DNA of 64,000 nt, taken from Chloroflexus sp. Y-396-1 (GTDB taxonomy: Bacteria; Chloroflexota; Chloroflexia; Chloroflexales; Chloroflexaceae). The stretch spans positions 2,946,881-3,010,880 of the forward strand of contig NZ_KI911784.1 of NCBI RefSeq assembly GCF_000516515.1, given 5' to 3'. The notes beneath the pieces are model-generated. The model saw only the letters and a program-made list of their open reading frames with translations. It did not search any database and was not told the DNA's origin. Within the stretch, counting starts at the first letter, position 1. Every line of letters starts with the position of its first letter. The position numbers and the translations under genes are program-made. Shown here in pieces: positions 1-64,000 of this stretch.

Positions 1-1
1 A

Positions 2-421
2 CCTGATTGGGCAGCTATTCCCGGTGAGATAGCACCTGATTTCAGTTATACACTGGCGGATGGTACCCACAAATTGAGTGATTTACGAGGGAAACCGGTT
101 ATCGTCAACTTCTGGGCAAGCTGGTGTCTACCGTGCATCGAAGAGATGCCAACCCTCGATGCAGCACGCCGCACGAATCCTGATCTGGTCATCTTAGCGG
201 TAAACCGTAACGAGTCAACTGAAACGATCAGCGCTTTCGCACCGAAGGTTGGAGTGAGTTTTCCGCTCATCACCGACCGCGACGGTGTTATCGGTGAACG
301 GTACGGGGTCATCAATCTCCCCACCACATTCTTCATCAATCGTGATGGCACAATTGCCGTGCGTCATGTTGGTGCACTGACCGCCGAACGACTGGCCGAA
401 CGACTAGCGGAGGTACGATGA
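2..421 (+). CDS. TlpA/ResA-type thiol-disulfide oxidoreductase (5' end outside window)
   Basis: The reading frame is open from the left edge, so the N-terminus, probably a membrane anchor, lies outside the window. What remains is a thioredoxin fold of TlpA/ResA type: the active site reads FWASWCLPCIEEMP with the redox pair CLPC, and the cis-proline region reads INLPTTFFI. In this family the membrane-anchored, outward-facing protein reduces or oxidises disulfides in exported proteins, often during cytochrome maturation. A TTG at 74 is a possible internal start, but the upstream frame (PGEIAPDFSYTLADG) is the usual TlpA entry strand, so the true start is further left. It overlaps the next gene by 4 bases, which suggests co-translation. 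Confidence 0.85.
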   Translation, partial: PDWAAIPGEIAPDFSYTLADGTHKLSDLRGKPVIVNFWASWCLPCIEEMPTLDAARRTNPDLVILAVNRNESTETISAFAPKVGVSFPLITDRDGVIGERYGVINLPTTFFINRDGTIAVRHVGALTAERLAERLAEVR

Positions 422-1269
422 GCGAGTACACCCCAGACGATATTCTACGCATGGCGCAGGAGCGTATATCTGCGCGTAAGGTAGCGACTAGACGCTCATT
501 ACCGTGGGGGGCGATCTTTCTCGGCAGCTTTAGCGCCTTGTTGTTGGCATTGCTGTTTAGTCCGGGGATGCCGCTGGAATGGAAGATGTACGCAGTAGTG
601 CATGGTATTTGCGCTCAGCAACATAACATCTTTGTCGGCGGACTACAATTTCCACTCTGCGCCAGAAACAGCGGTATTTACCTGAGCTTTATGTTGACAT
701 TTATCTATTTGTACGCGATAGGGCGGGGACGGGCTGGCAAACTTCCTCCATGGCATATCTCGCTCACGCTGTTGGCGTTTGTCGGGATTATGGCCGTTGA
801 TGGATTCAATTCACTCTTGCTCGATTTAGGCTTACCCAACTGGTATCAGCCGGATAATTTCTTACGCACGCTTACCGGCATGGGAATGGGGATTACCATC
901 GCAACAATGCTGCACATTGTGCTCAACAATACCCTGCGTCAAAACGTTGATCCGCAACAACCGGTCTTTTCCCGCTGGTCAGAGTTGCTCGGCATTATCG
1001 CAATAGACTTGTTGGCGCTAGCAGCAATCTACGGTAATCTAGGTATTACGTTCTGGCCACTGGCTTTTCTCGCCTTTTTCGGCATTCTTGGCGTGCTCTA
1101 TCTAGTTTGTTTGCTCTTGACAAGTCTGTTCATGGGTTATGAAGGGAAAGTAACCCATCTGCGGCAACTTGCTCAACCGGCAACGATTGCGCTTATTCCA
1201 ACCCTTTTGATCGCCGGAATGATGTCGTGGCTCCGTTTTTGGATGGAGAGTATGGGACTGGTTATGTGA
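418..1269 (+). CDS. DUF2085 family multi-pass membrane protein
   Basis: A 283-residue membrane protein. It starts with the ATG of an ATGA overlap with the upstream thioredoxin gene. Hydrophobic segments sit near residues 29-50, 88-105, 115-135, 148-172, 190-240 and 255-275. Between the first two lies a cysteine-rich stretch, VHGICAQQHNIFVGG followed by FPLCARNSGIYLS, which matches the hallmark of DUF2085 (His, paired Cys, 'CAR..GIY'). The function of this family is unknown; the conserved cysteines suggest metal or redox chemistry. The overlapping TlpA-like gene makes a thiol-related role plausible, but this is inference. The protein is longer than the short DUF2085 proteins because of extra C-terminal membrane helices. 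Confidence 0.7.
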   Translation: MSEYTPDDILRMAQERISARKVATRRSLPWGAIFLGSFSALLLALLFSPGMPLEWKMYAVVHGICAQQHNIFVGGLQFPLCARNSGIYLSFMLTFIYLYAIGRGRAGKLPPWHISLTLLAFVGIMAVDGFNSLLLDLGLPNWYQPDNFLRTLTGMGMGITIATMLHIVLNNTLRQNVDPQQPVFSRWSELLGIIAIDLLALAAIYGNLGITFWPLAFLAFFGILGVLYLVCLLLTSLFMGYEGKVTHLRQLAQPATIALIPTLLIAGMMSWLRFWMESMGLVM

Positions 1270-1308
1270 TAGTGTTGGCATCGAGCTGCAACTTTGTTCT
1301 GTTATCCG

Positions 1309-1749
1309 CTAGATGTAGTACATGACCGCGCCATCCCTGCTCCGTTTGCGTTGACAGAGATCATCAAGGGTGATTGCGGCTAACCGGCGCTCAACGGTCG
1401 TTCGTAACTCACTCCAGACCTCATCGATAACCATACGATCAACCGGCTCTGTGGGTTGGAGATCGTCACGACCGCCTTCAGTAGGTAAGATCGGGCCTTC
1501 CAGAACCGTCAGCACTTCTAGCAGCGTGATCGTTTCGGGTGAACGAGCAAGGAGATGACCACCCTGTGGCCCGCGCAGGCTTTCGACTAACCCGGCTCGC
1601 CGTAAGGTGATCAGCAATTGATTGAGATAGTTGACCGGAATACCCTGACGGCTAGCGATGGCTTCGCTCTGGATCGGCCCTTCGCCGTAGTGCTGTGCGA
1701 GATCAAACAGCGCTCGCAGTCCATAATCACCTTTGCTTGAGATGCGCAT
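1309..1749 (-). CDS. Rrf2 family transcriptional regulator without Fe-S cysteines
   Basis: Start chosen at the ATG at 1749 (MRISSKGDYGLRAL), which has a GGAGGT at 5-base spacing; an in-frame ATG 12 bases upstream would place that sequence inside the gene. The 146-residue protein has the Rrf2 winged helix: MRISSKGDYGLRALFDLA, then the helix-turn-helix region (IPVNYLNQLLITLRRAGLV) and the wing (SLRGPQGGHLLARSP). The three-cysteine cluster that binds iron-sulfur in IscR/NsrR is absent; only one cysteine is present, near the C-terminus (DDLCQRK). It therefore resembles CymR-like members that sense through another protein or ligand. Its target is unknown. It converges on the DUF2085 gene and points away from fadN. 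Confidence 0.85.
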   Translation of the reverse strand: MRISSKGDYGLRALFDLAQHYGEGPIQSEAIASRQGIPVNYLNQLLITLRRAGLVESLRGPQGGHLLARSPETITLLEVLTVLEGPILPTEGGRDDLQPTEPVDRMVIDEVWSELRTTVERRLAAITLDDLCQRKRSRDGAVMYYI

Positions 1750-2157
1750 CTTTACCTCCAATAGTCAAGTGGATTACTCAACAATTGTAGCAATAAGCGG
1801 GTAGAGCGTCAATGTACCATGTGCTCGGATCAAAAACTAGAGAAGTGAGAGGAAGCGGCTGTAAAAAGTGAGGTATCCGGTTGAGTACCGCTCACTCACG
1901 ATAATGCTTCTGCCCACCGCAAGAAGTGCTGCATAGCGTATGTGCGGTTCATCGGCATAGCGGAGACGAAGGCAAACCGGTCACATTGCTTCGCACTTCC
2001 CAACAAAAAGGAACTTGTGGTATGATAGAAGCATTCCATGACGCAGTGCGTCTAAGGGTTTTGTCGGAACCACCTAGAGAACCCGACTTGTGCGTCGATC
2101 CGTGTATGGCACGTTTGCCTGGATAACGTGCCGTATCGAATGGTCAAGGAGGACCCA
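1750..2157. other. Intergenic region between rrf2 and fadN
   Basis: No convincing gene. It carries the divergent control region of the Rrf2 gene and fadN, including an extended -10 candidate at 2018-2026. A short open frame here has no recognisable protein character. Confidence 0.5.
2018..2026 (+). promoter_or_regulatory. Candidate extended -10 promoter of fadN
   Basis: TGG followed by TATGAT forms an extended -10 box about 130 bases before the fadN start. No good -35 hexamer is seen at 17 bases, so this is only a candidate. Confidence 0.3.
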
Positions 2158-4578
2158 ATGACCTACCAGATCAAGCGCGTTGGCGTAATTGGCGCCGGTA
2201 CCATGGGTGCGGCAATTGCTGCACTGGTGGCCGGCACCGGTATCCCGGTCGTATTGCTCGATGTTCCCCCAACGTCACTCACCGCCGAAGAAGAAGCCAA
2301 AGGGCTGACCCTCGATCACCCACAGGTTCGCAATCGGATTGTGCAACAAGGGTTTGAGCGCATGCGCAAGGCTCGTCCATCCAATCTGTACAGCGAGCGG
2401 AGCGCCGAACTTATCACGTTAGGTAATACCGAGGACGATTTTCATCGGTTGGCCGAATGTGACTGGATCGTTGAAGCGATTGTCGAGCAGATCGGCCCCA
2501 AACAAGCCCTCATGGCCCGTCTCGAAACGATACGCAAACCAACCGCTATTGTCACCACAAACACCTCTGGTATTCCTATCCGTATCATTGCAGAAGGACG
2601 CAGCGAAGCATTTCGCCGCCACTTCTTCGGGAGCCACTTCTTCAATCCTCCGCGCTACCTGCGCTTGCTCGAAATCATTCCCAGTGATGATGCCGACCCG
2701 GTCGTCGTAGCCGCTTTCCGCCGGTTTGCCGAAGAACGTCTGGGCAAAGGGGTGGTCATGTGCAAAGATCGTCCTAACTTTATCGGCAACCGAATCTTTG
2801 TATATGCCGGGCAGGTCCTGCTCAATTACACCATACAGCACGGTTATCAGGTAGAAGAGGTCGATGCGCTCACCGGCCCACTTATTGGGCGCCCCAACAC
2901 TGCCACCTTCCGATTACTCGACCAGGTCGGCATTGACGTAATGGCCTACGTTGCCGGTAATCTGTACGAGGCCATTCCCGATGACGAGAGTCGTGAAGTT
3001 TACCGCCAGAACGATCTCACCCAAAAACTGGTGGCAGCAGGGAAATTGGGGAAGAAAGTCGGACAAGGCTTTTACAAAGAAGTGAAGCGTGATGGCAAGC
3101 GTGAATTCTGGCCGCTTGATCTACAGACCCTCGAGTATGTACCACCGCAAGGAACTGCAAGTGTTGATGAATTGGTAACAGCAGCCCGCAAAATCAAATC
3201 ACTCCCTGAACGGCTGCGTTATATCCTCGGTCAGGCTGAAGAAGGCGATCGCGGGGCCAAACTGGTAGCGGCAGCGATCTATCCGATGATGGCCTATGCT
3301 GCACGTCGGCTGCCTGAAATTGCCGATAGCGTCGCCGATGTCGATAACGCGATGCGTTGGGGGTTTGCCCACGAACAAGGGCCATTCCAGCTCTGGCAGG
3401 CGATGGGTATCGCCGAAACGGCCAACCGTATGCGTGCGTTTGGCGAGAGCCTTCCAGCCTGGGTCGATCAACTGATTGCTGCTGAGGGCAAGTTCTACGG
3501 CGAAGTGAACGGAACACCGGCAGCGTACAATGTTGCTACCGGCAAGCTCGAACCGATTGCTCGTGATCCAAGAGCGATTGATCTGGCTGCGTTGAAAGCT
3601 GCTGGACATGAAGTGCACGGCAACGAAAGCGCCAGTGTCATCGATCTCGGTGATGGTGTGCTGTGTTTCGAGTTGCACTCGAAGGCGAATACGATCGGTG
3701 GTCAAGTCATCGAGATGTTGATTAAGGCTCTCGATGAGTTGGAGCAAGGGCCATGGGTCGGGATGGTCGTCGGCAATCAGGGGCCTCGTTTCTCTGCCGG
3801 TCTTGATCTCAATGATGTTGGCGCTGCTGTCATGACCGGCGCCTGGGACGATATTGATGAGTACGCAGCATTGGTACAACAGACGTTCCGTCGCATGCGT
3901 GATAGCGCCAAACCGATTGTGAGTGCACCGTTTGGACAGACGCTAGGCGGTGGTGTTGAGCTTGCGATGCACAGCTCGGCTTCAGTTGCTGCTGCTGAAA
4001 CCTATATGGGCTTTGTCGAATTCGGAGTGGGTGTTATTCCGGCATGGGGTGGCTGTACCGAGATGAATCGACGGTTTATCGCAGCAGCCGTCCGAAACGG
4101 TGGCGACCCGCTCAAGGCTTTCCAGCATGTTTTTGAGACGATTGCGCTGGCAAAAGTTGCCACCAGTGCTCACGAAGCGAAAGAATTGGGTCTGCTCCGT
4201 CCGACCGATCGCATCGTCTTTAATCCAGATTATCTGATCGGCGAAGCCAAACGTGAGGTCTTGCGTCTGGTTGCAGAAGGGTATACACCAGCTATCACTG
4301 CCAAACCGTGCTACGCTCTTGGTCGCGATGGATTGGCAGCGGCACGCATTGCAATTTACCAGATGCGCGAAGGCGGTTTTGCCACGCCATACGATGCGGT
4401 GATCGCCGAAAAGCTTGCCTATGTGTTGTGCGGCGGTGAACTAACGAGTCCGCAGTGGGTCAATGATGTTTACCTGCATGCGCTGGAACGGGCAATGGTG
4501 CTCGAACTCCTGAAGGACCCACGGACACAGGCGCGTGCTCGTCATATGCTCGAACACGGTAAACCGCTACGGAATTAA
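2158..4578 (+). CDS. fadN: 3-hydroxyacyl-CoA dehydrogenase / enoyl-CoA hydratase fusion (FadN-like)
   Basis: Start taken at the ATG at 2158 because AAGGAGG (2146-2152) sits 5 bases before it; an upstream GTG lacks such a site. The 806-residue enzyme opens with an NAD-binding Rossmann motif (GAGTMG, residues 12-17). The 3-hydroxyacyl-CoA dehydrogenase C-terminal domain follows (KDRPNFIGNRIF), and a crotonase domain fills the last third (RFSAGLDLND; glutamates in GGGVELAMHS and FVEFGVG, the positions of the catalytic pair). Dehydrogenase first and hydratase last is the order in Bacillus FadN and the reverse of E. coli FadB. It should catalyse hydration and oxidation steps of beta-oxidation or of acyl-CoA interconversion. 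The thiolase follows 115 bases downstream, as in fadN-fadA operons. Confidence 0.88.
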   Translation: MTYQIKRVGVIGAGTMGAAIAALVAGTGIPVVLLDVPPTSLTAEEEAKGLTLDHPQVRNRIVQQGFERMRKARPSNLYSERSAELITLGNTEDDFHRLAECDWIVEAIVEQIGPKQALMARLETIRKPTAIVTTNTSGIPIRIIAEGRSEAFRRHFFGSHFFNPPRYLRLLEIIPSDDADPVVVAAFRRFAEERLGKGVVMCKDRPNFIGNRIFVYAGQVLLNYTIQHGYQVEEVDALTGPLIGRPNTATFRLLDQVGIDVMAYVAGNLYEAIPDDESREVYRQNDLTQKLVAAGKLGKKVGQGFYKEVKRDGKREFWPLDLQTLEYVPPQGTASVDELVTAARKIKSLPERLRYILGQAEEGDRGAKLVAAAIYPMMAYAARRLPEIADSVADVDNAMRWGFAHEQGPFQLWQAMGIAETANRMRAFGESLPAWVDQLIAAEGKFYGEVNGTPAAYNVATGKLEPIARDPRAIDLAALKAAGHEVHGNESASVIDLGDGVLCFELHSKANTIGGQVIEMLIKALDELEQGPWVGMVVGNQGPRFSAGLDLNDVGAAVMTGAWDDIDEYAALVQQTFRRMRDSAKPIVSAPFGQTLGGGVELAMHSSASVAAAETYMGFVEFGVGVIPAWGGCTEMNRRFIAAAVRNGGDPLKAFQHVFETIALAKVATSAHEAKELGLLRPTDRIVFNPDYLIGEAKREVLRLVAEGYTPAITAKPCYALGRDGLAAARIAIYQMREGGFATPYDAVIAEKLAYVLCGGELTSPQWVNDVYLHALERAMVLELLKDPRTQARARHMLEHGKPLRN

Positions 4579-4693
4579 ACACCATCGAACAACTGTCATC
4601 GAAGGGTAAGGGACGATTGTACGCTCCGCGGTGCAGCGCGGGGCCGGTGGTTAGCATCATAGCAGCGCTCACGATAAACGAAGGAGTATCACA

Positions 4694-5872
4694 ATGCGTG
4701 AGGCAGTCATTGTTTCTGGAGTACGGACAGCCGTCGGGAAAGCCGGTCGTGGTGCATTGCGTACCGTTCGGCCCGATGATCTGGCAGCAATTGTGGTGAA
4801 GGCGGTCATCGAACGGGCCGCAATCGATCCGGCACTGGTAGAAGACGTGATCATGGGCTGTGCAATGCCTGAAGGTGAGCAGGGCTTGAATGTCGCTCGC
4901 ATCGCCGCTCAGCGTGCCGGTCTTCCCGATAGTGTATGTGGAGTAACGGTCAACCGCTTCTGTGCATCCGGGTTACAAACTATTGCAATGGCCGCTTATC
5001 AGATCATGTCAGGCCAGAGCGAGGTCGTTGTCGCAGGTGGTACCGAGAGTATGAGTATGGTCCCCATGAGCGGGAATAAGTTTTCGCCCAACCCTTATCT
5101 AGCCCAACACGATCCGGCAGTCTATCTGAGCATGGGTCTCACGGCAGAAAAGGTGGCCCAACGCTTTGAAATTGACCGCGCCGAGCAGGATGCCTTTGCC
5201 CTGCGTTCTCACCAGCGGGCACTGGCTGCGCAAGCCGCAGGCCTGTTCGACCGCAGTATCGTGCCGGTTGAAGTTGAACAGGTAGAGATTGGTCCAGACG
5301 GTCGGCCCCAACGACGAGTTCAGGTATTTGATCGCGACGAAGGGCCGCGCGCCGATACGTCGATGGAAGCACTGGCGAAGTTGAAACCGGTCTTTGCCGC
5401 AGAGGGAACAGTCACTGCTGGTAATTCTTCACAGATGAGTGACGGCGCGGCAGCCGTTGTCGTGATGAGCGCCGAGCGGGCTGCCGAATTGGGATTGAAG
5501 CCTCGCGCACGCTTTGTCAGTTTTGCAGTCGGTGGGGTCGAACCGGAAGTGATGGGTATCGGGCCGGTCGTCGCCATCCCCAAGGCGCTGAAACTGGCAG
5601 GCCTCAACCTTGCCGATATTGATCTGATCGAACTAAACGAAGCCTTTGCCGCCCAATCCATCGCCGTTATTCGCCGACTCGAACTCGACGAAGAACGGGT
5701 TAACGTTAACGGCGGAGCAATTGCCCTCGGTCATCCGCTTGGTTGTACTGGCGCTAAATTAACGGTACAACTCCTCGATGAACTCGAGCGCCGCGGTGGT
5801 CGGTACGGTATGGTAACAATGTGTATTGGCGGTGGGATGGGCGCAGCCGGCATTTTTGAGCGGATCAGCTAA
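4694..5872 (+). CDS. fadA: Acetyl-CoA acyltransferase (thiolase)
   Basis: A 392-residue thiolase of normal length. The nucleophile cysteine is Cys90 in [10 protein letters not shown], the catalytic histidine is about residue 347 in [12 protein letters not shown], and the second cysteine is about residue 377 in [11 protein letters not shown], so all three catalytic elements are intact. The start ATG is preceded by GAAGGAG at good spacing. It cleaves 3-ketoacyl-CoA with CoA to acetyl-CoA and a shortened acyl-CoA, or runs in the condensing direction. Its position just after the FadN-like fusion supports the degradative role. An acetoacetyl-CoA-specific enzyme cannot be excluded from sequence alone. 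Confidence 0.92.
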
Positions 5873-6183
5873 GTGCGCCTTGATCCATCTGAATTGCCAG
5901 GCTATGTCTGCGAGCACATCCGCTAGACAGTCGCGGAATAGAACCTTTCAAGGCTTTTCCTGCCGAACAGTGTCAGCAACGGGAAGAGGAGGGAGGAGGC
6001 GCAACGGGCGTCCTTCCCTCCCGACCTCAATCTCCCCTTTCCTCTCCACCAAGACGAGAGGAATGGCATGAGGAAGAAGTTGCGAGGCACTTAGACAGCG
6101 AAAAGAGCAGCAAGCGGATCGCCGCTGACGCATGTCACGCATGGGTCAGGTAATAAAAGCCGACCCATCTGAATGCCTGGGAG

Positions 6184-6202
6184 CGCGGGCCGCTGGCCCG
6201 CG
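6184..6202. repeat. Dispersed GC palindrome, family B
   Basis: CGCGGGCC-gct-GGCCCGCG, a perfect 8-base-pair stem with a 3-base loop. Related elements (core GCGGGCC-nnn-GGCCCGC followed by GTACC or GCACC) occur near 35709, 47623, 47706 and 49893. Confidence 0.75.
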
Positions 6203-6457
6203 TTTGTGGTACGTAGAACCACCATTACCTGGCGCATTCGTACCCTGTCATCTTTAAGAGCGTGATCAAAACCCTGGACGGTTGATGTGGTTCTACATTC
6301 TACAATGGTATTCCAAACGATAGGTACCGGATCGTTACTGGTGAGAACCGTTAGTAGGTAGGGCATGCGTCGCCCCTCCGCAATGGCAGGGGTGGTTAAC
6401 GTGTTCCGTACCCGTGCTGCTGAGCACGCCTGGTGCGCCCTCACTTCCCCCTGGCCC

Positions 6458-6486
6458 CCTTCCTCTTCCACACGGGGAGAGGAAGG
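6458..6486. repeat. Pyrimidine/purine hairpin
   Basis: CCTTCCTCT pairs with AGAGGAAGG across an 11-base loop. Similar pyrimidine/purine arms are visible near 6040, 24670, 35440 and 47420, suggesting another dispersed element. Confidence 0.5.
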
Positions 6487-6898
6487 AGGGACGTGGGGGG
6501 TTGGCGAGAAAGAATGTTGGCTCGCTCACGCAATGGTCGGATATGCACGGTACGAGCCTCGTGCAAAATCCGGGTTTTTGATCAGGCTCCAAGACCGCTT
6601 GCCTGCGGCATCCCCAAGCCTCCCCCTTGCGAGGCGGGCAAAACCTGCCCCTCTCTTCGCCATCACCATAACCGGCCAGGAAAAAACGATAAAAACCCTT
6701 GCAATTCCTATTGGTTATCGTGCTGTAACCCGTCCGTATATGATAAACTCTTGAAATCACCGGTCGATCAGCTATTCTTTCCGTGAAGTGACACATGTAT
6801 TCCTTTTGTAGCAATATATCAGGCCGTTTGGTCAGATGATCTACGGTATACTAACGACAGCAGCGTGTTGTCATATGCTGTCGGCAAGGAGTGAGGTC

Positions 6899-9052
6899 AT
6901 GGCGCACGATACCCAAAATACGACGACGGAGTCGGCAGCTCCTCCACGCTTGTTTGATATGTTTGCCCCGGCAACATACGCTGAGTGGCGAGCAGCAGCA
7001 GAAAAGACCTTAAAGGGCGTACCGTTCGAGAAGCGTCTGATTACGAAGACCTACGAGCAGATTCTGCTCCAGCCGATCTATAATGCCGAAGATATTGCCG
7101 ATCTTCCGCATCTTACGTCACTTCCTGGCTTTGCGCCTTTTGTGCGCGATACCCGCACGTTGGGGCCGGTCTGTGAACGTTGGCAGGTGGCGCAGGAATT
7201 ACCATACCCTACCGCAACCGAAGTAAATCAAGCAGCGCATGCCGATCTCCCGCGTGGTCTGACGACGCTTAATGTACCGCTCGACCAGGCGACACGGCAG
7301 GGGATCGATCCTGATGTCGCCGCACCTAGCCACGTTGGCGCAGGTGGTCTTTCACTCGCCACGCTTGATGACGCCAGACGGCTGTGCGATCAGCTCGATC
7401 TCGATCATCTGCCACTACTGATCCATGCTGGTTCACAAGTCTTACCGGTTGCAGGATTACTGCTGGCTGTCGCCGAAGAGCGTGGACTGACTCCTGCACG
7501 GTGGCAGGGCACACTTGGCGCCGATCCGCTCGGTGCGCTGGCAGCCGATGGCTCATTGCCCGCATCACTCGAACGCTGTTACGACGGGTTGGTTGAATGG
7601 ACACGGTGGGCATTGATCCATGCGCCCCGACTACGCACTATCATTGTTAGTACGCACGTATACCATAACAGCGGTGCCAATGTGGTGCAAGAACTGGGAT
7701 GCGCGCTAGCGACAGGCGTTGCTTATTTGCGGGCAATGCAAGAGCGAGGTTTGACGGTCAATGATGTTGCACCACGGATGCAGTTTGCGTTCTCGATTGG
7801 ATCGCAGTTCTTTCTCGAAGTTGCCCGATTACGAGCAGCCCGTATGCTTTGGGCACGGATCGTTGCTGCTTTCGATGGCAATGAGGTAGCCCAACGCATG
7901 AATATCCACGCACGGACTTCAGCTTGGAGTAAAACACGGTATGATGTATACAACAACATGCTCCGTGCAACTGGTGAGGCTATGGCTGCCGTGATGGGAG
8001 GAGTCCAAAGCCTGCATATCAGCCACTTCGATGAGGCTTGGGGCTTGCCAGACGAATTCTCGCGCCGAATTGCCCGTAACCTACACATCATTCTGCAAGA
8101 GGAATGTAACTTCTTCCGCCTGATCGATCCACCCGGTGGTTCGTGGGCCATTGAGAAACTTACCGACGAGATTGCAGCTAAAGCCTGGGCGTTTTTCCAG
8201 GAGATCGAACGGCAAGGTGGCATGGCAGCCTCATTACAGGCCGGGAAACCTCAAGAAGCGATTGCGGCGACGCGGAATGAACGTTTCACTGCCATTGCTC
8301 ATCGGCGCGAGGTGATCGTCGGAGTGAACATGTATCCTGATCTTCAGGAAAAACTCCCGGATATTCGCCAGATCGATCATCTTCAGTTACATACGGCCCG
8401 CGCCGTAGATCTACGCCACGCACGCGAGATTCGCGATGCCAATGCCTGTCAAACCGCCTTGACCGAACTTGCACAGCAACGCACGGTTGCCGCTGTCCTG
8501 GCAGCAGTACGGGCAGGAGCAACTCTGGGTGAGCTGAGCTGTGCGCTGGCCGCAGCCGACACGGCTGCACCGCAGGTCGAACCACTTCCAGCGCATCGGG
8601 CCGCCGAACAATTTGAAGCCTTACGAGCAACTGCCGATGCTTACACTGCCCGTACCGGTCAGCGACCAGCCGTTTTCCTCGCCAATATGGGGCCGATCAG
8701 CCAACATAAGGCTCGCGCCGACTTCGCCACCGGCTTTTTCAACGCTGGTGGTTTCGCGGTAATCGGCAATGATGGTTTCGCCGGTGTTGAGGAAGCAGCA
8801 GCGGCTGCGCTGGCATCTGGTGCCGGGATCGTAACAATCTGTTCGACAGATGAAACCTATCCCGATATTGTGCCGGCACTCACCCACGCTATCAAATCGC
8901 AAAGTCCAACCACAACGGTAGTGCTGGCGGGCTACCCCACCGATCTGATCGATATGTATCGTGCTGCCGGAGTTGATGAATTTATCCACCTGCGTGCTAA
9001 CTGCTACGAGATTCTGGCTCGGCTGCAACACTTGAAAGGAGTGGTCGCGTGA
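6899..9052 (+). CDS. mutA: Methylmalonyl-CoA mutase, small subunit
   Basis: Start chosen at the ATG at 6899 (MAHDTQN) with AAGGAG at 6886-6891; an in-frame ATG 63 bases upstream lacks this site. The 717-residue protein has the mutase barrel (for example [20 protein letters not shown] and [20 protein letters not shown]) and a C-terminal flavodoxin-like domain. That domain lacks the cobalamin DxHxxG motif; the equivalent stretch reads [15 protein letters not shown]. Loss of B12 binding is normal for the non-catalytic subunit of the heterodimer. It pairs with the large subunit encoded next, overlapping by 4 bases (GTGA). The enzyme interconverts methylmalonyl-CoA and succinyl-CoA, a step of the 3-hydroxypropionate bicycle and of propionate metabolism. 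Confidence 0.92.
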
Positions 9053-11250
9053 AAAACCCCGATTTTACGACCATGTCGTACCGCGATATATGGCCTGTGC
9101 CGACATTGAGTCAGTGGCAGGAACGGGCCGAACAAGAGGCGGGCCAACCGCTGAGTGAGCTGGTCTGGCACACGATGGAACAGATCGATGTGCGACCGCT
9201 CTACACTGCTGCTGACCTGACTGGTCTCGAACATCTAGGTTTTACTGCCGGTCTTCCCCCCTATCTGCGTGGGCCATACCCAACCATGTACGTCACTCAG
9301 CCATGGACAATCCGCCAGTACGCCGGATTTTCGACTGCGGAAGCGAGTAATGCCTTCTACCGGCGTAACCTCGCTGCCGGGCAGAAGGGGTTATCGGTCG
9401 CCTTCGATCTAGCGACTCACCGCGGTTACGACTCTGACCATCCGCGGGTCGTTGGTGATGTCGGCAAGGCAGGGGTTGCTATCGACTCGGTGCTCGATAT
9501 GAAAATTTTGTTCGATGGCATCCCGCTCGATCAGATGTCGGTCTCGATGACAATGAATGGGGCGGTGATCCCCATTATGGCCTTCTATATTGTTGCTGCC
9601 GAAGAGCAGGGAGTACGCCCAGAACAGCTCACCGGTACGATCCAAAACGACATCTTGAAAGAGTACATGGTGCGCAATACGTATATCTATCCCCCTGAAC
9701 CATCGATGCGCATCATTGCCGACATCTTTGCCTACACGGCCAAACATATGCCCAAGTTCAACAGCATCAGCATTTCGGGCTACCATATGCAAGAGGCGGG
9801 CGCTACTGCCGACCTTGAGCTGGCCTACACACTAGCCGATGGTTTGGAGTATGTCCGTGCCGGTTTGAAGGCGGGATTAGCAATCGATTCATTTGCCCCA
9901 CGTCTTTCATTCTTCTGGGCAATCGGTATGAATTATTTCATGGAGATTGCCAAGATGCGTGCGGCGCGTCTACTCTGGGCGAAGATTATCAAACAGTTCA
10001 ATCCCCAAGATCCGCGCTCGATGGCTCTTCGCACCCATTGCCAGACTTCAGGCTGGAGCCTGACCGAGCAAGATCCGTTCAACAACGTTGCCCGCACGTG
10101 TATCGAAGCGATGGCTGCCGCCCTTGGTCATACCCAGTCGCTGCACACCAATTCGCTCGATGAGGCAATCGCGTTACCGACTGACTTCTCGGCCCGTATT
10201 GCGCGCAATACGCAGTTGTATCTCCAGGAAGAGACCGGTATTTGCAAGATTGTTGATCCATGGGGCGGTTCATACTATCTCGAATGGCTCACCGATGCGC
10301 TTGCCCGCCGGGCCTGGGCGCACATTCAGGAAGTCGAAGAGCTGGGCGGTATGGCTAAAGCTATCGAGGCCGGCCTACCCAAACTACGAATTGAAGAGGC
10401 AGCAGCCCGTCGGCAAGCACGCATCGACTCAGGGCGTGAGACGATTGTTGGCGTCAATAAATATCGCCTCGACTACGAAGCACCGATTGAGATTCTGGAA
10501 GTCGATAATACCGCTGTGCGCCAGAAGCAGATCGAACGCTTGCAAAAACTACGGGCTGAACGTGATGAGGCACGAGTGCAGGCAACATTAAACGAGCTAA
10601 CGCGGGTTGCAGCTTCTGGTGAGGGTAATTTGTTAGAGGCAGCAATCGAAGCAGCGCGGGCCCGTGCTACTCTGGGTGAAATTTCGCTGGCGATGGAAAA
10701 GGTCTTTGGGCGCTTCAAGGCTGAGATTCGTGCTGTATCGGGTGTGTACAGTAGCGAATACAGTGACGTCGAGCAGATACACCATGTGCGGGCAATGGCC
10801 GATGCCTTTGCCGCTATCGAAGGACGCCGACCGCGCATTCTGGTTGCGAAAATCGGTCAGGACGGCCACGACCGGGGGGCAAAAGTCGTCGCAACTGCGT
10901 TTGCCGATCTAGGTTTCGATGTGGATATTGGTTCCCTCTTCCAAACCCCTGAAGAAGTGGCGCGCCAGGCAGTGGAAAATGATGTGCACGTAGTTGGCAT
11001 CAGTTCATTGGCCGGCGGTCACAAAACTCTTTTACCGCAACTGGTCGAAGAGTTGCGCAAACTAGGTCGTGAGGACATTATGGTTGTGATTGGTGGTATT
11101 ATCCCGCCGCAAGACTATGAGTTTCTCCGTGCTCATGGCGCAGCCCTAATCTTTGGTCCTGGTACCATTATTCCAATAGCTGCTGAAAAATTGCTGCGCG
11201 AGTTGCAACGGCGACTTCATGGTGATAGTGTCGCCGCCCCGGCGTCGTGA
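9049..11250 (+). CDS. mutB: Methylmalonyl-CoA mutase, large (B12-binding) subunit
   Basis: GTG start overlapping the mutA stop. The 733-residue subunit carries the substrate-binding barrel ([36 protein letters not shown]) and a C-terminal cobalamin domain with the intact DGHDRG motif at 605-610, where His607 should be the lower axial cobalt ligand. The later cobalamin-contact motifs (GISSLAGGH and [11 protein letters not shown]) are also present. This is the catalytic subunit of the adenosylcobalamin radical enzyme. meaB follows 19 bases downstream, so the three genes form a maturation-and-catalysis operon. No methylmalonyl-CoA epimerase or carboxylase lies nearby. Confidence 0.95.
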
Positions 11251-11269
11251 GGAGAGGTAAAGAAGTATC

Positions 11270-12406
11270 ATGACCAGCGAGCATCGGCCTACCACTTCTG
11301 AAGAATTGCCATTTGCGCTATCGGTATTGGCCGGAATAGCTAGCCGTCACGATGGTTTGCCCGGTAGCACTCCTCCTGCATCGACCCCACCCGGCGGACC
11401 ACGTCGTCGGCAGTTGACGGTCGAGGAATACGTTGCCGGTGTACGTAACGGTGATCGAACTATTCTGGCCCGTGCGATTACATTGATCGAGAGTAATGCT
11501 CCAAACCATATCGCTCAGGCGCAAGAGGTATTGCGTGAAATCTTACCCTTTACCGGCAATTCGTTACGGGTCGGCATTACAGGCGTGCCTGGGGTTGGCA
11601 AGAGCACCTTTATCGAGGCGCTCGGTACCATGCTCTGTGAACGAGGTCATCGAGTCGCAGTGCTGGCCATCGATCCCTCTAGCAGCATTTCACGTGGCAG
11701 TATTCTGGGTGATAAGACCCGTATGGAACGGCTGGCACGACATCCTAATGCCTACATTCGTCCCTCACCGAGTGGCGGTAGTCTAGGGGGGGTAGCTCGC
11801 AAAACACGCGAAACGCTGTTGCTGTGCGAAGCTGCCGGTTTTGACATTATTCTGGTCGAGACAGTCGGGGTTGGTCAGAGCGAAACTGCTGTACGCGGCA
11901 TGGTTGACTTCTTCTTGCTGTTGATGCTGGCAGGCGCCGGTGATGAACTGCAAGGGATCAAAAAAGGTGTCATTGAGTTAGCTGATGCGCTCTTGATCAC
12001 CAAAGCAGACGGTGACAATCGACAACGAGCATTAGCTGCCCAGGCTGAATATCGCCACGCTTTACGTTACCTTACTCCGGCTACGCCGGGCTGGAAACCA
12101 CCGGTGCGGACATGCTCGGCGCTCACCGGCGCCGGTATTGCCGAAATCTGGCAGGAGATCGAGCGATTCCGTGATGAGCTAACTGCCAGTGGTGTATTCG
12201 CCAATCGTCGTCGTGAACAGGCGCGTGATTGGCTGTACACATTAATCGATGAACAATTGCGAACGCTGTTTTTTGCTCATCCGGTCGTGCGTGAGCGCCT
12301 GCCGACCCTTGAACAGGCTGTCGTTGAGGGTACGTTGCCGGTTGTCAGTGCGGTCCAGCAACTGATTGCCGCGCTCGGTGAGGTGCAGGCGGGGAAAACG
12401 GCTTAG
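11270..12406 (+). CDS. meaB: MeaB/ArgK-type GTPase, mutase chaperone
   Basis: A 378-residue G3E GTPase. Walker A is GVPGVGKST (residues 105-113), the AIDPSSSISRGSILGDKTRM segment is typical of MeaB, the VETVGVGQSE switch follows, and the base-recognition motif is ITKAD. MeaB proteins protect methylmalonyl-CoA mutase and gate loading of adenosylcobalamin, and the gene lies directly after mutB. An N-terminal extension of about 45 residues, rich in Pro, Ser and Thr, precedes the usual beginning (RRRQLTVEEYVAGVRNGD) and is longer than I expect for the family. A hairpin follows the stop codon. Confidence 0.93.
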   Translation: MTSEHRPTTSEELPFALSVLAGIASRHDGLPGSTPPASTPPGGPRRRQLTVEEYVAGVRNGDRTILARAITLIESNAPNHIAQAQEVLREILPFTGNSLRVGITGVPGVGKSTFIEALGTMLCERGHRVAVLAIDPSSSISRGSILGDKTRMERLARHPNAYIRPSPSGGSLGGVARKTRETLLLCEAAGFDIILVETVGVGQSETAVRGMVDFFLLLMLAGAGDELQGIKKGVIELADALLITKADGDNRQRALAAQAEYRHALRYLTPATPGWKPPVRTCSALTGAGIAEIWQEIERFRDELTASGVFANRRREQARDWLYTLIDEQLRTLFFAHPVVRERLPTLEQAVVEGTLPVVSAVQQLIAALGEVQAGKTA

Positions 12407-12425
12407 AAAGCAGAAGTAAGATGCA

Positions 12426-12448
12426 GGGGTAGGTACCAAACCTGCCCC
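12426..12448. repeat. Dispersed hairpin, family A, after meaB
   Basis: GGGGTAGGT-accaa-ACCTGCCCC forms a 9-base-pair stem with one G-T pair. It sits between the convergent meaB and response-regulator genes, so it may end transcription from either side, but no T-run follows. The same design recurs at 42466, 49680 and 49814. Confidence 0.6.
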
Positions 12449-12482
12449 ACAGTATTTCCCTGCTATACGCTCAAACGCCCGC

Positions 12483-13157
12483 TTACTCTTCGCGGAGGAT
12501 GTAGCCCACGCTGCGCACCGTATGAATCAGGCGCGGTTCACCATTCGCCTCGAGTTTTTGCCGCAGGTAGCGCACATATACCTCGAGAATATTACTCTCA
12601 CCACCGAAATCGTAATTCCATACCCGGTCGTAAATAATATCACGGGTAAGGACCTGATTGGGATGCCGCATAAAGAGTTCTAGCAGATCGTACTCTTTGG
12701 CAGTCAGTTCTACCCGGCGTTCGCCAATGCGTACTTCACGCGAGCGGGTATCAAGCGTTAAATTGGCGAAGCGTAACACATCTTGCGATTGAGCAGCCTG
12801 CCGACGGCGCAACTGGGCCCGAATACGTGCCAGTAATTCCTCAAACGCAAACGGCTTTACCAAATAATCATCGGCGCCGGCCTCTAGGCCAGCGACTCGA
12901 TCACGCACGGCATCCCGCGCCGTGAGCATAATGATAGGCACATTTGAATCTGCACGGAGTTGGCGAGCGACTTCGAGACCATCAACACCCGGCAGCATCA
13001 GATCGAGCACGATTAGATCGTAGTCGACTGTAGCTGCCAGCTCTAAACCGCGTGTGCCATCGAAGGCTAAATCGACCTGATACCCTTCAAGACTAAGGCC
13101 TCTACGCAGGAATGAGGCTATTTCGGTTTCGTCTTCAATAACTAAAATCCGTACCAT
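12483..13157 (-). CDS. OmpR/PhoB-type response regulator
   Basis: Start set at the ATG at 13157 ([20 protein letters not shown]); the open frame runs further upstream, but the extra residues do not look like a receiver domain. The 224-residue protein has a receiver with the acidic pair, the phospho-acceptor Asp52 in IVLDLMLPG and the lysine in [16 protein letters not shown] winged-helix output domain follows ([21 protein letters not shown], then [21 protein letters not shown]). Such regulators bind direct repeats after phosphorylation. No histidine kinase gene is adjacent, so the partner kinase is unknown. Confidence 0.92.
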
Positions 13158-13562
13158 ACTCGTAGTATACGCAGACAGAGCAGGCGCGTCAATGCGGTAA
13201 GGTTGTGTGGGATTTTCAAAGTTTTTTCCTACCTGACAGTGATAGTAGTAGGAATAGGGGTAAGCCGTAGGGGGCAACCCACCCCGGATAGCGGCGTACT
13301 GATGCGACGAGCGATAGTTCCTAGTCATGCACCACAAGACATAAACGGGCGGCCCACACTCCCGGAGGTAGTAAGAGTATTTTTCAGACACAATCTATGC
13401 TGTAAGGTATATGTCTACATCCTAATCGCATCGCGTCTTGCTCATGGATAAGGAACGGAAGACGACGGGAATTGGATGCCCCTTTTCAGTGGGAGGCTGC
13501 TGCACCAATCCCTTCCTGGTCACAAACGACAGGAATGGATTGGTGCGGCTCACCAGTACATC
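13158..13562. other. Intergenic region with long hairpin
   Basis: Contains the upstream region of the response regulator and, next to the thioesterase stop, a 17-base-pair hairpin (13502-13546). No supported gene. Confidence 0.6.
13502..13546. terminator. Long hairpin downstream of the thioesterase gene
   Basis: Arms of 17 bases (13502-13518 and 13530-13546, GCACCAATCC.. and its complement) with one mismatch and an 11-base loop, 17 bases past the thioesterase stop on the minus strand. There is no T-run, so it is a terminator-like or 3'-protecting structure rather than a classical intrinsic terminator. Confidence 0.55.
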
Positions 13563-14105
13563 TTAATGCGGCTCGCTATCCAGTTCGTTGAGAAAATCCT
13601 CTGGATGCTGCCGAATCTCCAGACTACGCTGCTCGATCTCCCGTCGTAACTCACGGCGTAGACGGGCTGCCATCCAGCGCCGTCGTTGTTCGGCAGTTTC
13701 GATCCGGAGTGGTGGAACCGGGCACGGACGAAACTCCTCGTCAACAGCAACCATCGTGAAGTAGCAGGTCATTACATGACGCTGCGTGCGAGCGGTAATG
13801 TTTTCGGCGACCACCCGAATCCCAACTTCCATCGAGGTGTTTCCGGTGTAGTTGACCGAAGCCAAAAATGTCACCAGCTCACCGACGTGAATCCGGGCCC
13901 GAAAGATGACTTGATCCACCGAAACTGTGACAACGTAGCGTCCAGAATAGCGTGAAGCACATGCATACGCCACCTGATCGAGCAGTTTCAGAATATGACC
14001 GCCATGCACATTCCCGGCAAAATTGGCCATGTCCGGCGTCATCAGCACAGTCATTTGCAGGGTGCGAAATTGTTCGGTCTGTGACCGCTCATGAGAGGAT
14101 TGCAT
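13563..14105 (-). CDS. Acyl-CoA thioesterase, hotdog fold
   Basis: A 180-residue protein with the single-hotdog acyl-CoA thioesterase pattern: PDMANFAGNVHGGHILKLLD (substrate loop and catalytic Asp), VDQVIFRARIHVGELV, and the YFTMVAVDEE strand. It resembles the YciA/cytosolic acyl-CoA hydrolase group, which cleaves acyl-CoA to free acid and CoA. The C-terminal 50 residues are rich in Arg and Glu and look helical. A second member of the same fold lies at 54402-54902. The specific substrate cannot be read from sequence. Confidence 0.88.
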   Translation of the reverse strand: MQSSHERSQTEQFRTLQMTVLMTPDMANFAGNVHGGHILKLLDQVAYACASRYSGRYVVTVSVDQVIFRARIHVGELVTFLASVNYTGNTSMEVGIRVVAENITARTQRHVMTCYFTMVAVDEEFRPCPVPPLRIETAEQRRRWMAARLRRELRREIEQRSLEIRQHPEDFLNELDSEPH

Positions 14106-14140
14106 ACACCGCCCCGCTCCATAGATCAGGTATGAGTTTA

Positions 14141-15022
14141 CTACTGTTTTTCAAGTATACTCATCTGAGATACGAGACGGTAGCGTTCAGATTCGGGTGC
14201 AGGCTTTTCAAAGAGCAGGAGATAGTAGCGCCATAGACCGGCATTGAGCGTTCGGGTCTGGGCAATACAGGCTCGCATTGCAGCTATTTGGAGATCAGAT
14301 TGTAAGCGCATGGCGTGAAGGATCAGGGCGGCAGGCAAAGTTAATTGCGCAAAGTGACCGAGGAATCGTAACGATGGCCCGGCGCTGAGCGTCAGATCAT
14401 TACGTTGACGTAACTGTAAACCGGCACGCTCCGCTAACACAACCAGTTCATCGGCAGTCAGCAGATCAGGCATAGCCCACGGTCGCAACCAGGTCCGTAA
14501 TTGATGACGCTCGGCAGGTGTTAAACTGGAACGAGCTGCAAAGCGATCGGCAACGATCAACCGGCCCCCCGGACGAAGCAGGCGAACGATCTCGGTAAGA
14601 AGCGCCGGTTTATCAGGCGCGTGGCAGATGCTTTCCAGCATCCAGACCACATCACAGCATCCACTGCGTAATGGGGCGGCAGCGTAATCGGCACAAAGAA
14701 ACTGCGCATGACCAGCACGCCGGGCACGTTTTGCCTGTTCGGGTACAATCGTTATGCCAATGACCGGCCCCTGATGGCTGGCTGCAATGCGGTTGGCACT
14801 AGCTCCGGCGCCACAGCCAGCATCTAATAGGCACTCACCGGGCTTTAGATTGACGGTCGCCAGGAGCGTTTCATCAATGGAACGAAGTGCAGCTCGATGA
14901 CTACGCGCCTGCTGCCATAACCCGGCATGCATCGCCTGCGACCCACGAATCCAGCCCAAGACGCGAAACATCCAGTCGGTCTGACGGTAGAAAGCGCGAA
15001 CAGCTTGATGATGAGCAGACAT
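14141..15022 (-). CDS. Class I SAM-dependent methyltransferase
   Basis: A 293-residue enzyme with SAM motif I (LLDAGCGAGASANRI), an acidic loop, the motif IV region DVVWMLESICHAPDK and post-motif LLRPGGRLIVADRF. The pattern (MHAGLWQ near the N-terminus, LESICH in motif IV) resembles the UbiE/tocopherol/sterol methyltransferase group, so a small hydrophobic molecule such as a quinone, carotenoid or chlorin is a plausible substrate; this is inference. Only 2 bases separate its start from the stop of the upstream HNH-WD40 gene, so the two are surely co-transcribed. Confidence 0.85.
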   Translation of the reverse strand: MSAHHQAVRAFYRQTDWMFRVLGWIRGSQAMHAGLWQQARSHRAALRSIDETLLATVNLKPGECLLDAGCGAGASANRIAASHQGPVIGITIVPEQAKRARRAGHAQFLCADYAAAPLRSGCCDVVWMLESICHAPDKPALLTEIVRLLRPGGRLIVADRFAARSSLTPAERHQLRTWLRPWAMPDLLTADELVVLAERAGLQLRQRNDLTLSAGPSLRFLGHFAQLTLPAALILHAMRLQSDLQIAAMRACIAQTRTLNAGLWRYYLLLFEKPAPESERYRLVSQMSILEKQ

Positions 15023-15024
15023 AG

Positions 15025-16341
15025 CTATCGAAATGACCAGATGCGCACTGTCGAGTCATAACTGCCGCTGGCCAGCAAATGACCATCGGGGGCAAATGCG
15101 ACGCAGGTAACACTTTCGTTATGGGAACCAAGTTCCCAGCGTAACGTTCCATCACCGATCTGCCAGATACAGACAACCCGGCCGTAGTGGGCACTGGCGA
15201 GATAGCGACCGTCGGGGCTGAATGCCAGCCCAAAACAAGCACCGGCGGGAGTGGACAGAACCTGTAGTGGTTGACCGTCGGTAATGCGCCAGATAAAGAT
15301 CATACCGTCGGCGCTTGCACTTGCTACCAGACAACCATCTGGACTTGCCGCCACGCTAAAGATGGTATCACCATGACCGCGTAGGGCGTACATCAGCGAG
15401 CGATCCGCCATTCGCCAGATGCGAACTATTCGATCATAGCCGGCCGAAAATAGTAACGATCCATCAGGACTAAAAGTAAGACTGTTGATCAGTCCCTCGT
15501 GACCAACGAATGTACCAATTGCCTGTCCATTGGTGCGATCCCAGAGGTAGATCACCTGATCCCATCCACCGGTGGCAATCACATGACCTTGCGGTTGAAA
15601 CGCTACACTGAAACATGCGCCATGGCGTTTTTGGTCTCCAAGGTGGAAGAGAAACTTACCGTCTGCTACACGCCAGACTCGTACCCCATGGAGCCGACCG
15701 GCTGCGGCCACCAGTTGACTATCGGGGCTGAAAGCTATCGCGTTGATCTCACCGATATGACCGTTGATCACCTGACGCAACTGAATATCGGGTAAATTCC
15801 ACAACCGGAGCATTCCATCCCATGATCCGGTTGCCAGTATCTGTTGATCCGGACTAAACGCCACACTACTCACCCAGCTTTGCACAGCCAGTATCTGATG
15901 TAGCAGAGGCTGCTGCGGCGCCATTGAAGGTGGAATTGGTTGTTCAAGCTGGAAGAGCCGATGGTGTACGGCTAACAGTTGTCGACTTGGTCGCAGCGCC
16001 AATCGTTCTGGTTGGCGCAACCGTCGCCCAACCAACAAACCGTATTCGCTATCGCGCAATTCAGGTGCGATGAGCACCTCAAGCGTCATTGCATCGATGG
16101 TGAGTAAACCGGCTTGAAAGAGTAATTGTAGATCGGCGCGCAACAATAGCGCATTGTGCGGTTCGAGAGGTCCCTGGGGATCGATCAACGTTGGTCGCAA
16201 GACGGCACGAACCTGACAACCACTAATCGCACAGGTTCCATGATAGGCAACCAACAATTCACGCCACAAGACATCTAGTGCCGACGAAGCGGGGTCGGCT
16301 GGTGTAGCGAGGAATCCGTTAGGAAATGATTGCTGCTGCAT
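15025..16341 (-). CDS. Degenerate HNH domain fused to a seven-repeat WD40 propeller
   Basis: A 438-residue protein in two parts. Residues about 20-135 follow the HNH_2-type nuclease pattern (LVAYHGTCAISGCQV, NALLLRADLQLLFQAGLL, then a tail with VGRRLRQP). The residues that should do chemistry are changed: the 'AAHI' position reads RPTLID, the later 'DLH..FD' reads DLQLLFQ. Residues about 145-438 form seven WD40 repeats, each with an AFSPDG-like turn and a closing [IL]W motif (LRLW, VRVW, IYLW, VRIW, IFIW, VCIW, VRIW), enough for one closed propeller. I infer a non-catalytic DNA- or protein-binding head on a scaffold. No signal peptide is seen. It is co-transcribed with the downstream methyltransferase. 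Confidence 0.82.
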   Translation of the reverse strand: MQQQSFPNGFLATPADPASSALDVLWRELLVAYHGTCAISGCQVRAVLRPTLIDPQGPLEPHNALLLRADLQLLFQAGLLTIDAMTLEVLIAPELRDSEYGLLVGRRLRQPERLALRPSRQLLAVHHRLFQLEQPIPPSMAPQQPLLHQILAVQSWVSSVAFSPDQQILATGSWDGMLRLWNLPDIQLRQVINGHIGEINAIAFSPDSQLVAAAGRLHGVRVWRVADGKFLFHLGDQKRHGACFSVAFQPQGHVIATGGWDQVIYLWDRTNGQAIGTFVGHEGLINSLTFSPDGSLLFSAGYDRIVRIWRMADRSLMYALRGHGDTIFSVAASPDGCLVASASADGMIFIWRITDGQPLQVLSTPAGACFGLAFSPDGRYLASAHYGRVVCIWQIGDGTLRWELGSHNESVTCVAFAPDGHLLASGSYDSTVRIWSFR

Positions 16342-16836
16342 TGTCGTGTCGGGCTTCCATCATACAAAACGGCACTGTTACCACGTGGTGACCATCAGGA
16401 TAGTCCTTATAGATAAACTACTCCTGTGTACGACTGATTGGCAAGATAACATTTCTTTCAAGCAGATGAATATTGAAGTGTCGTGCAACTGATGCAGTCC
16501 ATGCCGGGAAGTGAACAAGATACACAACAGTAAGGTTGAGCAGGCTGAACTTGTAGTGTGGAGGCGTGATGATTTGCCTGTGCCACGGCGGTGCTTGCAA
16601 CGGTTATTTAGACCAAGCGCAAGCATCGCCGGTAAGCGTCCTGATGCAGCCTGCAATAGAGAAGGCCAGCGGAGGCGGTGAGCGGTTATCGCGCCTGATA
16701 CAGTATACCACCTGCTCACAAAATTGGACTCGGAACTAGAAGAGAAACGGACTTCCAACCGTCCTGACATTCAGCATTGGAAATCCACGTTCTCGGCGAT
16801 ACAGTTGATGTGAGAGAAATGGCTAAGATAGAAGGT
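16342..16836. other. Intergenic region with a CACGTG palindrome
   Basis: About 495 bases without a supported gene, upstream of the WD40 gene and downstream of mobA. The only clear structure is the palindrome at 16377-16392. Confidence 0.5.
16377..16392. promoter_or_regulatory. 16-base palindrome upstream of the HNH-WD40 gene
   Basis: GTTACCACGTGGTGAC, perfect over the central ten bases and with one mismatched pair outside. It lies 36 bases before the HNH-WD40 start codon, a position suitable for an operator. Confidence 0.35.
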
Positions 16837-17454
16837 TTAAGATTTTTTTAACCACTCGTACACTGTCATAAGATCCTCTGGTGTATTGATATTCACCAGA
16901 GATCGGCATGCCGGATCAAATTGCTGCCAGAGTTGAGGGCCAGGATCAACCCAACGTAGAGTAGTCAATGCTACTTGTAAGCGGCGTTCACCGGCGGCAA
17001 AAGCCCGGCGCAACGGATCGAGGGCACTTTGCCGGTAGACAGCCAGAAGTGGTTGCGGTGATCCTGGCGCGCCAGGATCAGTTGGTGCCAACACATCACC
17101 AACAAACGGCCAGCGCGCCAGGGCCGAAAGCAATGCCGGTTCGATGAGTGGCATATCGGCGGCAACAACCAGTGCTGCTGGTGTGTGCATTGCCTGGAGA
17201 CCGCTGATCAGACCGCCAAGGGCGCCACTTCCCGGCTCCTCATCGGCGACAATCCGGGCCGGTAAATCGGGCCACGCGGCGCCGTCGTTCATCACGACGA
17301 TTGTCTCAACACAGAGTGGTTTAAGCAGATCAATGGCGTGCCCAAGCAAATGCGGCCCCTGATCGCCCCACAATCGTAATCGCCGCTTGTCGGTGCCAAG
17401 ACGACGACTACGCCCGCCAGCAATCACAATGCCACTTAACGGATGCTCAGACAT
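16837..17454 (-). CDS. mobA: Molybdenum cofactor guanylyltransferase (MobA-like)
   Basis: A 205-residue NTP-transferase: the N-terminus reads SGIVIAGGRSRRLGTDKRRL (the GGxSxRxGxDK loop), followed by PDLPARIVADEEPGSGALGG and the metal-binding AADMPLIEP. The C-terminus (INTPEDL) is also typical. MobA attaches GMP to molybdopterin to make the guanine dinucleotide cofactor in the cytoplasm. It is the last gene of the apparent rpoA-rho-mobA run, 35 bases after rho, an odd context. The modABC molybdate transporter lies 9 kb away. CTP-using MocA-type relatives share this fold, so nucleotide choice is not certain. Confidence 0.85.
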   Translation of the reverse strand: MSEHPLSGIVIAGGRSRRLGTDKRRLRLWGDQGPHLLGHAIDLLKPLCVETIVVMNDGAAWPDLPARIVADEEPGSGALGGLISGLQAMHTPAALVVAADMPLIEPALLSALARWPFVGDVLAPTDPGAPGSPQPLLAVYRQSALDPLRRAFAAGERRLQVALTTLRWVDPGPQLWQQFDPACRSLVNINTPEDLMTVYEWLKKS

Positions 17455-17489
17455 ATCAACGGATGGGTGGCTACAAGCAGATGGTGTAC

Positions 17490-18764
17490 TCAGGAACCAA
17501 CTTTACCGAGTGAGGCCAGAAACTCGGCGTTGCTCTTGGTCTTGGCCATGCGGGTCAACATCAGCTCAGCACCCTCATTTTCGCCGAGCATACTGACCAT
17601 CCGGCGCAACATCCAGCTTTGGCGCAGCGTTACCGGATCAAGCAGGAGGTCTTCACGCCGTGTTCCTGAGCGCTGGATGTCAACGGCGGGGAAGATACGC
17701 TTCTCGGCCAGTTTCCGGTCGAGATGAAGCTCCATGTTGCCGGTACCCTTAAACTCTTCGTAGATCACATCATCCATCCGCGAACCGGTATCGACCAGAC
17801 AGGTGGCGATAATGGTCAGCGAACCACCATCTTCGATATTACGTGCCGAACCAAAGAAACGCTTCGGTGGGTAGAGTGCTGCCGGGTCGACACCACCAGA
17901 GAGAGTACGTCCGCTTGGTGGCATTGCGATGTTATAGGCGCGGGTCAAGCGTGTCAGAGAATCCATAAGGATAACCACGTGACGGCCGTGCTCAACCTGG
18001 CGCTTGGCTTTTTCCAGTACCAACTCGGCAACTTTAATATGTTGCTCAACCGGTTCATCGAAGGTAGCGGCAACCACCTCTCCTTTGACCGAACGACGCA
18101 TATCGGTCACTTCTTCGGGACGTTCTCCAATCAACAGCACGATAAGCTGAATATCGGGTGCATTCGTCGTCACCCCATTTGCAATCGCTTTTAACAACAT
18201 CGTCTTCCCGGCCTTAGGCGGGGCAACGATCAACCCACGCTGACCGCGTCCAATCGGTGCAATCACATCAACAATGCGCGTGGGTAAAATGTTTGGCTCC
18301 GTTGAAAGCACAATCTGCACATTCGGGTGGATGGGAGTCAGTTGTTCAAAGAGGGGACGTTTCTGCGCCATCTCTGCTGGCAGACCGTTGATCCGTTCAA
18401 CGTACAGCAGTGATGGGTAGCGCTCAAGTTCTTTTGGTGGCCGCACCCGGCCTTCAATCATATCACCGGTACGCAGATTGAAGCGTCGGATCTGCGATTG
18501 AGCGACATACACATCGTCTGTGCTAGGACTGAGTCGCGCATTGCGCAGAAAGCCGTGACCATCCGGTACAATTTCCAGCAGACCAGCACCTTGGGTGGTT
18601 ACCGGTTCTTCGAGAACAGCGGTTGTTACTGTTGATCCAGTCGTGATGTCACCTTCACCAGATGAACTCATGTCACCATTCACCCGTCGCCGACGGCGGC
18701 GAGTTCTATCAGTCGTATCAGAAGTTCCCGTAGTCATAGGTTTTTCTTCCATCGCGTGATGCAT
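17490..18764 (-). CDS. rho: Transcription termination factor Rho
   Basis: About 424 residues. The disordered N-terminus is rich in Thr, Ser and Arg with an RTRRRRRR stretch. The RNA-binding domain reads [16 protein letters not shown] and [19 protein letters not shown]. The RecA-like ATPase has Walker A ([15 protein letters not shown]), Walker B ([16 protein letters not shown]) and the Q/R loops ([20 protein letters not shown]). It is shorter at the N-terminus than some actinobacterial forms. The start at 18764 overlaps the rpoA stop by one base; the fifth codon (MEEKP) is an alternative. Linking rho to rpoA in one transcription unit is unusual. Confidence 0.95.
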
Positions 18765-19777
18765 TACTCCTCTTTGTGGAATTGTTCGGGCGACTGCGCA
18801 GCTTCGCCGGATGAGGCACTCGGTAAACGATCTGCCGAACGTTCACTAGTACGGTATCCAAGCGCTTCAAGACGTTGACGAATCTCCTCGATCCCTTTGG
18901 CGCCCAGATTGCGGATGCTCATCAATCCACGATCATCAAGACGCAACAATTGACCAATAGTGTGAATATCCGCTCGCCGCAAGCTATTGTAGGTACGAGT
19001 GCTCAACCCTAACTCATCGATTGAACGACTGGCGATCTCGTCGGGAATAGGGGGAGGCAAATGGGCTGGCTGTTCCACCTCTTCCGGCTGGCTCAGGTTG
19101 ACAATCCGCCCAAAATACTGGGCCAGGATTTGTGCAGCATGGCTCAGGGCATCACCCGGCTTAATTGTGCCATCGGTCCAGATCTCGATGATCAAACGGT
19201 CGTAGCCGGTAAGTGGATCGTCACCCACCTCTTCGACCAAGAAGTTCACTCGTGGGATTGGGCTGAAGAGGGCATCAACGGCAATTTCGCCAATTGGCAT
19301 CCCACTCACCGTATCGGCCAACTGTACACCACGTCCCCGCTCGACAGTAAGCTGCATTTCGAGTGTCGTGTGCTCGTCGTCAATCGTACAGATATAATGT
19401 TGCGGGTTGACAATTTCTACCGTACTGGGCGTATCAATATCTCTGGCGAACACAGGTCCAGGACCTTGTTTGACCAGTTGGAGCGCAACGGCGCGATCAC
19501 TGTACGAACGGAGGCGAATTCCTTTAATGTTGAGGACCAGTTGCGTCCCATCTTCTACCACGCCGGGGATGCTGGTAAATTCATGAATAACACCTGTTAT
19601 CTTGATTCGGGTAATAGCCGCACCAGGGATAGATGAGAGCAGTACTCGACGGAGTGCATTCCCAAGCGAGGTGGCATGTCCCCGTTGTAATGGTGCAATT
19701 GCAAATCGACCGTAATTTTCAGCCGCAGCGATCAGGGTAACTCGAGGGGTGATAAGCGATAATTCAAGTGTTTCCAT
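18764..19777 (-). CDS. rpoA: RNA polymerase alpha subunit
   Basis: Start taken at 19777 (METLELSLITPRVTL); the frame extends 17 codons further but those residues are not alpha-like. The 337-residue protein has the N-terminal assembly domain (APLQRGHATSLGNALRRVLL, ITGVIHEFTSIPGVVED) and the C-terminal domain (SIDELGLSTRTYNSLRRADI then IRNLGAKGIEEIRQRLEALG). In the second CTD motif the usual 'GKKS' is GAKG, altering two positions that contact UP-element DNA in E. coli. A low-complexity tail follows. No ribosomal protein genes (S11, S4, L17) flank it, unlike the common arrangement. It could be the only alpha gene or a paralogue. Confidence 0.93.
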   Translation of the reverse strand: METLELSLITPRVTLIAAAENYGRFAIAPLQRGHATSLGNALRRVLLSSIPGAAITRIKITGVIHEFTSIPGVVEDGTQLVLNIKGIRLRSYSDRAVALQLVKQGPGPVFARDIDTPSTVEIVNPQHYICTIDDEHTTLEMQLTVERGRGVQLADTVSGMPIGEIAVDALFSPIPRVNFLVEEVGDDPLTGYDRLIIEIWTDGTIKPGDALSHAAQILAQYFGRIVNLSQPEEVEQPAHLPPPIPDEIASRSIDELGLSTRTYNSLRRADIHTIGQLLRLDDRGLMSIRNLGAKGIEEIRQRLEALGYRTSERSADRLPSASSGEAAQSPEQFHKEE

Positions 19778-20093
19778 ATTCTTGTTCCAGAAGACTCCGC
19801 AACTCGGATCGCACCGGTTTCGTTTCATGCCGGTCTGGCACGTTCAACAAATGGTGCGCCTCGCCAGACCACGGCGTTTCGGCTCCATTAGCTCAACCAC
19901 AATAGCGAGAACGGGAAGCTGTGCTTACAGAGCGCCTGTTCGGCGGCGCTGTAGCGCAGTTGGTGGCAGCAGTGCTCCCACATGTGCGCGTGACCTTATT
20001 GTACTGGTGAGAGTTACATGCTGTGTTGGTCACAGACTCCTTATATAATACCACAAATTGTGATAAACGTGGCAATGAGAAGGAGCTACTGCG

Positions 20094-20633
20094 TTGACCA
20101 GCATTCGCCGTGAATGGCTCATGATCACTCTCATTATTACCGGTGTAGGATGGATTGTGATCAGTCGTCCGCCGGATAACCATGCCGTTACCGTTAGTCC
20201 ACGAGTAGGCTTTATGGCGCCTGCGATTGTTTTGCCACAGCTCGATGGTGAGCTGGTCAGTTTGGAATCGTTCAAGGGACAGGTGGTAATCGTTAATTTC
20301 TGGGCCAGTTGGTGTGCTCCGTGCCGTGCCGAGATGCCAACGCTCGAACGACTATACCAGTTCGAACAGACACGTGGCCTGACGGTGCTGGCCGTAAATA
20401 GTACCCTGCAGGACGATCAGGCGAATGTGGCGCGAATGCAACGCGATTTAGGTCTGAGCTTCCCGATTCTGCTCGACTACGAGGGTACGGTCGGTCATCG
20501 CTATAGTGTATGCATGTTACCGACAACCTTTATCATAGATCGGCAGGGGGTGATTCGGCAAGTTCTGTTTGGCGGACCGTTGAGCGAGGCGAGCTTACGG
20601 AACGCTGTTGAACCGCTCCTGCATGAAGAGTAA
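20094..20633 (+). CDS. Membrane-anchored TlpA-type thioredoxin
   Basis: TTG start supported by AAGGAG (20080-20085) at 8-base spacing; the next in-frame ATG would shorten the anchor. The 179-residue protein has an N-terminal membrane segment (LMITLIITGVGWIVI), then an outward-facing thioredoxin domain with the GFMAPAIVLPQLDG entry strand, active site FWASWCAPCRAEMP, and cis-proline loop MLPTTFII. It should be a thiol-disulfide oxidoreductase at the cell surface. The gene order TlpA then Lgt-like protein, 58 bases apart, suggests a joint role in maturation of exported proteins. It is a paralogue of the protein at 2-421. Confidence 0.9.
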   Translation: MTSIRREWLMITLIITGVGWIVISRPPDNHAVTVSPRVGFMAPAIVLPQLDGELVSLESFKGQVVIVNFWASWCAPCRAEMPTLERLYQFEQTRGLTVLAVNSTLQDDQANVARMQRDLGLSFPILLDYEGTVGHRYSVCMLPTTFIIDRQGVIRQVLFGGPLSEASLRNAVEPLLHEE

Positions 20634-20691
20634 TCTGGTTGTTTTGTCCTCAACGATTCTCGCTTGACCACGAAAGATCAGTGATACATCT

Positions 20692-21426
20692 ATGCTTCCG
20701 GTCGTAAACGTTGGCCCATTTGCCATATACACTCCTGGCTTGATCTTCTTGCTGGGGAGCTGGTTGATCGTACAGGCAGTTCGGCGAGCTGCATTTACCC
20801 AGGGTCTCGACGGTGAGCGGATGGAGATCATTGTCGCCATTACCCTCGTCAGCGGGATTGTTGGCGCTCGTGTAGGCTATGCTTTGGAGGCATGGTCAGC
20901 CTACGTGAACGATCCCTGGGCGTTACTGGCTCGTGATCTACAAGCGTTTTCGTTGCCGTATGGAATTGTCACCGGTGTCATTGTTGGTAGCTGGCAGCTC
21001 TGGCGTCAACGTTGGCCACTATGGGTCGTTCTCGATACTCTGGCACCAGGAGTAGCACTGGCTGCCCTTACCTATGCCCTCATGCAATTCGCCAGTGGTG
21101 ATGGTTACGGCTTACCCTCAACAGTACCATGGGCGATTCCACTTTGGGGCGAATACCGTCATCCAACCCAACTGTACGCCGCGCTTACTGCGCTAATAGC
21201 GCTGATCGTCTGGCGGAAGAATTATCGCAAGCCTCAACCCGCCGGGAGTCTTTTTCTCAACGTTTGTGCAATCCTGGCCGCCGGTACCCTGATTGGCAAT
21301 GGCTTCAGCGCAACCGATTGGCTCTTGCCGGGTCGGGTGAGAGTATCACAAGTTATTGCACTGGCAGCCCTTATCTTGATTATCTGGGTTTGGCCTAAAA
21401 TAACGCTGCAACCAAAGATCCAATAA
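20692..21426 (+). CDS. Lgt-like membrane protein lacking key catalytic residues
   Basis: A 244-residue multi-pass protein with the outline of prolipoprotein diacylglyceryl transferase: N-terminal FAIYTPGLIFLLG helix, VGARVGYALE, and HPTQLYAALTALI. Several signature residues are absent. The 'HGG' motif after the second helix reads LPYGIVTG, and the 'R.GNF.NGE.YG' motif reads ALMQFASGDGYG, so the arginine and asparagine needed for phosphatidylglycerol transfer are missing. It is therefore a divergent paralogue rather than a standard Lgt. Its partner is the TlpA protein just upstream. True Lgt must be elsewhere, since several proteins in this window carry lipoboxes. Confidence 0.7.
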   Translation: MLPVVNVGPFAIYTPGLIFLLGSWLIVQAVRRAAFTQGLDGERMEIIVAITLVSGIVGARVGYALEAWSAYVNDPWALLARDLQAFSLPYGIVTGVIVGSWQLWRQRWPLWVVLDTLAPGVALAALTYALMQFASGDGYGLPSTVPWAIPLWGEYRHPTQLYAALTALIALIVWRKNYRKPQPAGSLFLNVCAILAAGTLIGNGFSATDWLLPGRVRVSQVIALAALILIIWVWPKITLQPKIQ

Positions 21427-21477
21427 CACGGTATACTAACAGCAATATAATCTCTTCTTTCCGGTAAGAAAAGACCC

Positions 21478-22764
21478 ATGCGAGTACTGATCGTCGAAGA
21501 TGAATTGATTATCGCTCAAGACCTCAGCCATACTCTGAAGCGCATTGGCCATTCGGTGCTCGACGTCGTTACGAGTGGTGAGGATGCGCTTAGATCGGTT
21601 GAACGTCAGATGCCTGATCTCGTCCTGATGGATATTCGTTTGAGCGGAAGCATGGACGGTATTGAAGCTGCCCGGCGGATTTATAATCGTTGGGGGATTC
21701 CAGTCGTCTTTCTCACCGCTCACGCTGACGATCAAACGGTACGTGAAGCGTTACTGGCCGAACCATGGGCGTATCTCCTGAAACCCTTCGACGAACGCGA
21801 ACTCGAAGTAGCTATCACGGTGGCAGCCTACAAACACCGCCTGGAACGCCGTCTCAGATCGAGTGAACGCCATCTGCGTACCACGCTGACCAGTATTGGT
21901 GACGGGGTGATTGTCACCGATCCGCAAAGCCGTATCACGTTCGTCAATCCGGTAGCCGCACGCATGCTTGGTATCAGCCCCGAAGAAGCTATCGGCTGGC
22001 CACTGGCCCGCGTCTATACCCTGGTGGTTACCAATACCGGCTTACCGGCGGATAGCGCAGCGAACAATGCCATGAGCGATCTCCCGATGCCGGTGACGTT
22101 GTTGACCCGTCATGGTGAACAGTTGTTGGTTGAACACACGGTTACGCAAATTACCGGCGATGATGGGGTTAACGAAGGCGTAGTGATTGTGTTTCGCAAC
22201 GTGAGCGAACGACAACGCGCCATTGATCAATTGCAAGAAGCTCGCCGACAGTTGCATCAGACACAACTTCAGCTCGATCAGTATCGGCAGGCAATTACTA
22301 CCCTGGGATCGCTGGCATATAGGCTACGGGAATCCCGCTCACCTCAGCAAGTCTATGCAGCAGTGATTACGGCCGGCGCAACGCTTCTGCCTGCGTACCG
22401 TGGGACACTTCTCATCTACCAGCGTGATACTGACCTCGTTCATCCGGTGGGGTATTGGGGTGAACCACTCGTTCACCGACCGGTGCCGCGTTGCTCTTGT
22501 TGGGGCGAACGGCGTTGGGCGTTGAGTTTGGCTCAAGATGGCCATGTCTGTCATTTCATCCCAAACGGCCTGCTTGGTGAGCGAATGTGTCTTCCGATTC
22601 ATCAAAAGAACGAAACTGTTGGGGTTTTGAGTCTGTACCATCCCGATCCCAGCAATGGCGGGAGTTATCAGTTGGCTGCTGTTGTTGCCGATCTGGCCAG
22701 TTTGGGTCTGAGTGCTCTTGCCGACTGCCCTGAAACCGATTCGTTATCATCGAATGATGCCTGA
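21478..22764 (+). CDS. Response regulator with PAS and GAF domains
   Basis: A 428-residue protein. Residues 1-120 are a receiver (phospho-acceptor Asp52 in LVLMDIRLSG, lysine in YLLKPFDEREL). A PAS domain follows at about 135-245 (GVIVTDPQSRITFVNPVAAR), then a coiled region (RQLHQTQLQLDQYRQ), then a GAF domain at about 280-415 (RCSCWGERRWALS). There is no kinase, cyclase, phosphodiesterase or DNA-binding domain. It therefore acts through protein contacts or ligand sensing. The next genes are kaiB and a histidine kinase, which probably phosphorylates this receiver. Confidence 0.85.
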   Translation: MRVLIVEDELIIAQDLSHTLKRIGHSVLDVVTSGEDALRSVERQMPDLVLMDIRLSGSMDGIEAARRIYNRWGIPVVFLTAHADDQTVREALLAEPWAYLLKPFDERELEVAITVAAYKHRLERRLRSSERHLRTTLTSIGDGVIVTDPQSRITFVNPVAARMLGISPEEAIGWPLARVYTLVVTNTGLPADSAANNAMSDLPMPVTLLTRHGEQLLVEHTVTQITGDDGVNEGVVIVFRNVSERQRAIDQLQEARRQLHQTQLQLDQYRQAITTLGSLAYRLRESRSPQQVYAAVITAGATLLPAYRGTLLIYQRDTDLVHPVGYWGEPLVHRPVPRCSCWGERRWALSLAQDGHVCHFIPNGLLGERMCLPIHQKNETVGVLSLYHPDPSNGGSYQLAAVVADLASLGLSALADCPETDSLSSNDA

Positions 22765-23040
22765 GTTCGCGACAGAGCGTACCAAAAGCACGGAGATCGC
22801 ATCTACGGTATGGGCAAAAGACTTAGTATCTTTGATCGCTTTCATCCCTCGGTAGATATATCAATATTCTCTGTGATAAAGATGATTTGTTTGCAGTAAC
22901 TTCACCTATGATATTGACTATCGCATCCCTGGTCAAACATTGCTACTGCCGATACAGAAGATCGCCGTCGCACGCTCAGGCAGCAGAACTTCGGATTAGC
23001 ACGAGATTAATGCCCCGGCGATCAGCAGGGAGTTGAGCCA

Positions 23041-23346
23041 ATGGACATAACTGATCAACCAGTAGTACCGCTGTTACGGCTATACGTCGCCGGGGCCACC
23101 AACCGTTCGACCCGCGCCATTACAACGGTACGACGATTGTGCGAACGGTATCTCCCCGGACGTTATCGGCTTGAGGTGATAGATGTGTATCAACAACCTG
23201 AGCGGGCACGTGAGGATCATATTATTGCTACGCCGACCCTCCTGATCGTTCAACCCGGCCCACCGACTGCCTTTATCGGCGAGTTACGTCCGTCAGACTG
23301 GCCGCGCATCGCTGCGGCATTGAATATTTTGACCGACGAAGAATGA
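23041..23346 (+). CDS. kaiB: KaiB-like clock protein
   Basis: A 101-residue protein that fits KaiB end to end: LLRLYVAGATNRSTRAITTV (first strand and helix), YRLEVIDVYQQPERA, then IIATPTLLIVQPGPPTAFIG. In cyanobacteria KaiB binds KaiC and captures a histidine kinase through a fold switch. Here it sits 276 bases after a REC-PAS-GAF gene and just before a histidine kinase of the type often found beside kaiB in bacteria. No kaiC or kaiA is in the window. The function is likely signalling, with or without rhythm. Start at ATG 23041 is preceded by a GGGAG-like site. Confidence 0.88.
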   Translation: MDITDQPVVPLLRLYVAGATNRSTRAITTVRRLCERYLPGRYRLEVIDVYQQPERAREDHIIATPTLLIVQPGPPTAFIGELRPSDWPRIAAALNILTDEE

Positions 23347-23464
23347 TTGTCTGTTGTACTTCCTCAAGCAGATTCAGGAGTCGTGTTGCAAAAGATGGAC
23401 TCCCACACGATTGTTACTGAGCCTGCATGAGCGTAAAGAACCTGAGCATAACCGGGAAGTACCT

Positions 23465-24625
23465 ATGGAAAACGAACCACAGATGCATCCATCAGAGATT
23501 GCCCGTCTTCAAGCGCGCCTGGCCGAACTTGAAGAGCTGATGCGTGCGCTTCAGATGGGTGAAGCTGATGCAATAGTTATTGATGGCCCAAGGGGACCGC
23601 TCGTATACACCTTGAAAGGTGCCGAACATCCGTACCGCGTCCTAGTGGAGACAATGAATGAAGGTGCCCTGACCTTACTCGCCGATGGGACGATCCTCTA
23701 CTGCAATAGTAAGTTTGCCGAGATGGTTGGTTTGTCGCAAGATCAACTTACCGGACGCTCGCTGCTTGATCTGGTAGCGCCAGCCGATCGGTTGCTCTGC
23801 GCCGAGTTATTAGCCACCGGAGCCAATGGATCGAGCAAGGGGCCAATTACCTTGCAGGATGTGAATGGCGGCCAACGACCGGCTCAGATTTCACTCCGTG
23901 CCTTGAAGAATGAGACCGAAGCGAATATGTGTGCGGTTGTGACCGATCTCTCCGGGCCGCAAGCCGTGGCGGCGCAACTCCGCGCAGCCCTGGCGGAAAA
24001 AGAATTACTCTTACGAGAAGTACACCATCGGGTGAAAAATAACTTGCAGATTGTGTCCAGTCTTTTGCGCTTACAGGCTGAAAATATCAGCGATGAACGG
24101 GTAAGCGCAGCAGTGCAAGATAGTCAAAATCGGATTCGAGCGTTGGCCCTCGTTCACGAGCAATTGTACCGTTCGGAAAGTCTGGCCCACATTGATATTG
24201 GCGAATACCTGCACAATATTTCGACCAGCGTCTGGCGTTCACTCAGTATGCGTGGTAGCTCGATTCGGCTGGTGAGCGAGGTCTGTCACGGGGTCAGTAT
24301 TAATATCGACCAGGCTATTTCGCTAGGCTTGATTGTGACCGAACTGGTCTCAAACTGTGTAAAACATGCGTTTCCCGAGCATAGTAAAGATGGTGTTATC
24401 CGACTGCGGGTAGCAAAAGAAGCCGACGTTTTGCAAATTGAGGTTGCTGACAATGGCATTGGCATGCCACCACAAGCTGCTAGCAGTGGTAGTCTGGGCA
24501 TGCAATTGGTTCATGGCCTCTGTCGGCAACTCGGTGCGACGCTGAATATCCTCACCGATCAGGGAACAACAGTTACTATTCATCTACCCATTCGGCTAGA
24601 CGAGCCACAAACTCATAAGGCATAG
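23465..24625 (+). CDS. PAS histidine kinase, HisKA_2/HWE-like
   Basis: Start chosen at MENEPQ (23465); an upstream extension lacks domain character. The 386-residue protein begins with a coiled segment ending in LMRALQMGEADAIVIDGP, then a short VYTLKGAEHPYRVLVETMNE segment, a PAS domain (GALTLLADGTILYCNSKFAE), and a kinase core with H-box REVHHRVKNNLQIVSSLLRL, N-box ELVSNCVKHAFP and G-box VADNGIGMP. There is no membrane segment, so it acts in the cytoplasm. It has no receiver of its own. The REC-PAS-GAF protein upstream and KaiB 118 bases before it form an evident functional set. Confidence 0.88.
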   Translation: MENEPQMHPSEIARLQARLAELEELMRALQMGEADAIVIDGPRGPLVYTLKGAEHPYRVLVETMNEGALTLLADGTILYCNSKFAEMVGLSQDQLTGRSLLDLVAPADRLLCAELLATGANGSSKGPITLQDVNGGQRPAQISLRALKNETEANMCAVVTDLSGPQAVAAQLRAALAEKELLLREVHHRVKNNLQIVSSLLRLQAENISDERVSAAVQDSQNRIRALALVHEQLYRSESLAHIDIGEYLHNISTSVWRSLSMRGSSIRLVSEVCHGVSINIDQAISLGLIVTELVSNCVKHAFPEHSKDGVIRLRVAKEADVLQIEVADNGIGMPPQAASSGSLGMQLVHGLCRQLGATLNILTDQGTTVTIHLPIRLDEPQTHKA

Positions 24626-25137
24626 CCTGGTTGTGGTCAGTGGTAGCTCGATGTTTGCAACCTTTTCCTCCTCACCAGCAGAGGTGAAGAGAGAAGAGGA
24701 AGGTGAGCGGCATCCGTTGTTATCCGTTGTTGCCCCCTATCCATCGGGACAATGACCACGGGATGCACTTGATGGCGGTGCTGCGAGGGAGGCCGCGTGG
24801 GTACGGTTGCTGCGCCGGGTGGCGGGGTACCGGTCGGGGCGAGGCGCCGACTCGCCCTGACAAGTATCCACGACGATGGTCACCGAACGCCTATCCGACA
24901 TCTCCTGTCCTCCTGTCGCAGCAGCAGATCGGTTGGGGCACAGCAGCGCTGCGCCCGTACATCTATCAGGTTTCATTCGCCGTACCGTGAGACGATTATT
25001 CGGATAGGCACTACGTGCAGTTGATGCGGTTGGAACACCGGGAATTGACGATGGCGATCCATACGAGCAGGGGGATGCACACGCAGCACCGTTCTGATTC
25101 CAGCGCAGCGCTGTACGAACCTCACCTGCCTAGCTGG
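24626..25137. other. Intergenic region, convergent
   Basis: About 510 bases between the convergent kinase and translin genes. It carries a pyrimidine/purine hairpin-like stretch near 24665-24705 and GC-rich DNA resembling decayed repeat elements near 24790. No gene is supported. Confidence 0.5.
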
Positions 25138-25767
25138 TCATTCTCGCAGACGCACCTCTAATGCGTGCATCGCCGCCGTCAACTGTTCTTGACGAATCGC
25201 AGCCGTGACATCACCCCGGGTACGTTCAAGCACGGCCCGCAGCGCATCGGTAGCACGGCGAAGCCCGCCGGTGATTGCTTCGGGATAATCAACCGTGATC
25301 AACGCACTGTAGACATCGTCCATAATCTCCAGTAACTGTTCGCCCCGTCGCACCTCGCCTCGCCGAAGACCGTCGAGGATAGCGCGTCGCAATTCGCTGG
25401 CGGCCTCAGCTAGACCGTTGAGGTACGCAGCCGGTTCAACCCCGATCATCTCACCGGTCGGCGGGTCCTCTCCGGCCAGAAACGCAACGACTAGGTGAGC
25501 CTCGGCGTATTCTTTCAACGCATCTTGCGTATAACCGGCATAACGCACTTCAGGCGCACCAACCGTAGCGTCATGAAGCTCGGCTGCTACTTCACTGGCC
25601 ATTGCCAAAAGCTGGCGAGCAGTCGTGAAGTCTCCGCGATGCGCCGCTCGAATGCTGTTGGCGCTTTGTCGCACTAATATTCGGGTCGCAGCAATCGCTC
25701 GTTCCCGCGCATTGTGAATGCCCTCAAGCTGTACGACGCATCCGGCGACGATTTGTTCAATACTCAT
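25138..25767 (-). CDS. Translin family protein
   Basis: A 209-residue, fully helical protein matching translin along its length: NARERAIAATRILVRQSANS, IRAAHRGDFTTARQLL, VRYAGYTQDALKEYAEAHLV, EPAAYLNGLAEAASELRRAI, IMDDVYSALITVDYPEAITG, LRRATDALRAVLERTRGDVT. Eukaryotic translin with TRAX forms the C3PO nuclease, and archaeal translin-like proteins form RNA-binding octamers. In bacteria the family is sparse. The EYAEAH and ELRR segments hold the acidic residues that could bind metal, so nuclease activity is possible but unproven. It stands alone; the cyclase gene lies 131 bases upstream. Likely role: single-stranded nucleic acid binding. Confidence 0.85.
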   Translation of the reverse strand: MSIEQIVAGCVVQLEGIHNARERAIAATRILVRQSANSIRAAHRGDFTTARQLLAMASEVAAELHDATVGAPEVRYAGYTQDALKEYAEAHLVVAFLAGEDPPTGEMIGVEPAAYLNGLAEAASELRRAILDGLRRGEVRRGEQLLEIMDDVYSALITVDYPEAITGGLRRATDALRAVLERTRGDVTAAIRQEQLTAAMHALEVRLRE

Positions 25768-25898
25768 ACCAGACCTCTTCCAATTCTTGTGTGCCAGCTA
25801 TTATAGCAAAGCAGCGTGATGAGTGAGCGATTGTAGCGAGTTTCCAACCCATCACTCACTTACCGCCGGTGCACGTCGTCAGACAAAAATGCCCTGCT

Positions 25899-26558
25899 TC
25901 AGGTATGCTTCGCATCGCGAAGCACAGTATCTTCGTTCGCATCCCAGGCCAGTACCCGTGCTGGTGCCCCATCAGCATCGGCTATTTTGAGGGGTAGACA
26001 GGCAAAGGTATACTGTACTCCGCAGCGCAGGGCGGCGAGGTTACAGAGGTTCTCGGCGATCAAACAATGGGCTTGCAAGAGAATAACGTGGGCTGTGTCG
26101 CTGCCATCCACTGTTGAATCAACGTTTGGTGCATCGATCCCGATCAGGGTAATGCCACACGCTACCAACATGCTGGTCAGGTCTGCGCTAAGGTACGGGT
26201 GGCGGAAGTAGTCGTCGTTTCCCCAGAAATCTTCCCAACCGGTACGGATCATCACCATCATTCCGGCTTGAAGCCGGTTGCCTGCTAAGACCTCTGGCCC
26301 AATCGGTGTGTTTGCCGCATAACCACGGGCATCAATAACGATCCCCGTCCCGATTAGTCGCTCTGGAGGAATCTCGTCAATGCCGATTCCGTTGGTGAAC
26401 CGGTGTCGCGGTGCATCCAGATGGGTACCACTGTGACTGCCTAGACGCAGCGTGCTGATCTGCCACGGTGGTGCGAGTAAAGGCGTGATCGCTACCGGCG
26501 GATCACCCGGATAGACCGGCATTCCTGAGCTGATACAACGTGTCAAATCGTAGATCAT
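25899..26558 (-). CDS. Cyclase / kynurenine-formamidase-like metal hydrolase
   Basis: A 219-residue member of the cyclase family: YDLTRCISSGMPVYPGDPP at the N-terminus, the metal-binding motif HSGTHLDAPRHR, and a late GIDAPNVDSTVD segment. These enzymes bind a divalent metal through the HxGTHxDxPxH motif and hydrolyse amides or lactones; bacterial KynB is the best-known member. No tryptophan-catabolism gene is near, so I do not name it KynB. It overlaps the modC stop by 4 bases, so it belongs to the padR-modABC transcription unit, which is unexplained by molybdate uptake. Confidence 0.85.
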   Translation of the reverse strand: MIYDLTRCISSGMPVYPGDPPVAITPLLAPPWQISTLRLGSHSGTHLDAPRHRFTNGIGIDEIPPERLIGTGIVIDARGYAANTPIGPEVLAGNRLQAGMMVMIRTGWEDFWGNDDYFRHPYLSADLTSMLVACGITLIGIDAPNVDSTVDGSDTAHVILLQAHCLIAENLCNLAALRCGVQYTFACLPLKIADADGAPARVLAWDANEDTVLRDAKHT

Positions 26559-27718
26559 CGGTGATACTCACTGATCGGCTGTGCTATAGGCTGCTGGGTG
26601 GTTATCAGTCTCCCAGCCTCCGGGATAATCACAACACTTTCGGGACGAAAACCAATCTGCACAATCTGACCAATACTCGTATCAAGACCGGTATACGCAG
26701 TATATGGGTGGGCAATCTCGATCATTGTTGTTCCAACCTCCACCCATACATGGTAGAGCCGACGGCCGGGCCGTCGTTCAACAATCCGGCCTGATAGAAG
26801 ATTATGATCGACGAAACGAGTCATCGGTCGATCAGGATAGACCAGACGAATCTCTTCTGAACGGACAAACGCCGTTACCTGTGATCCGACTGTTGGCGCC
26901 GGAGAAGGACACGTCGCTTCAATGCGCACGCCATTCCAATCGAGCCAGAGCCGATTCAGTTCCACGGCAACCACCTGACCCTTGATCATATTACTCAGAC
27001 CTAACATGCGGGCCACACGTGTATTCGCCGGAAAGCGACATACGGCATCAAGCGTACCAATTTGTTCAATCTGACCTTCGCGGAGAATGGCGATACGCTG
27101 CCCGACGGCAAACGCATCATCAAGATTATGGGTGACGTAAATCACGATCAACCCACGCTCGGCCTGGAGTGTACGCAAATCGGCGTGCAACTGATCGCGT
27201 ACCGGCTGATCAAGCGCCGAGAATGCCTCATCGAGTAGCAAAATTGGTGACTCGGTTGCCAGTGCTCGTGCAATTGCCACTCGTTGCTGTTGTCCACCCG
27301 ATAATTCGTGCGGTTTCCGATGGGCCAGATGGGCCAAATTCATCCGTTCAAGCAGCTCGTAGGCCTGTCGCCGTCCCTGCGCATCGTTACCCGTCGGAAA
27401 TGCTACATTTTCCAGCGCTGTCATATGGGGAAACAGCGCATAATGTTGAAACACGTAACCTACCCGCCGACGGCGGGGCGGCAGGTTGATCGACGCGAGA
27501 CTGGAGCGTCGTTGAAAGAAGATGGTCTGATCCAGAATGATTTGCCCCTCGTCAGGCGTCATCAGCCCGGCAATCGCTTGCAGAGTCTGGGTCTTGCCTG
27601 CTCCCGAAGGGCCAAACAACACGAGAATTTCGGCTCCGACCTGCAATTGGATTGCCAGGGTCAGATGGGGAAACCGACGACGAATATCAACGTACAATTG
27701 CGGTTGCTTCCTGGTCAT
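26555..27718 (-). CDS. modC: Molybdate ABC transporter ATP-binding protein
   Basis: A 387-residue ATPase: Walker A GPSGAGKTQTLQAIAGL, signature [15 protein letters not shown], Walker B ILLLDEAFSALD, followed by the switch His in YVTHNLDD. After the ATPase a C-terminal regulatory part begins at MIKGQVVAVELNRLWLDWNG, a TOBE-type domain that binds the oxyanion in ModC proteins. It energises molybdate import with ModB and ModA. It overlaps the modB gene by 32 bases at its start, which implies tight translational coupling. Sulfate/tungstate transport is a less likely alternative. Confidence 0.88.
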   Translation of the reverse strand: MTRKQPQLYVDIRRRFPHLTLAIQLQVGAEILVLFGPSGAGKTQTLQAIAGLMTPDEGQIILDQTIFFQRRSSLASINLPPRRRRVGYVFQHYALFPHMTALENVAFPTGNDAQGRRQAYELLERMNLAHLAHRKPHELSGGQQQRVAIARALATESPILLLDEAFSALDQPVRDQLHADLRTLQAERGLIVIYVTHNLDDAFAVGQRIAILREGQIEQIGTLDAVCRFPANTRVARMLGLSNMIKGQVVAVELNRLWLDWNGVRIEATCPSPAPTVGSQVTAFVRSEEIRLVYPDRPMTRFVDHNLLSGRIVERRPGRRLYHVWVEVGTTMIEIAHPYTAYTGLDTSIGQIVQIGFRPESVVIIPEAGRLITTQQPIAQPISEYHR

Positions 27719-28391
27719 TCTGTAACACCTCTGACAGTGGAGTTACTACTTCTGGTGAACGTTCCAGTCTTCTCACCCACCATAATCCAACAAACGCAAT
27801 TGCCGTCATCACCAACACCATCAGATTGGCATCCTGGTACCGTTGGGCCTGCACAGCATCATAGATCGCAATCGGTAGCGTCTGAGTACGACCGGGGATA
27901 TTCCCGGTTACCATCAGGGTCGCGCCAAATTCACCCAATGCTCGTGCTGCACCCAATACAATACCGGCGATGATCCCTCTTCGTGCCAACGGGAGTGTGA
28001 TCTGCATCAGAATCCGCAGCTCACCGGCGCCTAATGTACGCGCTGCCTGCTCTAGTCGCGGATCAACGTTTGCCAGGGCAGCCCGACTACTCTGAATCAT
28101 CAGTGGTAAACCGACCACAACAGCAGCTACGACTGCTGCTGGCCATGAAAAGAGCAGTCGTATGTGAAACCATTCGACCAGTGGGCTTCCACGTCCCAAG
28201 GCAAGGAGCAGATAATACCCAACAACACTGGGTGGCAGGATTAACGGTAGCATAAGGATGGTTTCAAGAATAGTTTGACCGGGAAAGTTCGTTCGTGCCA
28301 GCCACAGAGCCAGCGGTAGTCCGATGGATATAATACACACGGTGGCAACCGCCGCTACCTGAAGCGAAAGCCAGAATGCTGACCAGTTCAT
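27687..28391 (-). CDS. modB: Molybdate ABC transporter permease
   Basis: A 234-residue inner-membrane permease with about five helices. The opening segment WSAFWLSLQVAAVATVCIIS and LPPSVVGYYLLLALG are typical of ModB, and the EAA loop reads EQAARTLGAGELRILMQITL, with RALGEFGATLMVTGNIPGRT just after it, a ModB hallmark. It forms the membrane channel that ModC drives. Nine bases separate it from the modA stop. Confidence 0.92.
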   Translation of the reverse strand: MNWSAFWLSLQVAAVATVCIISIGLPLALWLARTNFPGQTILETILMLPLILPPSVVGYYLLLALGRGSPLVEWFHIRLLFSWPAAVVAAVVVGLPLMIQSSRAALANVDPRLEQAARTLGAGELRILMQITLPLARRGIIAGIVLGAARALGEFGATLMVTGNIPGRTQTLPIAIYDAVQAQRYQDANLMVLVMTAIAFVGLWWVRRLERSPEVVTPLSEVLQNDQEATAIVR

Positions 28392-28400
28392 AGACTGTCC

Positions 28401-29180
28401 TCAACGTTCGATGATCTCCCCAGGGAGCAGGAAGCCATATTTTCGCATAATAGCCTGACCTTCTGGGCTAAGCACAAACTCCATAAAGCGGCGTGCGGAT
28501 TCAGAGTGTCTTGTTCCGTTTACCACTGCTGCCATCTGAATGAGCGGATGATCAGGATGTAATTCAGACGGGATCAACACCCAATACCCATCACGTTGCA
28601 CGCTGAGCGAGAGCGCGACAATCGCAACTTCGACATTCCCGGTATCAGCCAGAGTCAATGTCTGAGCCACGTTTTCACCAAAAACGAGTCGATCTTCGAT
28701 CTGTTTCCAAATCCCGGCGCGTTCCAGCACTTCCCGTGCCGCCTGACCATAGGGCGCGTGCTCGGGGTTGGCAATTGCAATTCGACGGTACACCGGATCG
28801 GCGAGATCGGTGATCTGTTGAGGCCGCAACGAAGAGTCGGCCCGCGTCCAGATGGTGATCCGACCCTGGGCGTAGACCTTCATCGTTTCCGGATCGACAA
28901 TCGCTTGGGCAGCTAGATCTTCGACCAAACGCTTATTTGCCGCGAAAAAGAGGTCAATCGGCGCGCCCCGTTCGATCTGCTGAGCCAGTTGACCGGTCGA
29001 GCCAAAGTTAAATGCTACCGGAATCCCGGTTTGCGTAGTGAAGAGTGGCCCAATTTCCTGAAAAGCTGGCGTTAAATCAGCCGCTGCGGCAACGGTCAAC
29101 TCACCGGTATCGGCGTGTGTCGTACCGCATGCGATAAGAAACGGCAGAATGAACAAGACGACAAGCCAGGTGCGCGTCAT
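28401..29180 (-). CDS. modA: Molybdate-binding lipoprotein
   Basis: A 259-residue substrate-binding protein. A signal peptide ends in a lipobox (LPFLIACG), so the mature protein is lipid-anchored outside the membrane. The mature start LTVAAAADLTPAFQEIGPLF and the NFGSTGQLAQQIERGAPIDL segment, with the serines that hold the oxyanion, are characteristic of ModA. The downstream modB and modC genes complete the transporter. Nine bases separate it from padR upstream. Confidence 0.93.
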   Translation of the reverse strand: MTRTWLVVLFILPFLIACGTTHADTGELTVAAAADLTPAFQEIGPLFTTQTGIPVAFNFGSTGQLAQQIERGAPIDLFFAANKRLVEDLAAQAIVDPETMKVYAQGRITIWTRADSSLRPQQITDLADPVYRRIAIANPEHAPYGQAAREVLERAGIWKQIEDRLVFGENVAQTLTLADTGNVEVAIVALSLSVQRDGYWVLIPSELHPDHPLIQMAAVVNGTRHSESARRFMEFVLSPEGQAIMRKYGFLLPGEIIER

Positions 29181-29189
29181 ACCTCCCTC

Positions 29190-29750
29190 TCAGTTCCGCC
29201 CAATCTCGTCTTGAAGCGCTATCTCACGCCAACACGCTTCCAACCATTGGATTGTAGCCTGTAACTGCCCGGCACGATACTGCAACACGATCCGCTCAAA
29301 CGAGCCGGTTGCTAAACGAGCAATGCGTTCCTCGTTATCTGCTAACCATTGCCGACAACAGGCTAACTGGCGTTCAAGCAATTGGGCGACCGTTGACGAA
29401 CCTTCAAGACGTGCACAATAGAACTTCGCCAGAAACTCAAGCCGCATATCACGCCCATGGGCAACTGGAGTCGTTACCCAGGCCATAAAACGTGACTCGC
29501 CAGTAGGGGTCAGCGAAAGCACCTTGCGCGGTGGTCGGCTCCCCTGTGTTTCAAGCTGGTGACTAAGGTAGCCATCGGCTTCAAGCCGGTCGAGTAAGGC
29601 ATAGAGGTGACTCTGCTTTACTTGCCAGATAAAGCCGAGTGCATCTTTTCGTTGCAATTGCTGAAACAATTCATACGGATGCATGGGCTGTCGGCGTAAT
29701 AGGCCGAGCAAAGCCAGCTCGATGGTGAGCGATTGTTTAGCTGAAGCCAT
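29190..29750 (-). CDS. PadR family transcriptional regulator
   Basis: A 186-residue regulator with the PadR winged helix (LTIELALLGLLRRQPMHPYE, WQVKQSHLYALLDRLEADGY) and a longer C-terminal helical dimerisation region (residues 95-180) of the two-domain PadR class. It is the first gene of the padR-modA-modB-modC-cyclase operon. A promoter (29921-29949, minus strand) overlaps an inverted repeat (29906-29933), suggesting autoregulation. Bacterial mod operons are usually controlled by ModE or a riboswitch, so PadR control here would be an alternative; the inducer is unknown. Confidence 0.85.
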   Translation of the reverse strand: MASAKQSLTIELALLGLLRRQPMHPYELFQQLQRKDALGFIWQVKQSHLYALLDRLEADGYLSHQLETQGSRPPRKVLSLTPTGESRFMAWVTTPVAHGRDMRLEFLAKFYCARLEGSSTVAQLLERQLACCRQWLADNEERIARLATGSFERIVLQYRAGQLQATIQWLEACWREIALQDEIGRN

Positions 29751-29798
29751 TGTGACCTGCCAGGTGCCGGAATATTCATCATCCGGTGCAACGATAGA

Positions 29799-29837
29799 CC
29801 CTGACGGCGTTTTATCTGATAACGTTCAATGTCAGGG
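29799..29837 (-). promoter_or_regulatory. Nested inverted repeat in the padR-mod leader
   Basis: CCCTGAC (29799-29805) pairs with GTCAGGG (29831-29837), and inside it CGTT pairs with AACG. It lies in the transcribed leader 49-87 bases before the padR start and could form an RNA stem or bind a protein. Confidence 0.45.
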
Positions 29838-29905
29838 ATGAGCAATTGTTAGGTACCGTAAATATCCGACGGGTTATTTTCAGACAGAATTGTCATCTCT
29901 TGAGT

Positions 29906-29933
29906 ATTCAGAATGTGAGTATTCTATCTGAAT
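29906..29933. promoter_or_regulatory. Candidate PadR operator
   Basis: Perfect inverted repeat ATTCAGA-N14-TCTGAAT, with a second nested one AGAAT-N6-ATTCT (29910-29925). It covers the -10 box and start site of the minus-strand promoter, the expected place for a repressor. Confidence 0.5.
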
Positions 29934-29949
29934 GACCGGTCAGAGTCAA
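29921..29949 (-). promoter_or_regulatory. Sigma-70-type promoter of padR-modABC
   Basis: Read on the minus strand: TTGACT (29949-29944), 17 bases, TAGAAT (29926-29921), each one base from consensus. Transcription would begin near 29914, giving a leader of about 165 bases. Confidence 0.6.
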
Positions 29950-30324
29950 GAGGATTCTACTGATGAGCAGTTTTCGCGTTTTTCCCGCCAGGCAGCGTTG
30001 ACAGCGGCGAGACAGTGAGGCGTGAGGTGAGAAGGGCTAACTATCACCGTTGTTGTGGCGATGATGTCCATCCCTGCAGCGGTAGAGGCAGGTTCCGAAC
30101 TCGCACCCGATAGTATGCTACTACACCAGAGGTGGCTTACAGCCGCACACCGCACGAGGCGGACCAGCGGCTCGTGCACTCAGGCGGGTCTTCAGCATAT
30201 TCGGTGTCCGTGCTACCGAGAACGCCCGGCTCCCTCACATTACTTGTGGGAAAGGCAGGAAGAGCTTTAGGCATTGTTGAACACTCTCCTTTTCACGCAC
30301 TCCTTCTCACTGATAGAGAAACTC

Positions 30325-30345
30325 GTTGATTAAGACCGAATCAAC
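30325..30345. promoter_or_regulatory. Inverted repeat upstream of aapJ promoter
   Basis: GTTGATT-aagaccg-AATCAAC, perfect 7-base arms, ending directly before a TTGCGT that may be a -35 box. The location suits an activator or repressor of amino-acid uptake. Confidence 0.4.
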
Positions 30346-30374
30346 TTGCGTAATCGGTTTAGCCATGGTATCAT
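30346..30374 (+). promoter_or_regulatory. Candidate aapJ promoter
   Basis: TTGCGT, 17 bases, TATCAT (30369-30374). The -10 box is good and the -35 box weak. The leader to the aapJ start would be about 140 bases. Confidence 0.4.
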
Positions 30375-30521
30375 TCTCGCAACCCAGCAGACGTGAAGTC
30401 AATGTTGTGCAACGACGCCATAATTAGGATAGCGTGCCTTGTAGCAATGGGACCGCACGGTTAGACAGCACCGGAGGGGCCGGTGTATTTGTGTAGCCGT
30501 ACAGATGATACAGGAGTAAAC

Positions 30522-31688
30522 ATGCGCAAACACATCATTTTGGTACTGGCAGGCATTCTCAGTTTCGTATTGGCGGCCTGTGGAGGGCAAGCTCAGCAGG
30601 CGCCAACGACTGCGCCGGCACAACCGGCAACGACTGCGCCGGAACAACCAACCGCTGCACCTGCACCGGCGCCAACCGCTGCACCGGCAGCGACATCTGC
30701 TCCGGCAGGTGGTACGTCGGCCCAACCGGCAGCCGGCGGAGTGATTGAACGGATTCTCAGCCGTGGCCGATTGATCTGCGGTGTCAACAACAACCCCTTA
30801 CCCGGTTTTGCCTCGGTCGACTCGGCTGGTGTCTATCGTGGGTTCGACATCGACTTCTGCCGTGCCGTTGCAGCAGCTCTGTTCGATGATCCAACGAAGA
30901 TCGACTTCCGGCCGCTGAGTGCCCAAGAGCGCTTTACGGCACTACAGAGTGGTGAAATTGATGTGCTGATCCGCAACAGTACCTGGACATTGGGCCGTGA
31001 CGGTGCACTTGGTCTGGATTGGGCGCCAACCACCTTCTACGATGGTCAGGGCATGATGGTACGTAAGGATAGTGGTATCGAGACGCTTGAAGACATGAAC
31101 GGGGCAACTATCTGTGTGCAGACGGGTACGACCACTGAGTTGAACCTGGCTGACCAGTTCCGTGCTCGCGGTTTGACCTTCACGCCGGTCGTTTTCCCCG
31201 ATGGAGATTCGACGCGGGCCGCGTATGATGCCGGTCAGTGTGATGGCTTCACTACCGACAAGTCGGGTCTGGTTTCCAGTCTGACCCTGTTGTCGAATCC
31301 GGCGGATCATAAGATTCTGGAAGTAACGATGTCAAAGGAGCCGCTCGGCCCGGCTGTACGTCAAGGTGATCCGCAGTGGTTCGATGCGGTGCGCTGGATC
31401 GTTTTTGCGACCTTCCAGGCCGAGGAATACGGGATTACCTCGCAGAACCTGGATCAGTTCCTGAACAGTGACGTGCCAGAGATCCGCCGCTTCCTTGGTC
31501 TTGAAGGTGAACTGGGTGCTGGTATTGGGTTACCGAACGATTTTGCAGTGCGGATCATCCGCCACGTCGGTAACTATGCCGAGATCTATAATCGTAATCT
31601 CGGCCCTGATACGCCGTTCAACCTGCCTCGTGGCTTGAACTCACTTTACACCAACGGCGGTCTGCTTTACTCACCACCTTTCCGCTAG
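30522..31688 (+). CDS. aapJ: General amino-acid ABC transporter, binding lipoprotein
   Basis: ATG at 30522 with AGGAG 5 bases upstream. The 388-residue protein has a signal peptide ending in a lipobox (FVLAACGG), then a long Ala/Pro/Thr linker of about 50 residues, then a periplasmic-type binding fold: RLICGVNNNPLPGFASVDSA, YRGFDIDFCRAVAAALF, FTALQSGEIDVLIRNSTWTL, and CDGFTTDKSGL. This pattern is that of AapJ/BztA, which bind a broad range of L-amino acids. It begins the aapJQMP operon; a stable hairpin (31703-31729) follows its stop and may set its higher expression. Confidence 0.9.
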   Translation: MRKHIILVLAGILSFVLAACGGQAQQAPTTAPAQPATTAPEQPTAAPAPAPTAAPAATSAPAGGTSAQPAAGGVIERILSRGRLICGVNNNPLPGFASVDSAGVYRGFDIDFCRAVAAALFDDPTKIDFRPLSAQERFTALQSGEIDVLIRNSTWTLGRDGALGLDWAPTTFYDGQGMMVRKDSGIETLEDMNGATICVQTGTTTELNLADQFRARGLTFTPVVFPDGDSTRAAYDAGQCDGFTTDKSGLVSSLTLLSNPADHKILEVTMSKEPLGPAVRQGDPQWFDAVRWIVFATFQAEEYGITSQNLDQFLNSDVPEIRRFLGLEGELGAGIGLPNDFAVRIIRHVGNYAEIYNRNLGPDTPFNLPRGLNSLYTNGGLLYSPPFR

Positions 31689-31702
31689 ACGGTACACGAC
31701 AT

Positions 31703-31729
31703 ACGGCGGAGGTGCTCTCCCTCCGCCGT
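31703..31729 (+). terminator. Hairpin between aapJ and aapQ
   Basis: ACGGCGGAGG-tgctctc-CCTCCGCCGT, a perfect 10-base-pair stem without T-run. It likely protects the aapJ 3' end or partly ends transcription, raising binding protein over permease. Confidence 0.6.
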
Positions 31730-31847
31730 GTGCATATGGTAGGAGAGGTCAAGGCATATTTGCAACAGTCTTCGTAAAAGTACTTTCCGAATAAAATAAT
31801 TGCTTGATTTAAAGTTGGCGTGACAGTCTCGTTTCAAGGAGAACACC

Positions 31848-33050
31848 ATGGCCGTCGGCTCACCATCGATCCCTCCGGGTAAAGTAAATATTCCTTTTTA
31901 TCGTGACACGCGCATTATTGCGGTGATTGTCCAAATCGTTTTTGCTCTCTTGGTTGCTGTTGGAATCTGGTATCTCTACTCAAATATGATGAATGGTTTA
32001 CGGCAGGCTAATTTGTTACCCACCTTTTCGTTTTTGTCAGTTCCTGCCGGTTTTCCAATTGCTGAAAGTGTTATTGAATACAATCCCTCTATGACGTATG
32101 GATGGGCGTTTGTTGTTGGGATTTTGAATACAGTACGAGTTGCCGTTATTGGGATCATTCTGGCGACACTCCTTGGCTTAATACTGGGTATTGCCCGACT
32201 CTCAGATAACTGGTTGTTGCGAAATGTAGCTCTGGTGTATGTGGAAATTGTTCGTAATATTCCGTTGCTTTTGCAGTTGATCTTCTGGTTTTCGCTCACT
32301 CGTCTTTTTCCCCGTATTCAAGAGAGTATTGATATTGGCGGTCTCATCTTTCTGCATAATCGTGGCGTTACAATGGCCTGGCCGCAGGCTGGAAACGATT
32401 TCGATACCTGGATGCAGTGGGTTTATGGCGGAATTGTGGTTGGCGGCATTTTTTACGTGGTGCGGCGGATTCAATTTATCCGTCGTGATCGGCCAGGGGT
32501 CGCGTTGCCGTATGCGTTCCTTATTGCGTTGGGAATTGCGTTTCTCGGTTTCCTAGTGACCTACTTGATGAATGGCGTCTGGCCGGTAAGCCTGTCTGTA
32601 CCGGTGTTACAACGATTTAATTTTGAGGGTGGAATAACGGTCACAAATAGCTTTGCCGCCTTGTTGATTGGATTAGTGATCTATACGGCTGTTTTTATTG
32701 GTGAAATTGTACGAAGTGGAATCCTAGCGGTCAGTAAAGGTCAGCGTGAAGCTGCACGGGCATTGGGTCTCACGCCTGGTCAAACGATGCGGCTTGTCAT
32801 TCTGCCCCAGGCACTGCGCGTCATTGTTCCTCCGCTCACCAGTCAGTATCTCAACCTGACCAAGAATAGTAGTCTGGCGATTGCCATTGCCTATCCCGAT
32901 CTCTTCTATGTCGCTAACACGATTAACAATCAGACCGGTCAGGCGATACCGGTGATCTTGATGTTGATGGCCAGCTATCTCTCAGTTAGTTTGCTGACGT
33001 CACTCTTTATGAACTGGTATAACCGCCGGATCCAACTTGTCGAGCGTTAA
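31848..33050 (+). CDS. aapQ: General amino-acid ABC transporter permease
   Basis: ATG at 31848 preceded by AAGGAG. The 400-residue membrane protein opens with a helix (IIAVIVQIVFALLVAVGIWY), then the conserved YGWAFVVGILNTVRVAVIG segment and NIPLLLQLIFWF. After a long loop with extra helices comes the EAA motif region (SKGQREAARALGLTPGQTMR) and LTKNSSLAIAIAYPDL. The size and double-part layout are those of AapQ/BztB, larger than simple polar amino-acid permeases. It heterodimerises with the aapM product. AT content is locally higher in its first 400 bases. Confidence 0.9.
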   Translation: MAVGSPSIPPGKVNIPFYRDTRIIAVIVQIVFALLVAVGIWYLYSNMMNGLRQANLLPTFSFLSVPAGFPIAESVIEYNPSMTYGWAFVVGILNTVRVAVIGIILATLLGLILGIARLSDNWLLRNVALVYVEIVRNIPLLLQLIFWFSLTRLFPRIQESIDIGGLIFLHNRGVTMAWPQAGNDFDTWMQWVYGGIVVGGIFYVVRRIQFIRRDRPGVALPYAFLIALGIAFLGFLVTYLMNGVWPVSLSVPVLQRFNFEGGITVTNSFAALLIGLVIYTAVFIGEIVRSGILAVSKGQREAARALGLTPGQTMRLVILPQALRVIVPPLTSQYLNLTKNSSLAIAIAYPDLFYVANTINNQTGQAIPVILMLMASYLSVSLLTSLFMNWYNRRIQLVER

Positions 33051-33060
33051 GGAGATGCCT

Positions 33061-34293
33061 GTGGCAACTGAAGTGAGTCGTCCAAGTTCGCGCCGCGCAC
33101 CACGTCAGCAAATTGGTTTGATCGAGTGGTTGCGCAAAAATCTCTTTTCGACCTGGTACAACGTTATTATTACCCTTGTTCTCCTTTACGTCATTTTCCA
33201 GGCAGTTACCAGTTTTGTTTCATGGATGATCACTGCACCAGGGTGGCCGGCGGCGTTTACTAACATCAAGCTGCTGCTGACCTGGACGTACCCCGTCGAG
33301 CATCTCTGGCGTCCACAGGCAGTAACCGGATTGGTCTTTCTGCTCCTCGGTCTGAGTAGCGGGGTATGGGGGGGAATCGTTCGGATGGTAACGTTTGGCG
33401 CGGCTGCAATCAACGCCGGATTAGGTATTGTTGCCTTTACGTTCCCCGATCTACCCGGTCAGACGTCACTTCCCGGCTGGCTCTTTCTCTTCCTCTGTGC
33501 GGGGTTACTAATCGGTGGTGATCAAATAGCACGCCGGTTGCGCAATTACCTACGCTGGCCGCTGATTATTGCCTGGCTGCTTTCTTACCCGGTTGCGATC
33601 GTGATACTGCGGGGCGGCTTTGGTTTACCAATCGTTGAGACGAAGCTTTGGGGCGGTCTCATGCTGACGCTGCTGCTGGCGATCAGTGGAATTGTGCTCT
33701 CATTCCCACTAGGAGTGCTACTAGCTCTAGGTCGCCGCAGTACGCTACCGGTTATTCGTGTGTTCTGTGTGCTCTATATTGAGTTGATCCGTGGTGTGCC
33801 GCTGGTGACCGTACTCTTCATGGGTGCACTCTTGCTCCCCCTTTTCCTCCCCGGTGGTGAGAGCATTGATGCGCTGGTACGTGCAATTGTCGCAGTAACC
33901 TTGTTTAGTGCCGCCTACCTGGCCGAAAATGTGCGAGGTGGGTTACAGTCGATTCCTAAAGGACAGATAGAAGCCGCCCGTGCGTTGGGTCTGAATGTCT
34001 TTCAGACGACCCTATTGATTACGCTGCCACAGGCGTTGCGAGCAGTCGTGCCGGTGCTCGTCGGTCAATTTATTGCGCTCTTCAAAGATACATCGCTCGT
34101 CGTGATTATCGGTTTAGTCGATCTGCTTGGTGCTGCGCAGAACATCGTCGGTCAACCCCAATGGCTCGGTACACCTGGTGGAGTCTGGCGCGAAACGTTT
34201 CTGGTCATTGCTGCGATCTATTGGGTCTTCAGCTTCACGATGTCGCGGATCAGCAAACGGATCGAAGATCAGATTGCACGGAGTCGTCACTAA
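33061..34293 (+). CDS. aapM: General amino-acid ABC transporter permease
   Basis: GTG at 33061 chosen because AAGGAG (33049-33054) sits 6 bases before it; an ATG at 33055 would touch the site. About 410 residues. Helices near the N-terminus (WYNVIITLVLLYVIFQAV), middle helices, then IELIRGVPLVTVLFMGALLL and the EAA loop (PKGQIEAARALGLNVFQTTL) followed by FKDTSLVVIIGLVDLLG. This is AapM/BztC-like. It starts 10 bases after the aapQ stop and pairs with that permease. Confidence 0.9.
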   Translation: MATEVSRPSSRRAPRQQIGLIEWLRKNLFSTWYNVIITLVLLYVIFQAVTSFVSWMITAPGWPAAFTNIKLLLTWTYPVEHLWRPQAVTGLVFLLLGLSSGVWGGIVRMVTFGAAAINAGLGIVAFTFPDLPGQTSLPGWLFLFLCAGLLIGGDQIARRLRNYLRWPLIIAWLLSYPVAIVILRGGFGLPIVETKLWGGLMLTLLLAISGIVLSFPLGVLLALGRRSTLPVIRVFCVLYIELIRGVPLVTVLFMGALLLPLFLPGGESIDALVRAIVAVTLFSAAYLAENVRGGLQSIPKGQIEAARALGLNVFQTTLLITLPQALRAVVPVLVGQFIALFKDTSLVVIIGLVDLLGAAQNIVGQPQWLGTPGGVWRETFLVIAAIYWVFSFTMSRISKRIEDQIARSRH

Positions 34294-34369
34294 CTTCTAT
34301 GTCATTTCTGCGCAAGTACCGTTATAGTGTTGCAGGTTCGTTCTCCCTGATTCGTGAAAGGATAATTGT

Positions 34370-35119
34370 ATGAGTGGAAATAGCAATAATGAGTATATTA
34401 TTATCTGTGAAAATGTTAACAAATGGTACGGTGATTTTCACGCGCTCAAAGATGTCAGTTTGCGCGTGAAGCGAGGTGAGGTTGTGGTCATCTGCGGGCC
34501 ATCGGGAAGTGGGAAGAGTACGTTTATCCGTACTATCAATCGGCTTGAGGAACATCAGGAAGGTCGGATTATTGTCGATGGGATTGAAATGACTAACGAT
34601 ATTCGCAACATCGATGCTATTCGACGCGAAGTGGGGATGGTATTCCAGCAGTTTAATCTCTTTCCACATCTGACGGTGATGCAGAATATAACGCTAGCGC
34701 CGATTTGGGTGCGTAAAAAGACGCGCAAGGAGAGTGAGGCAAAGGCGCTTGAATTACTCGAACGGGTAGGCATTAAAGAGCAGGCGCATAAGTATCCCGG
34801 TCAGCTTTCTGGCGGTCAGCAACAACGGGTTGCGATTGCTCGCGCATTGGCAATGGAGCCGCGTATTATGCTGTTCGATGAACCGACTTCAGCACTCGAT
34901 CCTGAAATGGTTAAGGAAGTCCTTGACGTCATGAAAACGCTGGCGCGGAGTGGAATGACGATGCTGTGTGTCACTCACGAGATGGGATTTGCCCGCGAGG
35001 TTGCTGACCGGATCGTGTTCATGGATCAAGGCCAGATTGTTGAAGAGGGTACACCTGATCAGTTCTTTAGTAATCCGCGTAATGAGCGAACCAGACTGTT
35101 CCTGAGCCAGATACTGTGA
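34370..35119 (+). CDS. aapP: General amino-acid ABC transporter ATPase
   Basis: A 249-residue ATPase of the polar amino-acid type: Walker [20 protein letters not shown]-loop [17 protein letters not shown], signature [17 protein letters not shown], Walker [17 protein letters not shown], and switch His in CVTHEMGFA. It drives import through the two permeases upstream. Start ATG preceded by AAAGGAT. The gap to aapM is 76 bases. A hairpin follows the stop. Confidence 0.94.
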
Positions 35120-35161
35120 GCGCCTGATCAGGCGCATTCTGGGCGTTGGTTGCTATCGTGG

Positions 35162-35185
35162 CGGGGCGACGTATATGTCGCCCCG
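35162..35185 (+). terminator. Hairpin after the aap operon
   Basis: CGGGGCGAC-gtatat-GTCGCCCCG, a perfect 9-base-pair stem 43 bases after the aapP stop. No T-run, so it may work with Rho or as a 3' protector. Confidence 0.6.
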
Positions 35186-35708
35186 TCAGTATTGTCGGGT
35201 GTGGGATAGGGTCTGGCCACGTTTTCAACCAATCTGGCAGCAGGTGAAGAAAGCGAAATGGAGCGTTTCCGAACCTATGCCTATCCCGATGAGAAGATCG
35301 AGGTGAGGAACGTGAAATGGGCTGAGCAGTATACGCAGAAGCGGCAGTTTCCGGTTCCAACTGTAGTTAGCGACCAGGTGCTATAGTTGGTGCACCGATT
35401 ACACTCGTTCTCGTGTGTAGCGGCGGATTCCACCCCTTTTCTCTGGCTTGTGGTTAAAGGGTGAGGAAGTAGGGGGAGAGGGTCTGTCCTCTCACTCCTC
35501 TGCCCCATCTTCTCGCTTCTTTTTCCCCGCAAAGTTTGCGCATGCACCAGTCGATGCTTCCCATTATGTGACGTGGGCCAGCAGCGCGTGCACTTAGGTG
35601 CCGCCGATGCGCCAAACAATATACTATGGGATGGGGGCCGGCAGCATGTGCATACCGAGATGGCTCTCCTGTGGCAAGGCTGATCACGCGCACGTCCTGT
35701 CACAGAAT

Positions 35709-35725
35709 GCGGGCCAGAGGCCCGC
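35709..35725. repeat. Dispersed GC palindrome, family B
   Basis: GCGGGCC-aga-GGCCCGC followed by GTACCCAGG. Same family as the copies near 6184, 47623, 47706 and 49893. Confidence 0.7.
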
Positions 35726-35855
35726 GTACCCAGGTGTGATGAAGAACGCTGAAAACTCTGGTACGTCTCCTCGAATTATCGTATCGGGTTTCCCAACAGA
35801 GCAGGCTGGTGGCCGAGAAAACGGGGGCAAGGTGCCGACTGCTGACAGGTGTCAG

Positions 35856-36806
35856 CTACGCTCTGCGCCCGCTGAGCAGCAAATAGGCGTACAACAACAT
35901 CCCTGAACCGATTGAGATTATCATTTTGACCAGAAATGGCAGATTCGTTGGCGAAATAAAACTTTCGATCATACCGGCGGCGACCAGAATGAGGGCACAG
36001 CCGATCACCAGCACAACGGCCCTTTTACCCGCTACAACCAGTGCCCCACGCCGACTGAGCGTGCCGGGGCGGAGGATCGCCCAGCCCAATTGCAACCCGG
36101 CACCACCAGCAATAAAGATCGCACTGAACTCAAGTGTAATATGACCAATGATAAAGTTCCAGAGGTTATCGGCAAAATCAAAACGTTGTGCAATAGCGGT
36201 TACCGTACCAAAAAGTAATCCATTAAATATCAAGATGTACGCTGTGTACAATCCTAATGTTACACCACCGGCAAACGCTCTGATTGTAACATTAATGTTA
36301 TTGGTCATAATTTCGGCAGAAGCCGCCGCCGGGCTTTCATTGATTTGCTGCCACCACTCTTCGCCAGCCCGAATCTGTTCGGTGAGCATCGCTACGTCGG
36401 GAACAAGGGCCTCACCGAGCGTTGGATCGCGAAACGTTATGATGAAGGCGGCAATTGCCGGTAAGAAGAACAACAACGCGGCGATCAGCGTCATCGGCCA
36501 GGTTGTTCGGAATGTGTGCGGGAGTGTGGTTTGAAAAAAGGTGATGATGCGTTGGGTTTCGTTATAGCGGTAGATAATCCCATGCGCACGGGCAACAATC
36601 TGATTAAGGTAATCGGTGACCATGTGATCGGGATAATCCCGGCGAGCTATGGCCAGATCGGTACAGGCTTGACGGTACAATTGCCCAAGTTCACGCAATT
36701 CAGCGGCTGACAGGTGGCTAATACCACCACTACCGCGATTGATAAGCTCCTCAAGCCGCTTCCATGACGCTGAACGTTGCTGAATGTGTTGGTCAGGTCT
36801 CAGCAT
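35856..36806 (-). CDS. SpoIIM-family (stage II sporulation protein M-like) membrane protein
   Basis: A 316-residue protein. The soluble N-terminus (ASWKRLEELINRGSGGISHL, QLYRQACTDLAIARRDYPD) and about five membrane helices in the C-terminal two thirds (WPMTLIAALLFFLPAIAAFI, AFAGGVTLGLYTAYILIFNG, FIIGHITLEFSAIFIAGGAG) match the SpoIIM/DUF95 family. In non-sporulating bacteria its job is unknown and it is often found with RDD-family or membrane-remodelling genes. It overlaps the end of the isopentenyl phosphate kinase gene by 7 bases, the last gene of a three-gene unit. No sporulation genes are in the window. Confidence 0.82.
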   Translation of the reverse strand: MLRPDQHIQQRSASWKRLEELINRGSGGISHLSAAELRELGQLYRQACTDLAIARRDYPDHMVTDYLNQIVARAHGIIYRYNETQRIITFFQTTLPHTFRTTWPMTLIAALLFFLPAIAAFIITFRDPTLGEALVPDVAMLTEQIRAGEEWWQQINESPAAASAEIMTNNINVTIRAFAGGVTLGLYTAYILIFNGLLFGTVTAIAQRFDFADNLWNFIIGHITLEFSAIFIAGGAGLQLGWAILRPGTLSRRGALVVAGKRAVVLVIGCALILVAAGMIESFISPTNLPFLVKMIISIGSGMLLYAYLLLSGRRA

Positions 36807-37609
36807 TGCTTCATCAGGGTTCCTACCGCAGGTGATTGACCGAGCAGGACGGCGGTTAATCGTTCGGGTATCGGCCCGATCAGCCAGACTTCCAGATCAG
36901 GGATGGCCTCAACCAGTTGCCACATGAACTCGATCTTACTGCGCATACCACCGGTCACATCGGCTGCCCGTGAACCGCTGGTCTGTGATAATACCTGGGC
37001 AATATTTTCCTGCGTAATCAACGGGATCGGTTGGGCGGTTGGATCGCGGTGCGGATCAGCAGTGTACACCGCCTGCTCCCCCACCAGAATGATTCGCTGG
37101 GGACGCAGCGGACTCCGTAGGGCAAGGAAGCTCAGCAGGGCTTCGGTAGAAATAATCGCTGTCCCTTGCGTTTCATCAAAGGCAACATCGCCGTGAATGA
37201 CCGGTATCAGCCGACGCTGTAACGCTTCGTAAATCGGCGTGGTCTCCCAATGAGTAATTTGACCGTTCGCACTACGGAGTGAGGCCGATGGCTGTAGGCT
37301 AACAGCCGGTACATCAGCCTCTAGGAGTGTATCAACAACAATGCGATTGAGTCGTAGCGCTGCCGCGGCAGTCAGGGCGAAGCCGGTATGATCGGCATCG
37401 AGCGGTATACCACGGTGTACCCCGTAATGTGCTGCATAGTGGTGACCAAAGGAACCGCTGCCGTGCCCCAGCACCAATGCCAGCGCCGGATTGGCGGCAC
37501 GTGCCGCCGCAACAGCCTGTGCCAGCCGCTGAATAACGTCCAGATTAGCTGACTCACGACCGGTTTTGTCGGTGATAACTGAACCACCAAATTTAATGAA
37601 GGTATACAC
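36800..37609 (-). CDS. ipk: Isopentenyl phosphate kinase
   Basis: A 269-residue amino-acid-kinase-fold enzyme. Key motifs of isopentenyl phosphate kinase are present: FIKFGGSVITDKTG (phosphate loop), LGHGSGSFGHHYAAHYGV with the phosphate-binding histidine, VIHGDVAFDETQGTAIISTE, VYTADPHRDP, and DVTGGMRSKIEFM. It should convert isopentenyl phosphate to isopentenyl diphosphate in the cytoplasm. IPK is mainly archaeal; among bacteria it is characterised in the related Roseiflexus, where it serves an alternative mevalonate route. The neighbouring UbiA gene uses a polyprenyl phosphate, which fits an isoprenoid locus. Fosfomycin-kinase-like relatives are a less likely alternative. Confidence 0.88.
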   Translation of the reverse strand: MYTFIKFGGSVITDKTGRESANLDVIQRLAQAVAAARAANPALALVLGHGSGSFGHHYAAHYGVHRGIPLDADHTGFALTAAAALRLNRIVVDTLLEADVPAVSLQPSASLRSANGQITHWETTPIYEALQRRLIPVIHGDVAFDETQGTAIISTEALLSFLALRSPLRPQRIILVGEQAVYTADPHRDPTAQPIPLITQENIAQVLSQTSGSRAADVTGGMRSKIEFMWQLVEAIPDLEVWLIGPIPERLTAVLLGQSPAVGTLMKQC

Positions 37610-37615
37610 AGCCGT

Positions 37616-38569
37616 TTATGACGGAAAGAACATCAAGACAGCCAGTACAGTGATACCCCACAACACAATGCTGATCGCTAACGGACGATCTTGCAAGACT
37701 AGGTCTTCGGGTGCGCCGCCGCCATCACGCTGATAGATCAAATACAGATAGCGGAAAATCGCATACACCACAAACGGAACAGTGATCATGAGCATCGGAA
37801 ATGGTTTTTGCGGGGCAACCGGTGCTGAAAACGCTGTCATGCTATATGCCATAACAATACTGGCAGTAACGATTGATTGCATCTGATCGAGTAACGGTAT
37901 CGAATACTCGGTTAGGATACGGCGATGGTTTCCGGCTCCATTTTCGAGCAATTTCAACTCGTGACGGCGCTTCCCAATCCCGAGGAAAAGCGCCAGTAAT
38001 CCCATACAAACGATCAGCCACGGTGTGATAACAATATCAATCACCGCTGCCCCGGCAATCGCTCGTAAAATGAAACCGGCGGCAATGATCAGAATATCAA
38101 AAATAACGACATTTTTCAGCCAGTAACTGTACAAAAATCCTTGTACAACGACATATACGGCCAAAACAATTGCAAAATCACTATCACCATCGAGCCATAG
38201 CGCCAGCGGAAAGACGCTCACGATCAATATTGCGGCAGTGATTGCAGCCAGAGTCGGGCTGAGAATACCGGCAGCTAGTGGCCGATGACGTTTTTTCGGG
38301 TGGGCCCGATCTTTCTCCATGTCAACCAGATCGTTAATCAAGTAGATGGCACTAGCAGCCATACAGAAGGCAATGAATGCGCCAATCACCCGCAATAATT
38401 GCAGTGGTTCGTTATACCAGAGCCGCCCTTCAGAAAAGGCAATCGCAGCAAACACGAACACATTCTTGATCCACTGCCGTGGACGCATGGTGCGCAGCAG
38501 GGCGCGTAATGATTGCGCACTAAATGGGGCAAGACGCTCGATGGGTTGAGAACGTGAAAGATTATCCAT
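37616..38569 (-). CDS. UbiA-family decaprenyl-phosphate phosphoribosyltransferase
   Basis: A 317-residue membrane enzyme of the UbiA superfamily with about eight or nine helices. The first catalytic motif reads IYLINDLVDMEKDRAHPKKR followed by HRPLAAG; the second aspartate-rich loop is replaced around LGIGKRRHELKLL. The HPKKRHRPLAAG segment is specific to the decaprenyl-phosphate 5-phosphoribosyltransferase branch (Rv3806c-like), which moves phosphoribose to a lipid phosphate on the way to arabinose donors. It lies 6 bases before the kinase gene. Substrate chain length is not evident from sequence. Confidence 0.85.
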   Translation of the reverse strand: MDNLSRSQPIERLAPFSAQSLRALLRTMRPRQWIKNVFVFAAIAFSEGRLWYNEPLQLLRVIGAFIAFCMAASAIYLINDLVDMEKDRAHPKKRHRPLAAGILSPTLAAITAAILIVSVFPLALWLDGDSDFAIVLAVYVVVQGFLYSYWLKNVVIFDILIIAAGFILRAIAGAAVIDIVITPWLIVCMGLLALFLGIGKRRHELKLLENGAGNHRRILTEYSIPLLDQMQSIVTASIVMAYSMTAFSAPVAPQKPFPMLMITVPFVVYAIFRYLYLIYQRDGGGAPEDLVLQDRPLAISIVLWGITVLAVLMFFPS

Positions 38570-38946
38570 TGTTTGTTTGTTGTGTCCTCATCCATTGCAA
38601 ACCTGCCTTGATTGTACCCGACAACGGTACCAATCGTCAATGCGAGGGTGTTGGAAGTGGAGCTTTTCAGCGTTCTCAGTTTCAAGACGCTCTTGACGAC
38701 CGGACAGTGCCACAGTGGAGGTACAACGACAAAACGCACATATCCGCTGTCGATGACTCGCGCAATCACCTGGGGGTGACATCGAAGGCGTCGGCTGGCG
38801 CGTGCGCACACCATCGGGGACGGGTTTGGAACCGGTCTCTCCTGTGCACTGAGGGCATGATCAACGAGATTACGTAGACCGCTGTTGGAATAGGAAGTAG
38901 CCTCTCTCCTCACTGTTGTCGAGGAGGATGAAAACGTTGAAAGGGC
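38570..38946. other. Intergenic region upstream of the ubiA unit
   Basis: About 375 bases. No supported gene, and no strong hairpin seen; it should hold the promoter of the ubiA-ipk-spoIIM unit. Confidence 0.45.
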
Positions 38947-40500
38947 TTACTCTTCCAGGGTTGCCAGGATACGATGTACCCGCACAGCCAACCAGAGTGC
39001 AAAATGCTCTTCGGCATTATCGAGATCCATGCCACTGATCTCTTTGATCCGTTCTAGGCGGTAGAGCAGGGTATTGCGGTGCACGTGCAAGGCTTCTGAA
39101 GTAGCGCGCAAATTCCCAAGGTTGTTGAAGTAAGCTTCAAGGGTTTTGATCAGATCGGAATGTTGCCGTTTGTCGTATTCAGCCAGGTTCGAGAGCGTTT
39201 CTCGATAAAACGACCACAACTCTGGCGTTTCACGCAGACGAATCAGGAGGCGATACACTCCGAGATCACCAAACGCCAATACCCGGTCATTGCCAAAAAT
39301 CTGCCGACCGAGACTCAACGACTGTTCAGCCTCTTCAACCGAACGCCGCCACTCATTCAGTTGAGCAGCCGGCATACCAATGGCGATGATCACGTTCGGA
39401 TGATCAATCCGTAATCGTTCACGCAACTGCTCGGCTAGTTCGCGTATGCGCGTTACGCTTGTGGTCGGTAGCATGCAGAGCACATTACTTTCGCGACGGG
39501 AAACCGGTGCGTTAATGCCCAGTCGTTTCAACTCGTTCTGGACATTCGTCGCTGCGCGCGCCAGTGTTGCCGGGCCGGCGTCGTCGATATGAACCAGCAT
39601 CGCGGTGTGGGGCACATTGAGGGTATACCCTAATTCTTGTCCACGCTGAATTGCTGCTGCCAGATCACCGGCTGAACCGGCTAGAATACCGGCAATAAAA
39701 TCACCGCGTAATCGCTCTTCAGCCGCCTGTACTGCCTGCTCCTTTGCCAGTTCGAGCGCCAGCGCCAGGGCACCACGTTGCGCCGCGGTACGATCCCATG
39801 CGTCAAGCATTGTCCCAGCAATAGCGACATAACCGGTCGGCAGGGTTGGATTACCGATTGGCTCTACCCAAATCTGCTGATTGAGGAGGGTTATTTCACC
39901 GCGCCCATTTGGGCGCAGTGCTTGTAAGGCCAGCCGTGCCTGCCCACGCCCACGCTGGGCTCGTAACGCGCCGTTCGGTGCGTAGCAAGCAACGCTCTGC
40001 CCGGTACGCTCGTACAAAATGTCGAGCAAGCCACCGATTCCACCCCCTTGCAATGAACACTGGGTCAAGAGATCGTAGAGGCGAGCTGCACGCCGCTCGA
40101 ATTGAGCTTCGTAATCGGTAATTAGCCGGGTGATCTCTCGCTCGACCTCACGTAAGTCAACTCCTTCCGGGAGCTTCAACAACGGCAGACGCGCATCTTC
40201 GGCTGCTTGCTGATCTTCAGCAGTAATGTCGCCCAGTACAGCGACACCGGCAATTGGTACCGGTGCCTGAGCCAGGCGGCGTACCAGCACTGCCAGCGTT
40301 AGTCGTGGGTCGAGGGCGAGTGCGGCTTCAACCGATAGTAAGGCTAGCTCACCACCACGCAATTCGGCAAAGGCCGGTAATGTAGCGCGCAGTGTGGCTA
40401 TCCAGCTAACCTGACGCCCCAATCCGGCAGCGCCAGCTACAATCGTCGTTCCTTCTGGTAACGCCAGACGAACGACATCGCGAACGGTGATGGTTACCAT
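38947..40500 (-). CDS. PucR family transcriptional regulator
   Basis: Start taken at ATG 40500 (MVTITVRDVVRLAL); a TTG 15 bases upstream is possible. About 517 residues: an N-terminal PucR sensor domain (residues 1-125, with EGTTIVAGAAGLGRQVSWIA), a central GAF/GGDEF-like region, and a C-terminal helix-turn-helix (LRATSEALHVHRNTLLYRLE). PucR regulators control purine catabolism, and related CdaR types control sugar-acid or polyphenol use; the ligand here is unknown. It is divergent from marR, and both may share the 150-base control region. Confidence 0.88.
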   Translation of the reverse strand: MVTITVRDVVRLALPEGTTIVAGAAGLGRQVSWIATLRATLPAFAELRGGELALLSVEAALALDPRLTLAVLVRRLAQAPVPIAGVAVLGDITAEDQQAAEDARLPLLKLPEGVDLREVEREITRLITDYEAQFERRAARLYDLLTQCSLQGGGIGGLLDILYERTGQSVACYAPNGALRAQRGRGQARLALQALRPNGRGEITLLNQQIWVEPIGNPTLPTGYVAIAGTMLDAWDRTAAQRGALALALELAKEQAVQAAEERLRGDFIAGILAGSAGDLAAAIQRGQELGYTLNVPHTAMLVHIDDAGPATLARAATNVQNELKRLGINAPVSRRESNVLCMLPTTSVTRIRELAEQLRERLRIDHPNVIIAIGMPAAQLNEWRRSVEEAEQSLSLGRQIFGNDRVLAFGDLGVYRLLIRLRETPELWSFYRETLSNLAEYDKRQHSDLIKTLEAYFNNLGNLRATSEALHVHRNTLLYRLERIKEISGMDLDNAEEHFALWLAVRVHRILATLEE

Positions 40501-40576
40501 ATTGATGAATAACAATCGTTTATCACCGAAAACCGTTAGTATTATACATTGTTCTTGTCTTTAGTGGGTAAGGTAC

Positions 40577-40605
40577 TTGACAGACTTTGTCGCGTCTGGT
40601 ACAAT
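40577..40605 (+). promoter_or_regulatory. Near-consensus promoter of marR
   Basis: TTGACA (40577-40582), 17 bases, TACAAT (40600-40605). This is the best sigma-70-type promoter noticed in the window, 46 or 61 bases before the two possible marR starts. Confidence 0.75.
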
Positions 40606-40612
40606 CTCAGAC
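40581..40612. promoter_or_regulatory. Triplet operator over the marR promoter
   Basis: CAGAC-N8-GTCTG-N9-CAGAC: two overlapping dyads sharing the middle half-site. They cover the spacer and the -10 box, so a bound protein would block the polymerase. Confidence 0.5.
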
Positions 40613-40619
40613 AAAACAG

Positions 40620-40642
40620 TTCAAAATACAACTATTTTTGAA
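40620..40642. promoter_or_regulatory. AT-rich palindrome in the marR leader
   Basis: TTCAAAA-N9-TTTTGAA, perfect 7-base arms, 8 bases before the GTG at 40651. AT-rich dyads of this size are typical MarR sites, so autoregulation is likely. Confidence 0.5.
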
Positions 40643-40665
40643 ACAACGAAGTGTTTTGTAATTCC

Positions 40666-41145
40666 ATGACGCCGTCTGGGCCAGAGCAATACCGTATGAT
40701 CCAAGAAGTGTATGTCTTGCTGGATGATGGCGACCGTCGCTTGTTGCGTCAATTCCAGCTCAACCCAACCCAATATGCGGCACTGTTGCTGCTGGCCGAT
40801 CATGATGGTGTGCGGTTGTCAGATTTGAGTGAGCATTTGTTGATCGATAAGAGTAGCACCACTCGTCTGGTTGATCGTCTCAGTGCGTTTGGATTTGTTG
40901 AACGCATGGCCGATCCCAATGACCGACGGGTGCAACGGATTGTGTTGACACAGCGTGGCTATGAACATCTGGGGTTGGTTCGGACTGCGTTTATTGAATC
41001 GGTCGTGCGACGTTGGGCTATTCTTGATCATACCGAGCATGAAACTCTGACTCACTTACTTCTGAAGCTCCGTCGCGAATTAACGATACTGCAACACGGT
41101 ACAGATAGCTCGAAAGGAGGTGACGTACTGTCTAATCGCGATTGA
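40666..41145 (+). CDS. MarR family transcriptional regulator
   Basis: ATG at 40666 chosen; a GTG 15 bases upstream is equally possible because neither has a clear ribosome-binding site. About 159 residues with the MarR winged helix: RLSDLSEHLLIDKSSTTRLV, then the wing ADPNDRRVQRIVLTQRG, flanked by helices that dimerise. It lies 58 bases before the sugar-transporter operon, whose genes it may control along with its own. The promoter and two palindromes upstream support self-repression. Confidence 0.87.
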   Translation: MTPSGPEQYRMIQEVYVLLDDGDRRLLRQFQLNPTQYAALLLLADHDGVRLSDLSEHLLIDKSSTTRLVDRLSAFGFVERMADPNDRRVQRIVLTQRGYEHLGLVRTAFIESVVRRWAILDHTEHETLTHLLLKLRRELTILQHGTDSSKGGDVLSNRD

Positions 41146-41203
41146 TAACACATATGCCCGTATCTGGTATGAAGCATTGATGCACTAGACAAAGGAGTTT
41201 CTT

Positions 41204-42442
41204 GTGAAGCGGTTAACCTTCTCGCTCATTGCTTTGCTGGCATTGTTTGCCACCTTGTTATCCGCCTGTGGTCAGGTAACCCCCGCTGCTCAACCGACGG
41301 CTGCCCCTGCTGCTCCAACTGCTGCTCCTGTTCAATCGACAACCGACGGAATGGCTATTACCGGCACTGTAACCCTCTGGCATGCGTATGGTACCGGAAG
41401 TGCTGAGGAAAAAGCGATTAACATTCTGATCGACCGGGCACGCGCCGCCTACCCGAATGCTACAATCAATGTTCTACAAATTCCGTTTGATCAGATATTC
41501 AACAAGTTCAATAATGAAGTTTCGTCGGGTGGTGGACCTGATATGTTCATTGCTCCCAATGACAGCCTAGGCAGTCAGATTCGGGCCGGTGTGTTGGCCG
41601 ATCTGAGCGAATATCAAAGTCGCCTAACCGATGTTGCCCCAACTGGTGTTGCCGGTATGTCACTCAACGGCAAGCTGTACGGTATTCCTGAATCGTTCAA
41701 GGCTGTAGCCCTCTACTACAATAAGAGCAAGGTTGTCAACCCACCGGCCACCACCGACGAGCTGCTGGCCCTGGTGAAGGGAGGTAATACGCTCGTCCTC
41801 AATCAGAATGCTTACCACAACTTCGGTTGGCTACAGGCATTCGGCGGTCAGTTAATGGATGCTAGCGGCAAGTGTATCGCCGATCAGGCAGGTGGTGCCG
41901 AGTGGTTTGCTTACCTGAAGGCACTCAAAGAAGTGCCGACCGTCACCTTCTCCACCGATGGTGGTCAGGCCGACTCGCTCTTCAAGGATGGCAAAGCCGA
42001 TATGATCATCAATGGCCCGTGGGTTTTGGGTGACTACCGTGCCGTTCTTGGTGATAACCTTGGCGTCGCACCTATGCCGGGTGCAATAAAGCCGGCTGGT
42101 CCGCTCACCGGTGTTGATGGGTTCTACGTTAGCATTAATAGCCAGAATGTCGCAGGTGCTGTGGCGCTGGCGATGTTTTTGACCAGTCCCGAATCGATGA
42201 AGGTCTACGTTGATGAAGCTGGTCATGTTCCTGTCAGCACGAAGGTTGAGATTAGCGACCCGTTGGTACAGGCCTTTGCCCAAGCCTCTGCTACTGGTGT
42301 ACCGCGGCCCCAGATTCCTGAACTTGACAACTATTGGGGGCCATTTGGTGATGCGATGACCAAAGTACTGGATGGTGGCGCTGATCCGAAGGCAGCAGTG
42401 ACCGAAGCCTGTGCATTGATGAATACGGCGAATGGTAAGTAA
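41204..42442 (+). CDS. Sugar ABC transporter substrate-binding lipoprotein (MalE-like)
   Basis: GTG start with AAAGGAG (41191-41197) 6 bases upstream. The 412-residue protein has a signal peptide with lipobox (LLSACGQ), an Ala/Pro/Thr linker, then a family 1 binding fold: ITGTVTLWHAYGTGSAEEKA, NEVSSGGGPDMFIAPNDSLG, YGIPESFKAVALYYNKS, KADMIINGPWVLGDY. MalE-type proteins bind maltose or maltodextrin. The downstream GH13 glycosidase supports an alpha-glucan ligand. It is followed by a stable hairpin, then the two permeases. No ATPase gene is in the locus, so a shared MsmX/MalK-type ATPase must serve it. Confidence 0.88.
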   Translation: MKRLTFSLIALLALFATLLSACGQVTPAAQPTAAPAAPTAAPVQSTTDGMAITGTVTLWHAYGTGSAEEKAINILIDRARAAYPNATINVLQIPFDQIFNKFNNEVSSGGGPDMFIAPNDSLGSQIRAGVLADLSEYQSRLTDVAPTGVAGMSLNGKLYGIPESFKAVALYYNKSKVVNPPATTDELLALVKGGNTLVLNQNAYHNFGWLQAFGGQLMDASGKCIADQAGGAEWFAYLKALKEVPTVTFSTDGGQADSLFKDGKADMIINGPWVLGDYRAVLGDNLGVAPMPGAIKPAGPLTGVDGFYVSINSQNVAGAVALAMFLTSPESMKVYVDEAGHVPVSTKVEISDPLVQAFAQASATGVPRPQIPELDNYWGPFGDAMTKVLDGGADPKAAVTEACALMNTANGK

Positions 42443-42465
42443 GTCGAACGCTGTTGTCTAAACGT

Positions 42466-42490
42466 CGGGGCAGGTGCTAAACCTGCCCCG
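42466..42490 (+). terminator. Hairpin between malE-like and malF-like genes
   Basis: CGGGGCAGGT-gctaa-ACCTGCCCCG, a perfect 10-base-pair stem 23 bases after the stop. It is a family A element, likely reducing permease expression relative to the binding protein. Confidence 0.6.
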
Positions 42491-42730
42491 CTGTCACACC
42501 AACGTTGCTGCATGTCTCTGTGATAGTGGCACAGTGAACAGAGCGGAACAAGACGAGTAGCAGGAGTGATGGGCAGCATCTGGCGGGGGTGTCCGCATCT
42601 GCTTTAACTAGTGATCGATCTGGTTCCGCATAACGAGTGCGACAAACGATCAGCGTTCAGTGGTATCATTGAACGATACCGCAACCAATCGCTTTATACC
42701 GTTCAGTTCAAGCGAAGGGGAGGAAGCCAC

Positions 42731-43810
42731 ATGGCAACCACAAATCCAGAGCTGACCTCACAACCGGTTCGGGCACCGCGTTCAGCTCTGTCCGAGGGGT
42801 GGAAACAACTGCGCACCCCACTGATCTACTTGCTGCCAGCGTTGATCATTATGATGCTCATCACCTTTTACCCGCTGGCTTTTCAGGTCTGGATGTCGTT
42901 TACCGATTATGGGGTTATTAAAGAGGAGGGTAAACAAACGCTTAATCCCTTTGGTCCTAATGGTACTACGCCACCAAATTACCGACCGGCTCAATATGTC
43001 GGTTTCAGAAACTATCTTGATATTGTCACTAACAACCCTCAGTTTGTCGCTCGTCTGGGGGGGAATTTTGACTTTTGGCGGTTACTGGCCTTTAATCTAT
43101 GGTGGACGTTCTCGAATGTTGGATTCCACGTCGCTTTAGGCGTCATTATTGCTGTGTTGTTAAATGTTGAGGGGTTGTGGGGACGAAAAATTTATCGGGC
43201 TATTTATATTTTACCCATGGTGTTACCGAATATCGTTGTTGCTACTGTCTGGCGCAATATGTTTGATGATCAGTATGGCTCGATCAATCAGTTGATCAAC
43301 CTCCTCATCACACCGTTCGGCTTCGATCCAGTTCAAATTCGCTGGTTTAACCAGATTCAAGACCCAATTCCCGGCATCGGTTTGCCACTCAGCTATTACG
43401 CAATGCTGATCGCGAACATCTGGCTTGGATGGCCATTTATGACGATTGTGGCAACCGGTGCTTTGCAATCGATTCCGAAAGAGATGTATGAAGCGGCCAG
43501 TATCGATGGTGCTACCGGATTACAGCAATTCTGGCGCATAACTCTGCCACTCCTTCGTCCGGCAATGGTACCGGCAGCGATGGTCGGTATTGTTACTACC
43601 TTTAATTTGTTCCACGTCATCTACTTTATGAGCGGTGGTGGTCCGCTTGGTCGGACTGAGATTATGGTAACGCAAGCGTTCAAACTGATCAATGTCAATC
43701 AGCTTTACGGGGTTGCAGCCGCTTTTTCGGTTATCATTGCGCTCGTTCTGATACCGATCTTCTTGATAACGAACAAGATTTCACGCGCTACGGAGAGCTA
43801 CGATGTCTAG
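42731..43810 (+). CDS. Sugar ABC transporter permease (MalF-like)
   Basis: ATG at 42731 with a GGGGAGGA ribosome-binding site just upstream; the frame extends to 42611 but that part is not protein-like. About 359 residues with a first helix (LIYLLPALIIMMLITFYPLA), a short external loop (residues 60-115), and the EAA motif (PKEMYEAASIDGATGLQQFW). It is one half of the membrane channel. Its loop is shorter than the long P2 loop of enterobacterial MalF, as in most Gram-positive-type systems. Confidence 0.88.
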   Translation: MATTNPELTSQPVRAPRSALSEGWKQLRTPLIYLLPALIIMMLITFYPLAFQVWMSFTDYGVIKEEGKQTLNPFGPNGTTPPNYRPAQYVGFRNYLDIVTNNPQFVARLGGNFDFWRLLAFNLWWTFSNVGFHVALGVIIAVLLNVEGLWGRKIYRAIYILPMVLPNIVVATVWRNMFDDQYGSINQLINLLITPFGFDPVQIRWFNQIQDPIPGIGLPLSYYAMLIANIWLGWPFMTIVATGALQSIPKEMYEAASIDGATGLQQFWRITLPLLRPAMVPAAMVGIVTTFNLFHVIYFMSGGGPLGRTEIMVTQAFKLINVNQLYGVAAAFSVIIALVLIPIFLITNKISRATESYDV

Positions 43811-44903
43811 TGTCACTGTTCCCTCGCGCCGTTCGGGCAGCACAACTGCTGGCCGCCGCTTGAAGTGGTGGCAACAGCTTGTATTACAGGCCATCTGTCT
43901 CTTCATTGCGGCCACTGTGCTCTTTCCGGTGCTCTGGATCGTTAGTATGTCACTCGATCCACGTAATATTTCGCGCCCGACAGAGCTGAACCTGATTCCC
44001 CCCGGTGCGTCACTCCAGGCCTATTTGCAAGTACTTGATCGCCCAACTGCTAATCCGGTGACGTTTACCGAACTTGCGTTTAACAGTCTACGGCTGGCCG
44101 GTGGTGTTTCGGCATTCGCTTTGCTGATCGGTGTCAGTGCTGCCTACGCCTTCTCGCGTTTTAAGTTTCCCGGTCGGCAGTTTATGATGATTGCTGTTTT
44201 GGCAATCACTGTCTTACCAAGCGTAGCCACCATTGCACCTCTCTTTGCGCTGCTGAATAGTATACGCATCAGTAGTGCCATCATGAGCATTGTGTTAATC
44301 ATTGCCGGGTTGATGCTGCTCGGCCTGACCATTTTCGCCGTTGCACCTGCAATTCGTCTAGGTTCTGCCGGGCCAGGTAATTATTTCTTCGGTGCGGTTG
44401 GATTAGCGATTAGCTTTGGTCTGATTTTTAGTGGGCTTACCCCACCACGCAGTGATGTCTTCGTGTTACGGAACTCGTTGCTCGGCGTTGGTATTGCGAT
44501 GGTGTCAGGTGCTCTCCCGTTTGCAATCTGGAATTTGAAGGGCTATCTTGATACAATTCCGAAGGAGCTGGAAGAGGCCGCTATTATCGACGGTGCTTCG
44601 CCTAATCAAGTCTTTTTCCAGATTGTGTTGCCACTCGCGACACCAGCACTGGCCGTCACAGGTTTTCTTGGTTTTACCGGTGGTTGGACTGAATTCTTTC
44701 TGTCGTGGCAGTTCTTGACCGATCCAAAAGATTTCACGCTAGCGATGTCACTCTACAATATGACCGGTCAGTATGCAGGTCAGATTCCATGGTCACGGTT
44801 TGCCGCTTTCTCGATCCTGCTCTCATTACCGGTCGCGATTGTCTATCTTTTGTTGCAACGCTACATCATTGGCGGCCTGACGTTAGGTGGTGTGAAGGGA
44901 TAG
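43803..44903 (+). CDS. Sugar ABC transporter permease (MalG-like) with inserted helix pair
   Basis: A 366-residue permease starting within the end of the previous gene (8-base overlap). The N-terminus (VLFPVLWIVSMSLDPRN) and the EAA loop (PKELEEAAIIDGASPNQVFF) are standard MalG. Between ATIAPLFALLNSIR and PFAIWNLKGYL, where the family has about 25 residues, there are about 100, including two extra hydrophobic stretches (IMSIVLIIAGLMLLGLTIFA and FFGAVGLAISFGLIFSGL). The protein therefore has eight rather than six helices. Effect on function unknown; probably accepted by the assembly since both flanks are intact. Confidence 0.85.
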   Translation: MSSVTVPSRRSGSTTAGRRLKWWQQLVLQAICLFIAATVLFPVLWIVSMSLDPRNISRPTELNLIPPGASLQAYLQVLDRPTANPVTFTELAFNSLRLAGGVSAFALLIGVSAAYAFSRFKFPGRQFMMIAVLAITVLPSVATIAPLFALLNSIRISSAIMSIVLIIAGLMLLGLTIFAVAPAIRLGSAGPGNYFFGAVGLAISFGLIFSGLTPPRSDVFVLRNSLLGVGIAMVSGALPFAIWNLKGYLDTIPKELEEAAIIDGASPNQVFFQIVLPLATPALAVTGFLGFTGGWTEFFLSWQFLTDPKDFTLAMSLYNMTGQYAGQIPWSRFAAFSILLSLPVAIVYLLLQRYIIGGLTLGGVKG

Positions 44904-45095
44904 GTGATGCAGTTGCCTTGGTGAGCCTTGCGCTACGGAGCACGGTCAGGCAGCAGCTCAGATCGGGTTCCGTCTGCTCTCGTCGGTACGCAGGCCAGAG
45001 ACACATGTTTAGGCAATGAGGAGGCTTTTTCAGATATGTGCTAGTGTGTCTCATTCTATCTCTTCTTAGGGGTCAAGAACGGGTAAAATGTTTAT

Positions 45096-45109
45096 AGAAC
45101 ATTTGTTCT
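45096..45109. promoter_or_regulatory. Palindromic site AGAACATTTGTTCT
   Basis: Perfect 14-base palindrome about 390 bases before the amylase start. The same half-sites recur at 45241-45268 with wider spacing, so both may bind one regulator. Confidence 0.4.
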
Positions 45110-45240
45110 GGTAATACAACGTTCTCACCTCTCCGGTCTTGCCTGCGTTCAACGGTAGTTAGAGAACGGATGCGATACACCGTCCGCGTAGTGCATTCCA
45201 GAGAGGGCAGACGGATGCGTGGAATGCGCACGCCCATGCC

Positions 45241-45268
45241 AGAACATGTGTTGTTGTACAAATGTTCT
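45241..45268. promoter_or_regulatory. Second AGAACA/TGTTCT dyad
   Basis: AGAACA-N16-TGTTCT; the right half plus flank (ACAAATGTTCT) repeats, in inverse, that of the first site. About 220 bases before the amylase start. Confidence 0.3.
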
Positions 45269-45489
45269 GTTTGCTCGTGAGCCTCTGCATCGTGGGGGAG
45301 TAACTCTGCAACGGGGCTATCGTGTCTTGACACCATCCGGTGTCTCATCGTCCATATGCTATCTGCGCTTGATCGGTAACAGGAGTGAACGTAACACCCT
45401 CTAATAGGGGAATGTTTGCGACAGATCACTCCTGCAATAGCAACCTATCGTGTTATTCCCGCAAGTTGAAATTCAAAGGATTGTTCACC

Positions 45490-47394
45490 GTGGAACAGAT
45501 ACACGTCTCGGCTGACTTTATTTTCGGAACAATGGCGACCGATAGTCGTCGATTAGGGTATGTGCGGGCAGAGATAGCGGGTATTTCTCACCGCTATCGG
45601 ATGATACCGGCGGTACCACAAGCTGGCGATCCTGTCCGGCTCCTGGTTACATTAGGGCCATCGATTACCGCCGATCAGGTATGCGTTTACTATACCACCG
45701 ATGGTAGTGAGCCAAATGGGAAACGTGGTGAGCCAGCGCCGGGAAGTGCGGTAGCAGTTGGTCAGCGCCTTGCCGGTCATTGGGATACCTTGCTCTGGGG
45801 GTATGCGGAAGAGTGGGCGATTGATTTGCCACCACAACCGAACGGCACCGTTGTTCGCTATCGGATCGAAGCCTGGTTACGCGAAGGAACCGAGTCGTTT
45901 TGGTATAGTGAAGTGATCGGCGCTACCGAAGGCGATGGAAGTGTGGTTGGTCAACCTGGGCCAGGAGATCATTATCTTCACGAGATGGGCGCAGAGTTTC
46001 ATCTGACCTTCTTCCGTCGTCCTCGGACGTGCGCGTATCGCGTGGGTGATGAGGGATCACCCGACTGGCTCGGTGAGGCATTGATTTACCATATCTTCAT
46101 CGACCGATTTCATCCTGGCCCTGGTCGTCAGTTTGCCAATCCACCGACACCGATGGGTATCTACGGCGGTACACTGTCCGGCATCACCTCTCATCTTGAC
46201 TACATCGCCAGTTTAGGTACCACGGCGATCTGGCTATCGCCACTGTTCCCTTCACCTTCACACCATGGCTATGACGCGACTGATTACTACGATGTCGAAC
46301 CCCGTCTGGGAACAATGGCCGACCTGAAGCACCTAATCGCAGCAGCCCATGATCGTGGGATGCGAGTCATTCTGGATTACACTGCCAATCACTTTTCAAA
46401 CCAGCATCCTATCTTCCGTCGGGCTATTAGCGACCCGCACAGCCCAGAACGGGAATGGTTTACCTTTACCCGCTATCCAGATCGATACGTCTCTTTTTTT
46501 GGGGTTGCTGAACTGCCACAGCTTGATCTGGATTATCCTCCAGCACGTCAGTTTATGATCGATGCCGCACGCTACTGGTTAGAACAGGGGATTGACGGTT
46601 ATCGGCTCGATTACACAATAGGCCCTTCACACGATTTCTGGACAATGTTTCGGGCAGCATTACGAAGTGTCAAGTCAGATTGTGTGCTGTTGGGCGAGGC
46701 AGTTGATACGGCTGAGGTGCTTCGCTCGTATGTTGGTCGACTCGACGGTTGTCTAGATTTCCTCTTACTTCAGGCCATCCGACGCTTCTTTGCCTTCGAT
46801 GAGATGAGCGCCAGTCAATTTGTGGTATTTCTCAACCGGCATTTACACTACTTCCCACCTGGCTTCTATCTACCCAGTTTTCTCGATAATCACGATATGA
46901 ACCGCTTTCTGTGGATTGTGCGCGGTGATACTCGTCGTTTACGACTGGCAGCTCTATGTCAGTACACGTTGCCTCATCCACCAATCCTCTACTACGGCAC
47001 GGAAGTTGGGCTAAGTCAGCGGCTCGATGTACGTCATGCCGATGGTAGCGGCCATCCTGAAGAGTCACGATTGCCGATGTTGTGGGGCGAAGATCAAGAT
47101 TGCGAACTGCTCGAGTTTTACCGGCAACTTGGAGCATTGCGGCGGGCGACAACAGCAATCTGGCGTGGTGAACGTCGATTCATTCATATTGATGACCGGC
47201 ACGGTCAACTGGCATACACTTGTACGGCCAATGGTGAAACCTGGCTGGTAGCACTTCAGCAGGCACCACACGCCGGTATGATTCCATTACCGTCAGGGCG
47301 CTGGGAGGTTGTGTTATCTACCCAATCGGCCGACATCGTTGGCGGACGGATAGTATTACCGGCGTGTGGTGGAGCTGTGTTGCGGCGAATCTAG
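45490..47394 (+). CDS. GH13 alpha-glucosidase/neopullulanase-like amylase
   Basis: GTG at 45490 preferred: AAAGGA (45475-45480) lies 9 bases before it. The frame extends upstream to 45385. About 634 residues: an N-terminal beta-sandwich domain (residues 1-160, with YYTTDGSEPNGKRG), then a GH13 barrel (GTTAIWLSPLFPSPSHHGYD), with the nucleophile Asp in IDGYRLDYT, acid/base Glu in LLGEAVDT, and transition-state Asp in FLDNHDMNRF. No signal peptide is seen, so it probably cleaves imported maltodextrins or cyclodextrins in the cytoplasm. It lies after the sugar transporter genes. Confidence 0.87.
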   Translation: MEQIHVSADFIFGTMATDSRRLGYVRAEIAGISHRYRMIPAVPQAGDPVRLLVTLGPSITADQVCVYYTTDGSEPNGKRGEPAPGSAVAVGQRLAGHWDTLLWGYAEEWAIDLPPQPNGTVVRYRIEAWLREGTESFWYSEVIGATEGDGSVVGQPGPGDHYLHEMGAEFHLTFFRRPRTCAYRVGDEGSPDWLGEALIYHIFIDRFHPGPGRQFANPPTPMGIYGGTLSGITSHLDYIASLGTTAIWLSPLFPSPSHHGYDATDYYDVEPRLGTMADLKHLIAAAHDRGMRVILDYTANHFSNQHPIFRRAISDPHSPEREWFTFTRYPDRYVSFFGVAELPQLDLDYPPARQFMIDAARYWLEQGIDGYRLDYTIGPSHDFWTMFRAALRSVKSDCVLLGEAVDTAEVLRSYVGRLDGCLDFLLLQAIRRFFAFDEMSASQFVVFLNRHLHYFPPGFYLPSFLDNHDMNRFLWIVRGDTRRLRLAALCQYTLPHPPILYYGTEVGLSQRLDVRHADGSGHPEESRLPMLWGEDQDCELLEFYRQLGALRRATTAIWRGERRFIHIDDRHGQLAYTCTANGETWLVALQQAPHAGMIPLPSGRWEVVLSTQSADIVGGRIVLPACGGAVLRRI

Positions 47395-47619
47395 GGCTTT
47401 TCAAGGTTTTCACCCTACCTGGCAGAGGTGTGGAGAGAGGAGAGAGAAACGGGAGCAGCAGAGGCGGGTTTCTAACTTCTCCCCAGTACGTGTGTGCAGT
47501 GGTGCTCAGCTTCCCGTTCTGTCAGCAGTCTCCCCAAGCCACTCTTCGCTCTTCGATCATGTCGTTGGCGTATGGTTGGGTCGGGTTGAGAACTCGCCCA
47601 CCGCATCTAGCACTCTGCT

Positions 47620-47817
47620 GAGGCGGGCCGGAGGCCCGCGCACCTAGGCGATGATGGCGGGGTAGCTTCTCAAGCCGCCCGCCGTCTTTTGTATGCCTGT
47701 CCGAGGCGGGCCGGAGGCCCGCGCACCTAGGCGATGATGGCGGGGTGGCTTCTCAAGCCGCCCGCCGTCTTCTGGATGCCTGTCCGAGGTGGGCCGGAGG
47801 TCCGTGCGCGCAGGTGA
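47620..47817. repeat. 83-base tandem repeat, two full copies and a partial
   Basis: Copies begin at 47620, 47703 and 47786 (the third is partial and diverged). The two full copies differ at only a few positions. Each contains two potential stems: GCGGGCC-gga-GGCCCGC, and GGCGGG paired with CCCGCC. Confidence 0.85.
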
Positions 47818-47938
47818 CTACGTGCATCAGGAGTCATCGGCAGCAGGTGCGTATGCTCGTCGGTGTTACTCCGTTGTTGTATCGTCCGGTCATCAAAGGA
47901 GACCCGAAGCTGAAAACTGCTAACGAATGGGGTGACGG

Positions 47939-47967
47939 TTGCGCATTCACAAACGATCAGGTATACT
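47939..47967 (+). promoter_or_regulatory. Candidate rpsU promoter
   Basis: TTGCGC, 17 bases, TATACT (47962-47967). The -10 box is good, the -35 box weak. Transcription would begin near 47974 with a leader of about 160 bases. Confidence 0.45.
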
Positions 47968-48028
47968 ATTACTTCGGTGTACGATAACGGCGCATGTCGC
48001 TGCAAAGGGGCGCACCAAATCCACAGCG

Positions 48029-48039
48029 AAGGAGGTGAT
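48029..48039 (+). promoter_or_regulatory. Perfect anti-16S (Shine-Dalgarno) sequence in rpsU leader
   Basis: AAGGAGGTGAT, complementary over 11 bases to the standard 3' end of 16S rRNA, about 98 bases before the rpsU ATG. No ATG, GTG or TTG follows at normal spacing; an ATC at 48049 opens a frame that runs into rpsU. Confidence 0.6.
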
Positions 48040-48048
48040 AGAGGAAGG

Positions 48049-48147
48049 ATCACGGTAGCAACAAAGGAATCGGGCGTTGCCCCACGCCAGGTCACGATTC
48101 TCTATCGCAACCAGGTACCGTTGATCCGGCAGCGCTATGCGAGTTGA
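48049..48147 (+). CDS. Possible leader peptide overlapping rpsU
   Basis: A 32-codon frame that could start at ATC 48049 and ends with TGA at 48145-48147, overlapping the rpsU start by 11 bases. The encoded peptide (ITVATKESGVAPRQ... ending LIRQRYAS) is basic and does not match a family I know. Its only support is the Shine-Dalgarno upstream and the overlap, which would couple it to rpsU. ATC is a very rare start codon. Confidence 0.25.
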   Translation: MTVATKESGVAPRQVTILYRNQVPLIRQRYAS

Positions 48148-48343
48148 ACGTCGAGAAGGCGAAACCGTTGAACAGCTCATTCGCCGATTCAATAAAGGTG
48201 TTGTCGCTGAGCGAATCACCAAGACCTATCGCGAGAAAATGCATTTTATCTCGAAGAGCGAGCAGCGCAAAGAGAAGCGTCGTCGCGCCGAGCGGAATCG
48301 TCGGAAGAAACTGGCCAAGGCTGCTGCGCTTGGTCTGAATTGA
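48137..48343 (+). CDS. rpsU: 30S ribosomal protein bS21
   Basis: A 68-residue basic protein matching bS21: MRVERREGETVEQLIRRFNK, VVAERITKTYREKMHF, and a lysine/arginine-rich tail (KEKRRRAERNRRKKLAKAAA). bS21 binds the 30S platform near the anti-Shine-Dalgarno helix and aids initiation. Only ATG 48137 can be the start, because the frame is closed by stops just upstream. It has no Shine-Dalgarno of its own; the strong one lies 98 bases before. prfA follows after 80 bases. Confidence 0.93.
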   Translation: MRVERREGETVEQLIRRFNKGVVAERITKTYREKMHFISKSEQRKEKRRRAERNRRKKLAKAAALGLN

Positions 48344-48423
48344 AAAACCTGCGATGGCACATACGTTGCAGCGTAAAGCACGTATTGTGCCATCGAACAT
48401 CTTGAGTAGCGGAAGATAGGGTT

Positions 48424-49506
48424 ATGTTTGACAAACTGGCTGCCGTTGCCGAACGCTACGATGAATTAACCGAATTGATGGCGAAGCCAGAGGTAGCAAC
48501 AAATGCATCCCTCTTGCAGCAGTATGCTCGTGAACAGCGCGAACTAGAAGATATTGTTGCTACCTATCGCGAATATCAGGCTACCCAACGTGCAATTGAC
48601 GAAGCAGAAGCGATGCTCGACGATAGCGATCCTGAATTGCGGGCACTGGCTCAGGAAGAGCTTGAGACCCAGCGTAAGCGATTGCTCAAGCTGGAAGAGC
48701 AACTGAAGCTGCTTCTGCTGCCACGCGATCCCAACGACGAAAAGGATGTCATTATGGAGATCCGGCAGGGTGAAGGGGGTGACGAAGCAGCGCTCTTTGC
48801 CGCCGATCTCTTCCGCATGTACACACGTTTCGCCGAGTCGCGCGGCTGGAAAGTTGAAGTTGATAGCCTGACCGAAAATGGTATCGGTGGTATCAAAGAG
48901 GTTATTTTCCAGATTCACGGTCAGGGCGCTTACAGCCAGTTGAAGTACGAGGGTGGCGTCCATCGCGTGCAGCGCGTACCGGCCACCGAAGCGCGTGGTC
49001 GCATCCATACATCGACGGCAACTGTAGCTGTACTCCCTGAGGTCGAAGATACTGAGATCGAGATCAAGCCGGAAGACTTGCGCATTGATGTCTTTCGGAG
49101 TGCTGGTCACGGTGGGCAAGGGGTGAATACAACTGACTCGGCGGTACGGATCGTTTATAAGCCCGGTACACCGGAAGAAATTGTTGTCACCTGTCAGGAT
49201 GGTCGGTCGCAGATTCAAAACCGCGAGCGGGCAATGGCTGTGTTGCGTGCGCGTCTGTACGCTCGTGAACAGGAGAAACGTCAACGTGAGATTGGCGCCT
49301 CACGACTCGCCCAGGTGGGGAGTGGTGAACGGGCTGAGAAGATTCGGACGTATAACTTTCCGCAAGATCGGATTACCGACCATCGGATCGGACAGAATTT
49401 CTCGAACTTGCCGGCGGTTCTTGATGGTGAACTCGATAAGATTATTGAGGCATTGATCATCTACGATAACGCCGAACGGCTGCGGGCCAGTGGTATCAGT
49501 AACTGA
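48424..49506 (+). CDS. prfA: Peptide chain release factor 1
   Basis: A 360-residue release factor. The anticodon-like tripeptide is PAT (residues 186-188, in [20 protein letters not shown]), which marks RF1 (UAA/UAG reading) rather than RF2. The catalytic GGQ is at 230-232 in [17 protein letters not shown] coiled-coil-rich N-terminus precedes it. It lies 80 bases after rpsU, so the two translation genes are probably co-expressed. The usual prmC methyltransferase gene, which methylates the GGQ, is not next to it. Confidence 0.95.
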
Positions 49507-49642
49507 GCGTGTATCTCGTTTCTCGCCTGAGAGCGTAGGCCTTCTGGCAGACGTGAGGAGAGAGGAGCTGCGCGAGGAGATAGGAATGTCCGCAGCGTGG
49601 GCAAAGAAAAGATATGCTGCTGCCCATGTTGAGGTGATCTCG

Positions 49643-49701
49643 TGGTCGCGTGCCGATGATGCGCGTTCGCTTATGGTCGGGGCGGGTTCCTAACCCGCCC
49701 A
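49643..49701. repeat. 59-base direct repeat, copy 1
   Basis: Begins TGGTCGCGTGCCGATGATGC and ends with the hairpin GGGCGGGTT-cct-AACCCGCCC. Copy 2 lies 134 bases downstream. Confidence 0.8.
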
Positions 49702-49776
49702 CTAATATGTTTGTCTCTGGCATGCCTGTCCGACACAGGCCAGCGGCATCGCTACGGTGGTATCCGGTCAGGCTCC

Positions 49777-49835
49777 TGGTCGCGTGCCGATGATGCGCGT
49801 TCGCGTATGGTCGGGGCAGGTTCTCAACCCGCCCA
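49777..49835. repeat. 59-base direct repeat, copy 2
   Basis: Same as copy 1 except for a few bases; its hairpin reads GGGCAGGTT-ctc-AACCCGCCC with one mismatch. Confidence 0.8.
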
Positions 49836-49892
49836 TCTCCCATCTGATGTGATCCTGCAACTGGTCTCGTTTTGCCGCTGCTACCGCCGGAT

Positions 49893-49908
49893 GCGGGTAG
49901 AGGCCCGC
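49893..49908. repeat. Dispersed GC palindrome, family B, decayed
   Basis: GCGGG-tagagg-CCCGC followed by GTACCAGG, a shortened copy of the 35709 element. Confidence 0.55.
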
Positions 49909-50220
49909 GTACCAGGATACGTAGTTTTCGCAGACAGGATTGGTATTACGCGCTCGTGGTTGATCGAGCAGGAACGATAACGGCCCTTCAGTGCTATGTA
50001 AGTGCTGTCACACCGCAGTTGGTGTGATCGGACACTATCTCAGCCGGTGCAATGAGGGTCATGATAATCGAAAAATACCATCCGTCATCGTTGGTACCTG
50101 CTCCGTATCATCGTTCGTTCTTATATCTATCCCTTGCAGGAACATCCCAATCATCGGGTACAATATACCCCATGAGCGACGCCACCTGATCGTACTGTTG
50201 CCATCAAGCAGGAGGGCGCC

Positions 50221-51261
50221 ATGCTGCCACCGGCCCTTGCAACCTTTATTGAGCGTATGCCAAAGGTTGAACTTCATCTCCATCTTGAGGGTGCGGTTTC
50301 GTCGCGTACCTTTTTACAGTTGAGTCAGCGCAATGATATTGCACTGCCAGTACAGAATGAAGCAGAATTAGCTGCACTCTTCCACTACGACGATTTTCAC
50401 CACTTCCTTGATACGTTTATGGTCTTAGCCAGCACGATTGTCTCTGGTGACGATTTTGCGCTACTGGCTTACGAATTGGGGAAGGAACTGGCAGCGCAGC
50501 AAGTGCTCTATGCCGAAGTGATGATTTCGCCAATGCAGCATGTGCGGCGGGGGATCGATCTCCGTGAGGTAGTGGCTGGTACTGCGGCGGGTTTTGCGCA
50601 AGCCAGACAGCAGGGTGGGCCGTTGGTGGGCATCGTCTTCGATTATGGCCGACAATATGGTGCTGAAGCAGCGTGGCCGATCCTCGAAGTAGCTATTGAC
50701 TGTCGGGAACTAGGAGTGGTGGGATGGTCGATTGGCGGTAATGAGATTGGTCATCCGCCGGAAGAATTTGCTGCGTTATTTGCGGCAGCGCGCAAGGCTG
50801 GCTTAGGTGTAATGGCCCATGCCGGTGAAGTTGTGGGACCAGCCAGTGTGTGGGGGGCGATTGATGTGCTAGGGGTTAGCCGAATCGGTCACGGGATTCG
50901 TAGTATCGAAGACCCCACCCTAGTAGCAACCCTCATTGAGCGTGGCATTGTCCTCGATGTTTGTCCGAGTAGTAATATACGAACGAAAGCTGTCACCTCC
51001 TGGCAAGCCCATCCGTTACGGCAACTGTACGATGCTGGCGTATTGGTGACAATCAATTCTGACGATCCGACCTTTTTTGAGACGATGATCAGCGAGGAGT
51101 TTCGCCGGGCTGCCATTCATCTGGGCTTTACCGTCAATGATCTTTGCACAATGACGCGCAATGCCGCCCAGGCCACGTTCTTACCGCCAACAGAACGTGC
51201 GACGCTGGTGACAACGATCGAGACTCTTCAACGCAACCTGCGGTTAGAGCTAGGTATCTAG
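50221..51261 (+). CDS. add: Adenosine deaminase
   Basis: A 346-residue enzyme with the full set of adenosine deaminase motifs: zinc ligands in KVELHLHLEGA, the MAHAGEV segment with zinc histidine and catalytic glutamate, SRIGHGIRSIED, and NSDDPTFF with the last zinc ligand. It converts adenosine (or deoxyadenosine) to inosine in the cytoplasm. An adenine deaminase of the same fold is possible. The next genes are a nucleoside-type ABC transporter, so the role is nucleoside salvage. Start ATG has AGGAGGG just upstream. Confidence 0.92.
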   Translation: MLPPALATFIERMPKVELHLHLEGAVSSRTFLQLSQRNDIALPVQNEAELAALFHYDDFHHFLDTFMVLASTIVSGDDFALLAYELGKELAAQQVLYAEVMISPMQHVRRGIDLREVVAGTAAGFAQARQQGGPLVGIVFDYGRQYGAEAAWPILEVAIDCRELGVVGWSIGGNEIGHPPEEFAALFAAARKAGLGVMAHAGEVVGPASVWGAIDVLGVSRIGHGIRSIEDPTLVATLIERGIVLDVCPSSNIRTKAVTSWQAHPLRQLYDAGVLVTINSDDPTFFETMISEEFRRAAIHLGFTVNDLCTMTRNAAQATFLPPTERATLVTTIETLQRNLRLELGI

Positions 51262-51429
51262 CATTCAACCCTGCTGTTCCGTTATTTGCGGGATACCAAA
51301 GGCTAATGCCGTGCAGGGCCGCGCTGGAAGCGAAGGTGGAAATGGTTATCAGCGAAACCGTCAGAATATGCTACAATATGATATATCTGCGTAAGATTGT
51401 AATGTGATACGTTTGAATAGAGGTCGCCT

Positions 51430-52983
51430 GTGACGCAAAATGGCCAGGAACGCCCGGTTGTACTGGAAGCGCGCAATATTACCAAACGTTTCCCCGGTGT
51501 CGTCGCGAACGATAATGTTTCGCTCAAACTGTACAAGGGTGAGGTGCTGGCACTCCTCGGTGAAAACGGCGCCGGTAAATCAACCCTGATGAATATTCTT
51601 TACGGCCTCTACCATCAGGACGAGGGCGAAATTTTCGTTAAAGGTGAGCTGGTTAGGATTACCAACCCGCACGAGTCGATTGCACGCGGTATCGGGATGG
51701 TACACCAGCACTTTCAACTGGTACCGGTGATGACGGTCACCGAAAATATTATTCTTGGCAATGAGGTCACGCACGGCCCCTTTCTCGACCGCAAACGAGC
51801 CGCCGAGCGTATCCGTGCTATTTCTGCGCAGTACAACCTGACCGTCGATCCCGATGCCTTGGTTGCCGATCTCGATGTTGGCGCACAACAACGGGTTGAG
51901 ATTATTAAAGCTCTTTACCGTAACGCCGACATTCTCATTCTTGATGAACCAACTGCCGTATTAACGCCGCAGGAAGCTGATGACCTGGTGCGGGTGATGC
52001 GTACATTAACTGCTCAGGGGACATCGATCATCTTCATTACCCACAAACTGCGGGAAGTGCTGGAGGTAGCCGACCGGATCATTGTGTTGCGTGGTGGTAA
52101 AGTTGTTGGCGAGACAACACCGGCTCAGGCGACAGAAGCCAGTCTGGCGGCGATGATGGTTGGGCGTGAAGTTATTTTGAAGGTCGAAAAGCAGCCCGCC
52201 CGTCCTGGGGCAATCGTGCTTGAAGTGCGTGGATTACGGGTGCGCGATGATCGACAACTTCTGGCTGTCAAAGGGGTCGATCTCGAAGTACGCGCTGGTG
52301 AAATTCTGGGGATTGCTGGCGTTCAGGGTAATGGGCAAACGGAGTTGGTTGCAGCCCTGACCGGTCTTCGCCCCAGTGAAGCAGGTATTATCCGCATTGA
52401 TGGTGTTGATGTAACGAACGCAACACCGCGGAAAATCAGCGAATTAGGTGTTGCTCATATTCCTGAAGATCGTCAGCGTGATGGATTGGTAACCTCGTAC
52501 CCGCTTACAGACAATTCGGTGTTAGAGACATACTATCTTTCGCCTTTTGCCCGTGGAATTGTGCGGAACGATCAGGCAATTAACGAACACTGCGCGCGGC
52601 TGGTCAAAGAGTTTGATGTGCGCACCCCAGGGATCACCGTGCCGGCCAGTTCGCTCAGTGGTGGTAATCAGCAAAAACTGATCGTTGCCCGTGAGTTCAG
52701 TCGTCAGCTCAAATTGTTGATTGCTGCACAACCGACCCGTGGAGTCGATGTCGGCTCAATTGAGTTTATTCATAACCAGATCGTTAAAAAGCGTGACGAA
52801 GGGGTTGCAGTGTTGCTAGTCTCGGCTGAACTCGATGAAATCCTCTCATTGGCCGACCGCATTGCAGTGATGTATCACGGCCAGATTGTTGCAACCGTGA
52901 AAAATGGCGAACTCTCACGCGAAGAGCTGGGTTTGCTGATGGCAGGTGTGACGTTGGATCGTTCAGTCTCGGTTGAAATCTGA
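51430..52983 (+). CDS. Nucleoside/simple-sugar ABC transporter ATPase (two-domain)
   Basis: GTG start with a GAGGT site. The 517-residue protein has two ATPase halves. The first has Walker A GENGAGKSTLMNILYGL and IIKALYRNADILILDEPTAV; the second has a degenerate Walker A GVQGNGQTELVAALTGL and signature LSGGNQQKLIVAREF. This is the NupA/YufO (BMP-type) and RbsA-like architecture. The neighbour add gene makes a nucleoside ligand likely. It works with the permease downstream. A binding lipoprotein and second permease, normally adjacent, are not found in the window. Confidence 0.87.
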   Translation: MTQNGQERPVVLEARNITKRFPGVVANDNVSLKLYKGEVLALLGENGAGKSTLMNILYGLYHQDEGEIFVKGELVRITNPHESIARGIGMVHQHFQLVPVMTVTENIILGNEVTHGPFLDRKRAAERIRAISAQYNLTVDPDALVADLDVGAQQRVEIIKALYRNADILILDEPTAVLTPQEADDLVRVMRTLTAQGTSIIFITHKLREVLEVADRIIVLRGGKVVGETTPAQATEASLAAMMVGREVILKVEKQPARPGAIVLEVRGLRVRDDRQLLAVKGVDLEVRAGEILGIAGVQGNGQTELVAALTGLRPSEAGIIRIDGVDVTNATPRKISELGVAHIPEDRQRDGLVTSYPLTDNSVLETYYLSPFARGIVRNDQAINEHCARLVKEFDVRTPGITVPASSLSGGNQQKLIVAREFSRQLKLLIAAQPTRGVDVGSIEFIHNQIVKKRDEGVAVLLVSAELDEILSLADRIAVMYHGQIVATVKNGELSREELGLLMAGVTLDRSVSVEI

Positions 52984-53126
52984 GATCGTGCTTGAACGAG
53001 CACACTATTCACCTTTCTTATCCGTCTTTTGCCTGCCTGACCAGATAGCAAAGACGTGGGAAGGTGCAAGCCGATACAGCCAAGATTGCACAATATCACT
53101 ACCCGGATGTAGTCAGGGAGAGAAGC

Positions 53127-54266
53127 ATGGCGCAGGCAGCTACTGAAACAGGTGTTCGTCAATCTGCGCTCCGTTTATTATGGGATCGCTGGTCAGGGGT
53201 TCTCGTGCCGATTTTGGCCGTCTTTACGGCGCTCGTGGTGGGTGCATTCATTATCGGTATCACCGGCGCCGACTGGCAGGCGGCATATATTGGCCTCTGG
53301 GAAGGCGCCTTTGGTTCACCACGGGCGCTTGCTGATACAGTAGTTCGTTCGACACCGTTTATTATTTGTGGGCTATGCGTAGCATTGGCATTTAAAGCTG
53401 GTCTCTTCAATATTGGCGCGGAAGGGCAGCTTTACGCTGGTGCGGTCGCCTCAGTCGTGATCGGTACGACGTTACAAATGCCGGCCATGTTTCATATTCC
53501 GGCAGCACTGATTGCAGGAGCGCTGGGTGGCGCAGCCTGGGCAGCGATTGCCGGTTTTCTGAAAGCCCGTACCGGTGCTCACGAAGTGATCAATACGATT
53601 ATGCTCAACTACATTGCGTTGCGCATGACAGATTGGCTGATCCGGAGCAAAACGCCGTACATTCTTGGTGATCCCGCCGATACCACGGGTGCTCGCTCTC
53701 GTCTGGTAGCTGAAACAGCGCGCTTACCGGGGATTCAGGTTGGTAGCTCGACCATTCTTCATCTAGGGATTCCTCTGGCACTGATACTAGTTTTCGTGGT
53801 AGCTTGGTTCCTATATCGAACAACGCTTGGCTTCGAGATGCGAACTGCCGGGACTAATCCTCACGCAGCGCGCTATGCCGGTATCAATGTGCCACGCACG
53901 ATTGTTCTGGCGATGGCAATTGCCGGTGGTCTGGCCGGTATCGCCGGTGCGATTGAGGTCATCGGTGTACGCGGTGCGCTCAGTGCAGACTTTTTTTCGG
54001 GGTTGGGTTTTGATGCGATTGCAGTGGCTCTGTTGGCCCGTGCTAATCCGGTTGGGATCATCTTTTCAGGATTGCTGTGGGGAGGGCTGCTGACCGGTGC
54101 ACGGCTGATGCAGGTACGGGCTAGCCTCTCTATCGATGTGATAAAAATTGTGCAGGCACTGATCATTATGTTTGTGGCCGCCGATCAGATTGTGCGCTTT
54201 ATCTATCGCTTGCCGAAGCGTAAGCCCGGTGAAGAGACCCAACTCTCAAAGGGATGGGGCGGGTAA
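53127..54266 (+). CDS. Nucleoside-type ABC transporter permease
   Basis: ATG at 53127 preferred: GGGAG lies just upstream, while the open frame extends to 53064. About 379 residues and about nine helices: VLVPILAVFTALVVGAFIIG, the FKAGLFNIGAEGQLYAGAVA segment, GAHEVINTIMLNYIALRMTD and AGGLAGIAGAIEVIGVRGAL. These are hallmarks of the BPD_transp_2 family (YufP/NupB). It should be half of the nucleoside channel. Its partner permease (YufQ/NupC type) is absent from this window. An intrinsic terminator lies 90 bases after the stop. Confidence 0.88.
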   Translation: MAQAATETGVRQSALRLLWDRWSGVLVPILAVFTALVVGAFIIGITGADWQAAYIGLWEGAFGSPRALADTVVRSTPFIICGLCVALAFKAGLFNIGAEGQLYAGAVASVVIGTTLQMPAMFHIPAALIAGALGGAAWAAIAGFLKARTGAHEVINTIMLNYIALRMTDWLIRSKTPYILGDPADTTGARSRLVAETARLPGIQVGSSTILHLGIPLALILVFVVAWFLYRTTLGFEMRTAGTNPHAARYAGINVPRTIVLAMAIAGGLAGIAGAIEVIGVRGALSADFFSGLGFDAIAVALLARANPVGIIFSGLLWGGLLTGARLMQVRASLSIDVIKIVQALIIMFVAADQIVRFIYRLPKRKPGEETQLSKGWGG

Positions 54267-54355
54267 GTGGTGCCGCGTATCTGTTCAGCACTGGTATGAG
54301 GATAGGCGAGAGAACCTTTTGCTGATAGCCACAAGCAGTTTTTGTGTAGCCAGCG

Positions 54356-54380
54356 ACGGCGCTCGGCAGAGCGCCGTTTT
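54356..54380 (+). terminator. Intrinsic terminator before the thioesterase gene
   Basis: ACGGCGCTC-ggca-GAGCGCCGT followed by TTT: a perfect 9-base-pair stem with a T-run, the cleanest intrinsic terminator in the window. It ends the nucleoside transporter unit, only 21 bases before the next start codon. Confidence 0.75.
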
Positions 54381-54401
54381 GTACCGCTAGGATCGAACGA
54401 T

Positions 54402-54902
54402 ATGAGCGACATGTCGTTGCAACATCGACCGGCACGGGCTGCCAATGAAGAGCGGATGGCTGAGATTATCTTGCCGCATCAAACAAATGGATACGGAACG
54501 ATGTTTGGCGGTGATGTGATGGCTTTGATGGATAAAGCTGCGGCCATCGCTGCGCTGCGTTTCTGCCGCTTACCGGTCGTTACTGCTTCTACCGAACGGA
54601 TTGATTTTCGTACCCCGATCGGTCAGGGAGAAATTGTTGAAGCGTTCTCGCGAGTTATTTACGTGGGACGCAGCTCGATGGTGGTGCGAGTACATCTCTT
54701 TGCCGAGCATCCGTTGATCGGTGATCGGCGCCTATGCACAACCGGCTACTTCAGTATGGTGGCTATTAACCGCGAAGGCGGCCCGGCGCCAGTCGTACCA
54801 CAATTGTTGCTCCTCGATGATGAGGCGCGGGCAGAACATGCTATTGGGGCTGAGATTCACGCTGCAATTGCTGCACGACGTCATAAACGAACCACAGGAT
54901 AA
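54402..54902 (+). CDS. Acyl-CoA thioesterase, hotdog fold
   Basis: ATG at 54402 chosen (MSDMSLQHRPARAANEERMA); the frame runs further up through the terminator, which argues against the longer form. About 166 residues: LPHQTNGYGTMFGGDVMALM (substrate loop and helix), ERIDFRTPIGQGEIVE and the YFSMVAINRE strand. Same family as the protein at 13563-14105 and likely a medium- or short-chain acyl-CoA hydrolase. The flavin reductase gene starts 2 bases after its stop. Confidence 0.87.
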   Translation: MSDMSLQHRPARAANEERMAEIILPHQTNGYGTMFGGDVMALMDKAAAIAALRFCRLPVVTASTERIDFRTPIGQGEIVEAFSRVIYVGRSSMVVRVHLFAEHPLIGDRRLCTTGYFSMVAINREGGPAPVVPQLLLLDDEARAEHAIGAEIHAAIAARRHKRTTG

Positions 54903-54904
54903 CC

Positions 54905-55372
54905 ATGATCGACGAATCACTCTTTCGCCAGACTATGAGTCACTTTGCCTCCGGTGTAACGGTGGTGACAACGGCTCTTGGTGATCGCCTGGCCGGTCTG
55001 ACGGTCAGCTCGTTTGCTTCATTATCACTCAACCCACCGCTGGTGCTGATTTGCATTGACCATAATGCTGCCAGCCATGACGTTATTGCCGCTGCCGGTC
55101 AGTTTGCGGTGAACATCCTGGCTGAAGATCAGGAATATCTCTCGCGGCGATTTGCGATGCATGACGGAGCAAAATTTGCACCGCACAGCTTTACTATGTC
55201 ACCTAATGGTTTGCCGTTGCTCAACGGGGTATTGGCGCAGATCGAGTGTCGGCTCTACGATAAGCTGCCCGGTGGGGATCATACAATCTTCGTAGGGGAA
55301 GTGATCGCGGCACGAGTTTTCGGGGGCAGACCTCTGCTCTATTACCGATCAGGCTACCATCAGTTGGGGTAA
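54905..55372 (+). CDS. Flavin reductase-like FMN-binding protein
   Basis: A 155-residue protein with the split-barrel flavin reductase pattern: LFRQTMSHFASGVTVVTTAL, LAGLTVSSFASLSLNPPLVL, then NAASHDVIAAAGQFAVNILA and the C-terminal PLLYYRSGYHQLG. Such enzymes bind FMN and use NAD(P)H to supply reduced flavin to a partner oxygenase. No oxygenase lies nearby. Its gene follows the thioesterase by 2 bases, so both are in one unit. It may instead be an FMN-binding oxidoreductase of other function. Confidence 0.85.
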   Translation: MIDESLFRQTMSHFASGVTVVTTALGDRLAGLTVSSFASLSLNPPLVLICIDHNAASHDVIAAAGQFAVNILAEDQEYLSRRFAMHDGAKFAPHSFTMSPNGLPLLNGVLAQIECRLYDKLPGGDHTIFVGEVIAARVFGGRPLLYYRSGYHQLG

Positions 55373-55389
55373 CTAGTGGCTAGGTTGAA

Positions 55390-56340
55390 ATGTATTTGAC
55401 CAGGGAGATCGTATTAGAAATGAACGAATCAAGCATTGACATCCTACCCCTTGCGATAAAAGAATCACATCAGCTTTACCGAACACGGATCGCAATAGGT
55501 CATGTTCGAACCTGCACATGCCCCTCTAATCACCTTAACTGCCTGACAGCAAAAGAGTGGATAAAATGTCAGCTTGGCGTTTGGCAATTTGCATATGAAG
55601 GGCGAGACATTAGAGATAAAAATGTACATCCAGCAACCTTTCCTATTGCGCTTGCGAAACGAGTTATTAGTCTCTTCACCCACGAAGGTGAGCTCGTCTT
55701 GGATCCGTTTGTAGGGAGCGGAACAACGCTTGTTGCAGCACGAGAACTCAATAGAAATGCTATCGGTTTTGATCTTCAAGAGAAATATATTGACCTCTGT
55801 GTTGAGCGTTTAGCATCTCATGATCTGTTCAATCGCGCTCAACAGATTGCGGTTCACGATGACGCTCGCAACATTCCTGCATATCTGCAACCAGAGACTA
55901 TCAGCCTGATCTGGACCTCGCCTCCCTATGCCAATCTTCTTAACAGGAAACGACTGAATAAATCGAGGCGTGATCGAAAGAATGAACAATTTGGGAGAAT
56001 TGAACAGTACTCGCAAGACCCACGCGATTTGGGTACTATGCAACTCGAAGAGTATACAAAAGCGATGGGAGACATTTTTGAGATGTTATTGCCATTGCTC
56101 AAACCGAAAGCTCACTGTGTCATTAACGTTCCTGATATGTGGTGGGAAGATAGGCGCATTACTATTCACGTAGCATTAATTGAAGAGTTGCGGCAACGAG
56201 GGTATGAGCTTAGAAATATCATCATTTGGGACAGAACGAACATTGTAAATAAAGTGGGTATATTCGGATGGCCAAGCAATTACATAACAATGGGAACAAC
56301 ATTTGAGTATCTCTTGGACTTTTGGAGACCACAGATATGA
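55390..56340 (+). CDS. DNA N4-cytosine methyltransferase of a type II system
   Basis: A 316-residue methyltransferase. Start at ATG 55390 or ATG 55420 cannot be settled. Motif I (VLDPFVGSGTTLVAARELNR) lies at about 103-122 and motif IV is TSPPYAN at about 180-186; SPPY favours an N4-cytosine product. The order I then IV is a permuted form of the usual beta class. The C-terminal part (LRNIIIWDRTNI, TFEYLLDFWRP) is standard. It overlaps the restriction enzyme gene by 4 bases (ATGA). Codon use is AT-richer than the neighbours (many AGA, ATA, TTA codons), a sign of transfer. Confidence 0.88.
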   Translation: MYLTREIVLEMNESSIDILPLAIKESHQLYRTRIAIGHVRTCTCPSNHLNCLTAKEWIKCQLGVWQFAYEGRDIRDKNVHPATFPIALAKRVISLFTHEGELVLDPFVGSGTTLVAARELNRNAIGFDLQEKYIDLCVERLASHDLFNRAQQIAVHDDARNIPAYLQPETISLIWTSPPYANLLNRKRLNKSRRDRKNEQFGRIEQYSQDPRDLGTMQLEEYTKAMGDIFEMLLPLLKPKAHCVINVPDMWWEDRRITIHVALIEELRQRGYELRNIIIWDRTNIVNKVGIFGWPSNYITMGTTFEYLLDFWRPQI

Positions 56341-57149
56341 AGCTTTACACTAAAGCTGAGTTGATATCACTCATTCGTGAGGTAAGTGCGGCGGGATGGC
56401 ACAAGAGCGTGAAGCAGACCAAAGATACTCGTAACGATGGTGCGGTTGGGAATACATTGGAGATGTTACTTGGTCTTCAAGAGAATAATCTCCCTATACC
56501 AAATGTGCAGGAATGGGAACTCAAAGGCCAACGATCGCAGACGAGATCTCTTGTAACCTTGAAGCATATAGAACCTTCACCGCGCGGTGCAAAAATCGTG
56601 ACGAATCTTTTGCTTCCAAAGTATGGTTGGCAGCATCAAGGAGCTGGAACGAAATATCCAGCTAGTGCGATGAGTTTTAGATTAACAGTAAGTGCCACAA
56701 GTTATACTAACCGCGGATTTCGACTATCGCTTGATCGGGAGGAAGGTAAACTTCGTCTCATATTTGACAAAACTCAAGCTGATATTCGCGATCCCAATAT
56801 TGCGAGTTGGTTAGCATCAGTTAGACAACGAACAGGTCTTGGCGCTCTCGATCCGGAGCCTTATTGGGGATTAAAAGATTTGGAGCATGAGATTGGCGCG
56901 AAGGTAAAGAATTGCTTCTACGTTGTGGCAGATACAAAAGTTGAAGATGGATACGAATTCTTTCGTTACACGAAAATGTTCATATTGTCAGGTTTCTCTT
57001 TCGACAGCTTTTTGAATTGTATAGAAGAGGGAATAATCTTTGTTGATTTCGATGCACGCACAGGTCATAATCATGGGACAAAATTCAGAATTAGGCAACA
57101 TCATTGGAGCAAGCTGTATGAAAATGTTGAAGAGATCTGCTTAATCTGA
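56337..57149 (+). CDS. MvaI/BcnI-type type II restriction endonuclease
   Basis: ATG at 56337 chosen, with GGAG 9 bases before. The 270-residue protein matches the MvaI/BcnI endonuclease family: SAAGWHKSVKQ, GAVGNTLEMLLGLQENNLPI, the ELKGQRSQTRSLVTL segment with the E-x-K catalytic pair, IEPSPRGAK and late NHGTKFRIRQHHW with the conserved histidines. MvaI cuts CC^WGG and BcnI cuts CC^SGG as monomers, so the target probably has a CCNGG-like shape; the exact site cannot be read. The partner methyltransferase precedes it. AT-rich composition supports horizontal acquisition. Confidence 0.88.
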   Translation: MKLYTKAELISLIREVSAAGWHKSVKQTKDTRNDGAVGNTLEMLLGLQENNLPIPNVQEWELKGQRSQTRSLVTLKHIEPSPRGAKIVTNLLLPKYGWQHQGAGTKYPASAMSFRLTVSATSYTNRGFRLSLDREEGKLRLIFDKTQADIRDPNIASWLASVRQRTGLGALDPEPYWGLKDLEHEIGAKVKNCFYVVADTKVEDGYEFFRYTKMFILSGFSFDSFLNCIEEGIIFVDFDARTGHNHGTKFRIRQHHWSKLYENVEEICLI

Positions 57150-57164
57150 TAATTATTACTTAGT

Positions 57165-57968
57165 ATGTATGCGAAACAAATGCTCATTCTGCTGGGAGTG
57201 ACGATCTACCTGGCGGCGTGTACGATGGCGCCGATCAAGGTTGACAGTCCGGTTATCGTTCCAACGCTTCTGTCAACTCCCACAGCACCTCCTGATACTG
57301 ACGCTACCTGGCGTTTGATAGCCTCGGGAGTCGAAATTCGCCAGATCGAAGCACCGGGATTACCGGTACAAATCGTGCGGATCGATCCAACGCAAGTACG
57401 ATTTTTCGTTGCCTATGATCCGACTAAGCCCCGTACTTTGCAGGCATGGGCAGTGCAGTACGGTGCTGTAGCCGCGATTAATGGTGGATTTTTCGATCAG
57501 TATGGAGAGCCGGTGGCACTCCTGATCAGCGATCAACGGGTGATTGGAACCAGCTATGTCGATCAAGGTGGGATGTTTGCCATTGATGCGCAAGGCAGGC
57601 CCCATCTCTGGTCGCTGGCCGAACAACCTTACGATGGGAAGCCCTTTGAACAGGCCATTCAGGGCTGGCCGCTGCTGGTCAAAACACACGGGGAAGCCGC
57701 TTACACGAAAACAGATGATCAGCGTGCGCGGCGGAGTGCGATTGCGCTCGATCAGAATGGTCGGGTCTTGTTGATTGTTGCCCCTGGTGCCAGCTTTAGC
57801 CTTGCCGAATGGTCGCAATTCCTGGCGACGGTTGATCTGGCCATTGAGGTTGCAGTTAACCTTGATGGTGGTTCTTCGAGTGGTCTGATAGCACAGGGGC
57901 ATCAAGGTGGTGTCCGTGTCGACCCATTCGTACCGCTCCCCTTCGCGCTCTTGATCCTGCCGCTTTGA
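57165..57968 (+). CDS. Phosphodiester glycosidase (NAGPA)-family lipoprotein
   Basis: A 267-residue exported protein. The N-terminus carries a lipobox (IYLAACTM), so it is membrane-anchored outside. The NAGPA domain follows: GAVAAINGGFFDQYGEPVAL, RARRSAIALDQNGRVLL and NLDGGSSSGL, the conserved triple of the family. Members hydrolyse phosphodiester glycosidic bonds, including in cell-wall polymers and exopolysaccharide. Start ATG 57165 or ATG 57180; neither has a clear ribosome-binding site. It follows the restriction genes by 15 bases but resembles the native genes in composition, so it probably belongs to the following envelope cluster. Confidence 0.85.
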   Translation: MYAKQMLILLGVTIYLAACTMAPIKVDSPVIVPTLLSTPTAPPDTDATWRLIASGVEIRQIEAPGLPVQIVRIDPTQVRFFVAYDPTKPRTLQAWAVQYGAVAAINGGFFDQYGEPVALLISDQRVIGTSYVDQGGMFAIDAQGRPHLWSLAEQPYDGKPFEQAIQGWPLLVKTHGEAAYTKTDDQRARRSAIALDQNGRVLLIVAPGASFSLAEWSQFLATVDLAIEVAVNLDGGSSSGLIAQGHQGGVRVDPFVPLPFALLILPL

Positions 57969-58047
57969 CATTCGGCAATAGCAAGGGTAAGATGCACAAA
58001 GATGATCGAATAGCGATAGCTCTGTCATTACAGTTAAAGGAATATCG

Positions 58048-59091
58048 GTGCGTCACTGGAAATTATGGCTTGGATTGATCATTAGTCTTGCTTTTCTGGC
58101 TATTGCGCTCTATGGCCTCGATCTGGCTCATTTCTGGGAGGCATTGCGTGAGGCAAATTATTGGTGGTTGATTCCAGGGGTTGTTGTCTATTTCATCACG
58201 GTCTGGATACGAACCTGGCGCTGGCAGTCGATGCTCAACCATATTGCCTCGGTGCCGTTGCGCACGCTGTTCCCGATTGTCGTGATTGGTTACATGGGAA
58301 ATAACGTCTATCCGGCGCGGGCAGGCGAGGTACTCCGTAGTTACGTACTCCGACGAAACTGTGGTATCGCGATGAGTGCTTCTTTGGCGACTGTAGTGCT
58401 CGAGCGGTTGTTCGACGGACTGGTCATGCTGCTTTTTGTAGCTGTTACCCTGCCTTTTACACCGTTACCACCAATGTTTCGCTCGCTGGTGATTGGGTTC
58501 AGTGGCATTTTTCTGATCGCGTTGATCGGATTTATTTGGTTGGCTGCCCGTCCGCAGCGCATGAGTCGTTTCTATACCATGCTGGTTGATCGCTTTGCAC
58601 CAGACCGGTTGCGGCCACACATTCATGGCCTCTTTGATCGCTTTATCATTGGTTTGCAATCACTGCGTAGCCCACGTGAAATGATCGTGATCCTGTTAAC
58701 ATCGACCCTGATCTGGTTGGGAGAGACGCTGAAGTACTGGTTTGTGATGCATGCCTTCCCCTTTGAGGTCTCTTTTCTGGTGCTGATGTTGATGACGGCA
58801 GTGGTAAATCTGTTTACGACAATTCCCTCAACACCGGGGTATGTGGGCACCTTTGATGCACCGGGGATTGCTATTTTGACCCAATTTGGCGTCGTGCACG
58901 CAGTTGCTGCCGGTTATACTCTGGTGCTGCATGTTGCATTATGGTTGCCGGTGACTCTGCTCGGTGCCTGGTATATGTTGCGCCAGAGTTTGACCTGGCG
59001 TGATATGGATCGGGCAGCAGCGTTGCGTGCGTCGGGCACAGCCGAGAGTGACATCACTGAACCGGCAAACCCTCAGAAGGTGCTGCCATGA
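58048..59091 (+). CDS. UPF0104/LPG synthase transmembrane-domain protein
   Basis: GTG start with AAAGGA 6 bases upstream. The 347-residue protein has about eight helices and matches the flippase-like region of lysylphosphatidylglycerol synthases (GYMGNNVYPARAGEVLRSYV, FTTIPSTPGYVGTFDAPGI). The aminoacyl-transferase domain is absent, so it should be a lipid-flipping or binding partner rather than an MprF-type synthase. It overlaps the oxidoreductase gene by 4 bases (ATGA), tying the two together. Confidence 0.88.
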   Translation: MRHWKLWLGLIISLAFLAIALYGLDLAHFWEALREANYWWLIPGVVVYFITVWIRTWRWQSMLNHIASVPLRTLFPIVVIGYMGNNVYPARAGEVLRSYVLRRNCGIAMSASLATVVLERLFDGLVMLLFVAVTLPFTPLPPMFRSLVIGFSGIFLIALIGFIWLAARPQRMSRFYTMLVDRFAPDRLRPHIHGLFDRFIIGLQSLRSPREMIVILLTSTLIWLGETLKYWFVMHAFPFEVSFLVLMLMTAVVNLFTTIPSTPGYVGTFDAPGIAILTQFGVVHAVAAGYTLVLHVALWLPVTLLGAWYMLRQSLTWRDMDRAAALRASGTAESDITEPANPQKVLP

Positions 59092-60398
59092 AGATTGCTG
59101 TCGTCGGCGCCGGTATTGCCGGTCTTAGCGCGGCCTACGATCTTGCCGGTCAGGGTCACTCAGTCACTGTTTATGAAGCAAGCGCACAATTGGGTGGGTT
59201 AGCCAGCGGCTTTCGTGATTCAGGTTGGGAATGGCCGCTTGAACGGTTTTACCACCATATCTTTACAACCGATCATGCCATTATCGAGCTGACCAATGAA
59301 ATTGGGATGCGTGACCGTCTCTTCTTTCGAGCGCCGGTCACAGCTCAGTGGTGGAGGGGACGCGGTTATGCCCTCGATGGTGTCCTGCCGGTGTTGCGTT
59401 TCCCTGGCTTACCTTTCATTGACCGGCTACGTTTCGGACTCACTGCCTTTTATCTGAAGTTTGTAACTCGGAACTGGCAAAAGCTCGAACGGGTTACAGC
59501 GATGTCTTGGACCGAGCGTTTTGCAGGGCAGCGGGTGGCGCAGGTTATCTGGCGGCCGTTGTTGGAAGGTAAATTTGGCCCACATGCTGATGAAGTAAAC
59601 ATGGCTTGGCTTTGGGCGCGCCTACGTGCACGTAGCTTTAAGCTGGGCTATTTTCGGGGTGGGTTTCAAGCTTTCGCTGATGAACTGGGGGCTGCATGTT
59701 GCCGCCGTGGAGTGCAAATTTTCCTTCAGACACCGGTCAATGTCGTTACCCAGACAACAAACGGATGGCAAATTATTGCTTCTCAGTCACTACCGGTCGA
59801 ATTTGATGCGTTGCTGGTGACCGGTGCGCCGGGATTGCTGGCTCGGCTGGTGCCATCTCTGCCAGCCAGTTATTTGGGGCAATTGTGCCAGTTGCATTCG
59901 ATGGGGGCAGTTGTGATGACGATTGCGCTTCGTCGTCCACTGACCGATGGTATCTACTGGCTCAATCTACCTAAAGATGAATTTCCGTTTCTGGCTCTCG
60001 TCGAGCATACCAACTTTATTGAACCGGTGCATTATGGCGGTGACCATCTCATTTATTGTGGAGACTATCTCGATCCCGATCACGAGTATTTTCGGCTTGA
60101 TGCGCAAACGTTGCTTGAACGATTTTTGCCAGCTCTACGCCGTATTAATCCTGCTTTTCAACCGGATTGGATACGTACCTTCTGGCTCCATCGCGAAACG
60201 TATGCCCAGCCGATAGTGCCGGTCAACCATAGCCGTAACATTCCGCCGATTACAACCCCACTTTCTGGTTTGTACTGGGCGAGTATGAGTCAGGTCTACC
60301 CCTGGGATCGTGGGACGAACTATGCGGTTGAATTAGGGAGACGGGCCGCTCGTATCATTCACGAATATGCTGATCAGCATCGGTATGCGGTACATTAG
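59088..60398 (+). CDS. FAD-dependent oxidoreductase, protoporphyrinogen-oxidase-like
   Basis: A 436-residue flavoprotein with the dinucleotide motif VVGAGIAGLSAAYDLAGQGH, the conserved YEASAQLGGLASGF stretch, and a C-terminal flavin segment (SGLYWASMSQVYPWDRGTNY). It belongs to the amine-oxidase/protoporphyrinogen-oxidase-like superfamily, where phytoene desaturases and UDP-galactopyranose mutase also sit. Its overlap with the UPF0104 membrane protein suggests a lipid, polyprenyl or sugar-lipid substrate; the reaction is not known. The unit ends here. Confidence 0.8.
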   Translation: MKIAVVGAGIAGLSAAYDLAGQGHSVTVYEASAQLGGLASGFRDSGWEWPLERFYHHIFTTDHAIIELTNEIGMRDRLFFRAPVTAQWWRGRGYALDGVLPVLRFPGLPFIDRLRFGLTAFYLKFVTRNWQKLERVTAMSWTERFAGQRVAQVIWRPLLEGKFGPHADEVNMAWLWARLRARSFKLGYFRGGFQAFADELGAACCRRGVQIFLQTPVNVVTQTTNGWQIIASQSLPVEFDALLVTGAPGLLARLVPSLPASYLGQLCQLHSMGAVVMTIALRRPLTDGIYWLNLPKDEFPFLALVEHTNFIEPVHYGGDHLIYCGDYLDPDHEYFRLDAQTLLERFLPALRRINPAFQPDWIRTFWLHRETYAQPIVPVNHSRNIPPITTPLSGLYWASMSQVYPWDRGTNYAVELGRRAARIIHEYADQHRYAVH

Positions 60399-61030
60399 GG
60401 ATGGGTAGTGTTTCCTGTTTTCAGGTTGCAGAGTGCGCTAGTCATCTTCACCTGTATCTCGTGGTTTCAACCTACTCAGCTTCGGGTTACCCCTTCGATG
60501 ACCGGGCGACGAAAGGGAGAGGGTATGGTTACAAGCGGGTTGGGAAGCCATCTTGTCTACATTTCTCTGTCCTCTCTTCACGGTATTTCTGCAGGGAGGG
60601 ATAAACCTGTCACCCCTCTGCTATTACCACTATCGGGAAGGGCAAGAACCCTCAAGAACCCTGAACATCCTGGTGGTACTTTCTGGCCATTGTGTCATCC
60701 TTTGCTGATGTGGTACCGTACATGTACATTGCGTAGCAGCAAAAAGCGTTTGATGTATGAACTCAGAACACTACCGGGTTCTAGCTATCACAGGCTGAGG
60801 TAGATGTGTACCAGGCAACGGGGAGGTTCACGAACTGTTTGCCTTAAGCGTAGACTGCTAGCGCGTGTTGCGGGGAGTATTAGGAACCGAATGTACCGGT
60901 ATCATAGGTATTCGTTACCGGAAACGCAGCTATCAATAGGTAATGACCGTTCTATGTCGTGTTTTATTTGCAACGTTACGAGTAGATCGCGATTCGGTAG
61001 CGAGATAGCCGGCGGCGAGCGGAGGATGCC
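60399..61030. other. Intergenic region upstream of the LamG lipoprotein
   Basis: About 630 bases. Short open frames here lack protein features. Only weak hairpins are seen, and nothing further can be supported. Confidence 0.45.
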
Positions 61031-62083
61031 ATGGGACGCCAGTGGCATACGCGATGGCTAAGTGGATGGATTTGTCTAATCCTGATTGCCTGTAGTGCGA
61101 GCGGGACGCCGTTTACCTCAGAAGCGGTGCGTGATGTGACCGCAGCGCCATCGGTTACACCTGATCGCGATCCTGATTCTCAGCCAACACTGCCGTCTAC
61201 CGGTGTATCAACAGCTTCAGCAGCACCGGCTACCTCCAGTGGTTTCTCTATCCGCTTTTACGGCTTTCACAACGGTGGTAATGAAACGTTAGATAGTGAT
61301 CGGGTTAAAATCCCGTTGGGTGCGATTAATGGGAGTGGTCAATTAACTAGCTCGCGGCCGGTCAATGTGGGTGGTGATATAACGTTAGAGTTCTGGATGA
61401 AAGCTAATCCAGGTGACAATGATGCGCCAGCTTGTGATGGATGGTATTACGGGAATATCATCATCGACCGAGATATATTCGGTAATGGCGACTATGGTGA
61501 TTATGGTGTTGCGATTTGTGATGGCAAACTGGTTGTTGGTTTTAGTGTAGGCAATGATGATCGTCTTCTCAAAGGTAATGCGACGGTGACTGATGGGCAG
61601 TGGCATCATGTTGCAATCACTCGTGCGAACAGTGGACTAGTGCGTCTCTATATTGATGGGCAGCTCGATATTGAGATGCTGGGGCCATCGGGACGGATCG
61701 ATTATCGGCTTAACCGCTCAACAAATTATCCCAACAGTGATCCCTATCTCGTTTTGGGTGCGGAGAAGCATGATTATCCTGGTAGTCGTTACTACAATGG
61801 TTGGCTCGACGATCTGCGATTGTCGAATATTGTGCGCTATTCCGGGCCTTTTTCTCGTCCAACTGCTCCGCATGCCCTTGACAGCAATACTGTTGCGCTT
61901 TACCGGTTTGATGAAGGAAGTGGTACAACGATCAATGACAGCACGTCTGGGAATCGGAGTCCTGGCGAACTAAAGCCACGGGCTGGTGGTGCAGATCAGC
62001 ACTGGTCGAGTGATACGCCTTTCAATGCAAATGGCGTGCTGCTCACCCCGCGGGCGTACATTCCATTTATTGTGCGCAGCTAG
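61031..62083 (+). CDS. LamG/concanavalin-like domain lipoprotein
   Basis: ATG at 61031 with GGAGG 5 bases upstream. The 350-residue protein has a signal peptide with a lipobox (LIACSASG), a Ser/Pro/Thr-rich linker (to about residue 75), then a laminin-G-like beta sandwich: DITLEFWMKANPGDNDAPAC, DGQWHHVAITRANSGLVRLY, and VALYRFDEGSGTTINDSTSG. Such domains bind carbohydrate or protein at the cell surface. The last residues are RAYIPFIVRS, a short tail which resembles the hydrophobic-aromatic endings of other exported Chloroflexota proteins (recollection, not verified). No catalytic residue is apparent. Confidence 0.8.
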   Translation: MGRQWHTRWLSGWICLILIACSASGTPFTSEAVRDVTAAPSVTPDRDPDSQPTLPSTGVSTASAAPATSSGFSIRFYGFHNGGNETLDSDRVKIPLGAINGSGQLTSSRPVNVGGDITLEFWMKANPGDNDAPACDGWYYGNIIIDRDIFGNGDYGDYGVAICDGKLVVGFSVGNDDRLLKGNATVTDGQWHHVAITRANSGLVRLYIDGQLDIEMLGPSGRIDYRLNRSTNYPNSDPYLVLGAEKHDYPGSRYYNGWLDDLRLSNIVRYSGPFSRPTAPHALDSNTVALYRFDEGSGTTINDSTSGNRSPGELKPRAGGADQHWSSDTPFNANGVLLTPRAYIPFIVRS

Positions 62084-62421
62084 CGGTCATCTCAAATGAG
62101 TCTCACAGGCGTACCGATCATCAGGAGTGATAACGACCAATCACCACGATTTGTGCGTCCTCATAACCCATTTTGAGCAGATCGGTACGCCATGATGGGT
62201 GAGAGAGGAACCTGCTTCCACTGATGTGGTAGCGATCAAGGTGGATCGAGAGGTGGCATCGGTTGCCAGTGCTTCGTGGATGTCCTGCAAAAAGGTTAAT
62301 TCACCGCAGAGCGTTCGGTCTGGCATCATCTCGTTCAGTGTTCTTCGTGTTCTCCGTAGTGCGTGTTGGTAGTGGATGCACGGTTCATGCGTGATCGAAA
62401 TAACTCCGGTGCTGGAACAGC
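62084..62421. other. Intergenic region, convergent
   Basis: About 340 bases between the convergent LamG and rtcB genes. I see no gene and no strong terminator stem. Confidence 0.45.
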
Positions 62422-63738
62422 CTAATCTTCTCCTTCTGTTCCTGACATCACAACCACCAGTGGTCGCATTTTGGCAACAGGACGGATAAGGCCGGCTGCG
62501 ATTTGGACCTGCATCACCGTCTCGATGTCTTTGTATGCCAGCGGCGATTCGTCAACGGCCAGACCGCGCACGAGGACCCCCGCCTCACGAACGACAGCGG
62601 CTGCCATTGCCGGAGTGATGGTGCGACGTGCCTCTGAGCGGCTAAATCGACGACCGGCGCCGTGGGCAGCACTCGACAGCGATGCCTTATCACCTAACCC
62701 TTCGACGATATAGCTGGCAGTCGCCATTGAGCCGGGAATAATTCCCAGGACACCAGCTTCTGCTGGCGTTGCTCCTTTGCGATGGATCACCGTCCCGTCA
62801 GGTTGTTCCCAGGCAAAGTTATGATGATTCTCGATGACGCGCTCGACGGTCAGGCCCAATGCCTTCGCGAAGCGGGCATGGATCACCTCGTGGTTGGCGC
62901 GGGCGAAGTCACCGGCGAGGCGCATAGCATGCAGATATTCTTGACCGGCTTCGGTTTCGGTACTTAGCCAGCCATACGTTTTCGGGATGCCGCGCGCAAT
63001 CGCTGCTGTCTCACGGTCGGCTATTTCAGCGTAGTGGCGGGCAATCTGGGCGCCAACACCGCGGCTCCCGCTATGGGTGAGCAGACCAACAAATGGTTGG
63101 TGCGTATCAAGCCATTCACCGATCACGATTTCGGCGAAGTGGTTGCCGCCACCAGAAGTCCCGATCTGGAGTTTCGCTACCTCGTGCAGGGTGCGTAACA
63201 GTTTCGTTGCCCGCCAGCGCGAGTCGGCAAGCACCGGATGATCGGCAACCGGTTTTTTCGGCGATCCGATGCCAAAGACCGTCACCTTCGTGATCGTATC
63301 GAGCAGGTGTTGACGGTCACGACGAGCATCGTCGGGAGTTATTCCGGCAAAGATCGAGAGATGCATCCGGCAGCCAATATCCACACCCACCTGATACGGA
63401 GCGACTGCGCGATCATAGGCGATGACTCCACCAACTGGCAGGGCGTAGCCTTGATGGGCATCAGGCATCAAGGCACCGCGGATTGCCGGTGGTAAGCGCA
63501 AAGCAGTTTTGATCTGGTCAATGGCCCCTGGTTCCACGAGATGCTCGCCGATAATCTTGAGCGGCTGTGGCTGATCGCGGAGTCGCAGCTCGACCGGTGG
63601 TTGACCGTAGCGTGCGGCGATCTGCTGCCGTACAACCTGGGGTTCAACCCCCTCTTTTAACATCTGTTTGGCAGCCCGACACATCTCGCGAAATGCCGGA
63701 TGGTCTACATAATCGGCTAATAGTTGGGCTGCTTTCAT
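62422..63738 (-). CDS. rtcB: RtcB-family RNA ligase
   Basis: Start taken at 63738 (MKAAQLLADYVDHPAFREMC); the upstream extension lacks character. The 438-residue protein has all RtcB signatures: MPDAHQGYALPVGGVIA, VGVDIGCRM with metal-binding Cys123, GTSGGGNHFAEI, THSGSRGVG, ENHHNFAWE, GIIPGSMATASY, and SSAAHGAGRRFSR with the histidine that becomes GMP-linked. RtcB joins 2',3'-cyclic phosphate or 3'-phosphate ends to 5'-OH ends, with GTP and manganese, in RNA repair or tRNA splicing. No archease, RtcA or RtcR gene is adjacent. Confidence 0.92.
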   Translation of the reverse strand: MKAAQLLADYVDHPAFREMCRAAKQMLKEGVEPQVVRQQIAARYGQPPVELRLRDQPQPLKIIGEHLVEPGAIDQIKTALRLPPAIRGALMPDAHQGYALPVGGVIAYDRAVAPYQVGVDIGCRMHLSIFAGITPDDARRDRQHLLDTITKVTVFGIGSPKKPVADHPVLADSRWRATKLLRTLHEVAKLQIGTSGGGNHFAEIVIGEWLDTHQPFVGLLTHSGSRGVGAQIARHYAEIADRETAAIARGIPKTYGWLSTETEAGQEYLHAMRLAGDFARANHEVIHARFAKALGLTVERVIENHHNFAWEQPDGTVIHRKGATPAEAGVLGIIPGSMATASYIVEGLGDKASLSSAAHGAGRRFSRSEARRTITPAMAAAVVREAGVLVRGLAVDESPLAYKDIETVMQVQIAAGLIRPVAKMRPLVVVMSGTEGED

Positions 63739-64000
63739 AATCTTGCCTTTCTCGTTGCGAGACGAGTCGTTGATGCAAAGAACGATAATCAGAGGTAACT
63801 TCAATTGTATTCTGAACGCTGTTGATCTTCAAGTCGGGCAAAAGTCTGATGCGCTCCAGAGGTATGCCATCGCTGTGGGTGCGGCATCGTCGAGGGTACA
63901 ACACTGCTATACCCCTACTGGGGCGGTATCGCTGGGGACACGGCATCGCCAGAGCATCAGCATCGTTGTAAGCGCAGCAATTACCGGGAGCGCGGTGTCG
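63739..64000. other. Region upstream of rtcB to the window edge
   Basis: About 260 bases with no supported gene. It must hold the rtcB promoter on the minus strand. Confidence 0.4.

Follow-up and report, generated by a model that had tools for sequence, protein, structure and literature searches.

The locus and its features

The window, by which we mean the whole stretch of 64,000 nucleotides from Chloroflexus sp. Y-396-1 that was analysed, contains a gene, rpsU, whose product is identified as ribosomal protein bS21 by a TIGR00030 score above cut-off, and the release factor 1 (RF1) gene comes next after it. An in-frame TGA stands five codons upstream of ATG 48137, so this ATG is the sole usable bS21 start, just as the original prediction had it. 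The same prediction held that rpsU has no adjacent ribosome-binding site, and this too was borne out: a search of the local region for pairing with the 16S tail found no strong Shine-Dalgarno sequence directly before the ATG, the best pairing there being -9.1 kcal/mol (from UUGAUCC, in the 3' strand of the helix that we call P1) as against -19.5 kcal/mol at a distal site. The features of the leader and gene are as follows.

47939–47967, + strand: putative promoter, TTGCGC, 17 nt, TATACT, as read from the sequence
48007–48011, + strand: 5' strand of a candidate pseudoknot, GGGGC, which pairs with GCCCC (48079–48083) in the P3 loop; co-variation
48013–48022, + strand: 5' strand of hairpin P0, CACC-AAA-TCC, an internal anti-Shine-Dalgarno with an AAA bulge; RNAalifold consensus hairpin and minimum-energy fold
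48029–48039, + strand: distal extended Shine-Dalgarno, AAGGAGGTGAT
48047–48056, + strand: 5' strand of the proposed bridging helix P1, GGATCACGGT; spacer-end co-variation
48067–48072, + strand: 5' strand of putative helix P2, GAATCG, with CGATTC at 48095–48100; from the sequence and a longer P2 in congener folds
48073–48088, + strand: hairpin P3, GGCGT-TGCCCC-ACGCC, whose loop supplies the 3' strand of the pseudoknot; stem co-variation
48117–48127, + strand: 3' strand of P1, ACCGTTGATCC, with one bulged U; co-variation and minimum-energy fold
48128–48136, + strand: predicted unpaired 3' spacer, GGCAGCGCT, up to the ATG, with 8 nt unpaired on the 5' side of P1; sequence
48137–48343, + strand: rpsU, bS21, 68 aa; TIGR00030 and Pfam PF01165

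Downstream, an inverted repeat, GATGGCACATACGT...ACGTATTGTGCCATC, lies at 48350–48400 between rpsU and the RF1 gene, and relatives carry a hairpin of different sequence at the same place.

A conserved Shine-Dalgarno far from its start codon

The distal site lies 98 nt from ATG 48137, and its full complementarity to the 16S tail, claimed at the outset, is confirmed against the genome itself, whose own 16S genes terminate in ...GGATCACCTCCTTT. The 11-mer is by itself not rare, with eight exact copies in the genome, three of which are the antisense of 16S genes, and the word alone proves nothing. What sets the site apart from chance is that all 65 homologous leaders have it, which rules out a fortuitous 11-mer. 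A second genomic copy of the core pattern, with two mismatches, sits in a repeat-rich stretch where nothing points to the beginning of a gene (L177), and a GC-rich unit, GAGGCGGGCCGGAGGCCCGCGCACCTAGGCGATGATGGCGGGGT..., occurs in two direct copies at 47620–47800, part of it recurring elsewhere in the genome (also L177).

We drew bS21 genes of the same type from 41 genomes of the window's own family and 82 of the order, plus extra loci, and conservation was judged on 65 leaders of such genes from four families of this one Chloroflexota order. Every one of them has a single GG(A/G)GGTGA site, placed between -14 and -135 relative to the ATG, and in 38 non-redundant leaders its pairing with the 16S tail is worth -16.0 to -19.6 kcal/mol. 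In the same comparison the stretch just before the ATG averages -5.0 kcal/mol, against -4.9 kcal/mol for a mid-spacer control, and the exceptions with a local match are few (for example L048, at -13.1 kcal/mol). The distance from site to ATG is 19–127 nt in 60 of the 65, and an ordinary gap of 6–9 nt is seen in few: the spacer is 6 nt in L055, 9 nt in L068 and L070–L072, 19 nt in L060, L062, L064 and L066, and 35–127 nt elsewhere.

Two leaders from a single genus can be set side by side. In L070 the site is unsplit, reading GGGGGTGA-CCTACGCGC-ATG with a 9-nt spacer, while L060 reads GGGGGTGA-AAGGGGAAACCCTACGCGC-ATG with a spacer of 19 nt that has the identical 3' end plus ten bases; these extra bases close a GAAA hairpin (AGGG-GAAA-CCCT) and leave 7 nt unpaired, so that, judged by sequence, the pair would look like an insertion in which the spacing has been preserved. 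In many other Chloroflexota, though not in all, rpsU is preceded at ordinary spacing by AAGGAGGTGA or something close to it, and among the Chloroflexota compared no split form was seen outside this order. Some genomes of one family, f2, have a second, Pfam-typical type of bS21 that starts with GTG and has AAAGGGGGTGA at ordinary spacing (L077–L080), and one f2 genome (G049) has both types, its MRVERR-like type carrying the split site.

Upstream of the distal site, 63 of the 65 leaders have a -10 box of TATA(A/C)T type, compared with 13.5% of random windows, and none was found between site and gene in any of the 65, so the distal site is almost certainly transcribed. In the window itself we expect transcription to start near 47974; with the promoter scanner's threshold set at 9 of 12, the window's copy falls below and one relative scores 9.

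The original prediction had also pointed to a reading frame beginning near 48049, which does exist and ends at 48147, overlapping rpsU by 11 bases, and a short leader peptide read from the distal site might then be coupled to rpsU. However, neither ATG, GTG nor TTG occurs near the site, a start codon at a usable distance is absent, spacer lengths do not keep to multiples of three, and no frame stays open across relatives; we have discarded coupling on account of these unconserved frames and regard it as very improbable indeed.

A helix that joins the ends of the spacer

Comparison of the leaders indicates that the ends of the spacer form a co-varying terminal helix, P1, which starts within a few bases of the Shine-Dalgarno and stops within a few of the ATG. 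For each long spacer we evaluated the first 22 nt and the last 24 nt as a duplex, and compared cognate ends with ends swapped between leaders: in 38 leaders less than 75% identical, cognate ends average -17.8 kcal/mol, whereas swapped ends average -10.7 kcal/mol (z = -14), and shuffled ends likewise reach -10.7 kcal/mol. The signal persists when the own family is taken by itself (z = -9.1), when the other families are (z = -8.1) and among leaders less than 60% identical (z = -10.0), and three control pairs of windows were flat, with no sign of co-variation. In the 5' strand, the window has A-U where most congeners have G-C. When the leader is co-folded with the 16S tail, P0 opens and P1 stays. 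When leaders are folded one by one, their ends come together only modestly more than those of shuffled spacers, an effect too weak to decide the matter alone.

How close P1 would bring the site to its ATG can be read from the nucleotides left unpaired beside it, which number 13–19 in most leaders of the own family, 17 in the window and 7 in the smallest forms; in some leaders of families f3 and f4 a greedy search for the first P1 stem chose poor stems, and the residual spacing there is uncertain. Since 13–19 nt is longer than the 6–9 nt of the unsplit relatives, further compaction must be assumed, and it is our conjecture that the conserved flanks GCAGA and GCAGAGC may add some of it.

These results also bear on the suggestion that the leader is a standby device, in which the distal site takes up a 30S subunit that then slides along or stays in place until the start region has opened, without precise bridging by P1. 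Such a device needs a distal site that is strong and a start region that is structured, and both are found here, but it predicts neither the co-variation of the spacer ends nor the occurrence of split and unsplit forms within one genus. We prefer a bridged split site to passive standby because the spacer ends co-vary and because kin have ordinary spacing, and we consider standby distinctly unlikely. The comparison of rpsU leaders across Chloroflexota thus upholds part of the original prediction: the site is real, conserved and transcribed, and the ends of its spacer co-vary, whereas coupling falls for want of a conserved frame and standby is less likely than a split site. A strong terminal helix such as P1 could alternatively be an element that binds a regulator or governs mRNA stability.

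Structures confined to the window's own family

Within the own family the leader appears to be more elaborate. P3 is supported by compensatory changes (GGUAU/GUACC in L004 and GACGC/GCGUC in L010), with three pairs changing on both sides, and the pseudoknot by GGGGU/ACCCC (L009, L012 and L015), GGGAC/GUCCC (L024) and GAGGC/GCCUC (L044); across 12 distinct combinations from the own family, cognate pseudoknot strands pair better than swapped ones (p about 0.0005). P2 reads CATAGAACTG/CAGTTCTATG in one congener (L002) and is absent from the minimum-energy fold of the window's own sequence. The P0 hairpin, as modelled, can mask the distal site; at -6.7 kcal/mol in the window it is far weaker than the 16S tail, 4% of shuffled sequences do as well, and it is unable to co-vary fully because the site itself is fixed. 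Neither the pseudoknot nor P0 was seen in the other families of the order, in which the site and P1 are present. P0 thus competes with the distal site and is limited to its own family, and this counts against the split-site account.

Four leaders (L014, L021, L023 and L028) have tracts of six or seven U just before the ATG, which also pair in P1. Among the leaders scanned for terminators, which included L023 and the window's own, a terminator-like hairpin was flagged at this place in L014 and L021 only, with L023 unflagged and none on the + strand of the window's leader, and control by a terminator was rejected as a general explanation. The U tracts (those of L023 and L028 judged by eye) may possibly represent an attenuation variant of the leader.

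A structured leader before a gene for a ribosomal protein brings to mind autogenous operators, whose conserved structured 5' UTRs (PMC7247131) resemble this one, with its co-varying P1, P3 and pseudoknot. By itself or together with a partner, free bS21 might bind the pseudoknotted leader and repress translation in the manner of the classic ribosomal-protein leaders; P1, P3 and the pseudoknot would then make up the binding site, and the Shine-Dalgarno would simply be masked. The conservation of pseudoknot and hairpin beside the site in the own family is in keeping with this proposal, as is the nature of the gene product, but the other families show the site and P1 and not the pseudoknot or P0, and no rRNA-like motif was identified in the leader. 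We find an operator of this sort doubtful, although it is compatible with bridging by P1.

A probable split ribosome-binding site and its possible link to bS21

In our judgement the best account of the leader, and the simplest, is with a probability of roughly 0.7 and on comparative sequence evidence that its ribosome-binding site is split and structurally accommodated. On this view the 16S tail would pair with the extended Shine-Dalgarno at 48029–48039, and P1 (48047–48056 with 48117–48127) would loop out the intervening ~100 nt so that ATG 48137 becomes reachable by the same 30S subunit. We suppose in addition that initiation would need P1, that P0 would mask the site and so favour 30S subunits with a free 16S tail, and that the output would be feedback on bS21, the protein that sits next to that tail.

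There is precedent for split sites and for a link between bS21 and a very strong Shine-Dalgarno. Split sites have been tested in genes 25 and 38 of phage T4, where spacings of 27 and 22 nt are reduced to 11 and 5 by RNA structure (PMC3014915), and the rpsU leader shares with them an over-long distance from Shine-Dalgarno to AUG (98 nt) and an intervening structure that would shorten it, evidenced here by the co-variation of P1. It differs in that the phage T4 sites span 22 and 27 nt and have a single hairpin, whereas the rpsU leader extends to 127 nt, has a predicted fold made up of a helix with side hairpins and a pseudoknot, and serves a cellular ribosomal-protein gene throughout an order. 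In addition, the statement that other bacteria tie rpsU to the anti-Shine-Dalgarno helix has experimental backing in the Bacteroidota: in Flavobacterium johnsoniae, ribosomes without bS21 translate rpsU through an extended Shine-Dalgarno (PMC9976891). The likeness lies in the gene, in its exceptional complementarity to the 16S tail and in the candidate bS21 feedback; the difference is that the site there is contiguous with the start codon, and here stands 98 nt upstream, split off by a folded domain.

This precedent suggests a rival explanation, in which bS21 hinders the 16S tail, so that only subunits without bS21 use the very strong site, and the looped-out RNA is secondary. Every leader tested has a site of -16 to -20 kcal/mol, beyond the threshold of about -13 kcal/mol reported for Bacteroidota rpsU (PMC9976891), and the Shine-Dalgarno signal is weak elsewhere in the window: none of its 46 long ORFs reaches -15 kcal/mol with the 16S tail. 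In autoregulation of the Bacteroidota type, bS21, bS18 and bS6 sequester the 16S tail and most genes are without a Shine-Dalgarno; a rough survey of the window at -7 kcal/mol gave 61% against 41% for a mock. A site so strong, and so rare in the window, would fit bS21 feedback, and feedback by bS21-poor ribosomes is, by analogy with Flavobacterium, plausible. However, the Flavobacterium site stands directly before its start codon, and we regard this rival explanation as possible while leaning against it. A more ambitious version would make the leader a sensor of ribosome composition, in which CACC-AAA-UCC acts as a clamp, kept on the site by the pseudoknot, only 30S subunits that lack bS21, with their freed 16S tail, can open it, P1 delivers the ATG from ~100 nt away, and translation reads out the missing bS21; this we think unlikely.

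As for the novelty of the split site, Rfam 15 covariance models gave no match in the window at gathering thresholds, and at E values up to 1 in six loci there were three weak matches, each of them in L027, which fell outside the leader and scored far below gathering level; a known RNA family was accordingly set aside for the leader. Neither the main text of a paper that describes 20 new leader candidates (PMC7247131) mentions S21, rpsU or Chloroflexota, nor do the main texts of two other RNA-discovery papers mention S21 or rpsU. Among open-licence papers we found none joining rpsU with Chloroflexus, and of bacterial split sites only those of T4. We therefore see in this leader what is probably a new form of known kinds of element, and, the open-licence literature being what was searched, do not claim priority.

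If P1 works as we propose, base pairing over ~100 nt would assemble the ribosome-binding site of a conserved chromosomal gene, a split far larger than the phage examples, and the link between bS21 and a strong Shine-Dalgarno would be extended to a phylum outside the papers that we found. With its natural series running from unsplit to split sites, a single genus offers the chance to test directly how sites of this kind evolve. There is also a warning here, which is that genes without a Shine-Dalgarno beside the start codon may have one farther away.
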